DNA of 59,718 nucleotides, from NCBI GenBank assembly GCA_902514645.1, contig CABXRO010000006.1, forward strand, positions 1 through 59,718. Direction: 5' to 3'. Positions within the stretch are counted from its first letter, which is position 1; the number at the start of each line of letters is the position of its first letter. This document shows, piece after piece, positions 1 to 59,718 of the stretch. The translations under genes were made by a program, and so were the position numbers. The DNA is from an uncultured SAR86 cluster bacterium (GTDB lineage: Bacteria > Pseudomonadota > Gammaproteobacteria > Magnimaribacterales > AG-339-G14). The notes beneath the pieces are model-generated. The model made no database searches, was not told where the DNA came from, and saw only the letters and a list, made by a program, of their open reading frames with translations.

Positions 1-1
1 T

Positions 2-388
2 CTAATTTCGGTAAAAAAGTTTTCAGAAACTTATGAAACCTTCCATTTAATGTTTTTTTCTGCATTATTTGGATGTATTCCACTTTATTTGGGAAGTCTT
101 TTAGAGATTGGTCATTCTTTTCCTGAAACAGTCTTAGGGTGGTTAAATATTTTCTTTCAAGGCTTGTTCATTCAAATCGCAGGACAAGGCTTAATTATTT
201 ATGGACTGTCTCTAATAAGAGTACAATTTTCTTCATTAATACTTTTAGTCCAGCCGCTCACAGCAGCTTTTCTGGCTTTGTTACTATTTCAAGAAATGTT
301 CTTAATGCAGCAGATTTTCGGTGCTATTATTCTTTTAATTGGGATTTATTTAGCAGGAATTTCCGATCAGAAAACTATAAAGAATTAA
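2..388 (+). CDS. EamA-family (DMT) transporter, C-terminal part
   Basis: The reading frame is open from base 2, so the gene begins upstream of the window and only its last ~129 codons are seen. The visible part is strongly hydrophobic, with about four membrane spans and the loop pattern of the second EamA repeat (drug/metabolite transporter superfamily), ending in a short polar tail. Family members export or import small metabolites across the inner membrane; the substrate cannot be read from sequence. The stop codon abuts the ATG of the AtuA-like gene directly, so the two are probably co-transcribed. Confidence 0.75.
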   Translation, partial: LISVKKFSETYETFHLMFFSALFGCIPLYLGSLLEIGHSFPETVLGWLNIFFQGLFIQIAGQGLIIYGLSLIRVQFSSLILLVQPLTAAFLALLLFQEMFLMQQIFGAIILLIGIYLAGISDQKTIKN

Positions 389-2152
389 ATGTCAGAAGTA
401 ATAAAGATAGCAAATTGCAGTGGATTTTATGGAGACAATCTGTCCATCGCAAAAAAAATGGTTGAAGCCGGACCAATAGATGTTTTAACGGGAGATTATC
501 TTGCTGAATTGACGATGACTATTTTGTATAACCAGAAAATGAAAAGGGGAGAAGATCTAGGATATGTAGGAACCTTTTTAAAACAATTTAGAGATGTAGC
601 AAAACTCTGTGATGACAAAAAAATTAAGATTGTATCTAATGCAGGAGGTTTGAATCCTGCTTCAATGGCAGCTGAAGTTGAAAATATAATCAAAGAATTG
701 AAGCTTGATTTGAAGGTCGCTTACATTGAAGGTGACGATCTGATGCCTAGATTTGATGAATTATCTTCATCTGGAGAAAAGTTAAAAAATATTGATAAGA
801 ATAACGATCTTTTTTCTTATGAGAAAAAACCACTAACTGCGAATGCTTATTTAGGAGCTTGGGGCATTAAAGAGGCTCTAGATAATGGCGCTGATGTGGT
901 CATTTGCCCGAGAGTTACAGATGCTGCTGTAGTAATAGGTCCTGCAGCATGGAAATTTAATTGGTCAAGAAATGATTATGATCAGCTTGCCGGAGCCCTT
1001 GCAGCTGGACACATAATCGAATGCGGTGCTCAAGCCACTGGCGGTAATTATTCTTTTTTCAAAGAAGTTCCTTCTTTTAAAGACATTGGTTATCCAATAG
1101 CCGAAATAAACCAAGATGGTAGCTTTATAATTACTAAACATCCAAATACTGGAGGATTGGTTTCGGTTGGCACGGTCACAGCACAGCTTCTCTATGAGAT
1201 AGGTTCGCCTGCTTATGTAAATCCAGATGTTGTTTCCCATTTTGATACTTTAAAAATTGAACAAGAGTCTGAAGATAGAGTATTTATTTCTGGTTGTAGA
1301 GGAAGTAGTCCACCTAAAGATCACAAAGTTTGTATTAACCTTGCTGGAGGTTTTAGAAATGGTACTGAGTTGCTTCTAACAGGTTTAGATATTGAAGAAA
1401 AAGCTAAATTAATTACTGAAACTATTTTTGATTCGGTTGGTGGTAAAGAGCAGTTTGATAAGGTAGATATACAGTTACACAGAACTGACAAAGAAAATCC
1501 AGAAAGCAATGAACAGGCACAAGCCTTTCTTAGAATTGATGTGATGTCTCAAAACTCAGATTTAGTGGGAAGATTATTTAGCGCTAAAATAATTGAATTA
1601 GCTTTAGCAAACTTTCCAGGCTGGACAGGAAGAAGTGGAGTTGTCCCTAGCGGTCCTTATATTGAGTATTGGCCAGCTTTGGTTGATAGTAAATTTATAA
1701 AGGAAAAAGTGCATTTTGATGGCAAGATCATTGAAGTTATTCCAACTAGCCAACTGGGCTTTGAAGAAGTTTATTATCAAAAGGAACCTGCTGAAGTAAA
1801 ACAAATAGCTGAAAATCCTGATACGGAAATATTTTTTGGAGATATCTTTGGCACCAGATCTGGAGATAAAGGGGGTTGCGCTAATCTTGGTGTATGGAGT
1901 AAAAATCCAGAAGCTTATGGATTTTTATTTGATTTTTTAACTGTTGATAAATTGAAAGAATTACTTCCAGATTTAAAATCTTTTGAAATTGATAGATTTG
2001 AATTACCCAATATTTTATCTTTAAATTTTTATATTCATGGAATTTTGCAAGATGGAGTTTCTTCATCAACAAGGATGGATGGGCAGGCAAAGTCGTTAGG
2101 GGAATATTTAAGAGCAAAAAAAATAAATGTACCTAAAATTATTTTAAAATAA
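389..2152 (+). CDS. AtuA-like protein (DUF1446, acyclic terpene utilization family)
   Basis: This 587-residue protein has the usual AtuA length and layout: a large N-terminal DUF1446 domain with glycine-rich runs such as NAGGLNP, and a small C-terminal AtuA ferredoxin-like domain starting around residue 484 with the motif GTRSGDKGG. AtuA is needed for citronellol and geraniol catabolism in Pseudomonas, but its reaction is not established. The ATG follows the previous stop without a gap, and an enoyl-CoA hydratase gene follows after 6 bp. A carboxylase of the methylcrotonyl/geranyl-CoA type faces it, which supports a role in branched acyl-CoA breakdown. Whether the substrate is a terpene is inference. 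Confidence 0.85.
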   Translation: MSEVIKIANCSGFYGDNLSIAKKMVEAGPIDVLTGDYLAELTMTILYNQKMKRGEDLGYVGTFLKQFRDVAKLCDDKKIKIVSNAGGLNPASMAAEVENIIKELKLDLKVAYIEGDDLMPRFDELSSSGEKLKNIDKNNDLFSYEKKPLTANAYLGAWGIKEALDNGADVVICPRVTDAAVVIGPAAWKFNWSRNDYDQLAGALAAGHIIECGAQATGGNYSFFKEVPSFKDIGYPIAEINQDGSFIITKHPNTGGLVSVGTVTAQLLYEIGSPAYVNPDVVSHFDTLKIEQESEDRVFISGCRGSSPPKDHKVCINLAGGFRNGTELLLTGLDIEEKAKLITETIFDSVGGKEQFDKVDIQLHRTDKENPESNEQAQAFLRIDVMSQNSDLVGRLFSAKIIELALANFPGWTGRSGVVPSGPYIEYWPALVDSKFIKEKVHFDGKIIEVIPTSQLGFEEVYYQKEPAEVKQIAENPDTEIFFGDIFGTRSGDKGGCANLGVWSKNPEAYGFLFDFLTVDKLKELLPDLKSFEIDRFELPNILSLNFYIHGILQDGVSSSTRMDGQAKSLGEYLRAKKINVPKIILK

Positions 2153-2158
2153 GATGAA

Positions 2159-2950
2159 ATGACAAGTAAAAAACTTTCAATAGAAAATCTAACTTTTCAA
2201 GCAACAAAAATAGATGTTTCTAACCACATTTTAACTATTATCCTGAACAGACCCGAAAAGAAAAATGCGCTAAACAATGTAATGATGAATGAAATTAATT
2301 ATGCTCTTGCATATGCCAAACAAGAAAGAGCCATAAGAGTTGTAATTATTGCAGCGGAAGGAGATGTTTTTTGTGCAGGAGCAGATTTAAATAGAAAACA
2401 GGAAGAATCTAACGTTCCTAGACTTGAGGGATCAGACGACATAAGTCTCTCAATTAGGCATTTGTATAAACCTGTTATTTGTAAGATTCAAGGATCGGTT
2501 CATGCTGGTGCTCTTTTGATGGTTACAAATTGCACTCATGCAATTGCTGTTGAATCTGCAAAGTTTTCGGCTCCTGAAATTCTTCGTGGGGTTTGGCCTC
2601 ATATGGTTATGGCAGGATTATTTAGAGTTATGCCTAAGAGAGTTGGATTAGATTTTTGTATGCGTGGTCAAGCGATAGATGCTAATAAAGCTCAAGAGTG
2701 GGGATTGATTAATGAATCTGTAAAATCTGAAGCTTTAGACGAAACTGTTGCTAAATTAGCAAAGGATTTAGCCAGTCTTGCACCCGGCACAATGCAATTT
2801 GGTCTTGAAGCATATATAAATCAAGATAATATGAATTTTGATGAAGCATTACCTTATTTAGGAAAAAAAAGCGCTGAAACTTTTGCTGGTCCTGATGCCA
2901 AAGAGGGAATTGCTGCTTTTTTAGAGAAAAGAGAGCCCAAATGGGATTAA
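2159..2950 (+). CDS. Enoyl-CoA hydratase/isomerase (crotonase family)
   Basis: The 263-residue protein shows the crotonase pattern: an early ILNRPEKKNAL segment, the oxyanion-hole stretch FCAGADLN near residue 70, and the second oxyanion loop near residue 112 (GSVHAGALL), followed by SAPEILRG with the acidic residue expected near the active site. It would hydrate an enoyl-CoA; AtuE and LiuC, next to carboxylases in the terpene and leucine pathways, are the obvious comparisons. It follows the AtuA-like gene after 6 bp in the same operon. Its last four bases are shared with the stop of the converging carboxylase gene. The exact substrate is not visible. Confidence 0.85.
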   Translation: MTSKKLSIENLTFQATKIDVSNHILTIILNRPEKKNALNNVMMNEINYALAYAKQERAIRVVIIAAEGDVFCAGADLNRKQEESNVPRLEGSDDISLSIRHLYKPVICKIQGSVHAGALLMVTNCTHAIAVESAKFSAPEILRGVWPHMVMAGLFRVMPKRVGLDFCMRGQAIDANKAQEWGLINESVKSEALDETVAKLAKDLASLAPGTMQFGLEAYINQDNMNFDEALPYLGKKSAETFAGPDAKEGIAAFLEKREPKWD

Positions 2951-4866
2951 TCCAAAACAACTAAGGTCTGGCCATTTTCTACTTGTTCACCTTTAGAAAC
3001 TAAAATATTTTTAATTTTTCCAGAAGACGGAGCACTTACTTTATGCTCCATTTTCATCGCCTCTAAGATAATCAAAGTATCTCCTTTTTTAACGGAGGAA
3101 CCTTTTTTAATTTGAACTTCTACTACCTTTCCTGGCATTGGTGCATTTAGACCACCTTCAATTGTTCCTGAATCTTTAACTTCAAATTTAGGTAAAACAT
3201 TAAAAAGCAAATCTCCCTTATAGGTATGAATCAATAAAAGATTATCTTCAAAAGATACTTTTGATCTAAGTCTGGATCCTGATATTTCTACATCTATGAA
3301 ATTATCTTGCCAATCATAAACGGTTGCTAATTCTGAATCAGAAAATTCAAACTTACCATCTCTTGATTTTTTATAGTTAATAACGAAATTTGTATCCTTT
3401 AAAGAAAGTTTAACTTCCTGAAAAGGTAACCTTGCATTGTTCCATCCTGAATCCATATTGGTTAAAACAGAAGCGTTTTCTCTATTCAATCCTTGAATCC
3501 ATAAACTTGCTGCTTTTGCATAATTTTTTATTTCTTCTGCGGAAAGGTCTACTTCTCCACTTAGTTTTTCTTTTTCGATGAAATCAGTAGTAGTAGCACC
3601 TTTTAGAAATTTCTCAGATCTTAAAATAGCTATTAAGAATTCTCGATTTGTTTGCATTCCACCAAAGTGACTATTTTCTAAAGCAAGAGCCAATTTTTTT
3701 GCAGCTTCTGTTCTAGTTTCTCCATAAGAAATAACTTTAGCTAGCATTGGATCAAAATCAGGAGTAATGATTGATCCTGATTCAATTCCTACATCCCATC
3801 TAACGAGAGGATCATCTGCCGGTAAAAAAGAAATCATTTTTCCAGTTACTGGTAAAAAATCATTATTTGGATCTTCAGCATACAGTCTCACTTCTATAGA
3901 ACTTCCAAACCAATCTATATCGGATTGGTCAAAACCTAGAGACTCACCTTCGGCTATTCTGAGCTGTTCTTTTACAAGATCAATTCCGGTAACTTCTTCA
4001 GTAACAGGGTGTTCAACTTGAAGCCTAGTATTAACCTCAAGAAACCAAAATTCTTTTGTCTTTTCATCAACCAGAAATTCTACAGTCCCAGCCGATTCAT
4101 ACTTTAATTTGGAAGCTAACTTTATGGCAGCATCTCCCATCTTTTCTCTCATGGAATCATCAACCATAGGCGAGGGCGACTCTTCAACTACCTTTTGATG
4201 TCTCCTTTGAATTGAACATTCTCTTTCTCCTAAATGAACCAAATTACCATAGGAATCACCGAGGATTTGTATTTCTATGTGTCTAGATTTTTTAATGTAT
4301 CTTTCTAAAAAAACTCTCTTATCGCCAAAGCCACCCTCAGCTTCTCTCTCTGCAGAAGCAATGGATTCTTTCAAATCCTTTGAACTTTTGACAATACGCA
4401 TACCCTTACCACCACCTCCTGCGGCAGCTTTAACAAGAATAGGATAACCAATTTTGTTTGCATCTTTAGCCGAAGAACCTGAAGGTAAGATGGGGACACC
4501 GGCTTTTTCTGCTAATGTTTTAGCAGTAATTTTATCTCCCATTTTTTTTATGGCATTTGCAGAAGGACCTACCCACTTCATTCCTGCCTTTTTTACATTA
4601 TTAGCAAAATTAGCATTTTCAGATAAAAATCCATATCCAGGATGAATTGCATCTACATTATTTTCTTTAGCGATTTCTAAAATTTCTTTAGCATTAAGAT
4701 ATGAATCTGAAAGTTTAAAAGACTGATCTGCCTCTCTAACATAAGGAGTATTTTTATCAGCCTCTGTATAAATAGCTACACAGGTTATTCCCATGTCGTG
4801 AGCACTTTTTATGATTCTACTTGCGATTTCTCCTCTGTTTGAAATTAACAATTTTTTAATTGTCAT
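2947..4866 (-). CDS. Acyl-CoA carboxylase alpha subunit (biotin carboxylase plus BCCP; MCC/GCC type)
   Basis: A 639-residue subunit carrying an N-terminal biotin carboxylase with RGEIA (residues 11-15), HPGYGFLSE (75-83) and the ATP-grasp glycine loop GGGGKG (150-155), then a C-terminal biotinyl domain with EAMKM, where Lys605 is the expected biotinylated residue. It carboxylates biotin with ATP and bicarbonate and hands the carboxyl group to the beta subunit. The size and the biotinyl domain on the same chain match LiuD (methylcrotonyl-CoA) and AtuF (geranyl-CoA). The start overlaps the beta-subunit stop as ATGA, indicating translational coupling. The AtuA-like neighbour favours but does not prove the geranyl branch. 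Confidence 0.9.
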   Translation of the reverse strand: MTIKKLLISNRGEIASRIIKSAHDMGITCVAIYTEADKNTPYVREADQSFKLSDSYLNAKEILEIAKENNVDAIHPGYGFLSENANFANNVKKAGMKWVGPSANAIKKMGDKITAKTLAEKAGVPILPSGSSAKDANKIGYPILVKAAAGGGGKGMRIVKSSKDLKESIASAEREAEGGFGDKRVFLERYIKKSRHIEIQILGDSYGNLVHLGERECSIQRRHQKVVEESPSPMVDDSMREKMGDAAIKLASKLKYESAGTVEFLVDEKTKEFWFLEVNTRLQVEHPVTEEVTGIDLVKEQLRIAEGESLGFDQSDIDWFGSSIEVRLYAEDPNNDFLPVTGKMISFLPADDPLVRWDVGIESGSIITPDFDPMLAKVISYGETRTEAAKKLALALENSHFGGMQTNREFLIAILRSEKFLKGATTTDFIEKEKLSGEVDLSAEEIKNYAKAASLWIQGLNRENASVLTNMDSGWNNARLPFQEVKLSLKDTNFVINYKKSRDGKFEFSDSELATVYDWQDNFIDVEISGSRLRSKVSFEDNLLLIHTYKGDLLFNVLPKFEVKDSGTIEGGLNAPMPGKVVEVQIKKGSSVKKGDTLIILEAMKMEHKVSAPSSGKIKNILVSKGEQVENGQTLVVLD

Positions 4867-6494
4867 AACCTAAATACCCCAAATCCTTCTGATCCTTTAA
4901 CTTCTTTATTATTTACAATCGATAAACACATTCCCAATACATTTCTCGTATCTCGGGGATCTATAATTCCATCATCACTAATAACGCTTGTAGCTCTCAA
5001 AGCTTTGGAACCCTTGTCATGAGAGATTTGTTGATTCTTAACAATTTCTGCGTCAGCTTTTTCATCAAATTTAAGACCTTTTCTTGCAGCTTGACCTCTT
5101 CTTACGATAGACATCACACCTGCAATAACTTCTCCACCCATTACCGCAATTTTTGCCGTTGGCCATAGAAAAGTGAAAGAATTCCCAAATTCTCTTCCAG
5201 ACATTGCATAAGTTCCAGCCCCATATGAATTACCTACTATCACGGTAAGATGTGGAACGTTTGAATTTGAAACAGCATTTAACATTTGAGCTCCTTTTTT
5301 GATGGAACCATCTTGTTCATAATCTTTTCCAACCATAAATCCAGTAATATTTTGAAGAAAAACTAAAGGCAAATTTCTTTTGTTACATAGTTGTATGAAG
5401 TGGGCTGCTTTTTGAGAAGCATCAGGAAAAAGCATACCGTTATTTCCAAGCACGCCTACTGGGTATCCATGAATGGAAATAAAACCACAAATTATTGTCG
5501 GTCCAAAAAGCGGTTTGAATTCTTCGAACTTTGATCCGTCAGAGATACGACCGATTATTTCTCTGATATCAAAAGGAGTCTTTAAACTTGGCTCGATAAT
5601 CCCCAATAAGTCTTCTTGACTGTATTTTGGAGGAGCTATTTCAAATCGAGGATTATTTCCTTCTTTATCCCAATTTAAATGAGACATCACCTCTCGGGCA
5701 ATTCTTATTCCGTCTAAATCATCTTCAGCTAAATATTCAGCTAAACCAGATTTTTCTGCATGCATTTTTGCGCCCCCAATATCTTCTCTGGAAGAAATTT
5801 CACCAGTTGCCATTTGAACTAAGGGCGGACCTGCGAGAGCAACATCTGCTTGGTTTTTAACAAAAATATTATAGTCTGACATCCCAGGTTGATAAGCTCC
5901 ACCGGCGGTAGCAGTTCCGAAAGCAACAGTTACAGTTGGAATGTTTAGCTTTGAAAGCTCCGTGATTTCATAAAATTGTCTACCTGATTCAGCAAAATGA
6001 CCCATTCCACCAACAGCAGCTCCAGCTCTAGGACGTAAATCACCTCCAGCAGACTCAACAAATTGAATGAAAGGAATTCGACAATCTCGTGCAATTTGCA
6101 TGCATCTCATCCATTTTTTTACAGAGTAAAAATGCATTGCTCCTGCAAGAACAGTAGGGTCATTAGCAAAAATTACACATTCGATTCCTGAAGATACTCC
6201 AATACCGGCAAAAGCACCGCCACCGATAGGGTATTCAGATTTATAGGCCGCTAAACCGCTAATTTCTAAAAAAGGACTATCTGGGTCCAAGAAGTGGAAA
6301 ACTCTTTCTCGAACTGGAAGTTTTCCCCTTGCTGCCAACCTTTTATGATGATCTGGACCACCACCTGCTTCAGCTTCATCTAATAGTCCATTTAATTCGG
6401 AAATCATCTCAAGCATGGATGACTTGTTGTTCTCAAATTCTTCAGAATTTAAATTTAGTTTAGATTGAAAAGGTTGAGATTCTAGTTGTTTCAT
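4863..6494 (-). CDS. Acyl-CoA carboxylase beta subunit (carboxyltransferase; MCC/GCC type)
   Basis: A 543-residue carboxyltransferase with N- and C-terminal crotonase-like halves. Recognisable segments are AGGAYQPG (197-204), GGAKMHAEKSG (240-250) in the N half and GNNGMLFPDASQKAAHF around 355 in the C half. It moves the carboxyl group from biotin to the gamma carbon of a methylcrotonyl-type acyl-CoA, forming a 6+6 complex with the alpha subunit in known relatives. It is the first gene of a two-gene minus-strand operon and overlaps the alpha gene by 4 bp. LiuB and AtuC are the candidate orthologues. Confidence 0.9.
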   Translation of the reverse strand: MKQLESQPFQSKLNLNSEEFENNKSSMLEMISELNGLLDEAEAGGGPDHHKRLAARGKLPVRERVFHFLDPDSPFLEISGLAAYKSEYPIGGGAFAGIGVSSGIECVIFANDPTVLAGAMHFYSVKKWMRCMQIARDCRIPFIQFVESAGGDLRPRAGAAVGGMGHFAESGRQFYEITELSKLNIPTVTVAFGTATAGGAYQPGMSDYNIFVKNQADVALAGPPLVQMATGEISSREDIGGAKMHAEKSGLAEYLAEDDLDGIRIAREVMSHLNWDKEGNNPRFEIAPPKYSQEDLLGIIEPSLKTPFDIREIIGRISDGSKFEEFKPLFGPTIICGFISIHGYPVGVLGNNGMLFPDASQKAAHFIQLCNKRNLPLVFLQNITGFMVGKDYEQDGSIKKGAQMLNAVSNSNVPHLTVIVGNSYGAGTYAMSGREFGNSFTFLWPTAKIAVMGGEVIAGVMSIVRRGQAARKGLKFDEKADAEIVKNQQISHDKGSKALRATSVISDDGIIDPRDTRNVLGMCLSIVNNKEVKGSEGFGVFRL

Positions 6495-6564
6495 TACTTC
6501 TTTATAAAGGAAAAAATATGCACTAATTTGTTCACATTGTCCATTTGATTATATTTAATTTGGG

Positions 6565-6570
6565 TATAAT
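6565..6570 (+). promoter_or_regulatory. -10 box of the tRNA-Val promoter
   Basis: A perfect TATAAT lies 12 bp upstream of the first tRNA base. A TTGATT at 6545-6550 is the nearest -35-like hexamer, but its 14-bp spacing is short, so the -35 is uncertain. Confidence 0.6.
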
Positions 6571-6582
6571 GCTTTCTCTTTT

Positions 6583-6658
6583 GGGCGACTAACTCAATTG
6601 GTAGAGTGCCACCCTTACAAGGTGGAAGTTACAGGTTCAAGTCCTGTGTCGCCCACCA
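6583..6658 (+). tRNA. tRNA-Val (anticodon TAC)
   Basis: A full cloverleaf can be drawn. The acceptor stem is GGGCGAC/GTCGCCC, the anticodon stem CCACC/GGTGG encloses TAC at 6616-6618, the T loop begins TTCAA, and CCA is encoded at 6656-6658. The anticodon reads GUA valine codons. It stands alone, with its own -10 box, between the divergent carboxylase operon and the phoD-like gene. Confidence 0.96.
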
Positions 6659-6715
6659 TCTATAAAAATATAATTTTTTAATTGGCATATTTTTTTTGAG
6701 TGTTAAATTAACCTT

Positions 6716-8311
6716 GTGAATAAATACAGAAGAAAATTTCTAAAAAGTTTAGCCTTACTTTTACTTTTTTTACCCATACGTATTTTTCCCTCACTAAATA
6801 AGGAATCAGTTATTTCTTTTAAGTATGGTGTGGCAAGCGGGGATCCTACAAATACTAATGTAATTTTATGGACAAAAATCTTACCAATGGGTAATCCAGA
6901 AATTCGAGTTAGGTGGGAACTTTCAAGTGCCAATGATTTTTCAAACCTCATTACTTATGGACATGTCAGGACAAATTCTAAAAAAGACTATTCGGTGAAG
7001 GTTGATGTAAAAATTCCAAAACAATTCAATGGTAAAAAGCTTTATTACCGATTCTTAGCAGACGGTAAAACTTCTGATATCGGAATGACCTCCACCTTAC
7101 CAAATGAAAATCCAAATAATTTTAATATTGCTTTTTGCAGCTGCTCAAATTATCCAGCAGGATATTTTAATGCATATAAAGAGATAGCAAAAAATAAAAA
7201 AATTGATTTAGTCCTGCATCTTGGAGACTATCTCTATGAATATGGACATGGCGGTTATGCCTCAAAAGATGCAGAAAAAATGGGCAGAGTGGTAAATCCA
7301 AAACATGAAATGGTTTCATTAGATGATTATCGAAAAAGGTATGCGACTTATAGATCTGATCCCGATCTGAAATTATTACATCAAAAAAAACCCATGATTT
7401 CTGTTTGGGACGATCATGAATTTACTAATGATAGTTGGCAGAAAGGCGCTCAAAACCATTCAAACGACGAAGGAACATTTGCTGATAGAAAAAAGAATGC
7501 TTTTCAGGCTTATTTCGAATGGATGCCAATTCGTGAAAAAGGTAGAAAAGATAAAATTTGGAGAAATTTTAGAGTCGGGAACCTATTAAATTTGATGATG
7601 TTGGATACCAGGTCCTACGAAAGAGATAGACAATTGGACATAGAAAAATACTTTATTGGAAATTCTTTTAATAAAAATTCTTATTTAAAAGATCTTAACA
7701 AACCAAGAAAACTTCTTGGCAAAGAGCAATTCAACTGGATAAGAACAAAAGTAGATAATTCTTTTAAGTGGTCTATTTTTGGACAGCAAATTTTAATAGG
7801 ACCAAAATATTTACCTAAGATATTTCAAGCTGTTGACAAAGAAAACTTCCCTAAATTTCTCCATAAATATTTATCATTAGCTGGTACTGAAATTCCTTAT
7901 AATACTGATCAATGGGATGGATACCCTAAAGAGAGGGAAAAGTTTTACAAAGCTATAAGCAATTCTCAATCCAACCTCATTCTTGCCGGAGATTCCCATA
8001 ACTCTTGGCTTTCAAATTTATTTGATAAAAATAATAACTTTGTTGGTATTGAAATAGGGGCTCCCTCTATCACATCTCCAAACTTTGTTGATACATTCGG
8101 AGAATTTACAGATTCTCTGGACAAATCATTTGTTGACTCTAACAAAGATCTTATTTGGACTAACGGAAAGAATAAAGGCTATGTAGAACTTAATATTTAT
8201 TCAGAATTTGTAAATGTTAAATTCAATTTTGTTTCTTCGGTTAAGTCTAAAAATTATAAAAATTTAAAGCCTGTAACTTTTAAAATTAATCATAGCGAAG
8301 CTATCAGTTAG
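6716..8311 (+). CDS. phoD: PhoD-type alkaline phosphatase/phosphodiesterase, Tat-exported
   Basis: The 531-residue protein starts with GTG and shows a twin-arginine signal, RRKFLK at residues 5-10, before a hydrophobic stretch, as in Bacillus PhoD, the classic Tat substrate. PhoD features follow: GVASGDPTNTNVILW at 38-52, metal-ligand segments HLGDYLYE (~168), WDDHEFTND (~231) and GDSHNSW (~425). It would release phosphate from phosphomono- or diesters in the periplasm with Ca2+/Fe3+ as cofactors in known members. No good Shine-Dalgarno precedes the GTG. No Pho box was found upstream, so phosphate control is not visible here. Confidence 0.88.
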   Translation: MNKYRRKFLKSLALLLLFLPIRIFPSLNKESVISFKYGVASGDPTNTNVILWTKILPMGNPEIRVRWELSSANDFSNLITYGHVRTNSKKDYSVKVDVKIPKQFNGKKLYYRFLADGKTSDIGMTSTLPNENPNNFNIAFCSCSNYPAGYFNAYKEIAKNKKIDLVLHLGDYLYEYGHGGYASKDAEKMGRVVNPKHEMVSLDDYRKRYATYRSDPDLKLLHQKKPMISVWDDHEFTNDSWQKGAQNHSNDEGTFADRKKNAFQAYFEWMPIREKGRKDKIWRNFRVGNLLNLMMLDTRSYERDRQLDIEKYFIGNSFNKNSYLKDLNKPRKLLGKEQFNWIRTKVDNSFKWSIFGQQILIGPKYLPKIFQAVDKENFPKFLHKYLSLAGTEIPYNTDQWDGYPKEREKFYKAISNSQSNLILAGDSHNSWLSNLFDKNNNFVGIEIGAPSITSPNFVDTFGEFTDSLDKSFVDSNKDLIWTNGKNKGYVELNIYSEFVNVKFNFVSSVKSKNYKNLKPVTFKINHSEAIS

Positions 8312-8359
8312 ATATGATTTTTAAATTATTTTTGTAAGTTACTTTCCTTTCATACTATG

Positions 8360-8365
8360 TATAAT
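8360..8365 (+). promoter_or_regulatory. -10 box of the tRNA-Asp/panD transcript
   Basis: A perfect TATAAT lies 14 bp upstream of the tRNA-Asp 5' end. No convincing -35 hexamer sits at standard spacing. It probably drives tRNA-Asp together with panD, since only 7 bp separate them. Confidence 0.5.
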
Positions 8366-8379
8366 TGTTTTCCTAAATT

Positions 8380-8458
8380 GGACCGGTAGTTCAGTTCTGG
8401 TTAGAACGCCGCCCTGTCACGGCGGAGGTCGCGGGTTCGAGCCCCGTCCGGTCCGCCA
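8380..8458 (+). tRNA. tRNA-Asp (anticodon GTC)
   Basis: The acceptor stem GGACCGG pairs with CCGGTCC, the anticodon stem CCGCC/GGCGG encloses GTC at 8416-8418, the discriminator is G, and CCA is encoded at 8456-8458. The panD start codon lies only 7 bp after the CCA, so tRNA processing would define the 5' end of the panD message. Confidence 0.96.
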
Positions 8459-8465
8459 TTAAAAT

Positions 8466-8795
8466 ATGTACATTACTGTTCTTAAATCTAAGTTACATAG
8501 AGTAAAGGTTTCTTCTACAAACATTGACTACGATGGTTCTTGCGGAATTGATAAGGACTGGATGGTCGCTCTTGATATAAAAGAATATGAACAAGTTCAT
8601 ATCTATAATATTTCAAACGGGAATAGATTTGTTACCTATGCCTTTTCTGAAGAGCCCGGAAGCAAAAAGATTTCTCTAAATGGCGCTGCTGCCCATAAAG
8701 CAAATACTGGAGATTTAATAATCGTATGTACCTACATGATGGGTAATAAAGATGATAAATTTCAAGAACCAAAGATTTTAAAAATTGAAGATTAG
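8466..8795 (+). CDS. panD: Aspartate 1-decarboxylase
   Basis: At 109 residues this matches PanD along its whole length: KLHRVKV near the start, the self-cleavage site Gly24-Ser25 in YDGSC (Ser25 becomes the pyruvoyl group), NGAAAHKA in the middle, and a short C-terminus. It makes beta-alanine from aspartate for pantothenate and CoA synthesis. Unusually for this gene, it sits 7 bp after tRNA-Asp with no Shine-Dalgarno in the gap. The SDR gene follows 9 bp later behind GGAGATTAGG. Confidence 0.95.
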   Translation: MYITVLKSKLHRVKVSSTNIDYDGSCGIDKDWMVALDIKEYEQVHIYNISNGNRFVTYAFSEEPGSKKISLNGAAAHKANTGDLIIVCTYMMGNKDDKFQEPKILKIED

Positions 8796-8804
8796 GAGAT
8801 TAGG

Positions 8805-9605
8805 ATGAAAATTGAAGAACTTTTTTCAGTAAAAGACAAGGTTGCTGTTGTTACTGGAGGGTCTAGAGGGATAGGCGAAATGATTGCATCCGCATATTTA
8901 GCAAACGGCGCAACTGTTTATATTACTTCCAGAAAGGCTGATGTTTGTGACGCAAAAGCAATAGAACTCTCAGAAAGATATAATGCTCAATGTACATCTC
9001 TTCCTTCTGACTTATCTTCTTTGGAAGGTATAGAGAATTTCGTAAAAGAAGTAGAGGCGTTAGAACCTGGAATTGATATTTTAGTAAATAATGCTGGAGC
9101 AGCTTGGGCAGAACCTATCGATGTCTTTTCTGAAAAAGGATGGGATAAAGTCATGGATTTGAACGTTAAAAGTGTATTTTTCTCTACTCAAAAATTTCTT
9201 CCTCTGTTGAAGAAGAACGCTTCAAAAGAAGATCCTTCAAGAGTCATCAACATAGGTTCAATTGATGGAATCGGTACTCCTATTTTTGAAACATATCCTT
9301 ACAGCGCTTCAAAAGCGTCTGTTCATCACATGACAAGAGTTCTTGCAGCAAGACTTGTTAGAGAAAATATATTAGTAAATGCAATTGCTCCAGGACCCTT
9401 TCCTAGTGATATGTTAGGTTCAGCAGTAGCCCATAATTATGAGGGTATTATTTCCAGAAACCCAGTTCATAGAATGGGAAGAGCCGAGGATGTTGGCGGT
9501 TTAGCTTTATATTTATCTTCAAAAGCAGGTTCTTACACAGTAGGAGAAACTATTACCTGCGATGGTGGAACCATCTCTGCAACTGGTCACGATTTGAGCG
9601 AATAA
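8805..9605 (+). CDS. SDR-family oxidoreductase (RhlG/FabG-like)
   Basis: A 266-residue classical short-chain dehydrogenase with the TGGSRGIG cofactor loop (18-25), NNAG near residue 95, and YSASK with the catalytic Tyr and Lys near residue 165. The C-terminal part carries the G-x-T-x-x-x-D-G-G pattern typical of the FabG branch. RhlG-like 3-oxoacyl or gluconate-type reductases are the nearest comparisons I can make, but the substrate is open. A strong ribosome site (GGAGATTAGG) precedes the ATG. It probably follows panD in one transcript. It converges on the structured RNA described at 9604-9830. Confidence 0.8.
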   Translation: MKIEELFSVKDKVAVVTGGSRGIGEMIASAYLANGATVYITSRKADVCDAKAIELSERYNAQCTSLPSDLSSLEGIENFVKEVEALEPGIDILVNNAGAAWAEPIDVFSEKGWDKVMDLNVKSVFFSTQKFLPLLKKNASKEDPSRVINIGSIDGIGTPIFETYPYSASKASVHHMTRVLAARLVRENILVNAIAPGPFPSDMLGSAVAHNYEGIISRNPVHRMGRAEDVGGLALYLSSKAGSYTVGETITCDGGTISATGHDLSE

Positions 9606-9632
9606 AAAAAACCCCGCCATTCCTGACGGGGC
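9604..9632 (-). terminator. Rho-independent terminator, minus strand
   Basis: Read on the minus strand, a 7-bp stem (CCCCGTC/GGCGGGG, one G-U pair) with a 6-nt loop is followed by eight U residues (bases 9611-9604). On the plus strand the same element lacks a T run and has a C-A mismatch, so it serves mainly minus-strand transcription. It would also insulate the converging SDR and SLC13 genes. Confidence 0.85.
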
Positions 9633-9830
9633 TTAAGAATAAGTATTTCAACTTAATTCTTACCTTAAGCGGGCGAACCGGCAAAAGGTCGGAATCGGGT
9701 TAACCCGTTGTCAAGAGGCATCCCCTGAAATTCCTGCTAATTCGTTAATACTAATTTGGACCACCTCCTTCACAGGGTAAGAATAAAACGCACTTTGCTA
9801 GGAACCCCTGATATTGAACCTAAGTGCAAC
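9604..9830 (-). ncRNA. Unidentified structured RNA (or structured 3' UTR) downstream of the SLC13-type gene
   Basis: This ~227-bp stretch has no convincing ORF, is visibly richer in G and C than its surroundings, and ends in the terminator above. On the minus strand it shows a 5' hairpin (arms 9819-9827 and 9790-9802), a central domain closed by a perfect 9-bp stem (9776-9784 with 9656-9664), an internal palindrome CGGGTTAACCCG (9696-9707), a 13-nt run complementary to the 16S rRNA tail (9758-9770), and a second partner for the closing stem at 9634-9640. I compared it from memory with 6S, tmRNA, RNase P, SRP RNA and common riboswitches and recognised none. No clear promoter was found, so it may be an independent sRNA or processed 3' UTR. 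Confidence 0.5.
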
Positions 9831-9847
9831 ACTTGATATATATTTTA

Positions 9848-11287
9848 CTATAAGACGAGTGGGTAATAAAAGACCGATAAAAGAAGGATATATAGAAATG
9901 AAAATATGTTAATAAAAATTCCTGCTCTGACCATTTGTTGAATAGGAACTAAGTTTGAAGCAAAGACTATAGAGTTGGGAGGAGTTGCAACTGGCAGCAT
10001 GAAAGCACAACTTGCAACAACAGTAAGAGGTAAAGTGAGAAGCAAGGGATTTATATCCAAATTTAAACCCACGCTAGCAATTACTGGCATGAAAGTAATC
10101 GTTGTTGTGAGATTGCTTGTAAGTTCTGTAAGAAATAAGACCAATAATATAATTAAAGCAACCACTATAATGGGATTTACATCAGCGGGTATCAAATTAG
10201 CTAACCATGAAGCAAGGCCTGTAGAATTTACTTCATAAGCTAAAGCCATACCTCCACCGAATAAAAAGATCAGTCCCCAAGGAAACTTTTGTTGTAAATC
10301 ATCCCAATTAAGCAAATAATCTTCTCTATTTTTAGAACTCACAAAGAATAATGAAATACCCCCAATCATTGCAATGACTGCATCTTCTAGAAACCCAAGT
10401 CCTGGTAAATCATCCAATAATTTTCTAAATACCCAACAAAAAGCTGTTATCGAGAAAATAATTGCAACCATTTTTTGTTCCGAAGTTATTTTTCCTAAAT
10501 CTTCAAGCATCGACCTCAGTTTAGAATTTGTTTCAGGAGAAGCTTTAAAATTTATTGGAAAAATTAGAGAAGTTAAAATAAACCATACGAGAGGTACCAT
10601 AACAAGAGTCACAGGCAAACCTATTGCTAACCAGCTAATAAAGCCTATATCTTGATTAAAATTTTCATTTGCATATTGAATTAAATAACCATTAGGCGAA
10701 GTTCCAATTGGAGTTGAGATTCCTCCAAGAGATGCTGAATAAGCAATTCCAAGAAGTAAAGCAAATTGAAAATTTTTACTTTCGCTTGGAAGTAAGTCTT
10801 TTACAGTTTCATTAATTACCGCGATGACTGATACACCAATTGGCAAAAGCATAATTGCTGTAGAAGTATTCATAACCCACATACTCAAAATAGCACTTGT
10901 AAACATAAAAGCAGCAACAATATTTTTTGCTTGCAAGCCGCTATATTTAAGAATGTTTAAAGCTATTCTCTTGTGCAAATTCCATTTTTGCATAGCAATT
11001 CCTATCATAAATCCACCAGCAAAAAGGAATTGAACTTTATTCATATATTCTTTGCTGATAATTCCAATTGGGTCTATCCCCAATAAAGGAAAGAAAATCA
11101 AAGGTAAAAGAGCAGTTGCATAGAGAGGCATTGCTTCAGTAGCCCACCAGACTCCCATCAGTAAAAAAATAGCAGCGGTCAGCTTACCTTCGTTTGATAA
11201 TCCCTCTGGAGTAGGTAATAAATAGATGCAAATAAAAATCGTAAGCCCTATCCAAAAACCTATTTTTTTGGCATTAAATGAATTCAT
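9848..11287 (-). CDS. SLC13/DASS-family sodium:anion symporter
   Basis: A 479-residue integral membrane protein with about 11-12 spans and the DASS signature segment NTSTAIMLLPIG in the first half, repeated in altered form as TSNLTTTITFMPV in the second half, as in the inverted-repeat architecture of VcINDY. Family members import di- or tricarboxylates or sulfate with sodium; succinate or citrate is likely here but not decided by sequence. The gene is transcribed alone on the minus strand, divergent from the patatin gene, and is followed directly by the structured RNA. Confidence 0.88.
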   Translation of the reverse strand: MNSFNAKKIGFWIGLTIFICIYLLPTPEGLSNEGKLTAAIFLLMGVWWATEAMPLYATALLPLIFFPLLGIDPIGIISKEYMNKVQFLFAGGFMIGIAMQKWNLHKRIALNILKYSGLQAKNIVAAFMFTSAILSMWVMNTSTAIMLLPIGVSVIAVINETVKDLLPSESKNFQFALLLGIAYSASLGGISTPIGTSPNGYLIQYANENFNQDIGFISWLAIGLPVTLVMVPLVWFILTSLIFPINFKASPETNSKLRSMLEDLGKITSEQKMVAIIFSITAFCWVFRKLLDDLPGLGFLEDAVIAMIGGISLFFVSSKNREDYLLNWDDLQQKFPWGLIFLFGGGMALAYEVNSTGLASWLANLIPADVNPIIVVALIILLVLFLTELTSNLTTTITFMPVIASVGLNLDINPLLLTLPLTVVASCAFMLPVATPPNSIVFASNLVPIQQMVRAGIFINIFSFLYILLLSVFYYPLVL

Positions 11288-11342
11288 TTAAAATACTAAG
11301 TATAGTTCCGTCATAATATGCTGAATTTATTTAAAAATAACA

Positions 11343-12209
11343 ATGACTAAATTTGTTTTGTCCATAGATGGAGGTGGTGTGAGGGGACTAGCTTCTGCAA
11401 CTTTTCTGAGTGAATTGGACAAAGCAGTTCCAAAAAAACTTTCAGAAAGTTTTGATTTGATTGTGGGAACTTCAACGGGAGGCATTATTGCTCTTGCTAT
11501 ATCAATTCTAGATTTACAAAAGGATGATTTAATAAAGATTTACTCTAAAGAAAATATAAAAAAAATTTTTTCACCATACAGGTACAGAATCCTTGGTTCA
11601 AAATATGCAGGAAGAGTAAAAAGAAAAGTATTTAAAGATTATTTCAAATCAGAAACTCTTGATTCAGCAAAAACTGCAACTATGATCACAGCCTTCGATT
11701 TAGAAAAAAGAAGAGTAAAAATGTTTAAATCTTGGATAGACGGATACTTGCCTGCAAGAAGAGTAGCTGCAGCAACTTCTGCAGCTCCAACATATTTTCC
11801 TGCCGAATCAATCGAAGATCAGTGGTATATAGATGGCGCAGTCTCAACTAATAATCCTGTGTTAATTGCGTATGCTGAAGCAAAGAAACTATGGCCAAAT
11901 GAAGAAATTAAGATTTTAAGTATTGGGACAGGTTATAACTCTAAAAGATTGGATGGAAGGCGCGCTAGAAAATGGGGCTCAATTTCTTGGCTAAATGCAG
12001 GAATTATTCAGATTTTAATGGAATCAAATATAGAGCATGTTATTGCACAATCGCTTTTCAAAGAAAATTATTTAAGGGTAGATTCATCTTTATCAGGCAT
12101 TAAATCTTCTTTTGATAATACTTCTAAAAGAAATTTAAAATCTATAAAACTTTTGGGTGAAAGTTGGTGGAAAAGATTTGGTGAAAAATCTTTAAACTTC
12201 ATTTCTTAA
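11343..12209 (+). CDS. Patatin-like phospholipase
   Basis: A 288-residue serine acylhydrolase with the complete patatin active site: oxyanion loop DGGGVRG (9-15), nucleophile elbow GTSTGG (42-47) with the catalytic serine, and the Asp of YIDGA near residue 163. There is no signal peptide, so it is likely cytosolic or membrane-peripheral. It would deacylate phospholipids or other lipid esters. The gpsA gene follows after 7 bp, so a link to glycerophospholipid turnover is plausible; that link is inference. Confidence 0.88.
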   Translation: MTKFVLSIDGGGVRGLASATFLSELDKAVPKKLSESFDLIVGTSTGGIIALAISILDLQKDDLIKIYSKENIKKIFSPYRYRILGSKYAGRVKRKVFKDYFKSETLDSAKTATMITAFDLEKRRVKMFKSWIDGYLPARRVAAATSAAPTYFPAESIEDQWYIDGAVSTNNPVLIAYAEAKKLWPNEEIKILSIGTGYNSKRLDGRRARKWGSISWLNAGIIQILMESNIEHVIAQSLFKENYLRVDSSLSGIKSSFDNTSKRNLKSIKLLGESWWKRFGEKSLNFIS

Positions 12210-12216
12210 ATTTAAT

Positions 12217-13221
12217 ATGAACAAAGTTTTAGTTTTAGGAGGAGGTTCATGGGGTACGACATTGGCGAACTTGCTAGCTGAAAAGGATCATGATGTATCT
12301 TTATGGGCCAGAAATTCAAAAATATTTAGTAAAGAAAAAACACATTGGATAAATAATAAATATCTTCCAAAATATAAACTTTCAAAACAACTAACGATAA
12401 TTTCTAATCTTAAGAATGCTTTTAGAGATGTAGATTTAATAATTATTGCAATTCCGTCAAAAGGTTTTAGGTCAATTTCATCAAAAATTTCTAAATATTT
12501 AGATAAGCAAAAGATTTTGATTGCATCTAAGGGAATTGAAAACCAATCTTTTATGACTATGAGCGAAATATTTGTAGATGAAACAAATTATTCAAAAAAA
12601 AATATTATGGTCCTTTCAGGCCCAAATATTGCAGATGAAATAATGAGGAAAAACATATCTGCATCAGTTATTGCTGGAGATGATAAAAAAACTTTAGGCT
12701 ATGTATCAGACTTATTTAATACAGATTTTTTTAAAATATTTTTATCAAATGATACAAAAGGAGTAGAAATGGCAGGGGCTTTAAAAAATTTATACGCAAT
12801 ATGCTCAGGTCTCTCTGATGGATTAGGTTTTGAATCAAACACAAAAGCCATGTTGTTAACTAGATCACTTTCAGAGATGTCCGATCTTTTTAAAAAAATA
12901 AATGCTAATCCATTAACTCTTCTTGGGCTGTCAGGAGTTGGTGATTTAATAGCGACAAGTAGTTCTAAAAAAAGCAGAAATTATTCTTTTGGAAAGCTTC
13001 TAGGAAAAGGAAACAGTTCTAATAAAGCTCTAGGAATGATTAATCAGTCGGTAGAAGGCCATAGGACTTTAAAAGTTATATATTTTGAAAAGAAAAAACT
13101 TTCTTTGAATATGCCTATAATTGAAGCTCTTTATAAGATTGTTTATCTCAAACAAGAGCCAAGAAAATGTTTTTTAAAGTTTATTCACGAAAGTGGTAAT
13201 ATTGACACCGCATATGACTGA
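12217..13221 (+). CDS. gpsA: Glycerol-3-phosphate dehydrogenase [NAD(P)+]
   Basis: A 334-residue soluble enzyme with the N-terminal dinucleotide loop GGGSWGTT (8-15), a central LSGPN segment and the ALKNLYAI segment with the catalytic lysine, plus a helical C-terminal domain. It reduces dihydroxyacetone phosphate to sn-glycerol 3-phosphate for phospholipid synthesis. It lies 7 bp after the patatin gene and overlaps the following DUF4389 gene by 8 bp if that gene starts at its internal ATG. Confidence 0.94.
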   Translation: MNKVLVLGGGSWGTTLANLLAEKDHDVSLWARNSKIFSKEKTHWINNKYLPKYKLSKQLTIISNLKNAFRDVDLIIIAIPSKGFRSISSKISKYLDKQKILIASKGIENQSFMTMSEIFVDETNYSKKNIMVLSGPNIADEIMRKNISASVIAGDDKKTLGYVSDLFNTDFFKIFLSNDTKGVEMAGALKNLYAICSGLSDGLGFESNTKAMLLTRSLSEMSDLFKKINANPLTLLGLSGVGDLIATSSSKKSRNYSFGKLLGKGNSSNKALGMINQSVEGHRTLKVIYFEKKKLSLNMPIIEALYKIVYLKQEPRKCFLKFIHESGNIDTAYD

Positions 13222-13561
13222 AAAAAACGATGATTCTTCGGTAATAGTTGAAACTGAATCAGAAGAAACAAAAAATTTTAAAGATGTTATACCTGAAAAG
13301 GTGAAACATCCTTCAACTTGGATTACAGCTGGATTGGTTGTTTTCTACCTTTTTCTATTAGGATTCTTAGATTTAGTTTTATGGGTTATCGCAGGAGCAC
13401 AATTCCTGTTTACTGTCTTTACAAAAGAACCAAATTCGCACTTATCAACTTTTTCAATTAGATTGAGGAATTATATTGTTCAAATAGTTGATTTTGTAAC
13501 TTATAGTAGTCAAGAAAGACCATTTCCTTTTAATCCCTTTCCTGAAGAAGATAATGATTAA
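13214..13561 (+). CDS. DUF4389 membrane protein
   Basis: This ~115-residue protein has an acidic N-terminus, a hydrophobic hairpin of two membrane segments (WITAGLVVFYLFLLGFL and the next ~20 residues) and an amphipathic C-terminus ending in a proline-rich acidic tail, the pattern of DUF4389 proteins found near gpsA in gammaproteobacteria. Its function is unknown. I chose the ATG at 13214 because the upstream GTG (13193) lies deep inside gpsA; this leaves an 8-bp overlap typical of coupled genes. Confidence 0.8.
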   Translation: MTEKNDDSSVIVETESEETKNFKDVIPEKVKHPSTWITAGLVVFYLFLLGFLDLVLWVIAGAQFLFTVFTKEPNSHLSTFSIRLRNYIVQIVDFVTYSSQERPFPFNPFPEEDND

Positions 13562-13611
13562 AAGTTATAAAAAAGTCTGTAAAATAAATATTTGTTTTTA
13601 AAGGATTAATA

Positions 13612-14232
13612 ATGAGTAAGAAAAATTTTGCCAAAAAAGAACTACCTATTTCAAGACCATCGTCTGAGGAGGCCATGGAAGCAGTCAAGACGCTTCTAGC
13701 TTTTGCTGGAGATGATCCTACCAGAGAAGGTCTAGTGGAGACTCCAAAAAGAGTAATTAAAGCTTATGGAGAGTTTTTTGCTGGATATGATGAAGATCCT
13801 GAAGAAGTTCTATCTAAAACTTTTGAACAAGTTGAGGGCTATGACGAAATGGTCATAGTCAAGGGTATAAGAGTAGAGTCTCACTGTGAACATCATATGG
13901 TACCCATTTTAGGTGTCGCACACGTAGGCTACATTCCAGATCAAAGAGTAGTAGGTATTAGTAAATTGGCTAGAATAATTGATATTTTTGGGAAAAGGTT
14001 ACAGACTCAAGAAACTATGACTGCACAAGTTGCAGACACTATCAATAATGTTTTAAAACCGAAAGGGGTTGCAGTAGTAATTGATGCCGCTCATCAATGC
14101 ATGACCACAAGAGGAATTCATAAGACTGAAACAAGCACAGTGACAAGTAGAATGTTGGGCGTTTTCAAAGAAAATGCTATTACACGTACAGAATTTATGA
14201 ATCTCATACATTCTAACTCCAACCAATCTTGA
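13612..14232 (+). CDS. folE: GTP cyclohydrolase I
   Basis: The 206-residue protein contains the FolE zinc-site segment SHCEHHMVP (~89-97), the QTQETMT stretch, and HQCMTTRG (~160) with the second zinc cysteine. It converts GTP to 7,8-dihydroneopterin triphosphate, the first step of tetrahydrofolate synthesis. A ribosome site AAAGGA lies upstream of the ATG. Its stop overlaps the TTG start of maf in the sequence TTGA, so the two are translationally coupled. folD, another folate gene, lies ~5 kb away. Confidence 0.95.
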   Translation: MSKKNFAKKELPISRPSSEEAMEAVKTLLAFAGDDPTREGLVETPKRVIKAYGEFFAGYDEDPEEVLSKTFEQVEGYDEMVIVKGIRVESHCEHHMVPILGVAHVGYIPDQRVVGISKLARIIDIFGKRLQTQETMTAQVADTINNVLKPKGVAVVIDAAHQCMTTRGIHKTETSTVTSRMLGVFKENAITRTEFMNLIHSNSNQS

Positions 14233-14834
14233 GTTCGGAATCAACATCTGAAGACAAAATTATCCTTGCATCAAGTTCTTCTATAAGAAAAAAAATCTTA
14301 GAAGACTCCGGAATTACTTTTGAAGTTGTGTCATCAGAAGTGGATGAGGAAAAATTAAAGAATTCTTTTTCAAACAGCAATTTCAAAGACTTTTGTCTTG
14401 CTTTAGCAAAAGCTAAGGCTCTAGACGTAAGTAATAAAAAGAAAAATGCATATGTAATTGGTTCAGATCAAATATGTTGTTACGAGGATGAAATTTTTAG
14501 CAAACCTTTAACAAAGGAAAATTGTTTTATAACTTTGTCAAAATTATCAGGAAATACGCATTATCAAAATTGCGGTATAAGTATTTGCAGGGAAGGAGTA
14601 GAAATTTGGTCTCATTATGCTCAAGCAGCTCTTACAATGAAGACCCTATCTGACAAAGAAATAATGAACTATATTGATGAAGATGAACCTTTTATGGCTT
14701 GTGGAGCATATAGATTTGAATCCCTAGGAAAGAATTTATTTTTATCTACCAAGGGCGATGAAACTACAATTCAAGGGTTGACTTTAGATCCAATATTAAA
14801 ATTCTTAAGTTCCGAAAAAGTTATCGATATTTAA
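14229..14834 (+). CDS. maf: Maf-family nucleotide pyrophosphatase (YceF-like)
   Basis: A 201-residue Maf protein with ILASSSSIRKKIL near the N-terminus (canonical LASxSPRR, here altered) and the IGSDQ segment near residue 77, which in the YceF/7-methyl-GTP-specific branch replaces the usual ADT. Maf enzymes hydrolyse non-canonical nucleoside triphosphates in the cytosol. No ATG is available at the N-terminus. The TTG at 14229 forms a TTGA overlap with the folE stop and is the best start. The two arginines of SPRR are reduced to one, which is unusual but leaves the fold pattern intact. Confidence 0.82.
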   Translation: MSSESTSEDKIILASSSSIRKKILEDSGITFEVVSSEVDEEKLKNSFSNSNFKDFCLALAKAKALDVSNKKKNAYVIGSDQICCYEDEIFSKPLTKENCFITLSKLSGNTHYQNCGISICREGVEIWSHYAQAALTMKTLSDKEIMNYIDEDEPFMACGAYRFESLGKNLFLSTKGDETTIQGLTLDPILKFLSSEKVIDI

Positions 14835-14852
14835 ATCATTTATTAAAGATTG

Positions 14853-14867
14853 GACAGTCCTACTGTC
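14853..14867. promoter_or_regulatory. Inverted repeat, candidate operator upstream of an SDR gene
   Basis: GACAGT, a 3-bp spacer and ACTGTC form a perfect 6-bp inverted repeat 31 bp before the SDR start codon, next to an AT-rich -10-like segment (TATATT). It could bind a dimeric repressor. No regulator gene is adjacent, so this is tentative. Confidence 0.3.
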
Positions 14868-14897
14868 ATAAATTATATTAATTAAGAGGAGATACAT

Positions 14898-15800
14898 ATG
14901 AAAAATTTCGAAGGAAAAGTTGCTGTTATAACTGGAGCAGGATCTGGAATGGGCAGAGAACTTGCTATAGAACTAGCTAAATTAGGATCTAATATAGCTT
15001 TAGCAGAATGGAATGAAGACACGCTTAACGAAACTGCTGAACTTTTAAAAAACTATAATGTGGGCGTATCTAAGCATGTAATAGATGTAAGTGACAAAGA
15101 AGCTGTTTTTGCCTTACCTCAAAAGGTGATCGATGAACATGGCGCTGTTGATATGGTTTTTAATAATGCAGGAGTCGCATTATCTCAAACAGTAGAAGAT
15201 TCAACAGATGAAGATTGGGATTGGGGTTTAGGAATTCTTCTCCATGGTGTAATAAATGGAACTAGAGCTTTTTTACCTCATCTAAAAACAAGACCAGAAG
15301 CAGCCATAATAAATACTTCATCTATTTTTGGACTCTTATCCGTTCCTACACAATCTATTTATCATGTCGGTAAATATGGAGTGAGAGCTTTCACAGAAAC
15401 TCTAGCCTTAGAAATGAAAATGGAAGATTCTCCGGTTGAGGTATATTCAGTTCATCCAGGTCATATCGGTACAAACATTGCTAATTATGGTGTGAAAAAC
15501 GATAAATTAGAAATAGATCTTGATAAAGAGGACGAAAGACCAAATTTGTTTGGACCTAAGGCAAAAACAAAAGAGGAGGTGGGAGAGATATTCAAAAATC
15601 AAGCTCCTATTAATGCTAATACAGCAGCAAAAATTATTTTAAAAAATATCAAGAAAAAAAATAAAAGAATTTTAGTCGGGGGAGATGCTCATTGGTATGA
15701 CAGAATTCAGAGATTTTTTCCAAAAAAATATATTTACTTGTTACCTCTTATTCCTTTAATTGGGAGGTTATTTCCCAAAGACAAGCTTTTAGATAGATAG
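14898..15800 (+). CDS. SDR-family oxidoreductase
   Basis: A 300-residue classical SDR with TGAGSGMG (12-19), NNAG near residue 90 and YHVGK with catalytic Tyr/Lys near residue 154, preceded by an INTSS serine segment. The C-terminal extension is basic and ends in a hydrophobic stretch (IYLLPLIPLIGRLF), suggesting membrane association. The substrate is unknown; the neighbouring ketosynthase and acyl-CoA synthetase make a lipid substrate plausible. A strong AAGAGGAG ribosome site lies 7 bp before the ATG. It ends 1 bp before the converging ketosynthase gene. Confidence 0.8.
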   Translation: MKNFEGKVAVITGAGSGMGRELAIELAKLGSNIALAEWNEDTLNETAELLKNYNVGVSKHVIDVSDKEAVFALPQKVIDEHGAVDMVFNNAGVALSQTVEDSTDEDWDWGLGILLHGVINGTRAFLPHLKTRPEAAIINTSSIFGLLSVPTQSIYHVGKYGVRAFTETLALEMKMEDSPVEVYSVHPGHIGTNIANYGVKNDKLEIDLDKEDERPNLFGPKAKTKEEVGEIFKNQAPINANTAAKIILKNIKKKNKRILVGGDAHWYDRIQRFFPKKYIYLLPLIPLIGRLFPKDKLLDR

Positions 15801-15801
15801 T

Positions 15802-17454
15802 TTATAAGTCAATATCCTTGTAATTGGAAATAGAAATTTTTTCTTTTGTAATTTTCATATCTTCTTCAGGGTCAAGAATTTCTTCTTTAAAACGATAAAT
15901 TAAATCGTAATTACCATTATTACTATTTTCAAAATAAGCAGTTCTCTTCTCTTCAGTTTCTAGAAGTTTTGATTCATAATTTTTTAGGTCTTTTTGATTT
16001 ATTTTTGATTTAATAAAACTTGGACTCACCACACCACAAGAGCCATTATTACCTCCAAAACCCTTAGCATTTAGATAGATTGCATCAATTTTTTCTATAT
16101 CTACTTCTCGGGTATTTAGACAAAAATCTAAATTATCTGATAACACATCATCACCTAATTTCTTAGTTGTATTTATTCCTGGAATAAAACCATAATTCCA
16201 TATTCCTATAGCTGTCATTAATTCATCTCCAGCAGCAGGACCCATGGTGTGACCCAACATGCCCTTCAAAGCCGTAACTTTCCAATTTTTAAGTTTAAAT
16301 CCTTCAGCAACTCTATTTAGAACATCTGATTCAGTACTTCGATTCTGGAAGGTACCCGTTCCATGAGCTATAACAATACTTTCTTGAATGGAACATCCTA
16401 TTTTTAAAGTATTAGATAGAGATTGAGCCATGGTGATGTAGTTGCCAATACCTGGAGAACTTATTGATTTTTTGAATCCATCCGCATTTATTGCAACATC
16501 TGTAAAGCCACCAAGTATCTTAAGTCCATTATCTAAAGCAAACTCTAGAGTAGTAACAGCTACAAATTGAGCTGCTTCACCTAAAATCATTCCAGCATTA
16601 TCTCCAAAAGGTCTACAAGCATTTTTATGATCTACTTCTTCAGGCTTATCATCATTATTTCTGATTTGCATTTCTAGAATTTTTTTATCATCTGCAATTC
16701 CTGTAGTTGCTAAAAAGCCATCTGTTATTTCTGGATTGATAGGAGCCTCAGCAGATCCGACAATTGTAAAATCTAATTCATTATTTTTAATTCCTTTTAA
16801 AGCCAAATCTAAGTTATAAAGAAAAGTTGCACATGCCCCAGCAACGGTACCCGTTTTTCCTAAAGAGCCTAATACATAGGCATTAATGAAATCTGCTGAC
16901 ATACCTATCAAAGACATTGATAGATGTTTAGAACTAGCTCTTTTACCTATTTTTCTAGACTGCAAAAGACCTCCCATTCCTTCATAATCAAGTTGTCCTA
17001 TAGCAGGTCCTGAAAAAACACCTATTTTTTTTGGATCTAATAGTGGTTTCAGTTCAGTATCCCAATCCTTACCGAGATTTTTTAAACAATCGGTAACACC
17101 AAAAATAGTCATCTGAATCCCTTTAGGATGTTGTCTAGAGTTATACATCCCTGAAAGATTTATTCCTTCAGGCAGTTGTCCTGCAGCATTCACATTCATG
17201 ACATCTTTCATAAGTAATTCAGGATCAAAAAGATCTGAATTAACCTTTCTTACCAAAGTTTTTTCTAAAATATCTTTTTCCGATGAAATTTCAGAATTAG
17301 TTAATGAATTTAAATCTTTTAGTAATATTTTTTTTGATGGACTATCGAGTTTGTCCATAACAAGTCGTTTGTATGAAAAATCAAAAGAAGATCTTCCGGC
17401 CGAGTTTATGCCACCAACGCTACAAATAACTGGAAATCTTTTAAAATCTTGCAT
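15802..17454 (-). CDS. fabY: FabY-like beta-ketoacyl-ACP synthase
   Basis: A 550-residue thiolase-fold condensing enzyme with a Cys-His-His triad: Cys208 in GACATF, His364 in HGTGTFQ and His402 in GHTMGPAAG. The N-terminal PVICSVGGINSAGRSSF stretch and the roughly 140-residue N-terminal extension resemble, as I recall it, Pseudomonas FabY, which starts fatty acid synthesis from acetyl-CoA and malonyl-ACP in place of FabH. A FabF-type or polyketide-like ketosynthase is the alternative. The gene is divergent from an acyl-CoA synthetase, with 58 bp for both promoters. Confidence 0.75.
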   Translation of the reverse strand: MQDFKRFPVICSVGGINSAGRSSFDFSYKRLVMDKLDSPSKKILLKDLNSLTNSEISSEKDILEKTLVRKVNSDLFDPELLMKDVMNVNAAGQLPEGINLSGMYNSRQHPKGIQMTIFGVTDCLKNLGKDWDTELKPLLDPKKIGVFSGPAIGQLDYEGMGGLLQSRKIGKRASSKHLSMSLIGMSADFINAYVLGSLGKTGTVAGACATFLYNLDLALKGIKNNELDFTIVGSAEAPINPEITDGFLATTGIADDKKILEMQIRNNDDKPEEVDHKNACRPFGDNAGMILGEAAQFVAVTTLEFALDNGLKILGGFTDVAINADGFKKSISSPGIGNYITMAQSLSNTLKIGCSIQESIVIAHGTGTFQNRSTESDVLNRVAEGFKLKNWKVTALKGMLGHTMGPAAGDELMTAIGIWNYGFIPGINTTKKLGDDVLSDNLDFCLNTREVDIEKIDAIYLNAKGFGGNNGSCGVVSPSFIKSKINQKDLKNYESKLLETEEKRTAYFENSNNGNYDLIYRFKEEILDPEEDMKITKEKISISNYKDIDL

Positions 17455-17512
17455 GTAATTTTTATTTAAATTAACTTATAGGGATAATTTTACATTATTT
17501 AAGGGAGAGGAC

Positions 17513-19054
17513 ATGCATCCAGGAATAAACGGGCCAAAATTAAAAGATAAACCAGCAATTATCATGGCAGGTAGTGGAGAAGTTATCACGCATCAAGAAT
17601 TAAATGAATTATCAAATCAAGGCGCTCAATTATTTAGATCTTTAGGCCTAAAGCCTGGAGATAGCATAGCTTTTATGATGGAGAATCATAAATTATTTTT
17701 TCCAATTGCTTTTGCTGCTTATCGAAGTGGATTGAAGTATACAGCTATAAGTTGGAGACTTCAGGCAAGTGAAGTTGAGTATATTGTTAAGGACTGTGGT
17801 GCGAAAGTTTTCATAACCAGTAAATTCCTCGAGGATTCTGCAAAGTCTTTATCCAATTCTTTAGAAGGCGTTCAGAAATTTATGCTTGATGGAATAACAG
17901 ATGATTTTCAGTCTTATGAAGAAGAAATAAATAATATGCCAGTCACTCCTATAAAAGACGAGTGTCAGGGAGCTGCCATGTTGTATTCTTCTGGAACAAC
18001 TGGAAAGCCAAAAGGCGTTAGCCGCGAAATAAACCTAAATCCTTTACCTTATAAAGCAGATGAAGATGACTTAGGTTTAACCCGAGTTGTTCAGGGATTG
18101 TATTCTGCTGACGAAGATTCTGTTTATTTATCTCCAGCTCCTCTTTATCATTCAGCACCTATGGGCTTCAATACAGGATTTCTTGCCTTAGGAGCCACTA
18201 GTATTATTTTAGAAAAATTTGATCCTGAAGCTGCACTGGCTGCAATAGAAGAATATAAAATTACACATAGTCAATGGGTCCCAACAATGTTTATTAGATT
18301 TTTAAAAAGTGATCCTGAAATATTTGATAAATATGATCTATCGTCACATCGAATAGCTATTCATGCTGCTGCACCATGCCCGGTAGAAGTGAAAGAAAAA
18401 ATGATAGATTGGTGGGGCCCTATTATTCATGAATACTACGCAGGAACAGAGTTTAACGGCTTTGTAGCATGTAATTCAGAACAATGGCTCTCTCATAAAG
18501 GTACAGTTGGTCAGTCCTTACTTGGGCCAATACATATTTTGGATGATGATCAAAATGAAGTACCTGTTGGAGAAGAGGGTACAATTTACTTTGAAGGACC
18601 TACTGCCAATGGTTTTTCTTATCACAATGACAAAGAAAAAACTAAAGGAGCCACTTCAAAACAAGGATATACAACTTTAGGAGATATAGGTTACTTAGAT
18701 GAAGAAGGTTTTCTATACTTAACTGACAGAAAGGCTTTCATGATCATTTCTGGAGGCGTGAATATTTATCCAAAAGAGACAGAAGATGCATTGATCATGC
18801 ATCCTAAAGTTGCTGATGTTGCTGTTTTTGGCGTTCCCAATGAAGAAATGGGTGAAGAAGTTAAAGCTGTAGTTCAACCTGAAGATATGAGTCTTGCTGG
18901 AGATGATCTAGAAGCTGAACTTATGGCTTATTGTCGAGAACACATATCTCATGTGAAGTGCCCTAAAACTATCGATTTTAGGGAAGAGCTGCCTAGACAT
19001 CCAACTGGAAAGCTTTATAAAAGACTTCTCAAAGACGAATATTGGAAAAATTAA
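17513..19054 (+). CDS. Acyl-CoA synthetase (AMP-forming, ANL superfamily)
   Basis: The 513-residue protein shows the adenylate-forming core motifs: P-loop-like [12 protein letters not shown] (158-169), the YYAGTE A5 segment, the [18 protein letters not shown] hinge region and the C-terminal catalytic lysine segment PTGKLYKR. It activates a carboxylic acid to its CoA thioester through an acyl-adenylate. The substrate could be a medium- or long-chain fatty acid; the motifs do not discriminate. A GGGAGAGG ribosome site precedes the ATG. Its TAA stop shares the TTAA palindrome with the converging folD gene. Confidence 0.88.
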
Positions 19055-19896
19055 TCAAGACCTAATTGAGCTTCACAACTTTCTAAAGTTTGCATAATCA
19101 AAGTATTGATAGTCATTGGACCAACACCTCCTGGAACGGGAGTATAAGCGTATGACCTTGAAATGATACCCTCAAGATCAATGTCACCACATTTCTCGGG
19201 ATGATATCCCGCATCAACTACAACTGCATTATCTTTGATCCAATCACTTTTGATAAACTTCGGAATACCAACTGCTCCTACTAAGATATCTGCAGTAGAT
19301 ACAATTTCAGGTAAATTTGTTGTTCTAGAATGACAAATTGTTACTGTTGCATTTTCATTTAATAACATCATTGCCATAGGCTTTCCCAATATAGGACTTC
19401 TTCCAACAATAACTGCTGATTTTCCTTCCAAAGGAATTTTATATTCTTTCAATAAACGCATTATTCCATAAGGAGTGCAAGAACCATATGCTCTTTCTTG
19501 CATACTCATTCTTCCAAATCCCAAACTAGTTACTCCATCAACGTCTTTATTTATATCTATCGCATCAAAACAAGATCTCTCATCGATATGAACTGGAACA
19601 GGATGTTGTAACAAAATTCCATGTACATCCTTATTGGCATTTAGTTCTTCAATTTTTTTTATTAACTCCGAAGTAGTTGTAGCTTCATCAAGTTCAATTT
19701 TCAAAGAGTCCATTCCGACCCTTTTGCAAGCATTACCTTTCATTTTTACATAAGTTGCTGAAGCAGGATCACTTCCAACTAAAATTGTAGCCAATATAGG
19801 TGTGGAAAAATTTCTAGCTTTAATTTTTTCAACACGTTTAGAAAAATCTTTTTCAGATTCAAGAGACAATTTTTTTCCGTCGAGTACTATAGCCAT
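19051..19896 (-). CDS. folD: Methylenetetrahydrofolate dehydrogenase/cyclohydrolase
   Basis: A 281-residue bifunctional FolD with the conserved KDVDG segment, the cofactor-site motif GRSPILGKP (~162-170) and the C-terminal [11 protein letters not shown] signature. It interconverts methylene-, methenyl- and formyl-tetrahydrofolate in one-carbon metabolism. It is transcribed away from tRNA-Pro and the trigger factor region, an arrangement like that I recall in Pseudomonas. It overlaps the converging acyl-CoA synthetase by 4 bp. Confidence 0.95.
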
Positions 19897-19935
19897 CTTT
19901 ATTTGTTATCATACCACCCCTTATTTAAAAATTAA

Positions 19936-20012
19936 CGGGGTGTAGCGCAGCCTGGTAGCGCGCCTGCTTTGGGAGCAGGATGTCGGGGGTTCAAATCCCT
20001 CCACCCCGACCA
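19936..20012 (+). tRNA. tRNA-Pro (anticodon TGG)
   Basis: The acceptor stem CGGGGTG/CACCCCG, anticodon stem CCTGC/GCAGG with TGG at 19970-19972, a TTCAAAT T loop and encoded CCA (20010-20012) give a clean proline tRNA reading CCA codons. The following SDR start codon lies 7 bp after the CCA. Confidence 0.96.
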
Positions 20013-20019
20013 AAATATA

Positions 20020-20826
20020 ATGAGTTATTTAAGAAATAGAACAGCCCTCGTTACAGGTTCGTCATCAGGAATTGGCTTTGAAATAGTCAAATATCTTTCA
20101 AAGTTTGATATGGAAATAATTGTTACTGCAAGAAGAGAAGATAAATTAACAAAACTAAAAGAGGAAGTAGAGTCTAATTCAAACTCAAAAGTAATAGTTT
20201 TGGTAAAAGATTTGGCTAAATCTGACAGCCCTCAAGAGATTTATGATTTCTGTAAAAAAAATAACTATAAAGTTGATTTTTTAGTCAATAATGCTGGATA
20301 TGGATTTACTGAAGACTTTGATTCATATGATCTTGATAAACTCGATGATTTTTTAAATGTTTTGTTGAATTCTTTGGTCAAGTTAACGCGTCTTTTCATA
20401 AAAGATATGAAAGAGAGAAAATCTGGAAAGATTCTGCAGGTATCCTCAATAGCAGGAATAATTCCGAGTGGAAGCGGAGCAATTGGCATTTATGGAAATA
20501 TTAAGAATTTTGTGAATGAATTCACTATCACGTTGAACAGTACCTATAAAAAATACAATGTTCATGTTTGTGCTCTTTGTCCAGGCTTTACTGAAACAGG
20601 CTTCAATGAAAGAGCTGGATTTAATATGCAATACTCAGATGTACCTTCCTTATTTCTAATGTCAGCTGAGCAAGTCGCAGTTCAGGGAGTAGATGCTTGT
20701 TTAAAAGGAAAAGAAATTTATGTAGTAAGAGGCGGTTTTAATAAAACAATGATATTAATATCAAAATTCATTCCTAACAGGGTTTTAAGATTTCTTTTTG
20801 GTTCATTAGTCAATTTTGGTAAGTAA
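20020..20826 (+). CDS. SDR-family oxidoreductase
   Basis: A 268-residue SDR with TGSSSGIG near residue 13, NNAGYG near residue 89, an SSIAG serine segment and a Tyr-x3-Lys pair in IYGNIKNF. It resembles the membrane-near SDR group of short-chain dehydrogenases with a hydrophobic C-terminus; the substrate is unknown. The frame opens inside the tRNA-Pro gene, but the only sensible start is the ATG at 20020, 7 bp after the tRNA, without a Shine-Dalgarno. It sits between tRNA-Pro and tRNA-Arg, so it looks like an insertion into an otherwise conserved tRNA cluster. Confidence 0.82.
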   Translation: MSYLRNRTALVTGSSSGIGFEIVKYLSKFDMEIIVTARREDKLTKLKEEVESNSNSKVIVLVKDLAKSDSPQEIYDFCKKNNYKVDFLVNNAGYGFTEDFDSYDLDKLDDFLNVLLNSLVKLTRLFIKDMKERKSGKILQVSSIAGIIPSGSGAIGIYGNIKNFVNEFTITLNSTYKKYNVHVCALCPGFTETGFNERAGFNMQYSDVPSLFLMSAEQVAVQGVDACLKGKEIYVVRGGFNKTMILISKFIPNRVLRFLFGSLVNFGK

Positions 20827-20864
20827 AGACTAATCGTAAGTATTTTTATACAATAGCAAATTCA

Positions 20865-20941
20865 CTCCCGGTAGCTCAGCTGGATAGAGCATCTGCCTTC
20901 TAAGCAGAGGGTCGCAGGTTCGAATCCTGCCCGGGAGGCCA
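20865..20941 (+). tRNA. tRNA-Arg (anticodon TCT)
   Basis: The acceptor stem CTCCCGG/CCGGGAG, anticodon stem TCTGC/GCAGA with TCT at 20899-20901, a TTCGAAT T loop and encoded CCA (20939-20941) identify an arginine tRNA for AGA codons, in keeping with the heavy AGA use in this AT-rich window. Confidence 0.96.
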
Positions 20942-20946
20942 CTAAT

Positions 20947-21023
20947 GGTGGGCGTAGCTCAGTTGGTAGAGCACTGGTTTGTGGTACCGGTTGTCGTGGG
21001 TTCGAGCCCCATCGCCCACCCCA
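20947..21023 (+). tRNA. tRNA-His (anticodon GTG)
   Basis: The acceptor stem GTGGGCG/CGCCCAC carries the extra G-1 (20947) facing C73, the hallmark of tRNA-His. The anticodon stem CTGGT/ACCGG encloses GTG at 20981-20983. CCA is encoded. It lies 5 bp after tRNA-Arg and 16 bp before tig, in a tandem likely transcribed together. Confidence 0.96.
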
Positions 21024-21039
21024 AAAAAAGAAGGAAATT

Positions 21040-22332
21040 ATGTTTGGTAAAAAAAATAATCTAGAAAAAAAAATAAAGTTAAATATTTTGTCTAAAGATC
21101 TTGAAGACGACTTTAAAAAAAGGCTTTTATCTCAGCAATCATCCTCTGACCTTAAGGGATTCAGAAAAGGTAAAGCTCCATTAGATGTAATCGAAAAGTA
21201 CTATGGGGATCAAATTAAACAAAGGTTAATTATGGATAAGATGGGAGATATTTTTTATAAGAAAATTTCTGAAGAAAATATACCAGTCGTTGGTCAGCCT
21301 AATTTTGTCCCAGAATCTTTTGATATTAAAAAAGATATTAAATTTGAAGTATCGTATGAAATTTATCCAGAATTTTCTTTAACAAAAATGGGCTCTCTAT
21401 CCTTTAAAAAGCCTGTTTCAAAAATTACAAATGAAGATATTAAAAAAGCTACTGATCTAGTTTTAAAAAGATATGGAAAAGCCGAGCCAACAAACGAAGA
21501 AAGCAGGGAAGGAAATCTAGTAAAAATTGATTTTGAAGGATTTTTAAATGAAGAAAAATTTGAAGGTGGTGAGGCACAAGATTATTCTCTTGAACTTGGA
21601 TCAAAAACTATGATTCCAGGCTTTGAAGAACAAATAATTGGTATGAAAGCCTTGGAAACCAGAGAAATCCAAGTAACTTTTCCGGAAGACTATCAAGCAG
21701 AAAATTTAAAAGGACAAAATGTAATGTTTAAAATAAACATGAAAGAAGTTTCAGAAGTAAAAATCCCTAATCTTGATGAGGAATTTTTTAAGTCCATAAA
21801 TATGGATGTTAAAACAAAGGAAGAATTTGAGAAAAAAATTGAAGAACAGCTACAAACTGATTTAAAAGAAAATTTAAAAATAAAAACTAAACAAAGAATA
21901 TTCGATGCTTTTGAAAGCTCAAATCAAGTTGATATTCCTAAAAGTATGATTATTTCTGAGGCAAATAATTTAAGAAAAAACTCTGCTCAACAAATAGGAT
22001 TAGATATAAGCAAATTAGAGGATGACCAATTCCCAATTGAAAATTTTAAAGAAAATGCTCTTAAAAGAGTTAGGTTGGGCGTCTTGATAAATAAATTAAT
22101 TGAAGAAAACAATATTGCCGTAGATAAAGATACTTTGAAGGAAGAAATTGAAGACAAATCTAAATCATTTAAAGATCCAGAGCAATATGTCAATTGGATA
22201 TATGGTAATGAAGAACAACTAAAAAATATTGAGTCTCTTGTTTTAGAAGATAAAGTAGCTGAATACTTAGAAAGCAAATCTAAAGTAGAAGAGGAGTCGT
22301 TAAGTTTTGAAGAAGTAGTTTCTATGGGTTAA
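21040..22332 (+). CDS. tig: Trigger factor, ribosome-associated chaperone
   Basis: A 430-residue trigger factor. The ribosome-docking signature GFRKGKAP is at 39-47, the FKBP-type peptidyl-prolyl isomerase domain spans about 155-240 (with GSKTMIPGFEEQIIGM), and a long helical, lysine- and glutamate-rich C-terminal chaperone domain follows. It binds nascent chains at the ribosome exit tunnel. An AGAAGGA ribosome site sits in the 16-bp gap after tRNA-His. clpP follows 9 bp after its stop, as in E. coli and Pseudomonas. Confidence 0.97.
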   Translation: MFGKKNNLEKKIKLNILSKDLEDDFKKRLLSQQSSSDLKGFRKGKAPLDVIEKYYGDQIKQRLIMDKMGDIFYKKISEENIPVVGQPNFVPESFDIKKDIKFEVSYEIYPEFSLTKMGSLSFKKPVSKITNEDIKKATDLVLKRYGKAEPTNEESREGNLVKIDFEGFLNEEKFEGGEAQDYSLELGSKTMIPGFEEQIIGMKALETREIQVTFPEDYQAENLKGQNVMFKINMKEVSEVKIPNLDEEFFKSINMDVKTKEEFEKKIEEQLQTDLKENLKIKTKQRIFDAFESSNQVDIPKSMIISEANNLRKNSAQQIGLDISKLEDDQFPIENFKENALKRVRLGVLINKLIEENNIAVDKDTLKEEIEDKSKSFKDPEQYVNWIYGNEEQLKNIESLVLEDKVAEYLESKSKVEEESLSFEEVVSMG

Positions 22333-22341
22333 ATTAAGAAT

Positions 22342-22944
22342 ATGACAAACATAAAAAATCAGCTTGTTCCAATGGTTGTGGAACAAACACCAAGAGGAGA
22401 GAGGGCTTTTGATATTTACTCCAGGCTTCTTAAAGAAAGAGTTATTTTCATTACTGGTCCGATAGAAGACCATATGGCAAATTTAGTTGTGGCTCAATTG
22501 CTTTTTCTAGAAGCAGAAAATCCAGAAAAAGACATTAATATTTACATAAATTCACCAGGAGGGTCAGTAACTTCAGGCATGTCAATATACGACACAATGT
22601 CTTATATTAAACCTGATATAAGTACTTTATGTATAGGCCAAGCTTCTAGCATGGGGGCAATTTTGCTCACTGGCGGTACTAAAGGTAAGAGATTTGCTCT
22701 CCCAAATTCTAGAATAATGATCCATCAACCCTTAGGAGGATTTCAGGGGCAGGCAACCGATATTGAAATTCATGCTCAAGAAATACTTAAAATCAGAACT
22801 AAATTGAATGAAATTCTGTCTCATCATAGCGGGAAAGATATTGACAAAGTTAGTCAAGATACTGAAAGAGATAATTTTATGAGCGGTGAAGAAGCTGTAA
22901 AGTATGGTTTAATAGATAAAGTTATTGATAAAAGAGATAAATAG
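22342..22944 (+). CDS. clpP: ATP-dependent Clp protease proteolytic subunit
   Basis: The 200-residue protein has the ClpP triad: Ser103 in GQASSMGA, His128 in MIHQP and an Asp in DTERDNF near residue 177. It forms the double-heptamer proteolytic chamber that partners with ClpX encoded 2 bp downstream. The short N-terminal stretch before VPMVVEQT would be the processed propeptide. tig, clpP and clpX are contiguous and presumably one operon. Confidence 0.97.
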
Positions 22945-22946
22945 AT

Positions 22947-24209
22947 ATGTCTGAAAATCAAGAAACAGATAAAAAATTATTTTGTTCTTTCTGCGGAAAG
23001 AATCAGTCCGAGGTAAAAAAACTAATTGCCGGACCTTCTGTTTACATATGCGATGAATGTGTGTCTCTTTGTAACGATATTATTAAAGAAGATTTTGCAG
23101 AAGCCAACCAAGAATCTTCTGACGAAAAATTACCCGTTCCAGAGGAAATCAAAGAAATTCTTGACGATTATGTTATTGGCCAAGAATCTGCAAAAAAGAC
23201 CCTAGCTGTAGCTGTTTATAACCATTATAAAAAATTAAAAAGTTCGCAATCTTCTAGTTCCGATGTCGAATTAGGAAAAAGCAATATTCTTCTTCTAGGG
23301 CCTACAGGCAGTGGAAAAACTCTATTGGCACAGACTTTAGCCAGACTCTTAGATGTTCCATTTACCATTGCTGACGCAACTACTTTAACTGAAGCAGGTT
23401 ATGTTGGTGAAGACGTAGAAAATATTATTCAAAAACTTCTTCAAAAATGTGATTACGATGTTGAAAAAGCTCAAGTAGGTATCGTTTACATTGATGAAAT
23501 AGATAAAATTGCGAGGAAATCAGACAATCCATCGATAACTAGAGATGTTTCTGGTGAAGGTGTACAACAAGCATTGCTTAAACTTGTTGAAGGTACTACC
23601 GCTGCAGTTCCACCTCAAGGAGGTAGAAAACATCCTCAGCAAGAGTTTTTACAAGTCGATACTTCTAATATCTTATTCATTTGTGGCGGAGCTTTCTCAG
23701 GCCTTGAAGATATCATTAAAGCAAGATCTGAAGAGAGAGGTATGGGCTTTGAAGCATCTGTTAAGAGAAAAACACAAGGATTTGATTCAAAAGTTATTAA
23801 AAACTCTCAACCAGAGGATTTAATTAAATATGGCTTAATCCCAGAGTTTGTAGGAAGGTTACCTGTAATGGCTACTTTGGATGAATTAGATGAGGATGCA
23901 CTTATTACAATTCTTACAGAGCCTAAAAACTCCCTAACTAAACAATTCAAAAAACTTTTTGAAATGGAAAACGTAGAACTTGATATAAGAAAGGATGCTC
24001 TTTCTGAAATAGCTAAGCTGGCAATTGAAATGAAAACTGGGGCCAGAGGTCTTAGGTCAATTTTAGAAAAATCTCTTCTTGATACCATGTATGAAGTTCC
24101 TTCTGTGGATAATCTTGAAAAGGTTGTTTTGGACGCCTCCTCTATTAAAGGCGACTCTAAGCCTTTACTAGTTTACGAAACTGATTTGGATTCAAAAAAA
24201 TTACAATAA
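22947..24209 (+). CDS. clpX: ATP-dependent Clp protease ATP-binding subunit ClpX
   Basis: A 420-residue AAA+ unfoldase with the N-terminal zinc-binding domain (Cys13, Cys16, Cys35, Cys38), Walker A GPTGSGKT (~117-124), Walker B VYIDEIDK and the C-terminal AAA+ small domain ([10 protein letters not shown]). It recognises tagged substrates, unfolds them and feeds them to ClpP. It starts 2 bp after clpP. Confidence 0.97.
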
Positions 24210-24254
24210 CTTGTTTTTTTTTGAATTGTCCTTATATAAAGATGAGAGGTCATT

Positions 24255-26639
24255 ATGAATATTCCACTAGTCCCCCTTAGAGATGTTGTAATTTTTCCTG
24301 GCGTAGTAACACCCTTATTTGTTGGAAGAGAATCCTCAATTAATTCTCTTCAAAAGGCTATGTCAGATGATAAATCCGTAATGCTTGTTGCACAGCGAGA
24401 AGCTAATACTGAAAATCCAAATAAAAAAGATTTATATGATATTGGTACTGTATCCACCATATTACAATTGATTAAGCTTCCAGACGGTACATACAAAGTT
24501 CTCGTAGAAGGCATTAAACGAGCAAAACTACAAAACTTAGTTTCTGGAAAAGATATTCTCGAAGCAGAGGTAGATATCCTTGAGGATTCTGAAATGGAAG
24601 AAGATCTTAAAAAAAGTTATGTAAATACTTTGCAATCACAATTTAGAGAACTTTCTAAAACGTCACAAAAAATTAGACCTGAAATTGCTAATCAGGTCAG
24701 GTCAGTTGAAAGATTGGAAAAATTAATCGACACTCTTGTAGGTCATCTATCTATTTCTATTGCGGACAGACAAATTTTATTAGAAGAACTTGACTTAGAA
24801 GAGAGGGCAAAAAACTTGGTTAATCTTCTTGAAACACAACTTGATCTTACTCAAATGGAGAAAAAAATCCGAAATAGAGTTAAGAAACAAATGGAAAAGA
24901 GTCAAAAAGAATATTACTTGAGTGAACAAATGAAGGCTCTCAAAAAAGAAATGGGAGAGGGCGAAGATTTAGATGATGAAGTAGAAATTCTTGAAAAGAA
25001 AATAAGCGATTCTGGAATGCCTGATGATGCAAAGGAAAAGGTAAATACAGAATTAAATAAATTTAAGTTAATGCCCCCAATGTCAGCAGAAGCTTCCGTT
25101 GTGCGTGGATATATAGATTGGATGACCAGTATTCCTTGGAAAAAGAAATCTAAAATCCAAAAAAACATCGAAAATGCAAGTAAAGTCTTGGAAACAGATC
25201 ATCATGGCCTTGAAGAGGTTAAAGAAAGAATTCTCGAATATCTTGCTGTTCAAAAAAGAGTTTCAAAACTCAAAGGCCCTGTCCTATGTTTAGTAGGACC
25301 TCCTGGAGTTGGTAAGACTTCTTTAGGAGAATCAATTGCGAGAGCAACTGGTAGAAAGTTCACTAGAGTATCTCTTGGTGGAGTAAGAGACGAAGCAGAA
25401 ATTAGAGGTCATAGAAGAACTTACATTGGCTCGATGCCTGGAAAAATACTCCAGAAGATGTCAAAAGTAGGTGTAAAAAATCCGTTATTTCTTCTTGATG
25501 AGATAGATAAAATGGGAATGGATTACAGAGGAGACCCTTCATCTGCTCTTCTTGAGGTTTTAGACCCAGAACAAAATCACACGTTCAATGATCATTATCT
25601 CGAAGTTGATTATGATTTATCGGATGTTATGTTTGTTTGTACAGCAAATTCGTTAGATATTCCTGCTCCTCTTCTGGACAGAATGGAAATCATTAGACTT
25701 CCTGGCTATACGGAAGATGAAAAATTGAGCATTGCCAAAGATTACCTAGTAAAAAAACAATTGAAAAATAACGGTTTAGACGAGACCGAAATTAATATTT
25801 CAGATAAATCTATTTTAGATGTAATTAGGTATTACACCAGAGAAGCCGGAGTAAGATCTTTAGAAAGAGAAATAGCAAAAATTTGTAGGAAGACAATTAA
25901 AAAAATTGCTGATCTTAAAGAAAAAAAACTCATTAATGTAACACCAAAAATACTAGAAGATATTTTAGGAGTTAAAAAATTTGATTATGGCGAAGCTAAG
26001 GATAAAGACCGTATTGGACAAGTGACTGGATTAGCATGGACTCAAGTTGGCGGAGAGCTTCTTACTATTGAGGCTTCTGCATTCAAAGGAAAAGGTAAAA
26101 TCATTAAAACTGGAAAACTGGGAGATGTAATGCAGGAGTCTATCCAAGCTGCAATCTCAGTAATAAGAGCAAGAGCAGAAACTCTAGGAATTAATCCTGA
26201 TTTTCATGAATTAAATGATCTTCACATACACGTGCCAGAAGGAGCAACTCCAAAGGATGGACCAAGTGCTGGCATAGGAATGTGTACAGCCGTTGCTTCT
26301 GTACTTTCCGAAATTCCTGTAAGAGCTGATGTTGCCATGACAGGAGAAATTACTCTAAGAGGAGAAGTTCTTAAGATTGGAGGCTTAAAGGAAAAGCTTT
26401 TGGCAGCTAAAAGAGGCGGTATAAAGACAGTTTTAATCCCAGAGGGAAATGTAGGAGATCTTAGAGAAATTCCTGACAAAATAAAAACAAAACTAGAAAT
26501 AAGACCAGTTAAATGGATTGATGAAGTTTTTGATCTCGTTTTGACGGAAAAGCCAAAGATTTGGGAAGATAAAGAAGAAAATTCATCTAAAGGAACGAGA
26601 AGAAAAAAAACTCGAAAACATAAGCTTGAAACCCATTAA
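24255..26639 (+). CDS. lon: ATP-dependent Lon protease
   Basis: A 794-residue Lon with the N-terminal substrate-binding LON domain, a coiled-coil middle region, Walker A GPPGVGKT (~348-355), Walker B FLLDEIDKM, and the C-terminal protease domain with the Ser-Lys dyad (DGPSAGIG near 671 and a lysine ~43 residues later). It degrades damaged and regulatory proteins. The 45-bp gap after clpX contains a TATATAAA segment and a GAGAGG ribosome site, so it may have its own promoter. The extreme C-terminus is an unusual basic tail (TRRKKTRKHK). Confidence 0.97.
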   Translation: MNIPLVPLRDVVIFPGVVTPLFVGRESSINSLQKAMSDDKSVMLVAQREANTENPNKKDLYDIGTVSTILQLIKLPDGTYKVLVEGIKRAKLQNLVSGKDILEAEVDILEDSEMEEDLKKSYVNTLQSQFRELSKTSQKIRPEIANQVRSVERLEKLIDTLVGHLSISIADRQILLEELDLEERAKNLVNLLETQLDLTQMEKKIRNRVKKQMEKSQKEYYLSEQMKALKKEMGEGEDLDDEVEILEKKISDSGMPDDAKEKVNTELNKFKLMPPMSAEASVVRGYIDWMTSIPWKKKSKIQKNIENASKVLETDHHGLEEVKERILEYLAVQKRVSKLKGPVLCLVGPPGVGKTSLGESIARATGRKFTRVSLGGVRDEAEIRGHRRTYIGSMPGKILQKMSKVGVKNPLFLLDEIDKMGMDYRGDPSSALLEVLDPEQNHTFNDHYLEVDYDLSDVMFVCTANSLDIPAPLLDRMEIIRLPGYTEDEKLSIAKDYLVKKQLKNNGLDETEINISDKSILDVIRYYTREAGVRSLEREIAKICRKTIKKIADLKEKKLINVTPKILEDILGVKKFDYGEAKDKDRIGQVTGLAWTQVGGELLTIEASAFKGKGKIIKTGKLGDVMQESIQAAISVIRARAETLGINPDFHELNDLHIHVPEGATPKDGPSAGIGMCTAVASVLSEIPVRADVAMTGEITLRGEVLKIGGLKEKLLAAKRGGIKTVLIPEGNVGDLREIPDKIKTKLEIRPVKWIDEVFDLVLTEKPKIWEDKEENSSKGTRRKKTRKHKLETH

Positions 26640-26667
26640 AAAAAGGTGTTTAAGCTTTAAAACTCGC

Positions 26668-26696
26668 TTGACAGATATATATCTACATGTCTAAAT
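26668..26696 (+). promoter_or_regulatory. Candidate hupB promoter with embedded palindrome
   Basis: A consensus -35 TTGACA (26668-26673) lies 17 bp before a weak -10 CTAAAT (26691-26696). The perfect palindrome AGATATATATCT (26673-26684) occupies the spacer. A second -35-like TTGACT is at 26704-26709. Either could start the hupB transcript; the palindrome could be an operator. Confidence 0.45.
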
Positions 26697-26753
26697 CTCT
26701 TTATTGACTTCATGTCTTAAGAATTTTAACAACTTTATTTAGGAGAGAGACTA

Positions 26754-27023
26754 GTGAATAAAGCCGAATTAATAGAAGCAGTTGCTGATGCGACTGATAC
26801 CTCAAAAGCCGAAGCCAGCAGAACATTAGATGCTGTGCTTGATTCAATTTCAGGAGCTTTAAGTAACGGAGACTCCGTTGCACTTGTTGGATTTGGAACT
26901 TTTAACGTAAGAGAGAGAGCAGCAAGAATGGGTCGTAATCCTGCTACCGGTGAAACAATCCAAATTGCAGCCTCAAAAGGGGTTGGCTTTAAAGCCGGAA
27001 AAAGTCTCAAAGATAGTTTATAA
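26754..27023 (+). CDS. hupB: DNA-binding protein HU (beta-type)
   Basis: An 89-residue HU/IHF-fold protein with the helical dimerisation N-terminus and the DNA-binding arm containing RNPATGET (61-68). HU bends and compacts DNA as a dimer. The start is GTG behind a strong AGGAG ribosome site 8 bp upstream. Its position directly after lon is the standard gammaproteobacterial arrangement. A strong terminator follows 12 bp after the stop. Confidence 0.95.
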
Positions 27024-27035
27024 ACTTATTTTTTT

Positions 27036-27070
27036 AAAACGCGTCCTATTTTTAGGGCGCGTTTTTATTT
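27036..27070 (+). terminator. Rho-independent terminator after hupB
   Basis: A 13-bp stem (AAAACGCGTCCTA with TAGGGCGCGTTTT, one T-G pair) with a TTTT loop is followed by a T-rich run. It ends 12 bp before the ppiD start codon, so ppiD needs read-through or a promoter inside the terminator region. Confidence 0.9.
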
Positions 27071-27082
27071 TATAATCGCACA

Positions 27083-28882
27083 ATGTCAGCTCTTAAAAAT
27101 ATTCGAAAAGGTCTTTCTTCTTCGGGCTCCTCAATTATTGTTGCCATAATTATATTTGGTCTTGTCGCAACTTTTGGAGGATTTTTAACCGATCCTTCAG
27201 CGCCGGCAAATTCTCCATTAAGCGTGAATGGCAAGAAAATTTCCTTTGGCGAATTTAATTTAGAATTCAATAGAATAGCTTCTCTTTTCTCTCAAAGTGA
27301 GGTTTCTGAAGAAGTTGTTACAGATATTGCAAAAAACTCTATTGTCTCTAAAGAACTTCTATATCAGAAGGCCTCAGATCTTAGAATGAATCTCTCCGAA
27401 GAGTTTGTTAATAACGCTATAGCCAAAGATATATCTTTCCAAACAGATGGCGAATTTGATACCGCATTGTTTTCTGGATACATGGCTCGTCTTGGACTTT
27501 CTGTGAATGATTATAGAGAATTAGTTAAGTCAAAATATTTAGCAAATATATTAAGTGACTTTATTTCTAAATCTGAATTTTCTTTAGAATCATCTGCTTT
27601 GAGTTATATCAGAGCAATAAATCAACAAAGATCATTAAGTTTTTATAAATTAGATCTAGATAAAATTGCTAATAAGGAAAAAATACCTGAGTCTGACATT
27701 TTGAACTTTTATCAACAAAATCAATTTAGATTTATAGAGCCAAAAAAAGTTTCAATAAAATATATCTATTTAAGTAATGATGTACTTAAAGAATCTTTAA
27801 TTGTAAGTAAAGAAGAAATCACCCAGGAAAGAAATTTATTAGAGGAGGGTAATCAAGATTCTCAAACTCGCGTAAGCCATATTCAATTAAGCTTTTCTTC
27901 TGAAGAAGAAAAGATTGAAAAATTAAATATTGCTGACTCTATTTTAGAGCAACTTTCAAACTCTAAGTCTTTTGAGGAATTAGTTTTGGAATATTCAGAT
28001 GATTTTGGTAGTAATAATCTTGGAGGAGATTTAGGTTTTACTGATGGCACAGTTTTTCCTGAAGAATTTGAAAAGGAAATAGGAAATTTAACAGTAGATG
28101 AGCTCTCAGGCGTTATTGTAATGTCTAGTTCGCTTCATATTTTGAAAATAACTGAAAAAAATGAATTATTACTTACAGATTCTGAAATTGAAGATCTTAT
28201 TTTATTTGAAAAGTCTCAGTTAAAACTCGATACAGTATTATCAACAATCGAAGATAGTTATTTAGCTTCAAACCTTAGTCTAGTCTCCTCGGATCTTGAC
28301 TTAGAAATTAAAGAAACCAATCTGTTTAATAAATCGAATATTCCTGAAAGACTTCTTTCTTTTGATTTAGCTGATGATTTATTAAGCCAATCTGAAATTA
28401 GCAAAGAATTTTTTGGACCATTCGAAGATGGCAATGGTAATTTTATCCTTTACGAAGTTAGTGAAGTTAAAGGTGAAACTTTGCTTTCTCTTTCTGAATC
28501 TGAACCTGAAATTATAGGAATTCTTCAAAATGAACAAGCACAAATTACTATTTTAGATGAACTAAAAATATTTGAACAAAAAGCAAAAGAAAATGAAATT
28601 TCAGATTTTAATTCTTATTCTTTAATAAAAAGAGATAGCAGTCTCTTGCCTGATAATTTGCTAAGAGATTTATTTGCAGTAAGCTTAGACAGCCCAGTTT
28701 TTATCTCTTCTCAAGATAATGGTGACATTTACATCGTTAGACTAACGAAAATTAAGAATTCAACAAATCTAGCTAAAAAAGAAGAAAGGGTAACTGCTAA
28801 AAACTCTTTGAAATCCTTAAACGCAAGATCTTATATAGAGACATTTTTTAAAGAATTAGAGTCTAATTCTTATATTAATTAG
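27083..28882 (+). CDS. ppiD: Peptidyl-prolyl isomerase D, periplasmic membrane-anchored chaperone
   Basis: A 599-residue PpiD-like protein with one N-terminal membrane anchor (~15-37), a SurA_N-like chaperone region, one parvulin-type domain (~263-355, with VSHIQLSF and DLGFTDG segments) and a long C-terminal periplasmic part. It helps proteins leaving the Sec translocon fold. The catalytic parvulin residues look partly degenerate, as in E. coli PpiD. It sits between hupB and fabI and overlaps the converging fabI gene by 8 bp. Confidence 0.88.
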
Positions 28883-29669
28883 CTTCTGATAAGTCGCCCA
28901 TAGCAGTAATGTTGAAACCAGCATCAACATAAAGGATTTCTCCAGTAATACCGCTTGCAAGGTCTGAACACAAAAAAGCTGCAGCATTGCCAACTTCCTC
29001 AGTGGTAATATTTCTTTTTAGGGGAGCTCGTGACTCATTATAAGAAAGCATCTTTTTAAAACTTTTCACTCCTGAAGCAGCTAAAGTTTTTACTGGACCT
29101 GCTGATATTGCATTAACTCTTATTTGATCTTCACCCAGACTATTTGCAAGGTATCTTGTCGTTGATTCTAATGCTGCTTTTGCAACTCCCATGACATTAT
29201 AATTTGGCAGGGTTCTTTGAGCACCTAAATAAGAAAGAGTTAATAAAGCTGCATTTCTACCTTTCATTAAATATTTTGCTTTCTGAGCTAGCGCTGTAAA
29301 ACTGAAGACACTTATATCATGTGCAATCTTAAAGCCTTCTCTTGTAGCTACATCAACAAAACTACCTTCTAATTCATTTGCAGGTGCAAAACCTACTGCA
29401 TGGATAATTCCATCTAAAAATCCCCATTTATTCTCGATTTCTTTTATTAAGTTATCAATTGAGTTGTCATTACCTACATCACACTCAAAATAATTTTTAC
29501 AACCTAAAGGCTCTCCGACTTGCAAAACTTTTTTATAAAGTCTGTCACTTTGATAAGACAAGAATAATTCTGCTCCTTGATCTGCCATAGATTTAGCTAT
29601 TCCAGATGCAATAGAAAATTTATTAGCAACTCCTACAATTAAGAATTTTTTATCTTTAAGAAAGGACAT
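28875..29669 (-). CDS. fabI: Enoyl-[acyl-carrier-protein] reductase (NADH)
   Basis: A 264-residue SDR-like reductase with the FabI N-terminus ([19 protein letters not shown]), the modified Tyr-x6-Lys catalytic pair in YNVMGVAKA, and SGVKSF in the substrate loop. It reduces enoyl-ACP in the last step of each fatty acid elongation cycle and is the triclosan target in relatives. The frame extends six codons upstream to another ATG (29687). I chose 29669 because it matches the usual FabI N-terminus (MxFLxxK). Confidence 0.93.
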
Positions 29670-29728
29670 AAAAATCAATATTAACATTTCACATGAAAAA
29701 AAAATTTTTTATCGTAATTTAAATCAAA

Positions 29729-29734
29729 TATAAT
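29729..29734 (+). promoter_or_regulatory. -10 box upstream of the TonB-dependent receptor operon
   Basis: TATAAT lies 12 bp before the receptor ATG, within the 76-bp divergent gap to fabI. The upstream T-rich run at 29704-29711 is only a weak -35. Such a close -10 implies a very short leader. Confidence 0.4.
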
Positions 29735-29745
29735 CGTTTTCTCCT

Positions 29746-32532
29746 ATGAGAAATTCATTTTCCTTTTTTGTAGCTTTTTTCTTTGGCTGTTTATTAATTG
29801 CAGACGTTAATGAGGATCTTTATGTAACAGGAAGTCTAATTAAAAAAGATTCTCTACTTATTGCGAACCCAATATCTTCATTCGATAAAGAAGATATTAA
29901 AAGCCGAGGATCTCTATATATTGAGAATTTTTTAAGTTTTCTTCCTCAAATAAATCCAAGTAACTCCTCTTATCATTCTAATAAAGCTTCTGGAACTGCA
30001 TCGGTCAGTTTACGAGGCTTGGGAGGAACCAGAACACTAATTTTGCTAAATGGAAAAAGACTTTCTCCTGGAATGCCCATGAGCGGTACTTCCGAACAAG
30101 ATTTAAGCCAAATCCCTATGTCTTTGATAAAGCAAGTTGATGTACTTACAGGTGGGAAATCAACTATTTATGGATCAGACGCAATCGGGGGAGTTATTAA
30201 TTTTCAATTAGATAGAAAATTCTCTGGTATTGATATTTCTTATCAACATTCTTTTTATAATCACCAAAATGATGATACAAGATTACGTTCTTTACATACT
30301 TCAAATAATTATAACTTGGCACCTAAATCAGTTTCAGATGGACACAACGATACAGTTCAAATCTCTTTAGGCTATGAAATTTTTCAGAATATATACTTAA
30401 CCTCCTATATAAATTATAGAAATACCGAAGAAGTTAACTGGTCTCAACGAGATATCAGTGTTTGTGCTTTGAGTGGAAATGCAACTTGTCGAGGTTCTTC
30501 AATATCTCCTGAAGGAAAATTTACTGAAAATGCATTAGGCGGAAGCACTTTTCATGTTCAAAATGATTCTTTCGCTTCAGGCGCTACTCGATATAATTTT
30601 GCATCCAAAAATCATCTTCTTCGTCCAGATAAAAAACATGATTTTGGAATTTTACTAACATTCGAAAATTCAAATAAACATACTTTTAATATTGATTATT
30701 TCAGCTCCTCCTATAAAACAATAGCGCAACTTGATTATTCTGGAATTTTTGGATTATCTGTAGATCTGCCTTGCAACAATCCATTTTTATCTAACCAACA
30801 ATTTACTACCATTTGTACTGATAATGGTCTTGGATTAACTGACACTACACCTCTATATATAAGTAGAAGAAATATTGAAGGGAATCCAAGACAGAGAAGT
30901 TTTAAAAACTCAACAGATAGATTTATGTTCAATGTGGAAGGAGAATTATCTAACGAATGGACATATAGCCTAGATTATCAAAATTCAAAAACTAAAATTA
31001 ATTTTTCATATTTAAACGATATTTCTAAATCAAAAGCAGCCCAGGCTTTAAATGTAACTGGAACAGCTTTAAATCCATCTTGCGTTACAGGTAATGACTG
31101 CAAACCTTGGAATATATTCACTGTAACTGATGGAAAAATAAAAGAATCCGCTTCATTAGGAGTTACCCAAGAGGCCTTAAATTACATATCTACTGAATTA
31201 AACGTTGATGCTAAATTGTCAGAAGATCAATTTAGATTTCTTTCCTCAAAATCATTTTCTTTGGATAATAAAAATTTACAGTTTTTAGATTTTTCTATAG
31301 GTATTGAATATCGAAAACTAAATTTAAATAAGATTGCAGATGATTTTACTGATGGAGCTGGACAACAATATCCAGAATATAATTTAAGAGGTGATTCAAG
31401 GGTCAGGGAAATCTTTTCAGAGCTTTACCTTCCTTTTTTGTCAGATACAAATCTGAACTTTAGTATTCGATATTCAGATTACTCCTTACAGAAAAATGCT
31501 TTGACTTATGATTTTGGCATTGTCCAGCTTTTTGAAGATAAATATACATTTAAGTTTTCACACCAACGAGCAGTAAGAATGCCGGATATAAATGACTTAT
31601 ACGGACCCTCTAGAATTGCCCAAGCTTTCCTTGATGTTGATCCTTGTTCTGGTGCAAATCCAATAAAAACTTTTAATGAATGCTCTTTAACAGGAGTAAC
31701 TCTTGCACAATACGGAACAATTCCTAACACAAGAGATCAAATTAACACCCTTATATCTGGTGATGTAGGTTTGAAACCTGAAACTGCCACAACAAATAGT
31801 ATAAGTCTCAATTACATTGACGAATTAGATTTAAAGATGGATTTTTACTCTATTCTCATTAAAGACAAAATTGATTTTTTACAAGCATCTTTTATATTAA
31901 ATAGTTGTTTGGAATCAGGAGAGGCTTACTTTTGTGACCTTATACAAAGGAATACATCAACCGGGACTTTCTACCAAGGAACTGGAAAAATATCTACACC
32001 AACTCTAAATACTTCAAGGCAGGAAATTTTTGGTTTAGATATTAGTATTAACAAAAATATATCCACATCATTTGGTGAAATTCGTTTATCTAATATCTTT
32101 TCATATCTTCATAAGAATAATAAAAAACTTTTTCCAACTTCCGTAGTGAATAATTGTAAAGGTAAATATGAAAATATTTGCGGTCTTCCTTCACCAGAAA
32201 TACAAAACATCTTATCTCTAAATTTTATCTACAAAATATCAAAATTCGATTCATCGACAAACTTATCTTTAAGATATTTAGATAGTGTTAAAGATTCAAA
32301 TTCAACAAATCCAATTGACTTCAATAGTTTTTATTATTTAGATATGAATTTTTCAATTGATTTAGTCGATGATATAAATTTTTCTTTTGGAATAAATAAC
32401 TTATTAGATAAAAATCCTCCTCTAAATGGAAAATCCATCGATTATGTTCCCGGTAATGCAAACACTTATCCATCTTATTACGACCCATTAGGTAGATTTA
32501 TTTTTCTTAATATTTCTAAGAGGATAAATTAA
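29746..32532 (+). CDS. TonB-dependent outer-membrane receptor
   Basis: A 928-residue receptor with a signal peptide (about 1-19), a TonB-box-like DLYVTGS at ~25-31, a plug domain (~30-145, with SLRGLGGTRTLILLNGKR and YGSDAIGGVINF) and a long C-terminal beta-barrel. It would take up a substrate across the outer membrane using TonB energy. Six closely spaced cysteine pairs lie in probable surface loops. Its stop overlaps the ATG of an oligopeptide-binding lipoprotein (TAATG), and two ABC permeases follow, so the cargo is probably a peptide or similar small molecule; this is inferred from context. No tonB or exb genes are in the window. Confidence 0.92.
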   Translation: MRNSFSFFVAFFFGCLLIADVNEDLYVTGSLIKKDSLLIANPISSFDKEDIKSRGSLYIENFLSFLPQINPSNSSYHSNKASGTASVSLRGLGGTRTLILLNGKRLSPGMPMSGTSEQDLSQIPMSLIKQVDVLTGGKSTIYGSDAIGGVINFQLDRKFSGIDISYQHSFYNHQNDDTRLRSLHTSNNYNLAPKSVSDGHNDTVQISLGYEIFQNIYLTSYINYRNTEEVNWSQRDISVCALSGNATCRGSSISPEGKFTENALGGSTFHVQNDSFASGATRYNFASKNHLLRPDKKHDFGILLTFENSNKHTFNIDYFSSSYKTIAQLDYSGIFGLSVDLPCNNPFLSNQQFTTICTDNGLGLTDTTPLYISRRNIEGNPRQRSFKNSTDRFMFNVEGELSNEWTYSLDYQNSKTKINFSYLNDISKSKAAQALNVTGTALNPSCVTGNDCKPWNIFTVTDGKIKESASLGVTQEALNYISTELNVDAKLSEDQFRFLSSKSFSLDNKNLQFLDFSIGIEYRKLNLNKIADDFTDGAGQQYPEYNLRGDSRVREIFSELYLPFLSDTNLNFSIRYSDYSLQKNALTYDFGIVQLFEDKYTFKFSHQRAVRMPDINDLYGPSRIAQAFLDVDPCSGANPIKTFNECSLTGVTLAQYGTIPNTRDQINTLISGDVGLKPETATTNSISLNYIDELDLKMDFYSILIKDKIDFLQASFILNSCLESGEAYFCDLIQRNTSTGTFYQGTGKISTPTLNTSRQEIFGLDISINKNISTSFGEIRLSNIFSYLHKNNKKLFPTSVVNNCKGKYENICGLPSPEIQNILSLNFIYKISKFDSSTNLSLRYLDSVKDSNSTNPIDFNSFYYLDMNFSIDLVDDINFSFGINNLLDKNPPLNGKSIDYVPGNANTYPSYYDPLGRFIFLNISKRIN

Positions 32533-34124
32533 TGAGGTTTTTAGTAGTTTTTTTTGTATTTCTTATTAGTTGTTCAGGAAGTGCTGATCAAAAATCTAAA
32601 GTTGATATATATTCTGAAAAAGGAATTCTTCTTTTAGGAAACGGTACTGAGCCATCTGGAATTGATCCTCATCTAGTAACTGGTGTTCCAGAACATAAAA
32701 TTCTTCTTGCTTTGTTAGAAGGATTGGTAGTTTTTAATCCAAAAAATAATGGGGTTCTTCCTGGCGTCGCTGAAGATTGGAGCGTTAGCGATGATGGACT
32801 GTCTTATACATTTATTTTCAATCCTGATGCTAAATGGACAAATGGAGATTCAGTCAAACCAGAACATTTTGCTTATTCTTGGGAGAGAATTCTTTCTCCT
32901 GATTTAGGAGCTCAATATGCTGACATGCTCTATGTTATTAAGAACGCAGAAAAATTTCATAAAGGAGATATAAAGGATTTTAATAAGGTAGGAATTTCGA
33001 TAACTAAAAATATGCTTATGGTTGAGCTAGAAAATCCGACTCCGTACTTCTTAAATATCTTAACCCATTATTCAACTTGGCCAGTACATCCAGACACAGT
33101 TGAAAAATATGGAGGAATGATTAGCAGAAATAACCAATGGACAAGAGTAAACAATTTTGTTGGTAATGGTCCTTTCAAACTCGAATCATGGGAAATTAAT
33201 AAAGCTCTTAAAGTCTCTAGAAATGAACTTTATTGGGGAAACTCATCAAATAAAATTAATGGCATTGAGTTCATTCCAATAGAAAATGAACTTACTCAAG
33301 ACAGACTTTTTAGATCAGGTGGTATTCATTTAGCGAATACTGTTCCTACTGAAAAAATAAAAAGATATAGAGATGAAAGACCCAATGAATTTAATGAGCA
33401 TAATTATTTTGGTACCTACTACTACAGGATAAATACAAATAAATATCCTCTAAACAATCTTAATTTTAGAAAGGCTTTATCGTTGTCTATAGATAGAGAG
33501 TTGATTGTCAAAAGCATCTTAAAAGGAAATCAAAAAATTTCTTATTCTTTTACTCCTCCTGATAATAATGGGTACAACCCAAAAACTAAGTTAGATTTTA
33601 ACCCTGTAAAAGCTAAGCAGTTTCTTGAAAAAAGTGGATACGACATGAATAATCCGTCTTTAGAAATTTTATACAACACATCAGAGGGACATCAAAAAAT
33701 AGCACAAGCTATTCAAGAAATGTGGAAGAAGAACTTGGGTCTTAATGTTATTTTAACCAATGTTGATTGGAAAGTTTATCTAGCTAGGGAAACTCAAGGA
33801 GAATTTGATATCTCTAGAGCTGGATGGATTGGAGATTATCCAGATCCATTTACCTTTCTAGATATGATGGTTACAAATAGAGGCAACAATAAAACTGGCT
33901 GGAGTAATTCTGAATTCGACAAAATTTTGAAGAATGCTTCGTCACAAATTTCAACAATTGAAAGATATAATCTTTACGAAAAAGCAGAAAAAATATTAAT
34001 TGATGAATTGCCTGTGATTCCTTTATATACTTACACAAGAACTTATCTTCTTAGTGAGAGGGTTAAAAATTGGCAAAACAATATATTAGATACCAACCCT
34101 TACCAATTCTTAAGCTTGGAATGA
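32532..34124 (+). CDS. oppA: Oligopeptide ABC transporter substrate-binding lipoprotein (OppA/DppA family)
   Basis: A 530-residue SBP_bac_5 protein with a lipoprotein signal (lipobox LISC, Cys14), then the family segments TEPSGIDPHLV, WTNGDSVKPEHFAYSWERI and GNGPFKLESW. It captures peptides in the periplasm, tethered to the inner membrane. It overlaps the receptor gene by 1 bp and is followed 4 bp later by the permease gene. Symbol given by family; the substrate could be another OppA-type ligand. Confidence 0.88.
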   Translation: MRFLVVFFVFLISCSGSADQKSKVDIYSEKGILLLGNGTEPSGIDPHLVTGVPEHKILLALLEGLVVFNPKNNGVLPGVAEDWSVSDDGLSYTFIFNPDAKWTNGDSVKPEHFAYSWERILSPDLGAQYADMLYVIKNAEKFHKGDIKDFNKVGISITKNMLMVELENPTPYFLNILTHYSTWPVHPDTVEKYGGMISRNNQWTRVNNFVGNGPFKLESWEINKALKVSRNELYWGNSSNKINGIEFIPIENELTQDRLFRSGGIHLANTVPTEKIKRYRDERPNEFNEHNYFGTYYYRINTNKYPLNNLNFRKALSLSIDRELIVKSILKGNQKISYSFTPPDNNGYNPKTKLDFNPVKAKQFLEKSGYDMNNPSLEILYNTSEGHQKIAQAIQEMWKKNLGLNVILTNVDWKVYLARETQGEFDISRAGWIGDYPDPFTFLDMMVTNRGNNKTGWSNSEFDKILKNASSQISTIERYNLYEKAEKILIDELPVIPLYTYTRTYLLSERVKNWQNNILDTNPYQFLSLE

Positions 34125-34128
34125 AATA

Positions 34129-35061
34129 TTGATTCAATTAATCTTAAAAAGATTATTAACTTACATCCCAGTTTTATTAATAGTTACTATTGTTACCTTT
34201 TTAATGATTCATGCCGCTCCAGGCGGTCCTTTTGATGCTGAAAGGGTAGCTTCACCAGAAATTATCGAAAAACTTAATGAGGCTTATAATTTAGACAAAC
34301 CTTTGCATATTCAGATCTTTAACTATTTGTATAGTGCGATACAAGGTGATTTTGGCCCATCGTTTAAATATCCAGGAAGAAGTGTTAGTGAGCTCATCAT
34401 GTCTGGATTACCTACAACTATCGAACTTGCTGTCTATTCTATTCTTTTTGCAATTTTTTTGGGTGTATTGTCCGGACTCATCGCCTCTCTAAATCCAGGA
34501 AAATTTTTAGATGTTTTTCCTATGTCTATTTCATTACTAGGAATATGTATTCCTTCAATAATTTTAGGTCCGATACTAGTTTTGATATTTGGAATTTGGT
34601 ACGAATTTCTTCCAGTTTATGGATGGGGGGATAATCCTGGAGATAAAATTCTTCCAACTATTACTTTGGGAACTGCTTATGCTGCAATTTTTGCAAGACT
34701 TACTAGGGGAGGTATGTTAGAAATTTTGGGTCAGGATTTTATTAGAACAGCTAGGGCAAAAGGGCTATCAGAAATTAGAATAATTTTTATTCATGCACTA
34801 AGAGGAGGAATAATTCCTGTTATTAGTTTTTTAGGGCCAGCTATTGCAGGACTTTTGGCAGGATCATTTGTTGTTGAAACAATATTTCAAATCAATGGTA
34901 TTGGGCGTTTCTATGTCCAAGCTGCTTTCAATAGAGACTATACGATGATTTTAGGCACATCTATTTTATTTACTTTTATGACCTTAACCTTTGTATTAAT
35001 TTCAGATATTTTGGCATCGTTTTTAAATCCTACTTTGAGAGATTCAGGTGGTCTCGAATAA
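34129..35061 (+). CDS. oppB: Oligopeptide ABC transporter permease, OppB type
   Basis: A 310-residue permease with six membrane segments, the OppB N-terminus (LKRLLTYIPVLLIVT and APGGPFDAER) and the cytoplasmic EAA loop (RAKGLSEIRIIFIHALRGG). It forms the channel with the OppC-type protein. The start is TTG at 34129, 4 bp after the preceding stop; no ATG fits. It ends exactly at the ATG of oppC. No ATPase gene accompanies the pair. Confidence 0.88.
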   Translation: MIQLILKRLLTYIPVLLIVTIVTFLMIHAAPGGPFDAERVASPEIIEKLNEAYNLDKPLHIQIFNYLYSAIQGDFGPSFKYPGRSVSELIMSGLPTTIELAVYSILFAIFLGVLSGLIASLNPGKFLDVFPMSISLLGICIPSIILGPILVLIFGIWYEFLPVYGWGDNPGDKILPTITLGTAYAAIFARLTRGGMLEILGQDFIRTARAKGLSEIRIIFIHALRGGIIPVISFLGPAIAGLLAGSFVVETIFQINGIGRFYVQAAFNRDYTMILGTSILFTFMTLTFVLISDILASFLNPTLRDSGGLE

Positions 35062-35907
35062 ATGTGGAAAGATATATTTAGTGAGATAAAACAGAGAAAG
35101 ATTCTTTTATTTTCTCTTTTGTATACTTCTTTTCTTATCGTTATTGCGCTTTTCGCTCCATTAATAGCTCCCTACGATGTGTCAGATCAAAATTTACTTT
35201 TAGGTGCATCAAGCCCTTCACTTCAAAACATCTTTGGCACAGATGTTTTGGGGAGAGATCTCTTCTCAAGAATATTATATGGCAGCAGGATCTCATTACT
35301 TGTCGGTTTTTTAGCTACTTTCGTTGCTATTACTATTGGCTTATCTTACGGAGCTATATCTGGATACTTTGGAGGTAAAGTAGACGTATTGATGATGAGG
35401 ATAGTGGATATCTTAGATGGACTACCTTTTGTAATTTTTATTATTTTAATCCTAGTTATTTTTGGAAGAGATATTTATTTTTTATTTATTTCAATAGGTG
35501 CTTTCGGCTGGCTCTCAATGGCAAGAATTGTTCGATTGCAAGTACTAGGTTTAAGAAAAAAAGAATTTGTCATTTCTGCGCAGATTATGGGTGCTAGCTC
35601 ATTTAGAGTTTTATCAAGACATTTAATCCCAAATGTTTTAGGAACCGTAATTATCTATTCAACATTATTAGTACCTCAATTTATGCTTTTGGAAGCTTTC
35701 TTAAGTTTTCTAGGTCTTGGTGTACAACCTCCTGATAGTTCGTGGGGTATCTTGATAAGAGAGGGTGCCAATACTATGGAAGAGTATTGGTGGTTACTTA
35801 TCTTTCCAGCTTCTTTATTTTCTTTAACATTGTTTGCATTAAATTTCCTAGGAGACGGACTAAGGGATATTTTAGATCCGAGGGATACGCAAAAACTGGA
35901 AAATTAA
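35062..35907 (+). CDS. oppC: Oligopeptide ABC transporter permease, OppC type
   Basis: A 281-residue permease with an N-terminal membrane anchor, the FGTDVLGRDLFSRILYGSR segment typical of the OppC/DppC N region, six predicted spans and an EAA loop (SAQIMGASSFRVLSRHLIPN). It pairs with OppB. The operon stops here: the next gene, mltD, converges and shares the TTAA stop, so no oppD or oppF follows. The ATPase must be encoded elsewhere or shared. Confidence 0.88.
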   Translation: MWKDIFSEIKQRKILLFSLLYTSFLIVIALFAPLIAPYDVSDQNLLLGASSPSLQNIFGTDVLGRDLFSRILYGSRISLLVGFLATFVAITIGLSYGAISGYFGGKVDVLMMRIVDILDGLPFVIFIILILVIFGRDIYFLFISIGAFGWLSMARIVRLQVLGLRKKEFVISAQIMGASSFRVLSRHLIPNVLGTVIIYSTLLVPQFMLLEAFLSFLGLGVQPPDSSWGILIREGANTMEEYWWLLIFPASLFSLTLFALNFLGDGLRDILDPRDTQKLEN

Positions 35908-37304
35908 TTCAATTCTGAAAGTTTTAATTCAATTATTTGGCCGGGATATATTAATGTTTCATCCGGTATATCATTCCATTCAAGTATCCATTCTTTGGGT
36001 ATCCCAAATTTATTAGATATTTTAATAATACTATCGCCTCTTTTTACAGGATAAGCTATATTATTTCTAGGAACAGGTTTTGGCTTTATCTCTTTGAAGT
36101 ACTTGGGATATATTAAGATTTTAGTATCAGTAAGAAGAAATTTTTCTGGGTTTAGATCATTCCAAATTGATAAATCTCTTATCGTTACATTAAATTTTTT
36201 AGCAATCGACCACATACTATCTCCTGCTTTTACATAATAAATATCTGGTTTATTAAGATAGTCTTTAATCCAGCTAGGACCTCTCGGTACAATTAATTCT
36301 TCATTTTCATATATCGTGTCATCCTTGAAGCCATTTATTTCCTTTAACAGGGCAAAATCAATTAAATATTTTTTAGCTATTGAGGTAAGTGTGTCTCCCT
36401 TTTTAACTAAATATTTATCCCACTGAACGAGTTCTGATGGGTCAGTATTGTCAAGGATTACTTGAAATCTATCAGCAATTCCAACTGGAAGTAAAATATG
36501 AAAAGGACCATTTGGATCGGTTGCCCATTGATTAAAGCCTGGATTGAGCTCATATATAACCTCTAATTTAAGTCCGGAAATATTTGCAACTTGCATAAGG
36601 TCAACTTGAGACGGAAGAGTAACAAGTTGAAAATAAGGTCTATTAGGTAAAAAAGGAATATTGACACTGAATTTTGATGGATTTTTAATTACCTCTACTA
36701 ACGCTAGAAGCTTGGGAACATAGGCTTTAGTTTCCTTTGGAAGATTGAGTGACCAAAAATCAGCAGGAAGGCCTACTGCTAAATTTTTCTTAATTTCTTT
36801 CGAAATTCTATTGGGGCCAGCATTATAAGCAGCTATTGCAAGTAACCAGTCGTTGTATTTGGAATGCAACTTGGTTAGATAATTATAGGCAGCACCAGTT
36901 GAGGCAACAATATCTCTTCTGCCGTCATACCACCAGTTTTTTTTAAGTTTTTGCTCTCTTGCAGTACTTAAAATAAACTGCCAAATTCCTGATGCACCAG
37001 TAGATGACTGAGCATAAGGATCAAACTGACTTTCTATAAAAGGCAGCAAAGCAAGCTCAACTGGAAGGTTTCTGTTTATAGATTCACTAACAGTATAAAA
37101 AAGATATCTTTGGCCATTTTTTGCTAGTCGATTTATGACATATTGATTTTCGGTATATTTTTCCAATTCATATTGAACTGAGGGATGATCTAAAACGTGA
37201 TCAAAGACCATTCTATCTCTGATTTCGCCCCATAAATCATTGGAGGATTGAGCTAATAATGAAAAGCTTAAAAAGAATCCAAACAAAAGAAGATATTTTT
37301 TCAT
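35904..37304 (-). CDS. mltD: Membrane-bound lytic murein transglycosylase D
   Basis: A 466-residue protein with a signal peptide, an SLT lysozyme-like domain (catalytic Glu91 in LPFIESQFDP, then GASGIWQF and AIAAYNAGPNRI) and three C-terminal LysM repeats (about 302-345, 356-400 and 419-463). It cleaves peptidoglycan glycan strands in the periplasm. The signal lacks an obvious lipobox cysteine, unlike E. coli MltD, so it may be secreted rather than lipid-anchored. It sits 1 bp from gloB on the same strand, the usual order in gammaproteobacteria. Confidence 0.92.
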   Translation of the reverse strand: MKKYLLLFGFFLSFSLLAQSSNDLWGEIRDRMVFDHVLDHPSVQYELEKYTENQYVINRLAKNGQRYLFYTVSESINRNLPVELALLPFIESQFDPYAQSSTGASGIWQFILSTAREQKLKKNWWYDGRRDIVASTGAAYNYLTKLHSKYNDWLLAIAAYNAGPNRISKEIKKNLAVGLPADFWSLNLPKETKAYVPKLLALVEVIKNPSKFSVNIPFLPNRPYFQLVTLPSQVDLMQVANISGLKLEVIYELNPGFNQWATDPNGPFHILLPVGIADRFQVILDNTDPSELVQWDKYLVKKGDTLTSIAKKYLIDFALLKEINGFKDDTIYENEELIVPRGPSWIKDYLNKPDIYYVKAGDSMWSIAKKFNVTIRDLSIWNDLNPEKFLLTDTKILIYPKYFKEIKPKPVPRNNIAYPVKRGDSIIKISNKFGIPKEWILEWNDIPDETLIYPGQIIELKLSELN

Positions 37305-37305
37305 T

Positions 37306-38073
37306 CTAAAAATTGTCTTTCCAATCTCTAATTGCTGCTAGGATTTCAACGGGCTGTAAATTTTTTTTATTAGCATAATTTTCAGCATTATTTTTTACTT
37401 GGTCAATAGAAGTTCTTAAAAAAGGATTAATTTTATTCTCCAAGCTAATGCTCGATGGTAAAGATATTAGGTTGGAATCTCTAAGTAAACTAACTTCTTC
37501 GAAATATTTTTTTAGATCAACATTATCAGGCTCTACCTCTAAAGCAAAAGTTAAATTACTTAATGTATATTCGTGAGTACAATAAACCCTAGTATCTTCT
37601 GGTAAATCAGTAAATTTTTTTAATGAATCAAACATTTGAAGAGGAGTTCCCTCAAACAGTCTTCCACATCCTCCAGAAAAAAGAGTATCTCCACAAAACA
37701 AGGAATCAATATCTTTAGAATAGTAGGCAATATGATCCAGTGTATGTCCTGGAGTCTCAAAAATACGGAATTCGGTATTTAAAATTTTAATAATTGAGTT
37801 TTCTGATAACTCTAAGTCTATTCCATTAATATGACCTCCCGAAGGACCATATACTTTTGGATTCCATTTAGAAGCAAGATCTAATATTCCACCAGTATGA
37901 TCAAAGTGATGATGAGTAATTAATATCGCTTCGAGAGTTAAATTATTTTTGCTTAGAAAATTTTCAACCGCTGATGCATCGCCAGGATCAACCACTGCCA
38001 CTGAATTACCCTCGATAAGAATCCAAATATAGTTATCTGAAAATGCTGGAATAGCTTCTATATTAGATATCAT
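37306..38073 (-). CDS. gloB: Hydroxyacylglutathione hydrolase (glyoxalase II)
   Basis: A 255-residue metallo-beta-lactamase-fold hydrolase with THHHFDHTGG, the PGHTLDH and CGDTLFSGGCGR metal segments and YCTHEYT, all standard for GloB. It hydrolyses S-lactoylglutathione to lactate and glutathione. I chose the ATG at 38073, because MISNIEAIPAFSDNYIW aligns with the normal GloB N-terminus; the longer frame to 38127 would run into rnhA's upstream region. It is divergent from rnhA with 38 bp between. Confidence 0.93.
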   Translation of the reverse strand: MISNIEAIPAFSDNYIWILIEGNSVAVVDPGDASAVENFLSKNNLTLEAILITHHHFDHTGGILDLASKWNPKVYGPSGGHINGIDLELSENSIIKILNTEFRIFETPGHTLDHIAYYSKDIDSLFCGDTLFSGGCGRLFEGTPLQMFDSLKKFTDLPEDTRVYCTHEYTLSNLTFALEVEPDNVDLKKYFEEVSLLRDSNLISLPSSISLENKINPFLRTSIDQVKNNAENYANKKNLQPVEILAAIRDWKDNF

Positions 38074-38111
38074 TTTTAAAGTAATATTAACATCTATCTC
38101 TTTTCTTATAG

Positions 38112-38552
38112 ATGTCTGAAAATACAATTAAGATTTTTACAGATGGAGCCTGTAAAGGCAATCCTGGATTAGGTGGCTGGGGAGCTCTTATTATTGTAGA
38201 TGGAATAGAGAAAGAAATTTACGGGGGCAGTTTCAACACAACAAACAATAAAATGGAGCTGATTGCAACTATAAAGGCATTGAAGTTTTTTAAAGATCCT
38301 AAAATTATTGAACTTTATACAGATTCAAAATACGTTAAAGACGGAATTACTGAATGGATTATAAATTGGAAAAAAAATGGCTGGAAAAATGCTTCAAAAA
38401 AACCAGTCAAAAACTCAGAACTGTGGAAAGAGCTTGACCAAATGACAAATCATCATAAAGTTAGTTGGTTTTGGGTGAAAGGTCATAGTAACCATAGAGA
38501 AAATGATATTGCCGATGCTTTAGCTAATAAAGGAATAGATGAGTTGATATGA
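38112..38552 (+). CDS. rnhA: Ribonuclease HI
   Basis: A 146-residue RNase HI with the carboxylate set Asp11 (IFTDGACKGNPG), Glu49 (KMELIA), Asp71 (LYTDSKYV) and Asp135, plus the His125 loop (VKGHSNH). It removes RNA from RNA-DNA hybrids. It overlaps dnaQ by 4 bp (ATGA), the classic rnhA-dnaQ pairing, here co-directional rather than divergent as in E. coli. Confidence 0.95.
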   Translation: MSENTIKIFTDGACKGNPGLGGWGALIIVDGIEKEIYGGSFNTTNNKMELIATIKALKFFKDPKIIELYTDSKYVKDGITEWIINWKKNGWKNASKKPVKNSELWKELDQMTNHHKVSWFWVKGHSNHRENDIADALANKGIDELI

Positions 38553-39229
38553 GACAAATAGTTTTAGATACAGAAACGACAGGTTTAGATATTGCTAACG
38601 ACCATAGAATCATAGAAATTGCTGGAGTCGAATTAGTGAATAGAAAATTAACAAAAAATTCTTATCAAATTTACTTGAATCCGGAGAGAACAGTTGGACC
38701 ATCTTTTAAGATTCATGGACTATCAGATGATTTTTTATCTGATAAACCACTCTTTAAAGACGTTTATCAAGATTTTTTAGATTTTATTAAAGACTCAGAA
38801 TTATTAATTCACAATGCTGAATTCGATGTGGGATTTTTAAATCATGAGCTAAAACTTGCAGATATTGATATAAACATCGAAGCTCATGTAAGTAAAATTA
38901 CAGACACCTTATCAATTGCAAGAGAAAAACATCCAGGCCAAAGAAATAGCCTAGAAGTTCTTACAGACAGATATCAAATATCCGGTTATGACAGAAGTTA
39001 CCATGGGGCTTTGATTGATTCCGAAATTTTAGCTGATGTATATCTTGCTATGACAGGAGGCCAAAAAGATTTAGGATTTGATGATAATTCTTCAAAAGAA
39101 TTTAAATCAAAATCTTTTAATGGAACATCAAACGATTTCAATTTAGTAAAAATTCAAGCTTCAGTAGATGATGTTAATCATCATAAAATTTATCTAAATT
39201 CCTTAAACATAGACCATGATAATAACTAG
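38549..39229 (+). CDS. dnaQ: DNA polymerase III epsilon subunit (3'-5' exonuclease)
   Basis: A 226-residue DEDDh exonuclease: ExoI motif DTETTGLD with Asp7 and Glu9, ExoII around NAEFDVGFLN, and the ExoIII His-Asp region (YHGALIDSEIL). It proofreads for the replicative polymerase. It overlaps rnhA by 4 bp and gltX by 14 bp, so the three form a tightly packed operon. Confidence 0.94.
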   Translation: MRQIVLDTETTGLDIANDHRIIEIAGVELVNRKLTKNSYQIYLNPERTVGPSFKIHGLSDDFLSDKPLFKDVYQDFLDFIKDSELLIHNAEFDVGFLNHELKLADIDINIEAHVSKITDTLSIAREKHPGQRNSLEVLTDRYQISGYDRSYHGALIDSEILADVYLAMTGGQKDLGFDDNSSKEFKSKSFNGTSNDFNLVKIQASVDDVNHHKIYLNSLNIDHDNN

Positions 39230-40577
39230 ATTTGCTCCAAGCCCAACCGGACATTTACATTTGGGTGGAGCAAGAACCGCACTATTTTCTTATTTATTTG
39301 CTAAAGCAAATAAGGGAAAGTTTCTTCTAAGGTTTGAGGATACAGATAAAGAGCGTTCCAAAGAAGAATATGTTGAATCTATTCTCAAATCTCTTGACTG
39401 GATGAAAATTAAACTGGATTCAGATCCTGTTTATCAATCTAGATTGGTAAATAAACATAAAGAACTCGCATTTGACCTTTATAAAAAAGGGTTTGCATAT
39501 GCTTGTGATTGTAATGAGAAAACTCTTACTAAGATGAGAGAAGAACAAATAGCTAAGAGACAAAAACCTAAGTACAACGGGTTGAATAGAAATAGAAATA
39601 TAAAATACGAAGAAGGTATGGTTTTAAGATTTAAATTTCCTCTAAAGGGAGTATCAAAATTTAATGATTTAATTTTAGGCGATATCGCTATAAATAATAA
39701 AGAATTTGACGATTTTATAATTTTAAGAAGTGATGGGTCTCCAACTTATAATTTTTCTGCCGCTGTTGATGATATGGATATGAATATTACAACTGTAATA
39801 AGAGGTGACGATCATATTACTAATACGCATAAACAAATTAATGTACTTGATGCATTGGGCGCGACAATTCCTAGCTATGCACATCTACCCATGGTTTTAG
39901 CTGAATCAGGTAAAAGACTTTCTAAAAGAGATGGAGCAAAAGATATCTTGGATTATAAAAAGGACGGTTATTTAAGCGACGCTTTAATAAATTATCTAGT
40001 ACGATTAGGATGGTCTTACGGAGAAGAAGAAATATTTTCTTTAGATAAGCTTACAAAAATATTCAAACTAGACCATGTAAATTCTTCTCCATCAAAATAT
40101 TCTCAAGATCTTTTAGATTGGTATAACAACAAATATTTAAATCTTTTAACATCCGAAGAATTAATATTAAAAGTTAAAGAAAATTCAGGAACTGATTTCA
40201 ATCAAATTGACAAAGGCGATTTAGCCATCTCTTTACTAGCTAAAGGAGCAAATTCTTTAAATCAGATTTCAGATGAATCAATTTATTTTTTCGAAGAACC
40301 TAAAATTAAGTTCGATTCTCTTAATATCGATACTAACAAAAGAAAATTATTTGCTGAATTTAACAAGCAGCTAAAAGAGATAGATTTTGAAAAAATTTCA
40401 ATTGAAAGATATATCAAAGAATTTTTGCAAGCAAATGATCTTAAATTTCCTGAATTGGGCAAACCTTTGAGAATAATCTTGACCGGAAAAGAGAATGCAC
40501 CATCCATTTCTGAACTTTTATTAATATTAGGTAAAGAAACTTCTTTAAAAAGGATAGAATATAGTTTGGATGATTGA
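39216..40577 (+). CDS. gltX: Glutamyl-tRNA synthetase
   Basis: A 453-residue class I synthetase with the HIGH motif as HLHL in [15 protein letters not shown] and the KMSKS motif as KRLSKRDGA (~231-239). A helical anticodon-binding region follows. It charges tRNA-Glu, and in organisms lacking GlnRS also tRNA-Gln. The start lies 14 bp inside dnaQ. Its 3' end overlaps ycaR by 8 bp. Confidence 0.94.
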
Positions 40578-40752
40578 TCAAAAATTATTAGAAATTCTGG
40601 TTTGTCCAAAGACACATTCGTCTCTTGTGCTTCTTGGAGATGAATTGATCAGTAAAGAAGCTAAATTGGCTTTTCCAATTAGAGATGGCATTCCTATCAT
40701 GCTCATAAATGAAGCAAGAGAGTTATCACAAGAAGAGCTTTCTAAGCTTTAA
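40570..40752 (+). CDS. ycaR: Trm112/UPF0434-family protein (YcaR-like)
   Basis: A 60-residue protein with the family pattern LLEILVCP near the start and [13 protein letters not shown] in the middle. Only one cysteine remains where E. coli YcaR has a CxxC pair; a CPxTx form is, as I recall, also common in alphaproteobacteria, so this is likely functional. Its role in bacteria is unclear; in eukaryotes Trm112 activates methyltransferases. It overlaps gltX by 8 bp and shares the TTAA stop with the converging hydrolase. Confidence 0.85.
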
Positions 40753-42038
40753 TCTTCAGAGGCAAGATCTCTTTTTAATTCATTAGATGATAATGCGGCA
40801 TGATTCAATATATTCCTTGCCATAGAGGAGTCCTGAATTTTAGAAAAAGATGTATAAATTTCTTTTCTGGCGGCGTGAAGCTTTTTATTTTGTTTGTCAG
40901 CATAATAAGCTACTTCAATAAGGTGAGCTGCTAATTCAAGCTTTTTTTTACTTAAATTTTCAAGCGCTTTATCGATTATCGAATCTATACCCCCGCAAAG
41001 ATTTACCCATTCTTTAGCTTCATTTTCTCTTGTGTCAGGTAACAGTCTGTCGTATTCTCCATCCCACCAACCACCATATCTTTTCCAAATCATTTTTATT
41101 AAAAATTTAGGATCATCATATACCGGTCTTAACCAAGGTTTTTTTTGAATTTCAGAGGGTATTTTCACTTGATGAAAAATTTCATTTAAAGATTTACCTT
41201 GATTCATAAGTTTGAGTGTGTCTTTTTCTAAATCTTCCAAAAAATTAGCTGTTGTGGATAAAGCTTCTTGTATTCTCTCTTTTCCAAAAATAGGAAATCC
41301 ATGACCAGGAATCATAATTTCAGCATTTTTTTTCATCATATTTTTCAAAGCCATCGACCAATCGCTTATATATCTTTGAACTTTTTGTGGGTTGCCACCA
41401 TTTGGTATTGCCCAAATGAATAAATCACCCGGCGCTAAAATCTTTCTTTCAGGAATAAAAACCCAAGTATGATCGTCTGTTTCGCCTCTTCCATGAAACA
41501 ATTCAAAAGTACAACTTCCCAAAGTGAAAGAAGTATTTTCTTCGTATGTAATATCTGGATAACGGTATTCTTCCGGCCACTTAAAATGAGGAACATTTAT
41601 GGCAAACTGCCTTCGGTTAATCGCCGTATTCCATCCAAGAGTTTTTTTATATCGATCTAAATGTTCAGGTAATAATTTATGACTATAAACAACAGGACGC
41701 GTACGATTTGATTGATTAGCATCTTCATCAAACCTCTGAGTACCAAAAATATGATCAACATGATGATGTGTGAAAATGGCAGCTTTGACATCTTCTTCTG
41801 GACGCCACTTATTAATTTCATTGTAAGCAGAATCAATATCTAAATGACTTCCGGAATCTATCATTACTAATCCATCTTTTGTATCGACTATATAAAAGCC
41901 TGCTATGCCTTTGAGACCTAGTAAATTTTCAGCTAGCTCAGTTGAACCCTCATAAAAGGTGTGAACTGGATGATGCTCAAATTTTGTATCCAATTCACCT
42001 TTCCATGCAAGTTCTGATAATTCTTTTAAATTGTTCAT
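40749..42038 (-). CDS. Alkylsulfatase-like metallo-beta-lactamase-fold hydrolase
   Basis: A ~429-residue protein with the binuclear zinc motif THHHVDH, the GRGETDDH segment, PGDLFIW and IPGHG, followed by the dimerisation region [13 protein letters not shown] found in SdsA/BDS1 alkylsulfatases. It is shorter than SdsA1 (about 650 residues) and lacks the C-terminal SCP2-like domain, so desulfation of alkyl sulfates is a family guess. There is no signal peptide. Another in-frame ATG at 42050 exists; I prefer 42038, behind GGGGA. It is divergent from the CoA-transferase gene. Confidence 0.8.
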
Positions 42039-42106
42039 TATTTTCCCCATTGAATATGTCTACGAGACGAAGTATCTTAATTATAGATAATTTCAGGAGG
42101 AAGAGA

Positions 42107-43243
42107 ATGAGTTATAGCAAACCATTAGAGGGAGTAAAAATTGTTGAAATTTCTACAATCGTCACAGCCTCATTAGCAACTATGATGATGGCTGATCAAG
42201 GTGCTGAAGTAGTAAAAATTGAACAATCTGGTATTGGAGATCCTATGCGCTACTTGGGAACGCAGAAAGGCGGGATATCTGCATTGTTTGCAAGCTGCAA
42301 CAGAGGTAAAAAATCAATAGATTTAAATTTAAAAGAGAAAAATGATTTAGAAATAGTTAAAAAACTAATTTCCAATGCAGATATTTTAATAAATAACTTT
42401 AGGCCAGGCGTCATGGAAAAAATAGGTATTGGAGAGAATGATTGTAAAAAAATAAATAACAAATTAATTTATGCTTCTATAAATGGCTTTGGTAATTCAG
42501 GTCCTTACTCCACTGCACCAGCATATGATCATGTTGTGCAGGCTATGGCAGGAGCTACAGATATTCAATCTGATTTAGATGAACCGGCTTATATAAAAAC
42601 ACTCTTGTGCGATAAGATTACTGCTTATACAGTTTGTCAGTCTTTATCATCTGCTCTTTTTAAAAGAGAAAGAACTGGCATTGCTGATCGTCTAAACTTA
42701 TCAATGATTGATTCAGCAGTTTTTTTTCTTTGGCCAGATGGCATGATGAATCATACTTTATTAGATGATGACGTGGTAACGTTGCCTCCTTTAACAAAGT
42801 CCTACAGTCTTTATAAATGCAAAGATGGTTTTCTTTCAATTGCGGCTTTATCCGATGCTCAATGGTTTGGAATTTTCAGAGCTTTAGGTTTACCGGAATA
42901 CATCGAAGATGAAAGATTCAATAACGCCTTTGCCAGAAGCGAGAATATGGTTGAATTGGTTAAATCTTTGACAATTTTTGAATCAATAACAGTGGATGAT
43001 GCTCTTGCAAAATTACAGAAGGAAGATGTACCTTGCTCTAAAACAATTTCTTTAGATGAATTAATGACACATCCTCAGATCGAAGCAAATAATCTTATAA
43101 AATCTATAAACAGTAATTGGCAAGGAATGGTTCGGGCATTAAGATATCCAACTAAATTTGATGATAATGAATTGTTTAATGATAAACCTGCCCCAGCATT
43201 GGGTGAACATAAACAAGAGATCATAGAATCTATAAGTAATTGA
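42107..43243 (+). CDS. CaiB/BaiF-family (class III) CoA transferase
   Basis: A 378-residue class III CoA transferase: LEGVKIVEIS near the N-terminus, ADQGAEVVKIEQ, and NFRPGVMEKIG are family signatures, with the catalytic Asp expected in the middle third. It moves CoA between carboxylic acids. The frame is open from 41942, but the ATG at 42107 is preceded by a strong AGGAGGAAGAG ribosome site. The stop overlaps the TTG start of the next gene as TTGA, so CoA transferase and symporter are coupled. Confidence 0.88.
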   Translation: MSYSKPLEGVKIVEISTIVTASLATMMMADQGAEVVKIEQSGIGDPMRYLGTQKGGISALFASCNRGKKSIDLNLKEKNDLEIVKKLISNADILINNFRPGVMEKIGIGENDCKKINNKLIYASINGFGNSGPYSTAPAYDHVVQAMAGATDIQSDLDEPAYIKTLLCDKITAYTVCQSLSSALFKRERTGIADRLNLSMIDSAVFFLWPDGMMNHTLLDDDVVTLPPLTKSYSLYKCKDGFLSIAALSDAQWFGIFRALGLPEYIEDERFNNAFARSENMVELVKSLTIFESITVDDALAKLQKEDVPCSKTISLDELMTHPQIEANNLIKSINSNWQGMVRALRYPTKFDDNELFNDKPAPALGEHKQEIIESISN

Positions 43244-44580
43244 ATCCATTATCTAATAGACAAAGAATCGGCTACGGAATCGGTGATATTGCTATATGCT
43301 TTTATTGGTCAGGAGTTGGTCTTTATCTTTTATATTTTTATACAGATATTGTGGGAATCACTCCTTATTTAGCTGGATGGATATATGCTCTTGGCATTGC
43401 TTGGGATGCAATTACTGACCCATTTATGGGTTATTTAGCAGAAAGAACTTCCTCAAAGAGAGGTAAATATCGACCATATATTTATTTTGGAACGATTCCT
43501 CTAGCTCTATCTTTTGTTCTATTATTTTGGGTACCACCTTTTTCAGGATTATCCCTATTTTTATGTTTGTTAATTATTAATGTTTTTCATCGGACTTGTT
43601 TTACGATTGTAAGCGTTCCTTATTCTTCTTTAACTCCAAGAATAACTTCTGATAGTGAAGAAAGAACAAAGTTGACTACAGCAAGGATGATAGGAGCATC
43701 TTTTGGAACGTTATTAATGTCATCTTTAGGTTTTCCAATAATTAATTACTTTGGTCAAAACGATGAATCTCTTGGAATAATTTATTTATCAAGCTTTGCT
43801 GCTTTTTTTGCTGTAATTATTCTCTACATTACTTATTCATCTGTTAAAGAATCCTCGACCGAAGAAGTAAAGGAAATTTATCCTTCAATATCAAAAATAA
43901 TTTTATCAATTTTAAAAAATTACCCTTTCTGGATAGTCTTTTCTTCAATCTTAATCTTAGGTTCTACTACAATAATGTTTAATAAAAATTTAATTTATTA
44001 CATAAAATATGGTTTGGACTTACATAGTTATCAAGGATTGGTTTTAGGCCTTAGCGGGTTGAGTAGTTTTGGATCAATTCCTTTTTGGTCATACGTATCT
44101 TTAAAAATTGGTAAAAGAAATACATGGCAAATATCTATGTCCTTGCTTCTTCTTGCATTTGCTTTATTTTATTTTTATCAAATAAACTCATTGCTAGAAT
44201 TGATTGTTATAGTTTGTCTGATAGGCTTAGCTTCAGGAGCGGGGGGCGTATTATTTTGGTCAATGTTGCCTGACACCATAGAATACGGTGAGTGGAAATC
44301 GGGTATTAGAAGTGAGTCGTCTTTATATGGATTTATGACATTTGCTCAAAAATCGTCTATTGCTGTTGCCGCCTTAATACTAGGAGTTTTATTAACCTCA
44401 ATTAACTTTACTCCAAACGAAGTTCAAACTCTTGACACTCTTTCTAGTTTGAAAAATATTATGTCTTTAATACCTGCATCAGGTATCGCTATTTCTATCT
44501 TCTTAATGTATTTTTATCCAATAAATTCCGAATATCACAAAAAATTACTTATCAATATTGAGGCAAGAAAAAATGGTTAA
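43240..44580 (+). CDS. GPH-family (MelB-like) major facilitator symporter
   Basis: A 446-residue transporter with 12 membrane segments and GPH signatures: YGIGDIA near the N-terminus, the AWDAITDPFMGYLAERT loop with conserved acidic residues, and TIEYGEWKSG in the second half. GPH proteins import sugars, glycosides or other organics with Na+ or H+. The start is TTG in a TTGA overlap with the CoA-transferase stop. A second GPH gene lies at the window end. Confidence 0.85.
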   Translation: MNPLSNRQRIGYGIGDIAICFYWSGVGLYLLYFYTDIVGITPYLAGWIYALGIAWDAITDPFMGYLAERTSSKRGKYRPYIYFGTIPLALSFVLLFWVPPFSGLSLFLCLLIINVFHRTCFTIVSVPYSSLTPRITSDSEERTKLTTARMIGASFGTLLMSSLGFPIINYFGQNDESLGIIYLSSFAAFFAVIILYITYSSVKESSTEEVKEIYPSISKIILSILKNYPFWIVFSSILILGSTTIMFNKNLIYYIKYGLDLHSYQGLVLGLSGLSSFGSIPFWSYVSLKIGKRNTWQISMSLLLLAFALFYFYQINSLLELIVIVCLIGLASGAGGVLFWSMLPDTIEYGEWKSGIRSESSLYGFMTFAQKSSIAVAALILGVLLTSINFTPNEVQTLDTLSSLKNIMSLIPASGIAISIFLMYFYPINSEYHKKLLINIEARKNG

Positions 44581-46561
44581 ATGGGGAGTAATCAGTACAG
44601 GAACAATTTCTAAGGCTTTTTGTGACTCTATTAGATATTCCAAAGAAGGAGAATTATTTGCAGTTGCAAGTAGATCTTCTAAAAATCTAAAACATTTTTC
44701 TGATAAATATGGTGTAAGTACTTATGATTCATATGATGCTTTATTAAATGATTCTTCAATAGATGCTATTTATATTGGTACACCACATAACAGCCATTTT
44801 GATTTAAGTCTAAAAACTCTCAGAAGCGGTAAACATCTTCTGTGTGAAAAACCTATGACGATGAATTCAACAGAGGCAATGATTCTGCTAAATGAATCGA
44901 GAAGACTTAATTTGTTTTTTATGGAAGCTTTTATGTATAGATGCCACCCACTTACTCATAAAATGATTGAACTAGTTAAACAGGAATTTACTAACCAGGA
45001 AGTATTGATAGAGTCTTCTTTTGGCTTTATTGCAGATGTTGATGAAAAACATCGTCTTAAAAATCCAGAATTAGGTGGAGGTTCCATTCTAGATATAGGT
45101 TGCTATCCATTATCTATGGCTAGATTGATAGCAGGTAATTTACTTGGAAATCCCTTTGCAGATCCTCTTGCAATATCTGCATCCGGAGAACTATCTCCAA
45201 ATAATATTGATTTGAATGCAAAAGCAGAGCTAGAATTTAGTCCAAAAATTAAAGCTTCAATCAAATCAGCAATTAATGAAGAATACGAAAATTCGTTAAA
45301 AGTTTCATCTGGTAACAAGCACATTTTTGTAAAAGAGCCATGGCACTGTGGCCAATTTCAAGGACAAAAAGCAGAAATTAAAATTGTAGAAAATAATCAA
45401 GAGAAAGTTATCGAAGTAATAGATGATACGGGTCTATTTACTCGAGAAATTGATGAAGCTAGTTCTTGTATTAATGCAAAAAAAATTGAATCTTCATTTA
45501 TGCCTCATGCTGATTCTTTAAGTAATTCGATTTGGCTTGATAAATGGCTGAACGAATTAAAAGTAGTTTATCCTGCTAACTCAATAAATAAATCGTCACT
45601 AAAAAGTTCAGTTTTTTTAAAACCATCAAAAGATTTAAACTCATTAAAAATTCCTGAATTGGATAAAGAAATTTCTCCAATAGTTTTCGGGTGTGATAAC
45701 CAGATAAACGAAGTCCATGCGTTTGCCATGTTTGATTATTACTACAGCAAGGGCGGCAGGGTTTTTGATACTGCCTATATTTATAATCATGGATTGAGTG
45801 ATAAATATTTAGGTGATTGGATAAACTCTAGAAACTTAAAAGATGTTGTTGCTCTGGGCAAAGGCGCTCACACTCCTGATTGCTTTCCTGAAAAAATTAG
45901 ACCTCAAATTGAAGAATCGCTCTCTAGGGGCAATATTGATAAGTTAGATATTTACTGTTTGCATCGAGATAATCTTGATGTTCCTGTAACTGAATTTATC
46001 GATGCTCTTAATGAGTGTAAGAAAGAGGGATTAATTGATGTGTTAGGTGCATCTAATTGGGAACTAGAGCGTTTTAAATTGGCAAATGACTATGCAAATG
46101 AACACGAAAAAGCTGGCTTCAAAGTTTTAAGTAACAATTTTAGTTTAGCTAAAATGATTGATCCTGTTTGGCCTGGATGTTTTTCTTGTGACGAGACTTA
46201 TCTTAAATATCTCAAGGATAATAATATCCATCTTTTTCCCTGGTCTTCGCAAGCGAGAGGTTTTTTTGTCAATCAAGTTGAATTTGCTGCGAATGAACAT
46301 TTTGCTAATCCGACAAATGAAGAAGAAAAAAGAGTTTGGCATGATGAGCTTAATCTTGCTCGAAGAGAGAGAGCTATCGAGTTAGCTAAAAAAAAGGGTT
46401 GTCAACCAATCCAAATTGCTCTTTCTTATGTAGTAAACTTTGAAATATCTGCCTATCCTTTAGTTGGGCCAAGAAATTTTTTCGAGCTAGACAGTTGTAT
46501 TGAGGCAACAAATATTAAGCTATCAACGGAAGATCTGAGATACCTTGAAAGAGGTAACTAG
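44573..46561 (+). CDS. Fused Gfo/Idh/MocA oxidoreductase and aldo/keto reductase
   Basis: One uninterrupted 662-residue frame joins two oxidoreductase folds. The N-terminal half (to ~340) is a Gfo/Idh/MocA enzyme with WGVISTGTIS and the CEKPM motif with its catalytic lysine. From ~355 a TIM-barrel aldo/keto reductase follows, with VFDTAYIY (catalytic Tyr), HRDN and GASNWE segments. Both families use NAD(P) and act on sugars or polyols, so the fusion could pair two redox steps on one substrate. The ATG at 44573 overlaps the symporter by 8 bp and follows a GAGG site. It is cotranscribed with the symporter and CoA transferase. Confidence 0.85.
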   Translation: MVKWGVISTGTISKAFCDSIRYSKEGELFAVASRSSKNLKHFSDKYGVSTYDSYDALLNDSSIDAIYIGTPHNSHFDLSLKTLRSGKHLLCEKPMTMNSTEAMILLNESRRLNLFFMEAFMYRCHPLTHKMIELVKQEFTNQEVLIESSFGFIADVDEKHRLKNPELGGGSILDIGCYPLSMARLIAGNLLGNPFADPLAISASGELSPNNIDLNAKAELEFSPKIKASIKSAINEEYENSLKVSSGNKHIFVKEPWHCGQFQGQKAEIKIVENNQEKVIEVIDDTGLFTREIDEASSCINAKKIESSFMPHADSLSNSIWLDKWLNELKVVYPANSINKSSLKSSVFLKPSKDLNSLKIPELDKEISPIVFGCDNQINEVHAFAMFDYYYSKGGRVFDTAYIYNHGLSDKYLGDWINSRNLKDVVALGKGAHTPDCFPEKIRPQIEESLSRGNIDKLDIYCLHRDNLDVPVTEFIDALNECKKEGLIDVLGASNWELERFKLANDYANEHEKAGFKVLSNNFSLAKMIDPVWPGCFSCDETYLKYLKDNNIHLFPWSSQARGFFVNQVEFAANEHFANPTNEEEKRVWHDELNLARRERAIELAKKKGCQPIQIALSYVVNFEISAYPLVGPRNFFELDSCIEATNIKLSTEDLRYLERGN

Positions 46562-46564
46562 TTT

Positions 46565-47398
46565 TTAAATCGCAGCAAGTGTTATGCGATGCAATAGTCT
46601 ATCGTAACCATCGTAACCACCCATTGCCTGGTGCATAACAGTCCGATTGTCCCACATGATTAACATATCTTCGTTCCAGACATGCTCATAAACAAATTGA
46701 TCTTGAATCATGTGTTCATAAAGCTCCCATAAAAGCTGTTGAGATTCGTCTTCTGAGAAACCCTCGATGTTGATGGTATACACAGGATTAATAAATAAGC
46801 ATTCTTTTTTGGTTTCAGGATGAATTTTTATCATTGGATGAGAGAAAGTAGCTTTAGCATCCTCAGACGGTAGGATTTTCATTGAGCGCTTTTCTTTTTC
46901 GAGAGCATAAAAGCCATCGTCGGCATAAGGAATTTTTGCAGAATGAATTACTTTGAGATTCCTTAATTTATCTTTCATCTCCTTTGGTAGAGCAGCGAAG
47001 GCTTTTTCAGTATTAGCAAACAAAGTATTGCCTCCAACTGGAGGTATAATTTTTGAATGCAATAACGTCGCAGAAGGGGGTTTTTTCATGAAAGACCAGT
47101 CCGAATGCCATGTTCCTCCAAATGGTGTGGCCTTTTCATTAGCACTTCTCTTTATTTCAGCAATATTTGGATAATCTGGTAGAGATGAAATAAATGGATC
47201 ATCTCCAAAATTGCCAAAGCTTAAGGCAAAGTCTTTAAATTCATCATGAGATAAAGGAAGTTTAGGAAAAACAATCAAACCATATTCCACCCATTTAGAT
47301 CTTAAAAAAGCTACATTTTCTGCTGTCAAATCGGATAGCGAAAACTCAGTGACTTCTACTCCAATACCATTTTTAGATAAATTCTCATTTACTCTCAT
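46565..47398 (-). CDS. TauD/TfdA-family Fe(II)/2-oxoglutarate dioxygenase
   Basis: A 277-residue dioxygenase with the iron-binding facial triad: His and Asp in GTWHSDWSF and the distal His in NRTVMHQAMGGY, followed by the Arg of LLHRITL that binds 2-oxoglutarate. Relatives hydroxylate taurine, alkyl sulfates or aromatic ethers; the substrate is not readable. It is the second gene of a minus-strand pair and overlaps the upstream serine hydrolase gene by 14 bp. Confidence 0.9.
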   Translation of the reverse strand: MRVNENLSKNGIGVEVTEFSLSDLTAENVAFLRSKWVEYGLIVFPKLPLSHDEFKDFALSFGNFGDDPFISSLPDYPNIAEIKRSANEKATPFGGTWHSDWSFMKKPPSATLLHSKIIPPVGGNTLFANTEKAFAALPKEMKDKLRNLKVIHSAKIPYADDGFYALEKEKRSMKILPSEDAKATFSHPMIKIHPETKKECLFINPVYTINIEGFSEDESQQLLWELYEHMIQDQFVYEHVWNEDMLIMWDNRTVMHQAMGGYDGYDRLLHRITLAAI

Positions 47399-48590
47399 AT
47401 ACTTTTTCTATAAATGTTGTTGCAGTTTCCCAAGCAGTTATTCCTGGATGCATTTGATTCATAACAAAACCAATTGAAACATGGTTATCCGGATCTCCAA
47501 AACCAAGAGATCCTCCAGCTCCACCATGACCAAAAGCACCTTCGGCCGGCCCCATTGAGATATCTTTGGAGCCCAGCATAAAGCCTAATCCAAAACGAGT
47601 CTGAAGATTAGCTAAGACCAAGTCAGAACCTTCAGATTCAGTTTGACGTGCCATATCTATGGTTTCTGGATCAAGCAAATGCACTCCATCACGTTCACCT
47701 CCATTTGCTAAGACTCCATAGAATTTAGCGATAGCTCTAGCACTTCCATGACCGTTTGCTGCAGGTATTTCTGCCTTTCGCCATTCTCTGGAGTTTGCAT
47801 AAAAAGGATTCTTCATTTCCATTTTAGGATTATTGAATGCTGAGCCTGCAATTGTTGAAGGATCATCAAAATCTTTAATCAAAGCAAGATCACCACTTAA
47901 CATACTCTTGGGGACAATTTTAAAAATTGGTGCAAGAATCTTAGTCCAAGCTGGAAAAAGACTTGGCTGAATATCTGTTACTTTATCAAACTGTTCATCC
48001 GGTAAACCAATCCAGAAATCTAGATTTAAAGGCTCTGCAATTTTTTCATTGAAATATTGTCCTATGGTTTGACCTGTTACTCTTCTCACCATTTCACCAA
48101 TCAAATGACCATAGGTTAGAGCATGATATCCGTGTCGACTCCCAGGTTCCCATTGAGGTTTTTGGGCAGCTAATGCATCAACCATGACATCCCAGTTGTA
48201 ATAAGCATCGTCTGGCAAAGGTTTAGTAACACCACATAAACCGGATTTGTGGCAGAACAAATATCTTACTGGAATTTTATCTTTACCTTCTTGAGAAAAT
48301 TCTGGCCAATACTTAGCAACTGGATCATCCAAATTAACTTTGCCTTCTTCTACCAACTGCAAAAGACAAACTGCTGCCAATCCCTTGGTGGTAGAGAAAA
48401 CATTAACTATTGTATCCTCCTGCCAAGTCGTATTTTTTTCTTCTGAGTCAATTCCTCCCCAAAGATCGATGACTTTTTCTCCCTCAATTTCAACGGTAAT
48501 CGCTGCTCCTCTTTCAAAGCCTGATTTAAGATTTTTTTCAAATAATTCTCTAGCAGAAGAGAATTTTTCATCGCAGTATCCACTTATCAT
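47385..48590 (-). CDS. Serine beta-lactamase-like hydrolase/esterase (class C family)
   Basis: A 401-residue protein of the beta-lactamase/transpeptidase-like fold. The nucleophile motif S-T-T-K is at residues 66-69, a tyrosine motif lies in the YGHLIG segment, and a GHGGAGG stretch replaces the KTG box, as in EstB-type carboxylesterases. No signal peptide is seen, so it is more likely an intracellular esterase than a true antibiotic-degrading enzyme. It overlaps the TauD-like gene by 14 bp and is probably the first gene of that pair. Confidence 0.85.
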   Translation of the reverse strand: MISGYCDEKFSSARELFEKNLKSGFERGAAITVEIEGEKVIDLWGGIDSEEKNTTWQEDTIVNVFSTTKGLAAVCLLQLVEEGKVNLDDPVAKYWPEFSQEGKDKIPVRYLFCHKSGLCGVTKPLPDDAYYNWDVMVDALAAQKPQWEPGSRHGYHALTYGHLIGEMVRRVTGQTIGQYFNEKIAEPLNLDFWIGLPDEQFDKVTDIQPSLFPAWTKILAPIFKIVPKSMLSGDLALIKDFDDPSTIAGSAFNNPKMEMKNPFYANSREWRKAEIPAANGHGSARAIAKFYGVLANGGERDGVHLLDPETIDMARQTESEGSDLVLANLQTRFGLGFMLGSKDISMGPAEGAFGHGGAGGSLGFGDPDNHVSIGFVMNQMHPGITAWETATTFIEKVYESK

Positions 48591-48633
48591 TTTATCTCCT
48601 AAAAAAGATAGAATACCTTTAATTTGTGTATAA

Positions 48634-49365
48634 ATGAAAGTAAAAAAAGCAGATGATTATCAATCTTGGTATGTGCAAGAGGGTAATCGAGCATTGTTGA
48701 TAGATCCATGGTTTGATTCTGCATTGGCTGAAGGAAAAGGGTGGTTTCTTCAAAGAAGGAAAGAGAAAAAAACTGAATTGTCCAAGGAGGAAATCTCAGC
48801 AGTTCAAGACATCATAATCACCGCACCTTTTGAAGATCATTTGCATTTGAAAACTCTCAAAGATTTCCCAACGGTAAATATATGGTGTTCCAATAAAGTA
48901 AAAAAAATTCTCTTAAAGAAAAAATTAAAGAACAAAATTTTTGAACTTTCATCCGATTCACAAATGATCGGAAATTTAAACGTTCAAGCTTTACCGGCCG
49001 GGTTTCCTTACAATACCACAGCGCATTGTTTGCTTATTTCAAACAAAAATGGTTTCAAAGTTTTTCACGAAGGACATGTAGTAAACAAAAAACTTATCAC
49101 TGAAAATAATATTGAAGCAGATATTGCAATACTTACTGGAGAAGAGGTTAAGATTTTTGGTTTGATGACCTTGAGTATGAGTACGAGAAAAGCCATTGAG
49201 TCCTGTAAATTATTAAAAGCAAAAAAATTATTCATCACAGGTTCAAATCCTTTAAAAAATTCAGGCTTTATAAATAATTTTCTTAAATTAAAAAAAATGG
49301 ATAATGATGCGCTAGATAATAATATTGAGGTTTTTTACGATGCGGGAAGTACTTTATCTTCTTAA
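48634..49365 (+). CDS. Metallo-beta-lactamase-fold protein with degenerate metal site
   Basis: A 243-residue protein whose beginning (WYVQEGNRALLIDPWFD) and middle (VFHEGHVV) match the UlaG-like metallo-beta-lactamase fold. The HxHxDH motif is reduced to APFEDHLH: the first two histidines are missing while Asp-His remain. It may therefore bind one metal or none. There is no signal peptide. The gene is divergent from the serine hydrolase gene and overlaps the next small gene by 26 bp. The function is unknown. Confidence 0.65.
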   Translation: MKVKKADDYQSWYVQEGNRALLIDPWFDSALAEGKGWFLQRRKEKKTELSKEEISAVQDIIITAPFEDHLHLKTLKDFPTVNIWCSNKVKKILLKKKLKNKIFELSSDSQMIGNLNVQALPAGFPYNTTAHCLLISNKNGFKVFHEGHVVNKKLITENNIEADIAILTGEEVKIFGLMTLSMSTRKAIESCKLLKAKKLFITGSNPLKNSGFINNFLKLKKMDNDALDNNIEVFYDAGSTLSS

Positions 49366-49732
49366 GATACTTGTTTTAGGAATCTTTTTTTCCGGTATGA
49401 CTTTCACAAAAAATATCATTCTTGATTGCGAGGTAACCTTGGTGGGTATCGAAGGGAAAGATAAGGCCTCAAATAATACTGAGATTATTGATATCAATTT
49501 AAAAGCCAAAACCATCTTCTTTGGTGCAGAAGCAATACCTTATAAATTAAGAAACAAAATTAGGGTTTACGAGGGTATATATTTCAAGGGTAACAAAAGA
49601 ACTTTTGCTATTGAAAATAAACTGGTTATAGACAAAAAGAGTTTTCAATCATCTTTGAATAAAAATGTTTGGGATAATAAAGTAATCAGTGTAAATTCTT
49701 ATTCTTATTTTGATTGCAAACGAAGAAATTAA
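49340..49732 (+). CDS. Small exported protein of unknown function
   Basis: A ~130-residue protein that I do not recognise. It has an N-terminal hydrophobic segment (VLYLLKILVLGIFFSG) that looks like a signal peptide or anchor, then a mostly beta-type soluble region with two cysteines (in LDCEV and FDCKRR), which could form a disulfide in the periplasm. I chose the ATG at 49340 behind GAGG over the TTG at 49325. It overlaps the preceding gene by 26 bp and ends 1 bp before tRNA-Ala. Confidence 0.6.
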   Translation: MREVLYLLKILVLGIFFSGMTFTKNIILDCEVTLVGIEGKDKASNNTEIIDINLKAKTIFFGAEAIPYKLRNKIRVYEGIYFKGNKRTFAIENKLVIDKKSFQSSLNKNVWDNKVISVNSYSYFDCKRRN

Positions 49733-49733
49733 T

Positions 49734-49809
<76 letters not shown>

Positions 49810-49826
49810 AATTATTAATAAATATT

Positions 49827-52112
49827 CTAGATTTTTATATTCTTGATAAGAATAGCCTGATCTCCCCTATGAACAGGTGAAAATATTCCAGTACGTGCTT
49901 GATATAATTTATCAAGATGTTTGGGTAATTTTGTACTGATATCTAAAAGGAACCCTTCAATTTCGTTCGTATATTCTTCAAAATTAAGGGTTAAATCTAC
50001 TTTCTTATCATAAATTCCAATTAAATAAATTAAGTAATATCCTTTATAAGGTCCCTCAGAAGAGACTGATACTTCAACTTCTTGAGATCCAATATTAAAA
50101 GATTTTAGTTTTGACGATTCAGGTAATAAGAGAACCACCCGACTTGCTTGTCTATTACTTTTTAATCTCAATTTAACTGAATTGGTACCTATAATTTTCT
50201 TTTTAAGTTCAATTGAAGGTTCTATCCATCCACTTGAAATACTATTTGCCCAATATCTAAATTCATGTTCAGGAGCAAAAGAGGCAATTGCTCTGGTATT
50301 TACCACGTCAACATAAGAAGACAAAGGTTCAATTAGAGGTTCTGGATCTGATGCTGCAACATTTTTATAATTTCCTGAGAGGTGGATAAAAGATTTTTCA
50401 CTATTCAAATTCTCATAAAAATGAATATTCACATGTTGAGGTCTCATTTCCGTATATAGATTAAATGTACTCCCAGTCACAAGAGCCAATATTATTGCAG
50501 CGCTGACAGTTGAGAACCCGTATTTCATATTAATTGAAAGTAAGAATGGCGAAATCAATATCGCGTACAGCCCTGCAAATGGTAAAACCGCCAAAACAAG
50601 TTTGTAACCCTGACTTTGTTCTAAGGAAAAAATTAAACCCAACGTACTAGGTAAAGCTACTACTAAGGTAAGAAGCAAGAAATTAAGTCTATGCCGTTCT
50701 TTTAAGAATGTTGAAATCAGTGTCACTACACTTCCAAAAACTAAAGGAAGAATTAATAAATTCGCTGAATCAGGTAAGAAGAGTGTTAGGATCAAAGTGA
50801 GAGAAGTCCAAAGAAACCAAACTCCATAAAATGCTTCTGATTCCTGAAGGAATTTTCTATTAAATATACAACCAATTAGTAATCCAAATGAAGTTGATCC
50901 GATAAGCAGAAGACGATAGGGCCAATCTATACCAGGCCAACTAATAATATTTCCAGAGAATATAGACAGAAAAAAGAAGCCCAAGAAACCAAAGAAAATA
51001 GTTGTAACAAGGGTTACGGGAGACAAAATAAAACCCAGAAACAATCTTTGTAATTTAATTTTAGAACGAACGAATGCTGCAATTAAAATGAGAGTTGAAA
51101 TTAATAAGGCAACTAAACTATTGCTTGATTTCCATTCAGACCAAACTCCATAAGTTCCTCCTAAATATACATATTTATCTCCCATTTCCTTCCAATCTTT
51201 TGAAAGCAAATCCCGAGAAGCACTTAATATATTTTCACCATGATGTTGAATGGTTCTAATATCTAAGTTCTCTAAATTATCATTCGGCGTATGATAGTGA
51301 TTTCTTTCACCGACAAAAGCGAAGTCCATTCCTGGAATATTTGCTCTCATTGCAACACTGAAATCAGTATCATTGGGCATTCTCTTGAAGATTTCATTTG
51401 CCAAAGAAAAGCCATAGGCATGTTTGTGTTCATGAGATAAGCTCTTAATAAGAAGCTCATTCTTTTCAGATGTTCGAAACACCATACTTCCTCCAGCAGT
51501 TCCGCTTCCTTCAATATTAAGAACCACTCCTACTTTTTTAGCTAAAGGGTGTTGATTGAAGAATGCTTCTGCTCCTATTAAGCCATTTTCCTCAGCATCT
51601 GTTAGGAGTAGCATTATAGGGTGATCATATGGTGCTTCTAATTTTAAAACTCTTGCTGCTTCAAGAATTGCAACCACACCAGCTCCGTCATCACCTGCTC
51701 CAGGTGCCATTGGTACAGAATCATAATGTGCCATCAGGGCAAGATAAGGGGCATTAGTTTTTCCTGGGATAATGCCTATTAAGTTTTCAACCTCAGCGCA
51801 TCCCGCATACCTGGCAGCGCAGGCCCAAGTTTTTTGAATTTCATATTGTATTTCAAGCTTATCTAATTCTTCGATAAGCCGTTCTTTGATAATTTGATTT
51901 AAATTAGAACCAACAGGGTGAGGCTTATTCTCTTTCAAAAGATATTTCAAAGTTTCAAAGGCACGTTCAGCAGAAAATACTTCTTGAGGTGATTCAATAT
52001 CTTTCGCTTGGGGAGGTAATTGGCTTATATGCTGCAAAAAAAATAAAAAAACACTAAAAATAACTGCATAAATAGACAGCGATTTATTTTTCTTCATGAA
52101 TTCACTATACAT
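49827..52112 (-). CDS. M28-family metallopeptidase with C-terminal membrane domain
   Basis: A 761-residue protein with an N-terminal membrane anchor, a periplasmic M28 aminopeptidase domain with zinc-site segments AHYDSVP, GAGDDGAG, TDAEENG and NHYHTPND, then about eight membrane spans and a C-terminal soluble domain. The layout resembles the Fxna/ERMP1 type of M28 peptidases. It would trim peptides, possibly those imported by the TonB receptor, though nothing links them directly. The start could also be the ATG at 52097 (MKKNKSL), which is equally plausible. Confidence 0.85.
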   Translation of the reverse strand: MYSEFMKKNKSLSIYAVIFSVFLFFLQHISQLPPQAKDIESPQEVFSAERAFETLKYLLKENKPHPVGSNLNQIIKERLIEELDKLEIQYEIQKTWACAARYAGCAEVENLIGIIPGKTNAPYLALMAHYDSVPMAPGAGDDGAGVVAILEAARVLKLEAPYDHPIMLLLTDAEENGLIGAEAFFNQHPLAKKVGVVLNIEGSGTAGGSMVFRTSEKNELLIKSLSHEHKHAYGFSLANEIFKRMPNDTDFSVAMRANIPGMDFAFVGERNHYHTPNDNLENLDIRTIQHHGENILSASRDLLSKDWKEMGDKYVYLGGTYGVWSEWKSSNSLVALLISTLILIAAFVRSKIKLQRLFLGFILSPVTLVTTIFFGFLGFFFLSIFSGNIISWPGIDWPYRLLLIGSTSFGLLIGCIFNRKFLQESEAFYGVWFLWTSLTLILTLFLPDSANLLILPLVFGSVVTLISTFLKERHRLNFLLLTLVVALPSTLGLIFSLEQSQGYKLVLAVLPFAGLYAILISPFLLSINMKYGFSTVSAAIILALVTGSTFNLYTEMRPQHVNIHFYENLNSEKSFIHLSGNYKNVAASDPEPLIEPLSSYVDVVNTRAIASFAPEHEFRYWANSISSGWIEPSIELKKKIIGTNSVKLRLKSNRQASRVVLLLPESSKLKSFNIGSQEVEVSVSSEGPYKGYYLIYLIGIYDKKVDLTLNFEEYTNEIEGFLLDISTKLPKHLDKLYQARTGIFSPVHRGDQAILIKNIKI

Positions 52113-52253
52113 TACAATCTAGTAATCATTTAAACAGGGATTTGGATTGAAAAGGAATCAAAAAAATATTTTAAATAGAAGAATTAGTATTCTTTTATCC
52201 ACACACAAAAACATAGTCCATCTTTTCAAATAGAATTAAAATAAGAAAGATTT

Positions 52254-52655
52254 ATGAATTTATCAAACAAAAAAATTTCTTATTCATGGTTATTATTTTT
52301 TGTTTTATTTTTACTGATTTCGCCAATGTTTTTTGGTCCTTTAATCGCTTTATTAAATCCAGAATTTTTTGAGGGTCTTGGCGATACAGAACTTAACTTA
52401 GGTTCAACTTTATTTATTGCAAGAAATTTAGCAGTAGGCCTAGCTTTTTTATTTGCTATTTATGTGAGGAGTGCGCCTATGCTTTTTATTTTGATATTAG
52501 TAAGACTAATAACCGACTTTATAGATTTCCCTGTATTTCAAACATTTAGGGAACCGCCTTTGATTGGGCAAATTATAATTTTTACTTTGTTATGTTATTT
52601 ACCTGCTTTCTTTGGGTTACGCATTCTTTGGAAAGAAATGAAAAGTCCTTCATAA
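52254..52655 (+). CDS. Small integral membrane protein of unknown function
   Basis: A 133-residue, very hydrophobic protein with about four membrane spans; polar residues are confined to short loops and a basic C-terminal tail (LRILWKEMKSPS). I recognise no family with confidence. The ATG is preceded by AAGAAAG. The kinase-like gene follows 10 bp later, so the two are likely cotranscribed. Confidence 0.7.
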   Translation: MNLSNKKISYSWLLFFVLFLLISPMFFGPLIALLNPEFFEGLGDTELNLGSTLFIARNLAVGLAFLFAIYVRSAPMLFILILVRLITDFIDFPVFQTFREPPLIGQIIIFTLLCYLPAFFGLRILWKEMKSPS

Positions 52656-52665
52656 TTTTTGTAGA

Positions 52666-53715
52666 ATGTTAGAACATCCAAATCAGTTTTCAAAAAAATT
52701 CATCGCAAGCTTATTTAATTCTTCTGAATCTAATCTTAAAGGATTTGAATTTAAACCCGTAGGTTCAGGTCAAGTTGGAGATTGTTTTAGAGTCAACTTA
52801 AATTGGAAAGAAAAAAATAATGTTCCCTCGTCTTTTATAGCAAAGTGTCCTGCTGCGGATCAATCAAGCAGAGATACAGCAAGAAATTTACACTTATATG
52901 AAATTGAAACTTCATTTTACAAATATTTATCGGAAAAATGTTCAGCCAGAGTGCCTGAGTTATATTTTTCAGATTTTGATTCGAATTCAGATGATGGAAT
53001 TTTGCTTCTGGAAGATATGCATCCTGCCAAACAAATTCCTCAAATGGATGGTTGTAAGGCTATAGAGGTTTCTCAAGTTTTAAAAGAAGCAGCAGCCTTA
53101 CATAAAAGTTATTGGAATGACGAAAAACTTTTGTCTTTTTCTTGGTTAACTTATGGCGTAAGCGAAGAAAGAAAACAATTTGTTTCTGATTTGCTTCCAG
53201 CAGTTTATCCAGAGTGGAAAAAAAGATATCAAGGAAGAATTAGCGACGATATTTTAGAAATGGGAGATGAATTAATAGAAAATTATGATAAATATTCTGA
53301 AGTACGAGAAGGGCCAATGTCTTTAGTTCAAGGAGATTTGAGATTGGATAATATTTTATTCGTCGATAAAGATAACAGGGCAATACTCTTAGACTGGCAA
53401 ACTGCTGCAGTAGGATTACCTCTTAACGATGTTGCTTATTTCATTTCAACAAGTTTCCTTAATCCAAACGATCGTGCAAACGCAGAGGAGCAACTAGTAA
53501 AGGAATATCATGCACTACTTGATGTAAACGATAGTTATTCTTTTGAGGAAGCTTGGAATGATTATCGTCGAGGCTCATTCGTGGGATTTTTAATGGCAGT
53601 TATGTCTGCAATGATTGTGGAGAGAACAGAAAGAGGCGATGAGATGTTTGCCGTCATGGCAGAAAGATCAGGATGGCAAGCATTACATTTGGATGCGGTG
53701 AGTTTCTTAGATTAA
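52666..53715 (+). CDS. Aminoglycoside-phosphotransferase/ecdysteroid-kinase-like protein
   Basis: A 349-residue kinase-fold protein. It has a glycine-rich loop (PVGSGQVGDCFRV), a lysine in FIAKCP, a catalytic loop near residue 221 and the DWQ metal-binding segment about 18 residues later. The catalytic loop reads VQGDLRLDN, with Gln where the family usually has His (HGD). The Asp and Asn are kept, so activity remains possible. Substrates of this branch (APH, choline-kinase-like or EcKinase) are small hydroxylated molecules. The neighbours give no further clue. Confidence 0.75.
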   Translation: MLEHPNQFSKKFIASLFNSSESNLKGFEFKPVGSGQVGDCFRVNLNWKEKNNVPSSFIAKCPAADQSSRDTARNLHLYEIETSFYKYLSEKCSARVPELYFSDFDSNSDDGILLLEDMHPAKQIPQMDGCKAIEVSQVLKEAAALHKSYWNDEKLLSFSWLTYGVSEERKQFVSDLLPAVYPEWKKRYQGRISDDILEMGDELIENYDKYSEVREGPMSLVQGDLRLDNILFVDKDNRAILLDWQTAAVGLPLNDVAYFISTSFLNPNDRANAEEQLVKEYHALLDVNDSYSFEEAWNDYRRGSFVGFLMAVMSAMIVERTERGDEMFAVMAERSGWQALHLDAVSFLD

Positions 53716-53825
53716 AAAGAAGGGGGCGTCTATTTATTTGGGAAAGAAAAGGTAACCCCTCCAGAAGATTAATTCAACTTTTTCCATTTATAGGTTTTAT
53801 TTCTACTATTAAAAAAATATTGTAT

Positions 53826-54953
53826 TTAATTAAATAAATCATCTTCATGAAGTAAATAATTAATCACTTCAGGAATATTTTTTTTAAAATTAAAAAAACC
53901 TTTTTTTGAAAATTGCCAACAAAAAATATCTTCTTTTAAACCAATGTAATGTAATTTCGAAGAATTTTTGATTTTTCGATTCAAAAAATCCATATTTTCT
54001 CCAACTGATGGGTATATCACATCAAATTCTTCATTTAATTTATTAAAGCCATCTTCATTGATTATTTGAGAATTAGATATTTCTTTTGCAAACGCCTCTA
54101 GAAGAGCGTTCTTAAAATCTAAGACTTTTTTACTTAATTTTATGTTTCTATTTTCATTATCAAGTAACAATAAGAAAACATTTTTGTAATTTTTAAAAAA
54201 AGAGAATCTTTGGCTGAGATTTAAATCTGATTCAAACAAAACTATGTTTTTATATTTTTGTTTAGTATGTAATTCCTTAACCTCTTTTATGGAGTAAATT
54301 TTATGATTCTCCAGAGGCGAAGCATTTTCATTTAGAGCAGTATTCATATATCTCTGATTGGTAAATTTCCTTATGTTGGATTCTCTTGCAATGTAATTTT
54401 TACCTTGTGTTTGAATGCCAGCAACCCATCTCCAACTCAAAGTATTCGAGGCAGCATCCCCATCAAATAAATATTTCATAAAAAATCTAGCACCAAGCTC
54501 CCAAGGTAGATTAAGAGTAAATATCCATATGCTCGCAAACCACATTCTGGTGTGATTGTGTAAATAGTTTTCTGTTTTTAATTCATTAACCCAATCATCG
54601 AAACACTCGATTCCTGTCTCACCGTTTATTGCCCTCTTATAATCTTCTTCATGATAATTTGGAGTTGAGTTTACAAAATCTTTCCAAACGTCAGGTCTAT
54701 GTTCCAACCAACCTTTCCAGTAAACACGCCAAAATACCTCTTGTATAAATTTATCTACTTTCTGAAAATTGTATTGAGAAAGAATTTCTCTAATGAGATC
54801 GTATTCATTAATAATTCTGTGAGAAATATATTTTGATAAATTTGATATATTCTCTCTGGAATTGGGACCAAAATCATAATTTCTTTGCGAAGAATAATCT
54901 TTCAATCCTTTTTGAATAAAATCTAGTTTGTCTTTGTTAGCCTTTTCATACAT
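53826..54953 (-). CDS. Photolyase/cryptochrome-like FAD protein with FAD domain at the N-terminus
   Basis: A 375-residue protein whose first ~205 residues match the photolyase FAD-binding domain: FWRVYWKGWL (74-83), YLHNHTRMWFAS (130-141) and DGDAASNTLSWRWVAG (164-179). The usual N-terminal antenna domain is absent upstream. Instead residues ~230-375 form an alpha/beta-type region that begins KNIVLFESDLNLSQ, similar to the start of a photolyase antenna domain. This suggests a permuted or rearranged photolyase; the domain match at the C-terminus is inference. It could repair UV lesions or sense blue light. The gene is single and divergent from psiE. Confidence 0.75.
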   Translation of the reverse strand: MYEKANKDKLDFIQKGLKDYSSQRNYDFGPNSRENISNLSKYISHRIINEYDLIREILSQYNFQKVDKFIQEVFWRVYWKGWLEHRPDVWKDFVNSTPNYHEEDYKRAINGETGIECFDDWVNELKTENYLHNHTRMWFASIWIFTLNLPWELGARFFMKYLFDGDAASNTLSWRWVAGIQTQGKNYIARESNIRKFTNQRYMNTALNENASPLENHKIYSIKEVKELHTKQKYKNIVLFESDLNLSQRFSFFKNYKNVFLLLLDNENRNIKLSKKVLDFKNALLEAFAKEISNSQIINEDGFNKLNEEFDVIYPSVGENMDFLNRKIKNSSKLHYIGLKEDIFCWQFSKKGFFNFKKNIPEVINYLLHEDDLFN

Positions 54954-55059
54954 ATCCTTATTTTAAAGCTCTACCTCATATCTCTTGATAAAATTTCAAA
55001 AATAATAATTCAATATAATTTTTATTTGCTAGATGTTAATAACTAGATAAACTTGATCT

Positions 55060-55488
55060 ATGTTAGAAAAACTTAATGATAAATCTGTGAACAAAGGTCT
55101 TCACTGGACTACCATCGCGAGCGAAAAAGTATTATTGGCGATTATTGGCATATCAACTTGTATTGCAGCAGCTATGTATTGTTATGAGATGGTTTTAGCA
55201 AGACAAATTTCTTTGCCTGACTTATTCATGCTATTCATTTATGCAGAAATTCTTGGCATGGTTGGTGCCTTTTACTCAACTTCTAGAATACCGGTAACTT
55301 TACCAATTATCATTGCCATCACTGCATTGTGTCGTTTGATTGTAATGCAAAATAAGGAAATGGATGCTGTAATGATCATTGCTGAAGCTTCTGCAGTAGT
55401 TATTTTAGCGGGCGCTGCATATCTAATGAGCTTAAAAGATAAATTAAGTCTAGAAAAATTAAAATCTCGAGAAAAATTTGAAGAATAA
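55060..55488 (+). CDS. psiE: PsiE-family membrane protein
   Basis: A 142-residue protein with four membrane segments whose second half (FIYAEILGMVGAF, then ITALCRLIVMQNKEMDAV) follows the PsiE pattern of E. coli. PsiE is phosphate-starvation-inducible there; its function is unknown. No Pho box was visible upstream. A TATAAT at 55014-55019 is a possible -10. The following GST-like gene starts 4 bp after the stop. Confidence 0.8.
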   Translation: MLEKLNDKSVNKGLHWTTIASEKVLLAIIGISTCIAAAMYCYEMVLARQISLPDLFMLFIYAEILGMVGAFYSTSRIPVTLPIIIAITALCRLIVMQNKEMDAVMIIAEASAVVILAGAAYLMSLKDKLSLEKLKSREKFEE

Positions 55489-55492
55489 GTCT

Positions 55493-56290
55493 ATGGAAAA
55501 GGGACTCAAAATCTTTTCTTATCTGCCAAACCCTAGAGTTTGGAAAGCTGAGATAGCTGCTAAGATTGCTGGTATACCGATTGAGATCATCGGCGACAAA
55601 CTTACTGAAATTCCTAATTGGCTTTGGGATACTAAGCCAAAAAAAATATCAGATACTGATAAAAAAAAATTCAAAAAGTTTAAAAGAATTGGTAAGAGAG
55701 GTTTTACTTCAGTTCTATACAAAACCGATAATTTTATAAAATTAATTCCTTTTGGAACGGTTCCAGCGGCATTTAGTCCTGATGGAAAAACAGGAATATT
55801 TGAATCAAATAGTATTTTAAGAGCTATTGCTAGACAGGATGATCATTTTAACTTGTATGGAAAAGACTCCTTTGATGCATCAAGAGTAGATAGTTTTTTA
55901 GACTCAGGACTTGTTTTTTCTAGAGAGCATCAAGAATACCTTTTTGGACTTAAGGATATGAATGAAGCTCTGTACCAGAGGATGAAATCTGCTTATGAAT
56001 TTTTTTTAAATGGAATAGAAGAGTCTTTAAAACATTCTAAATTTATTGGTTTTGACTATTTGACTATTGTAGATATTTCTTTTTTTTGTGATTTTTCACA
56101 ATTTTTAAGAGAAGGACATTACGAAGATGACTTAAATGAGAAAGGTTTTGATCTGATTTCGGAGAAATTTATTTTTGATTACCCTGAAACATATGATCAT
56201 TTGTTAAAACTATCTCAAATAGAGGAGTTTTCTTCAGTAAGTGGAACTTATTTGGATTGGTATAAAAAGAAACTTCAAAACTCTAGCTGA
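55493..56290 (+). CDS. Glutathione S-transferase-like protein (EF1B-gamma/GST type)
   Basis: A ~265-residue protein with a thioredoxin-like N-terminal domain (FSYLPNPRVWKAEIAAKIAG), a GTVPAAFSP cis-proline segment and FESNSILRAIAR, the usual G-site Glu-Ser pair, followed by a helical C-terminal domain. A lysine-rich insertion of about 45 residues separates the first helix from the cis-proline segment, which is unusual. The ATG at 55493 was preferred to the TTG at 55478 inside psiE. Its end overlaps the converging ferritin-like gene by 8 bp. Confidence 0.75.
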   Translation: MEKGLKIFSYLPNPRVWKAEIAAKIAGIPIEIIGDKLTEIPNWLWDTKPKKISDTDKKKFKKFKRIGKRGFTSVLYKTDNFIKLIPFGTVPAAFSPDGKTGIFESNSILRAIARQDDHFNLYGKDSFDASRVDSFLDSGLVFSREHQEYLFGLKDMNEALYQRMKSAYEFFLNGIEESLKHSKFIGFDYLTIVDISFFCDFSQFLREGHYEDDLNEKGFDLISEKFIFDYPETYDHLLKLSQIEEFSSVSGTYLDWYKKKLQNSS

Positions 56291-56720
56291 AGTCTTTTAA
56301 CATTTTTCTTAATTCTAGTTGATGTTGTTCTTCCTGACCAATGAGATCTCTTGTGTATTCCTCTAAATAAATTGAAGTTCCTTCAACCATAGTTAAGAGT
56401 TTTTTATAGAGTCCTAAGGCGTGGAGCTCATGTTCTAAACTTTCTTCTAAAATGTCTTTTATTGAATGATTGTTGGTTTCAACAATCTTTGCTATTTTTT
56501 GGCTAGGATGTCCATCTAAGCCAGTAAGTAATTCTCCTGCTTGTTTAGCATGCTGTAAAGACTCATTGGCTTGTTCCTGAAGAAAACTTACAATCGGAAT
56601 TCTATGAGGACCGACTATCATTAATGCAGAATGAGTATATCTAACAACTCCTGCTAGTTCATATTCCATTATTTCATTCAAAGTAGTACAAACTTCTTTT
56701 AAATCGAGACCATCTTGCAT
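56283..56720 (-). CDS. Bacterioferritin/ferritin-like protein
   Basis: A 145-residue four-helix protein with the diiron ligand pattern of the ferritin-like superfamily: Glu in NEIMEYELAG, ExxxH in NESLQHAKQAG, Glu in EESLEHELHALG and ExxH in GQEEQHQLELRK. It could store iron or detoxify peroxide. An AGGAG ribosome site lies 8 bp before the ATG. A Fur-box-like site is 71 bp upstream in the divergent gap. It is a little shorter than E. coli Bfr (158 residues). Confidence 0.85.
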   Translation of the reverse strand: MQDGLDLKEVCTTLNEIMEYELAGVVRYTHSALMIVGPHRIPIVSFLQEQANESLQHAKQAGELLTGLDGHPSQKIAKIVETNNHSIKDILEESLEHELHALGLYKKLLTMVEGTSIYLEEYTRDLIGQEEQHQLELRKMLKDFS

Positions 56721-56790
56721 AGCTAACTCCTTTTTTTTGGATTCTATCAGTTAAATATAAAAAAACTGCGGATGAGAAATAAGATAACAA

Positions 56791-56805
56791 TGAGAATTAT
56801 TTTCA
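56791..56805. promoter_or_regulatory. Fur-box-like operator between ferritin-like and HD-domain genes
   Basis: TGAGAATTATTTTCA matches the 7-1-7 Fur consensus TGATAATNATTATCA at 12 of its 14 defined positions. It lies 71 bp upstream of the ferritin-like start (minus strand) and 46 bp upstream of the HD-domain start (plus strand), so it could control either or both. Confidence 0.6.
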
Positions 56806-56850
56806 TAAAAAAGAATTGAATGCTTGTTAAAATTTAGAGAAAATAGAGAT

Positions 56851-57420
56851 ATGAAAAAAGCTAGCTTTACAAAAATGACCGAAGGAACTCAAGAGGACTA
56901 TACTCCTATTGTAGAAGCCGCGATGGTTCACTCTGAGCATTTGCCAGAAAGAATTATTCAACACTTAAATATGCTAAAAGACGATTTTGGTGGTTTTGCA
57001 GTTGATAGATATGAACATTGCTTGCAAACTGCCACAAGAGCTTACCGCGATGGCAGGGATGAAGAATACGTTGTTTGTGCTCTCTTGCATGATATTGGAG
57101 ATATTTTAGCTCCAGCAAATCATGCAGATTTTGCAGCAACTCTATTGGAGCCCTATATTTCTGAGAAAAACTATTGGATTTTAAAACATCATGGAATTTT
57201 CCAAGGATATTACTTTTTTCACTTTCTTGGCCTTGATAGGCACATGCGTGACAGGTTCAAAGACAATGAGCATTGGAAAGATTGTGTCGAGTTTTGCGCT
57301 AAATATGATCAAAATTCTTTTGATCCAGAATATGAAAGTCTCCCAATTGAAACTTTCATGCCAATGCTTAAAAACGTTTTATCTCAGACCAAGAAATCTA
57401 TTTATAAAGCTGAAGCTTAA
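56851..57420 (+). CDS. HD-domain protein, PhnZ-like diiron oxygenase candidate
   Basis: A ~189-residue HD-domain protein with H..HD..D ligands: RYEHCLQTA, ALLHDIGD, an ANHADF segment and LKHHGIFQG, followed by FCAKYDQNSFDP. The EHxLQ/LLHDIG spacing and the C-terminal DQ.SFDP stretch resemble the PhnZ/MIOX-like mixed-valent diiron oxygenase group as I recall it; an ordinary metal phosphohydrolase is the alternative. I chose the ATG at 56851 over the TTG at 56824. The Fur box lies upstream, which would suit an iron enzyme. Confidence 0.7.
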   Translation: MKKASFTKMTEGTQEDYTPIVEAAMVHSEHLPERIIQHLNMLKDDFGGFAVDRYEHCLQTATRAYRDGRDEEYVVCALLHDIGDILAPANHADFAATLLEPYISEKNYWILKHHGIFQGYYFFHFLGLDRHMRDRFKDNEHWKDCVEFCAKYDQNSFDPEYESLPIETFMPMLKNVLSQTKKSIYKAEA

Positions 57421-57426
57421 TCACAA

Positions 57427-58329
57427 TCACGTAGGCTTGCCTTTTTCTTCAACCTCTTTGTCATGAGTTTTCTTTGCTTCTACTAATTCTGGCATAACTT
57501 GGTTCAATTGCTCTATTGACCAAAGCTCCTTACTTTCAAAGGACTTTATTACTGCTGGCTGTTGCATGATTCCAACAGTTCCAGAAGAAACATGAAATAT
57601 CTGATTAGTAATTTCACCAGCTTCTTCACTACATATCCAAGTGATAATAGGTGCAATTTGTTGTGGACCTTGACTCCAATCATTTGGATCGACTTCTCTT
57701 CCTGCTGCTTTCATTAAGTCAATAGTAAGTCTAGTTGCAGCTCCTGGAGAAATTGTGTTAACAGTACATTTATATTTCGCCATTTCCATAGATAACGATC
57801 TGCTGAAACCAGCTATTCCTGCTTTTGCAGCTCCATAATTTGTCTGTCCAAAGTTTCCAATAAGCCCTGATACTGAGGACATATTTATGATTCTGCAATT
57901 TAATTTATTTGTTTCTCTGATATATCTTACAAAAGGTTGTGTGCAGTTAAAGTGACCTTTTAAATGAACTGCCATGATAGCATCCCAATCAGACTCTTCC
58001 ATATTGAATAAAGTTTTATCCCTAAGAATTCCTGCATTATTTATAAGAATATCAACAGTTCCAAAAGCATCCATTGCTGTTTTAAAAATATTTATTCCAC
58101 CTTCGTAAGAATCAACTGAATCATAGTTAGCAACAGCTTCTCCACCAAGTGATTTTATTTCAGCGACGACTTCATCAGCTATTTTGTCATGACCTGAGCC
58201 ATCTGGATTTGCACCTAAATCGTTTACAATAACTTTTGCTCCTTCTTTAGCAAATAAAAGAGCAGTTTCCATACCAATACCTCTACCAGCTCCTGTTATT
58301 ATTGCGACTTTATTATTTAGAACTCCCAT
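57427..58329 (-). CDS. SDR-family 3-hydroxyacyl-CoA dehydrogenase-like protein (MFE-2 type)
   Basis: A 300-residue SDR with TGAGRGIG (13-20), NDLGANPDGSG, NNAGILRDKTL and YGAAKAG. The NDLG and NNAGILRDK segments are characteristic of the D-3-hydroxyacyl-CoA dehydrogenase domain of multifunctional enzyme type 2. It may serve a beta-oxidation or branched-chain step. A GGAGGTGAAAAC ribosome site precedes the ATG. It is transcribed alone, divergent from the second symporter. Confidence 0.85.
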   Translation of the reverse strand: MGVLNNKVAIITGAGRGIGMETALLFAKEGAKVIVNDLGANPDGSGHDKIADEVVAEIKSLGGEAVANYDSVDSYEGGINIFKTAMDAFGTVDILINNAGILRDKTLFNMEESDWDAIMAVHLKGHFNCTQPFVRYIRETNKLNCRIINMSSVSGLIGNFGQTNYGAAKAGIAGFSRSLSMEMAKYKCTVNTISPGAATRLTIDLMKAAGREVDPNDWSQGPQQIAPIITWICSEEAGEITNQIFHVSSGTVGIMQQPAVIKSFESKELWSIEQLNQVMPELVEAKKTHDKEVEEKGKPT

Positions 58330-58396
58330 GTTTTCACCTCCAGTAATAGTGCATAATTGATTTTATCTAGAGTATATTATTTTAAAATTTTTTTAA

Positions 58397-59718
58397 ATGA
58401 CAGATAACAAAGACATTCAAGTATCTAATTCAACACTTTTTTTTCACTCAGCTGGATCAGGAGTTGTAGGAATAAAAAATGTAATTTTTGGCACTTGGGT
58501 TTTACTCTACTACAATCAAGTTTTAGGCTTGGAGCCTTATTTAGCATCTATTGCGCTTGGGATTTCTCTTTTCTTTGATGCAATTTCAGATCCTCTCGTT
58601 GGTGTTTGGTCAGATAGATTTAAATCTAAATTAGGAAGAAGACATCCATTTATATATGCAAGCATCTTTCCATTAGCGTTTTGTATATGGTTACTTTTCA
58701 TTCCACCTTCTTCGTATGACCAAACATATTTATTTTTTAAATTATTATCTCTGACAATTTGCATACGATTAGCGATCACTTTTTTTGAAACTCCTCGAGC
58801 TGCCCTTGGGCCAGAGCTTACTAAAGATTATGATCGAAGAAATACTTTAAATGCTATGGGATTATTTTTCGGTTATGGCGGAGCAATTATCGTAGGTTTT
58901 GTGATGCTGGAGTATTTCCTTCCAGAAACATCTAATTATATGGGATCACGAGCATATCTGAATCCAGAGGGTTATGAAAAGTTAGCTTATTTTGCGGGTT
59001 TTTCAACTTTGTTACTTGGTTTTATAGCTGCATCAAGCACCCATAAGCACATTAAAGATCTCCATGTAGTTCCTGAAAATTCAAAAATTAATGTACAAGA
59101 GGTTTTTCATGAAGTTGTGGAGACATTATCCAATAAATCTTGGCTTATGATTTTTTTTGGAGGTTGTCTTTACGCATTGTTTCTTGGTTTAAATACTGGA
59201 GTAGGTAATTACATCAGTATTTACTTTTGGGAATGGACACCCTCTGATATTTCTATTTTCCCAATTGCAGGGGGCGTTGCTGCAATTATTGGTGCAATTA
59301 TTGCAGTTATTATTTCTCAGGGTAGAGAGAAAAAGAATATAGCTCTATTTGCTTTATCAGCTACTGTTCTAATCTCATACATCCCCTTTACCTTAAGATT
59401 GATTGATCCATATTTTGAAGTTCAAACATTTCCTGAAAATGGTTCAGACGCACTTTGGTGGATTATGATTTTACATCAATGTGTTACTGATATCTTATCC
59501 GTTATGGGATGGGTAATTCTCATATCGATGGTATTTGATGTTGTTGAAGATTCTCAGAAAAAAACAGGACGTAGGGATGAGGGATTGTTTCTCGCTGGTC
59601 CAGGACTATTTCAAAAAGTATTTTCCGGATTTGGAGTTTTCATTCTTGGTTTTGTTTTACAATTTTTAGGTTTTAATAATACAGAAGCAACCATTCAAGA
59701 AATGAAGGAACCTGTAAC
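58397..59718 (+). CDS. GPH-family (MelB-like) symporter, C-terminus cut by the window end
   Basis: The frame opens with ATG at 58397 (MTDNKDIQVSN) and stays open to the last base, giving about 440 residues. It has the GPH segments FFDAISDPLVGVWSDR and LGRRHPFIYA and many membrane spans, so it is a relative of the symporter at 43240. Two further spans probably follow beyond the window. It is divergent from the MFE-2-type SDR gene with a 67-bp gap, which suggests, but does not show, a shared substrate. Confidence 0.8.
   Translation, partial: MTDNKDIQVSNSTLFFHSAGSGVVGIKNVIFGTWVLLYYNQVLGLEPYLASIALGISLFFDAISDPLVGVWSDRFKSKLGRRHPFIYASIFPLAFCIWLLFIPPSSYDQTYLFFKLLSLTICIRLAITFFETPRAALGPELTKDYDRRNTLNAMGLFFGYGGAIIVGFVMLEYFLPETSNYMGSRAYLNPEGYEKLAYFAGFSTLLLGFIAASSTHKHIKDLHVVPENSKINVQEVFHEVVETLSNKSWLMIFFGGCLYALFLGLNTGVGNYISIYFWEWTPSDISIFPIAGGVAAIIGAIIAVIISQGREKKNIALFALSATVLISYIPFTLRLIDPYFEVQTFPENGSDALWWIMILHQCVTDILSVMGWVILISMVFDVVEDSQKKTGRRDEGLFLAGPGLFQKVFSGFGVFILGFVLQFLGFNNTEATIQEMKEPV

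Follow-up and report, generated by a model that had tools for sequence, protein, structure and literature searches.

The SAR86 gene described here very probably encodes a NewPHL-type CPD photolyase, in which the FAD catalytic domain comes first and a shortened, probably antenna-derived Z-domain comes last. The architecture itself is already known from the inverted photolyases NewPHL/Phr7, described since 2020; what is new is modest, namely the reach of NewPHL into streamlined ocean bacteria and the evidence for an antenna origin of the Z-domain. The NewPHL class was reportedly described by Emmerich in 2020 from Dinoroseobacter shibae and Methylobacterium mesophilicum, with the Z-domain said to play a sealing role over the FAD site. 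The same work is said to have proposed that the class stands near the root from which photolyases and cryptochromes arose. In the present analysis, the architecture, the residue invariance, the purifying selection and the clade were observed directly.

A Complete Gene Beginning with the FAD Domain

The window, i.e., the whole stretch of 59,718 nucleotides that was analysed, lies on contig C6. The genome measures 0.94 Mb, and its nearest named relatives are SAR86 cluster bacteria. The gene, annotated as a complete inverted-topology photolyase gene of the NewPHL type, occupies positions 53826..54953 on the minus strand and encodes 375 amino acids. It starts with ATG, and an in-frame stop lies just 5' of this codon (open frame of 378 aa), hence no concealed N-terminal domain is fused to the protein. 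More than 100 relatives of similar length and domain order were found in SAR86, SAR11, SAR116 and other Alphaproteobacteria, which argues that the ORF is not a frameshift or an assembly artefact. A truncated canonical gene or a frameshift was ruled out on both grounds, the relatives and the upstream stop. In comparison with four close congeners, dN/dS was approximately 0.05-0.07 for the FAD domain and 0.16-0.19 for the C-terminal domain, low values indicating purifying selection on both parts.

The helical FAD/catalytic domain (residues 1-212; 54318..54953, minus strand) was delimited with the use of Pfam, phmmer, VIA and conservation. The Pfam family FAD_binding_7 covered residues 69-194 with an E value of 1.3e-20 and was the sole Pfam match above the cut-off in the 375-aa protein; the last part of the profile (positions 133-203) was unmatched. 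In the phmmer search against PDB, residues 11-187 aligned with residues 213-395 of the E. coli photolyase 1dnp, within its FAD domain. Since the alignment runs straight to this domain, the SAR86 protein has no antenna counterpart ahead of it. Model residues 1-212 matched photolyase 1iqr in VIA with Z 16.0 over 206 residues at 2.7 Å. The earlier note had proposed that the ORF opens straight with the FAD domain, and Pfam, the phmmer alignment to 1dnp and the upstream stop all agree with it. The domain is followed by residues 213-225 (54279..54317, minus strand), a portion of the variable interdomain linker that had no secondary structure in the AlphaFold2 (AF2) model and low conservation in the alignment.

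Invariant Residues of the Catalytic Domain

Residues E72, W75, N133, R136, M137, W151, D164, D166, N170, W174 and W176 were invariant in 137 of 137 sequences. Counted by E. coli equivalents, 16 positions were identical throughout the same set: Y222, S235, L237, S238, E274, W277, R278, N341, R344 and M345, and likewise W359, D372, D374, N378, W382 and W384. In class I photolyases these 16 positions are known to bind FAD, contact the CPD or transfer electrons, and we take them to do the same here. Among the contact residues checked, the exception was H134 in place of the DNA-contacting R342 of E. coli, a clade-typical change found in 135 of the 137 sequences. Residues 1-225 hold one Cys only (C117), so there is no four-Cys Fe-S site.

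Both W174 and W151 (W382 and W359 of E. coli) were present in all 137 sequences, whereas a Trp counterpart of W306, the third Trp of the triad, was absent from the phmmer alignment with 1dnp. This combination is in line with the D. shibae NewPHL, for which PMC8948257 reports a Trp dyad, and at the residue level the SAR86 protein fits a Trp dyad instead of a triad, as judged from the alignment.

The same residues bear on the idea that the protein kept the FAD domain but lost DNA repair, and now serves as a light sensor (cryptochrome) or as a flavoprotein with some other non-repair role. Contig C11 of the source genome encodes a canonical class I photolyase and contig C1 a second FAD_binding_7 protein, and these two might cover repair. 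However, all of the checked class I CPD-contact and FAD residues except R342 are invariant, the protein has no signalling tail and no partner domain, and the FAD-first/Z-domain proteins of D. shibae and M. mesophilicum are reported in PMC9426592 as CPD photolyases acting on single-stranded DNA. A sensor is therefore improbable, and a repair enzyme is the reading we retain.

Structure and Origin of the C-Terminal Domain

The C-terminal alpha/beta domain, antenna-like and corresponding to the Z-domain (residues 226-375; 53829..54278, minus strand), was defined by AF2, VIA, hhalign with controls, and conservation. The AF2 model of the whole protein, built with 54 sequences, had pLDDT 92.6 and pTM 0.91. 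It comprised helices at residues 2-197, the linker, and alternating strands and helices at 236-373, with the C-terminal units mostly at pLDDT 85-98. Residues ~230-371 were predicted as a five-unit alpha/beta fold, and the domain modelled alone gave the same beta/alpha pattern at pLDDT 86. In the model, KNIVLFESDLNLSQ forms the first predicted strand of the domain (E236-239). The C-terminal end of the domain carries a conserved motif D342...W346....KGFFxFKKxIP (342-361), common to the SAR86 protein and the alphaproteobacterial members.

Among 1000 PDB chains, the top VIA match of the C-terminal domain alone was to residues 2-124 of photolyase 8ijy, its antenna domain (Z 7.2, 104 residues, 3.2 Å), followed by CARF domains at Z 6.4; a VIA Z below 8 is suggestive and lies below the level of a reliable fold match. 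A sequence search of the domain against Pfam and PDB returned nothing meaningful: the C-terminal part had no Pfam match above threshold, and PF00875 was absent from the whole protein. A match to SCP Ca-binding proteins spanned 35 residues and was taken as chance.

A rival reading is that the domain is not a moved antenna and was recruited from an unrelated Rossmann-like source. Besides the missing Pfam match and the VIA scores (7.2 for the antenna, with CARF at 6.4), recruitment would fit the Foldseek search, in which the C-terminal domain hit only generic Rossmann-like proteins, none with E below 0.001. It would also fit the window-side C-terminal profile, which alone reached P 0.044 against the antenna. 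In hhalign against nine canonical proteins, the window-side profile was not significant (P 0.17). Against recruitment stand the comparisons of larger profiles. The hhalign alignment of 38 alphaproteobacterial C-terminal domains with 39 canonical antenna domains was in register over 97 columns, with P 1.8e-4, whereas the same 38-sequence profile gave P 0.31 against the canonical FAD domain. The antenna value was better than those of reversed profiles (P >= 0.27), of 26 unrelated families (P 0.015 at best, in a family that is apparently Rossmann-like), and of an accepted pair used as a benchmark, antenna/DPRP-N (P 8.5e-4). The marine, window-side C-terminal domain was linked to the alphaproteobacterial one at P 1.3e-11, and the top-ranked structural match was a photolyase antenna. 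DPRP N-terminal domains, in a set including one odd Persicobacter protein, did not match the Z-domain (P >= 0.07).

In hhalign, KNIVLFESDLNLSQ was paired with 'LFFFTNDLRLDDN', the first strand of canonical antenna domains. When all sequences were pooled, the antenna match was weaker (P 0.0026), with KYKNIVLFESDLNLSQ placed on that first antenna strand (LFFFTNDLRLDDN). The likeness of KNIVLFESDLNLSQ to the first antenna strand, pointed out in the earlier note, is thus reproduced, weakly so in the full-family set. The note had offered a circular permutation or a FAD domain with a new partner. The inverted order holds, and an unrelated new partner is unlikely in view of the antenna profile (P 1.8e-4) and the VIA top match to 8ijy. 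The outcome that would have told against the note, a predicted fold of residues 225-375 with no relation to the antenna domain, did not occur: AF2 beta/alpha units, the 8ijy antenna at Z 7.2 and the in-register profiles point the other way. Altogether, the evidence favours an antenna reading of the C-terminal part without proving it. We put recruitment of an unrelated domain at roughly one chance in a few, and derivation of the Z-domain from an antenna domain is probable, a good inference and not proof.

How this could have come about is less certain. A canonical antenna domain may have moved from front to back, perhaps via adjacent separate genes, and then been reduced to a pigment-free lid, with one marine branch since exchanged among SAR86, SAR11 and SAR116; we find this full scenario evenly balanced. 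The separate-gene stage takes the Synechococcus phr4/phr5 genes and a Deinococcus gene pair as models. If the Z-domain is a displaced antenna, this would argue for descent of the class from a two-domain ancestor, contrary to the near-origin proposal for NewPHL.

Distribution and Phylogeny

A search for proteins with the same order, suggested in the earlier note, yielded the relatives mentioned above. The genome scan gave at least 576 candidates, 80 of which were kept. These came from SAR86, SAR11 (Pelagibacteraceae), SAR116 (Puniceispirillum), Rhodobacteraceae and other marine groups, and nearly all had 370-390 aa and the same order. Within the SAR86 order the gene was patchy: it was present in most members of the source genus and in a second genus of the same family, and was not found in two other genera or in the other families of the order. 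In one genome of the source genus (G002, C1:526929-528051), the gene lies in two overlapping pieces with internal stops and looks broken.

Full-length orthologues including the Z-domain were found in Roseobacteraceae, Caulobacteraceae, Sphingomonadaceae, Rhizobiaceae and Azospirillaceae. Orthologues located on plasmids of Ruegeria, Asticcacaulis, Novosphingobium, Peteryoungia and Niveispirillum had the full length and the C-terminal motif. Identity between the SAR86 protein and the alphaproteobacterial members was ~32%. The Ruegeria protein had matches, mostly full length, in 35 of the 397 Pseudomonadota genomes drawn. Viral contigs held no relative, and phage records matched the FAD domain only, at 25-26% identity; a viral origin was rejected on these two results.

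In the FAD-domain tree, all proteins of the same architecture formed one clade (100/100), apart from canonical photolyases. The SAR86 protein fell inside a marine subclade of SAR86, SAR11 and SAR116 sequences (100/100). The gamma- and alphaproteobacterial sequences were not separated in this subclade, and this suggests, at the level of the tree, exchange of the gene between the two groups.

Genomic Context and Proposed Function

The neighbours of the NewPHL gene in the window, encoding PsiE, GST-like, ferritin-like and EcKL proteins, did not point to a partner gene at this locus. Window positions 53716-55059 were compared with the locus of a congener (L005, 3018-6160): the genes for a 142-aa membrane protein and an alpha/beta-hydrolase-like protein were absent from the window flanks, and the order was otherwise kept. 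The FAD_binding_7 protein of contig C1, the third member of the photolyase family in the source genome, is encoded at C1:99424-100632 (L183), with an open frame of 479 aa, FAD_binding_7 at 154 bits and only weak DASH similarity; its counterpart in a sister genus is separated from the NewPHL gene by ~0.9 kb. SAR11 loci (e.g., L016, 5203-7036) hold a small photorepair cluster, in which the NewPHL gene adjoins the gene of a DCC1-like thiol-disulfide oxidoreductase, and a photolyase of DPRP type (Fe-S (6-4)-like) is encoded on the opposite strand.

The protein is probably a Trp-dyad CPD photolyase for ssDNA; the CPD specificity, ssDNA preference, dyad function and sealing role are carried over from characterised NewPHLs. 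In the mechanism that we propose, FADH- would be bound by the N-terminal catalytic domain, and a UV-made cyclobutane pyrimidine dimer, preferably in ssDNA, would enter the pocket of E72, W75, N133, R136 and M137. Blue/UV-A light would drive an electron to the dimer, the dimer would be split and the electron returned. Two tryptophans, W174 and W151, would form the chain that re-reduces oxidised FAD. As for the C-terminal domain, it probably holds no light-harvesting pigment but lies against the catalytic domain as a cover over the FAD site.

None of the 61 genomes searched in the SAR86 order encoded a DASH protein over the curated cut-off, which is consistent with NewPHL filling the ssDNA role. 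SAR86 genomes without the NewPHL gene were also without DASH, weakening this test of a NewPHL-for-DASH substitution. SAR86 and SAR11, which rank among the most numerous cells in sunlit ocean water, have tiny genomes, yet many of them keep this photolyase beside a canonical one. If dimers in ssDNA are repaired by it, this would point to a need for such repair, at replication forks, in transcription or in DNA uptake, for which the gene would be worth its cost in strong sunlight.

Comparison with Known Photolyases

The SAR86 protein resembles the class I CPD photolyase (E. coli PhrB, 1dnp) in the FAD and CPD-contact residues and in the fold of the catalytic domain. They differ in that PhrB has an N-terminal antenna and a Trp triad, whereas the SAR86 protein has the FAD domain first and a predicted dyad. 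It fell outside class I by the profile PRK10674 (60.7 bits against a cut-off of 506), with PF00875 absent, and it is not a DASH protein by TIGR02765 (43.1 bits against a cut-off of 317).

It was also weighed whether the protein is a short photolyase-like (SPL) protein or an inverted (6-4) photolyase of the Phr4/Phr6 type. In Phr4/Phr5 and Phr6 of Synechococcus/Cyanobium (PMC9426592), the FAD domain stands ahead of the photolyase domain, as in the SAR86 protein, and the same paper reports Phr7 as closest to Phr4/Phr6. SPL proteins begin with the FAD domain as well, and some authors pool NewPHL and SPL (PMC13274461). However, Phr4/Phr5 and Phr6 carry an Fe-S cluster site, in Phr4/Phr6 with four Cys according to PMC9426592, and a recognisable DNA photolyase domain. 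The SAR86 protein has neither, C117 being the sole Cys of its FAD part. SPL proteins are defined in PMC9649867 by an absent alpha/beta domain and are reported to contain an Fe-S cluster, whereas in the SAR86 protein the C-terminal alpha/beta domain is present and the Cys cluster absent. In the FAD-domain tree, SPL-like proteins of Deinococcus (L117) and Persicobacter (L118) fell outside the NewPHL clade on long branches. We consider either identification highly improbable.

The Deinococcus sp. QL22 plasmid (L117) carries at 1851-2624 a photolyase-like gene whose 257-aa product has the FAD domain only and ends in a Cys cluster; a 173-aa 'hypothetical' gene (2621-3142) overlaps it by 4 bases. 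The 173-aa protein matched antenna domains with PF00875 E 2.3e-4 (below cut-off) and hhalign P 8.5e-7. In such 'short' photolyases, the antenna may be encoded by a gene of its own downstream, as in phr4/phr5. The Persicobacter plasmid (L118) encodes at 1734-3032 a FAD-first protein with a C-terminal part ending SGYYPSFFAYWKKARKYL, outside the NewPHL clade, which may be a Phr6-like fusion in Bacteroidota.

The closest likeness is to NewPHL/Phr7. Phr7 of Prochlorococcus has an N-terminal FAD domain and a C-terminal Z-domain (PMC9426592), and PMC13274461 uses the class name NewPHL for this inverted domain topology. The SAR86 protein likewise has an N-terminal FAD domain, no antenna ahead of it and a C-terminal alpha/beta Z-domain. 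It is without Fe-S cysteines and has the Trp dyad positions and the conserved Asn near FAD that PMC12083526 lists for NewPHL. In the FAD-domain tree, it was joined at 100/100 support by proteins of the same architecture from Roseobacteraceae, Caulobacteraceae and others. These orthologues, from groups close to those of the characterised NewPHLs, served as close proxies for A8LJA9 and M7YZC8 in judging membership. Unlike the hosts of those enzymes, its host is a streamlined marine SAR86 gammaproteobacterium, and the protein belongs, together with SAR11 and SAR116 sequences, to a separate and well-supported marine subclade.
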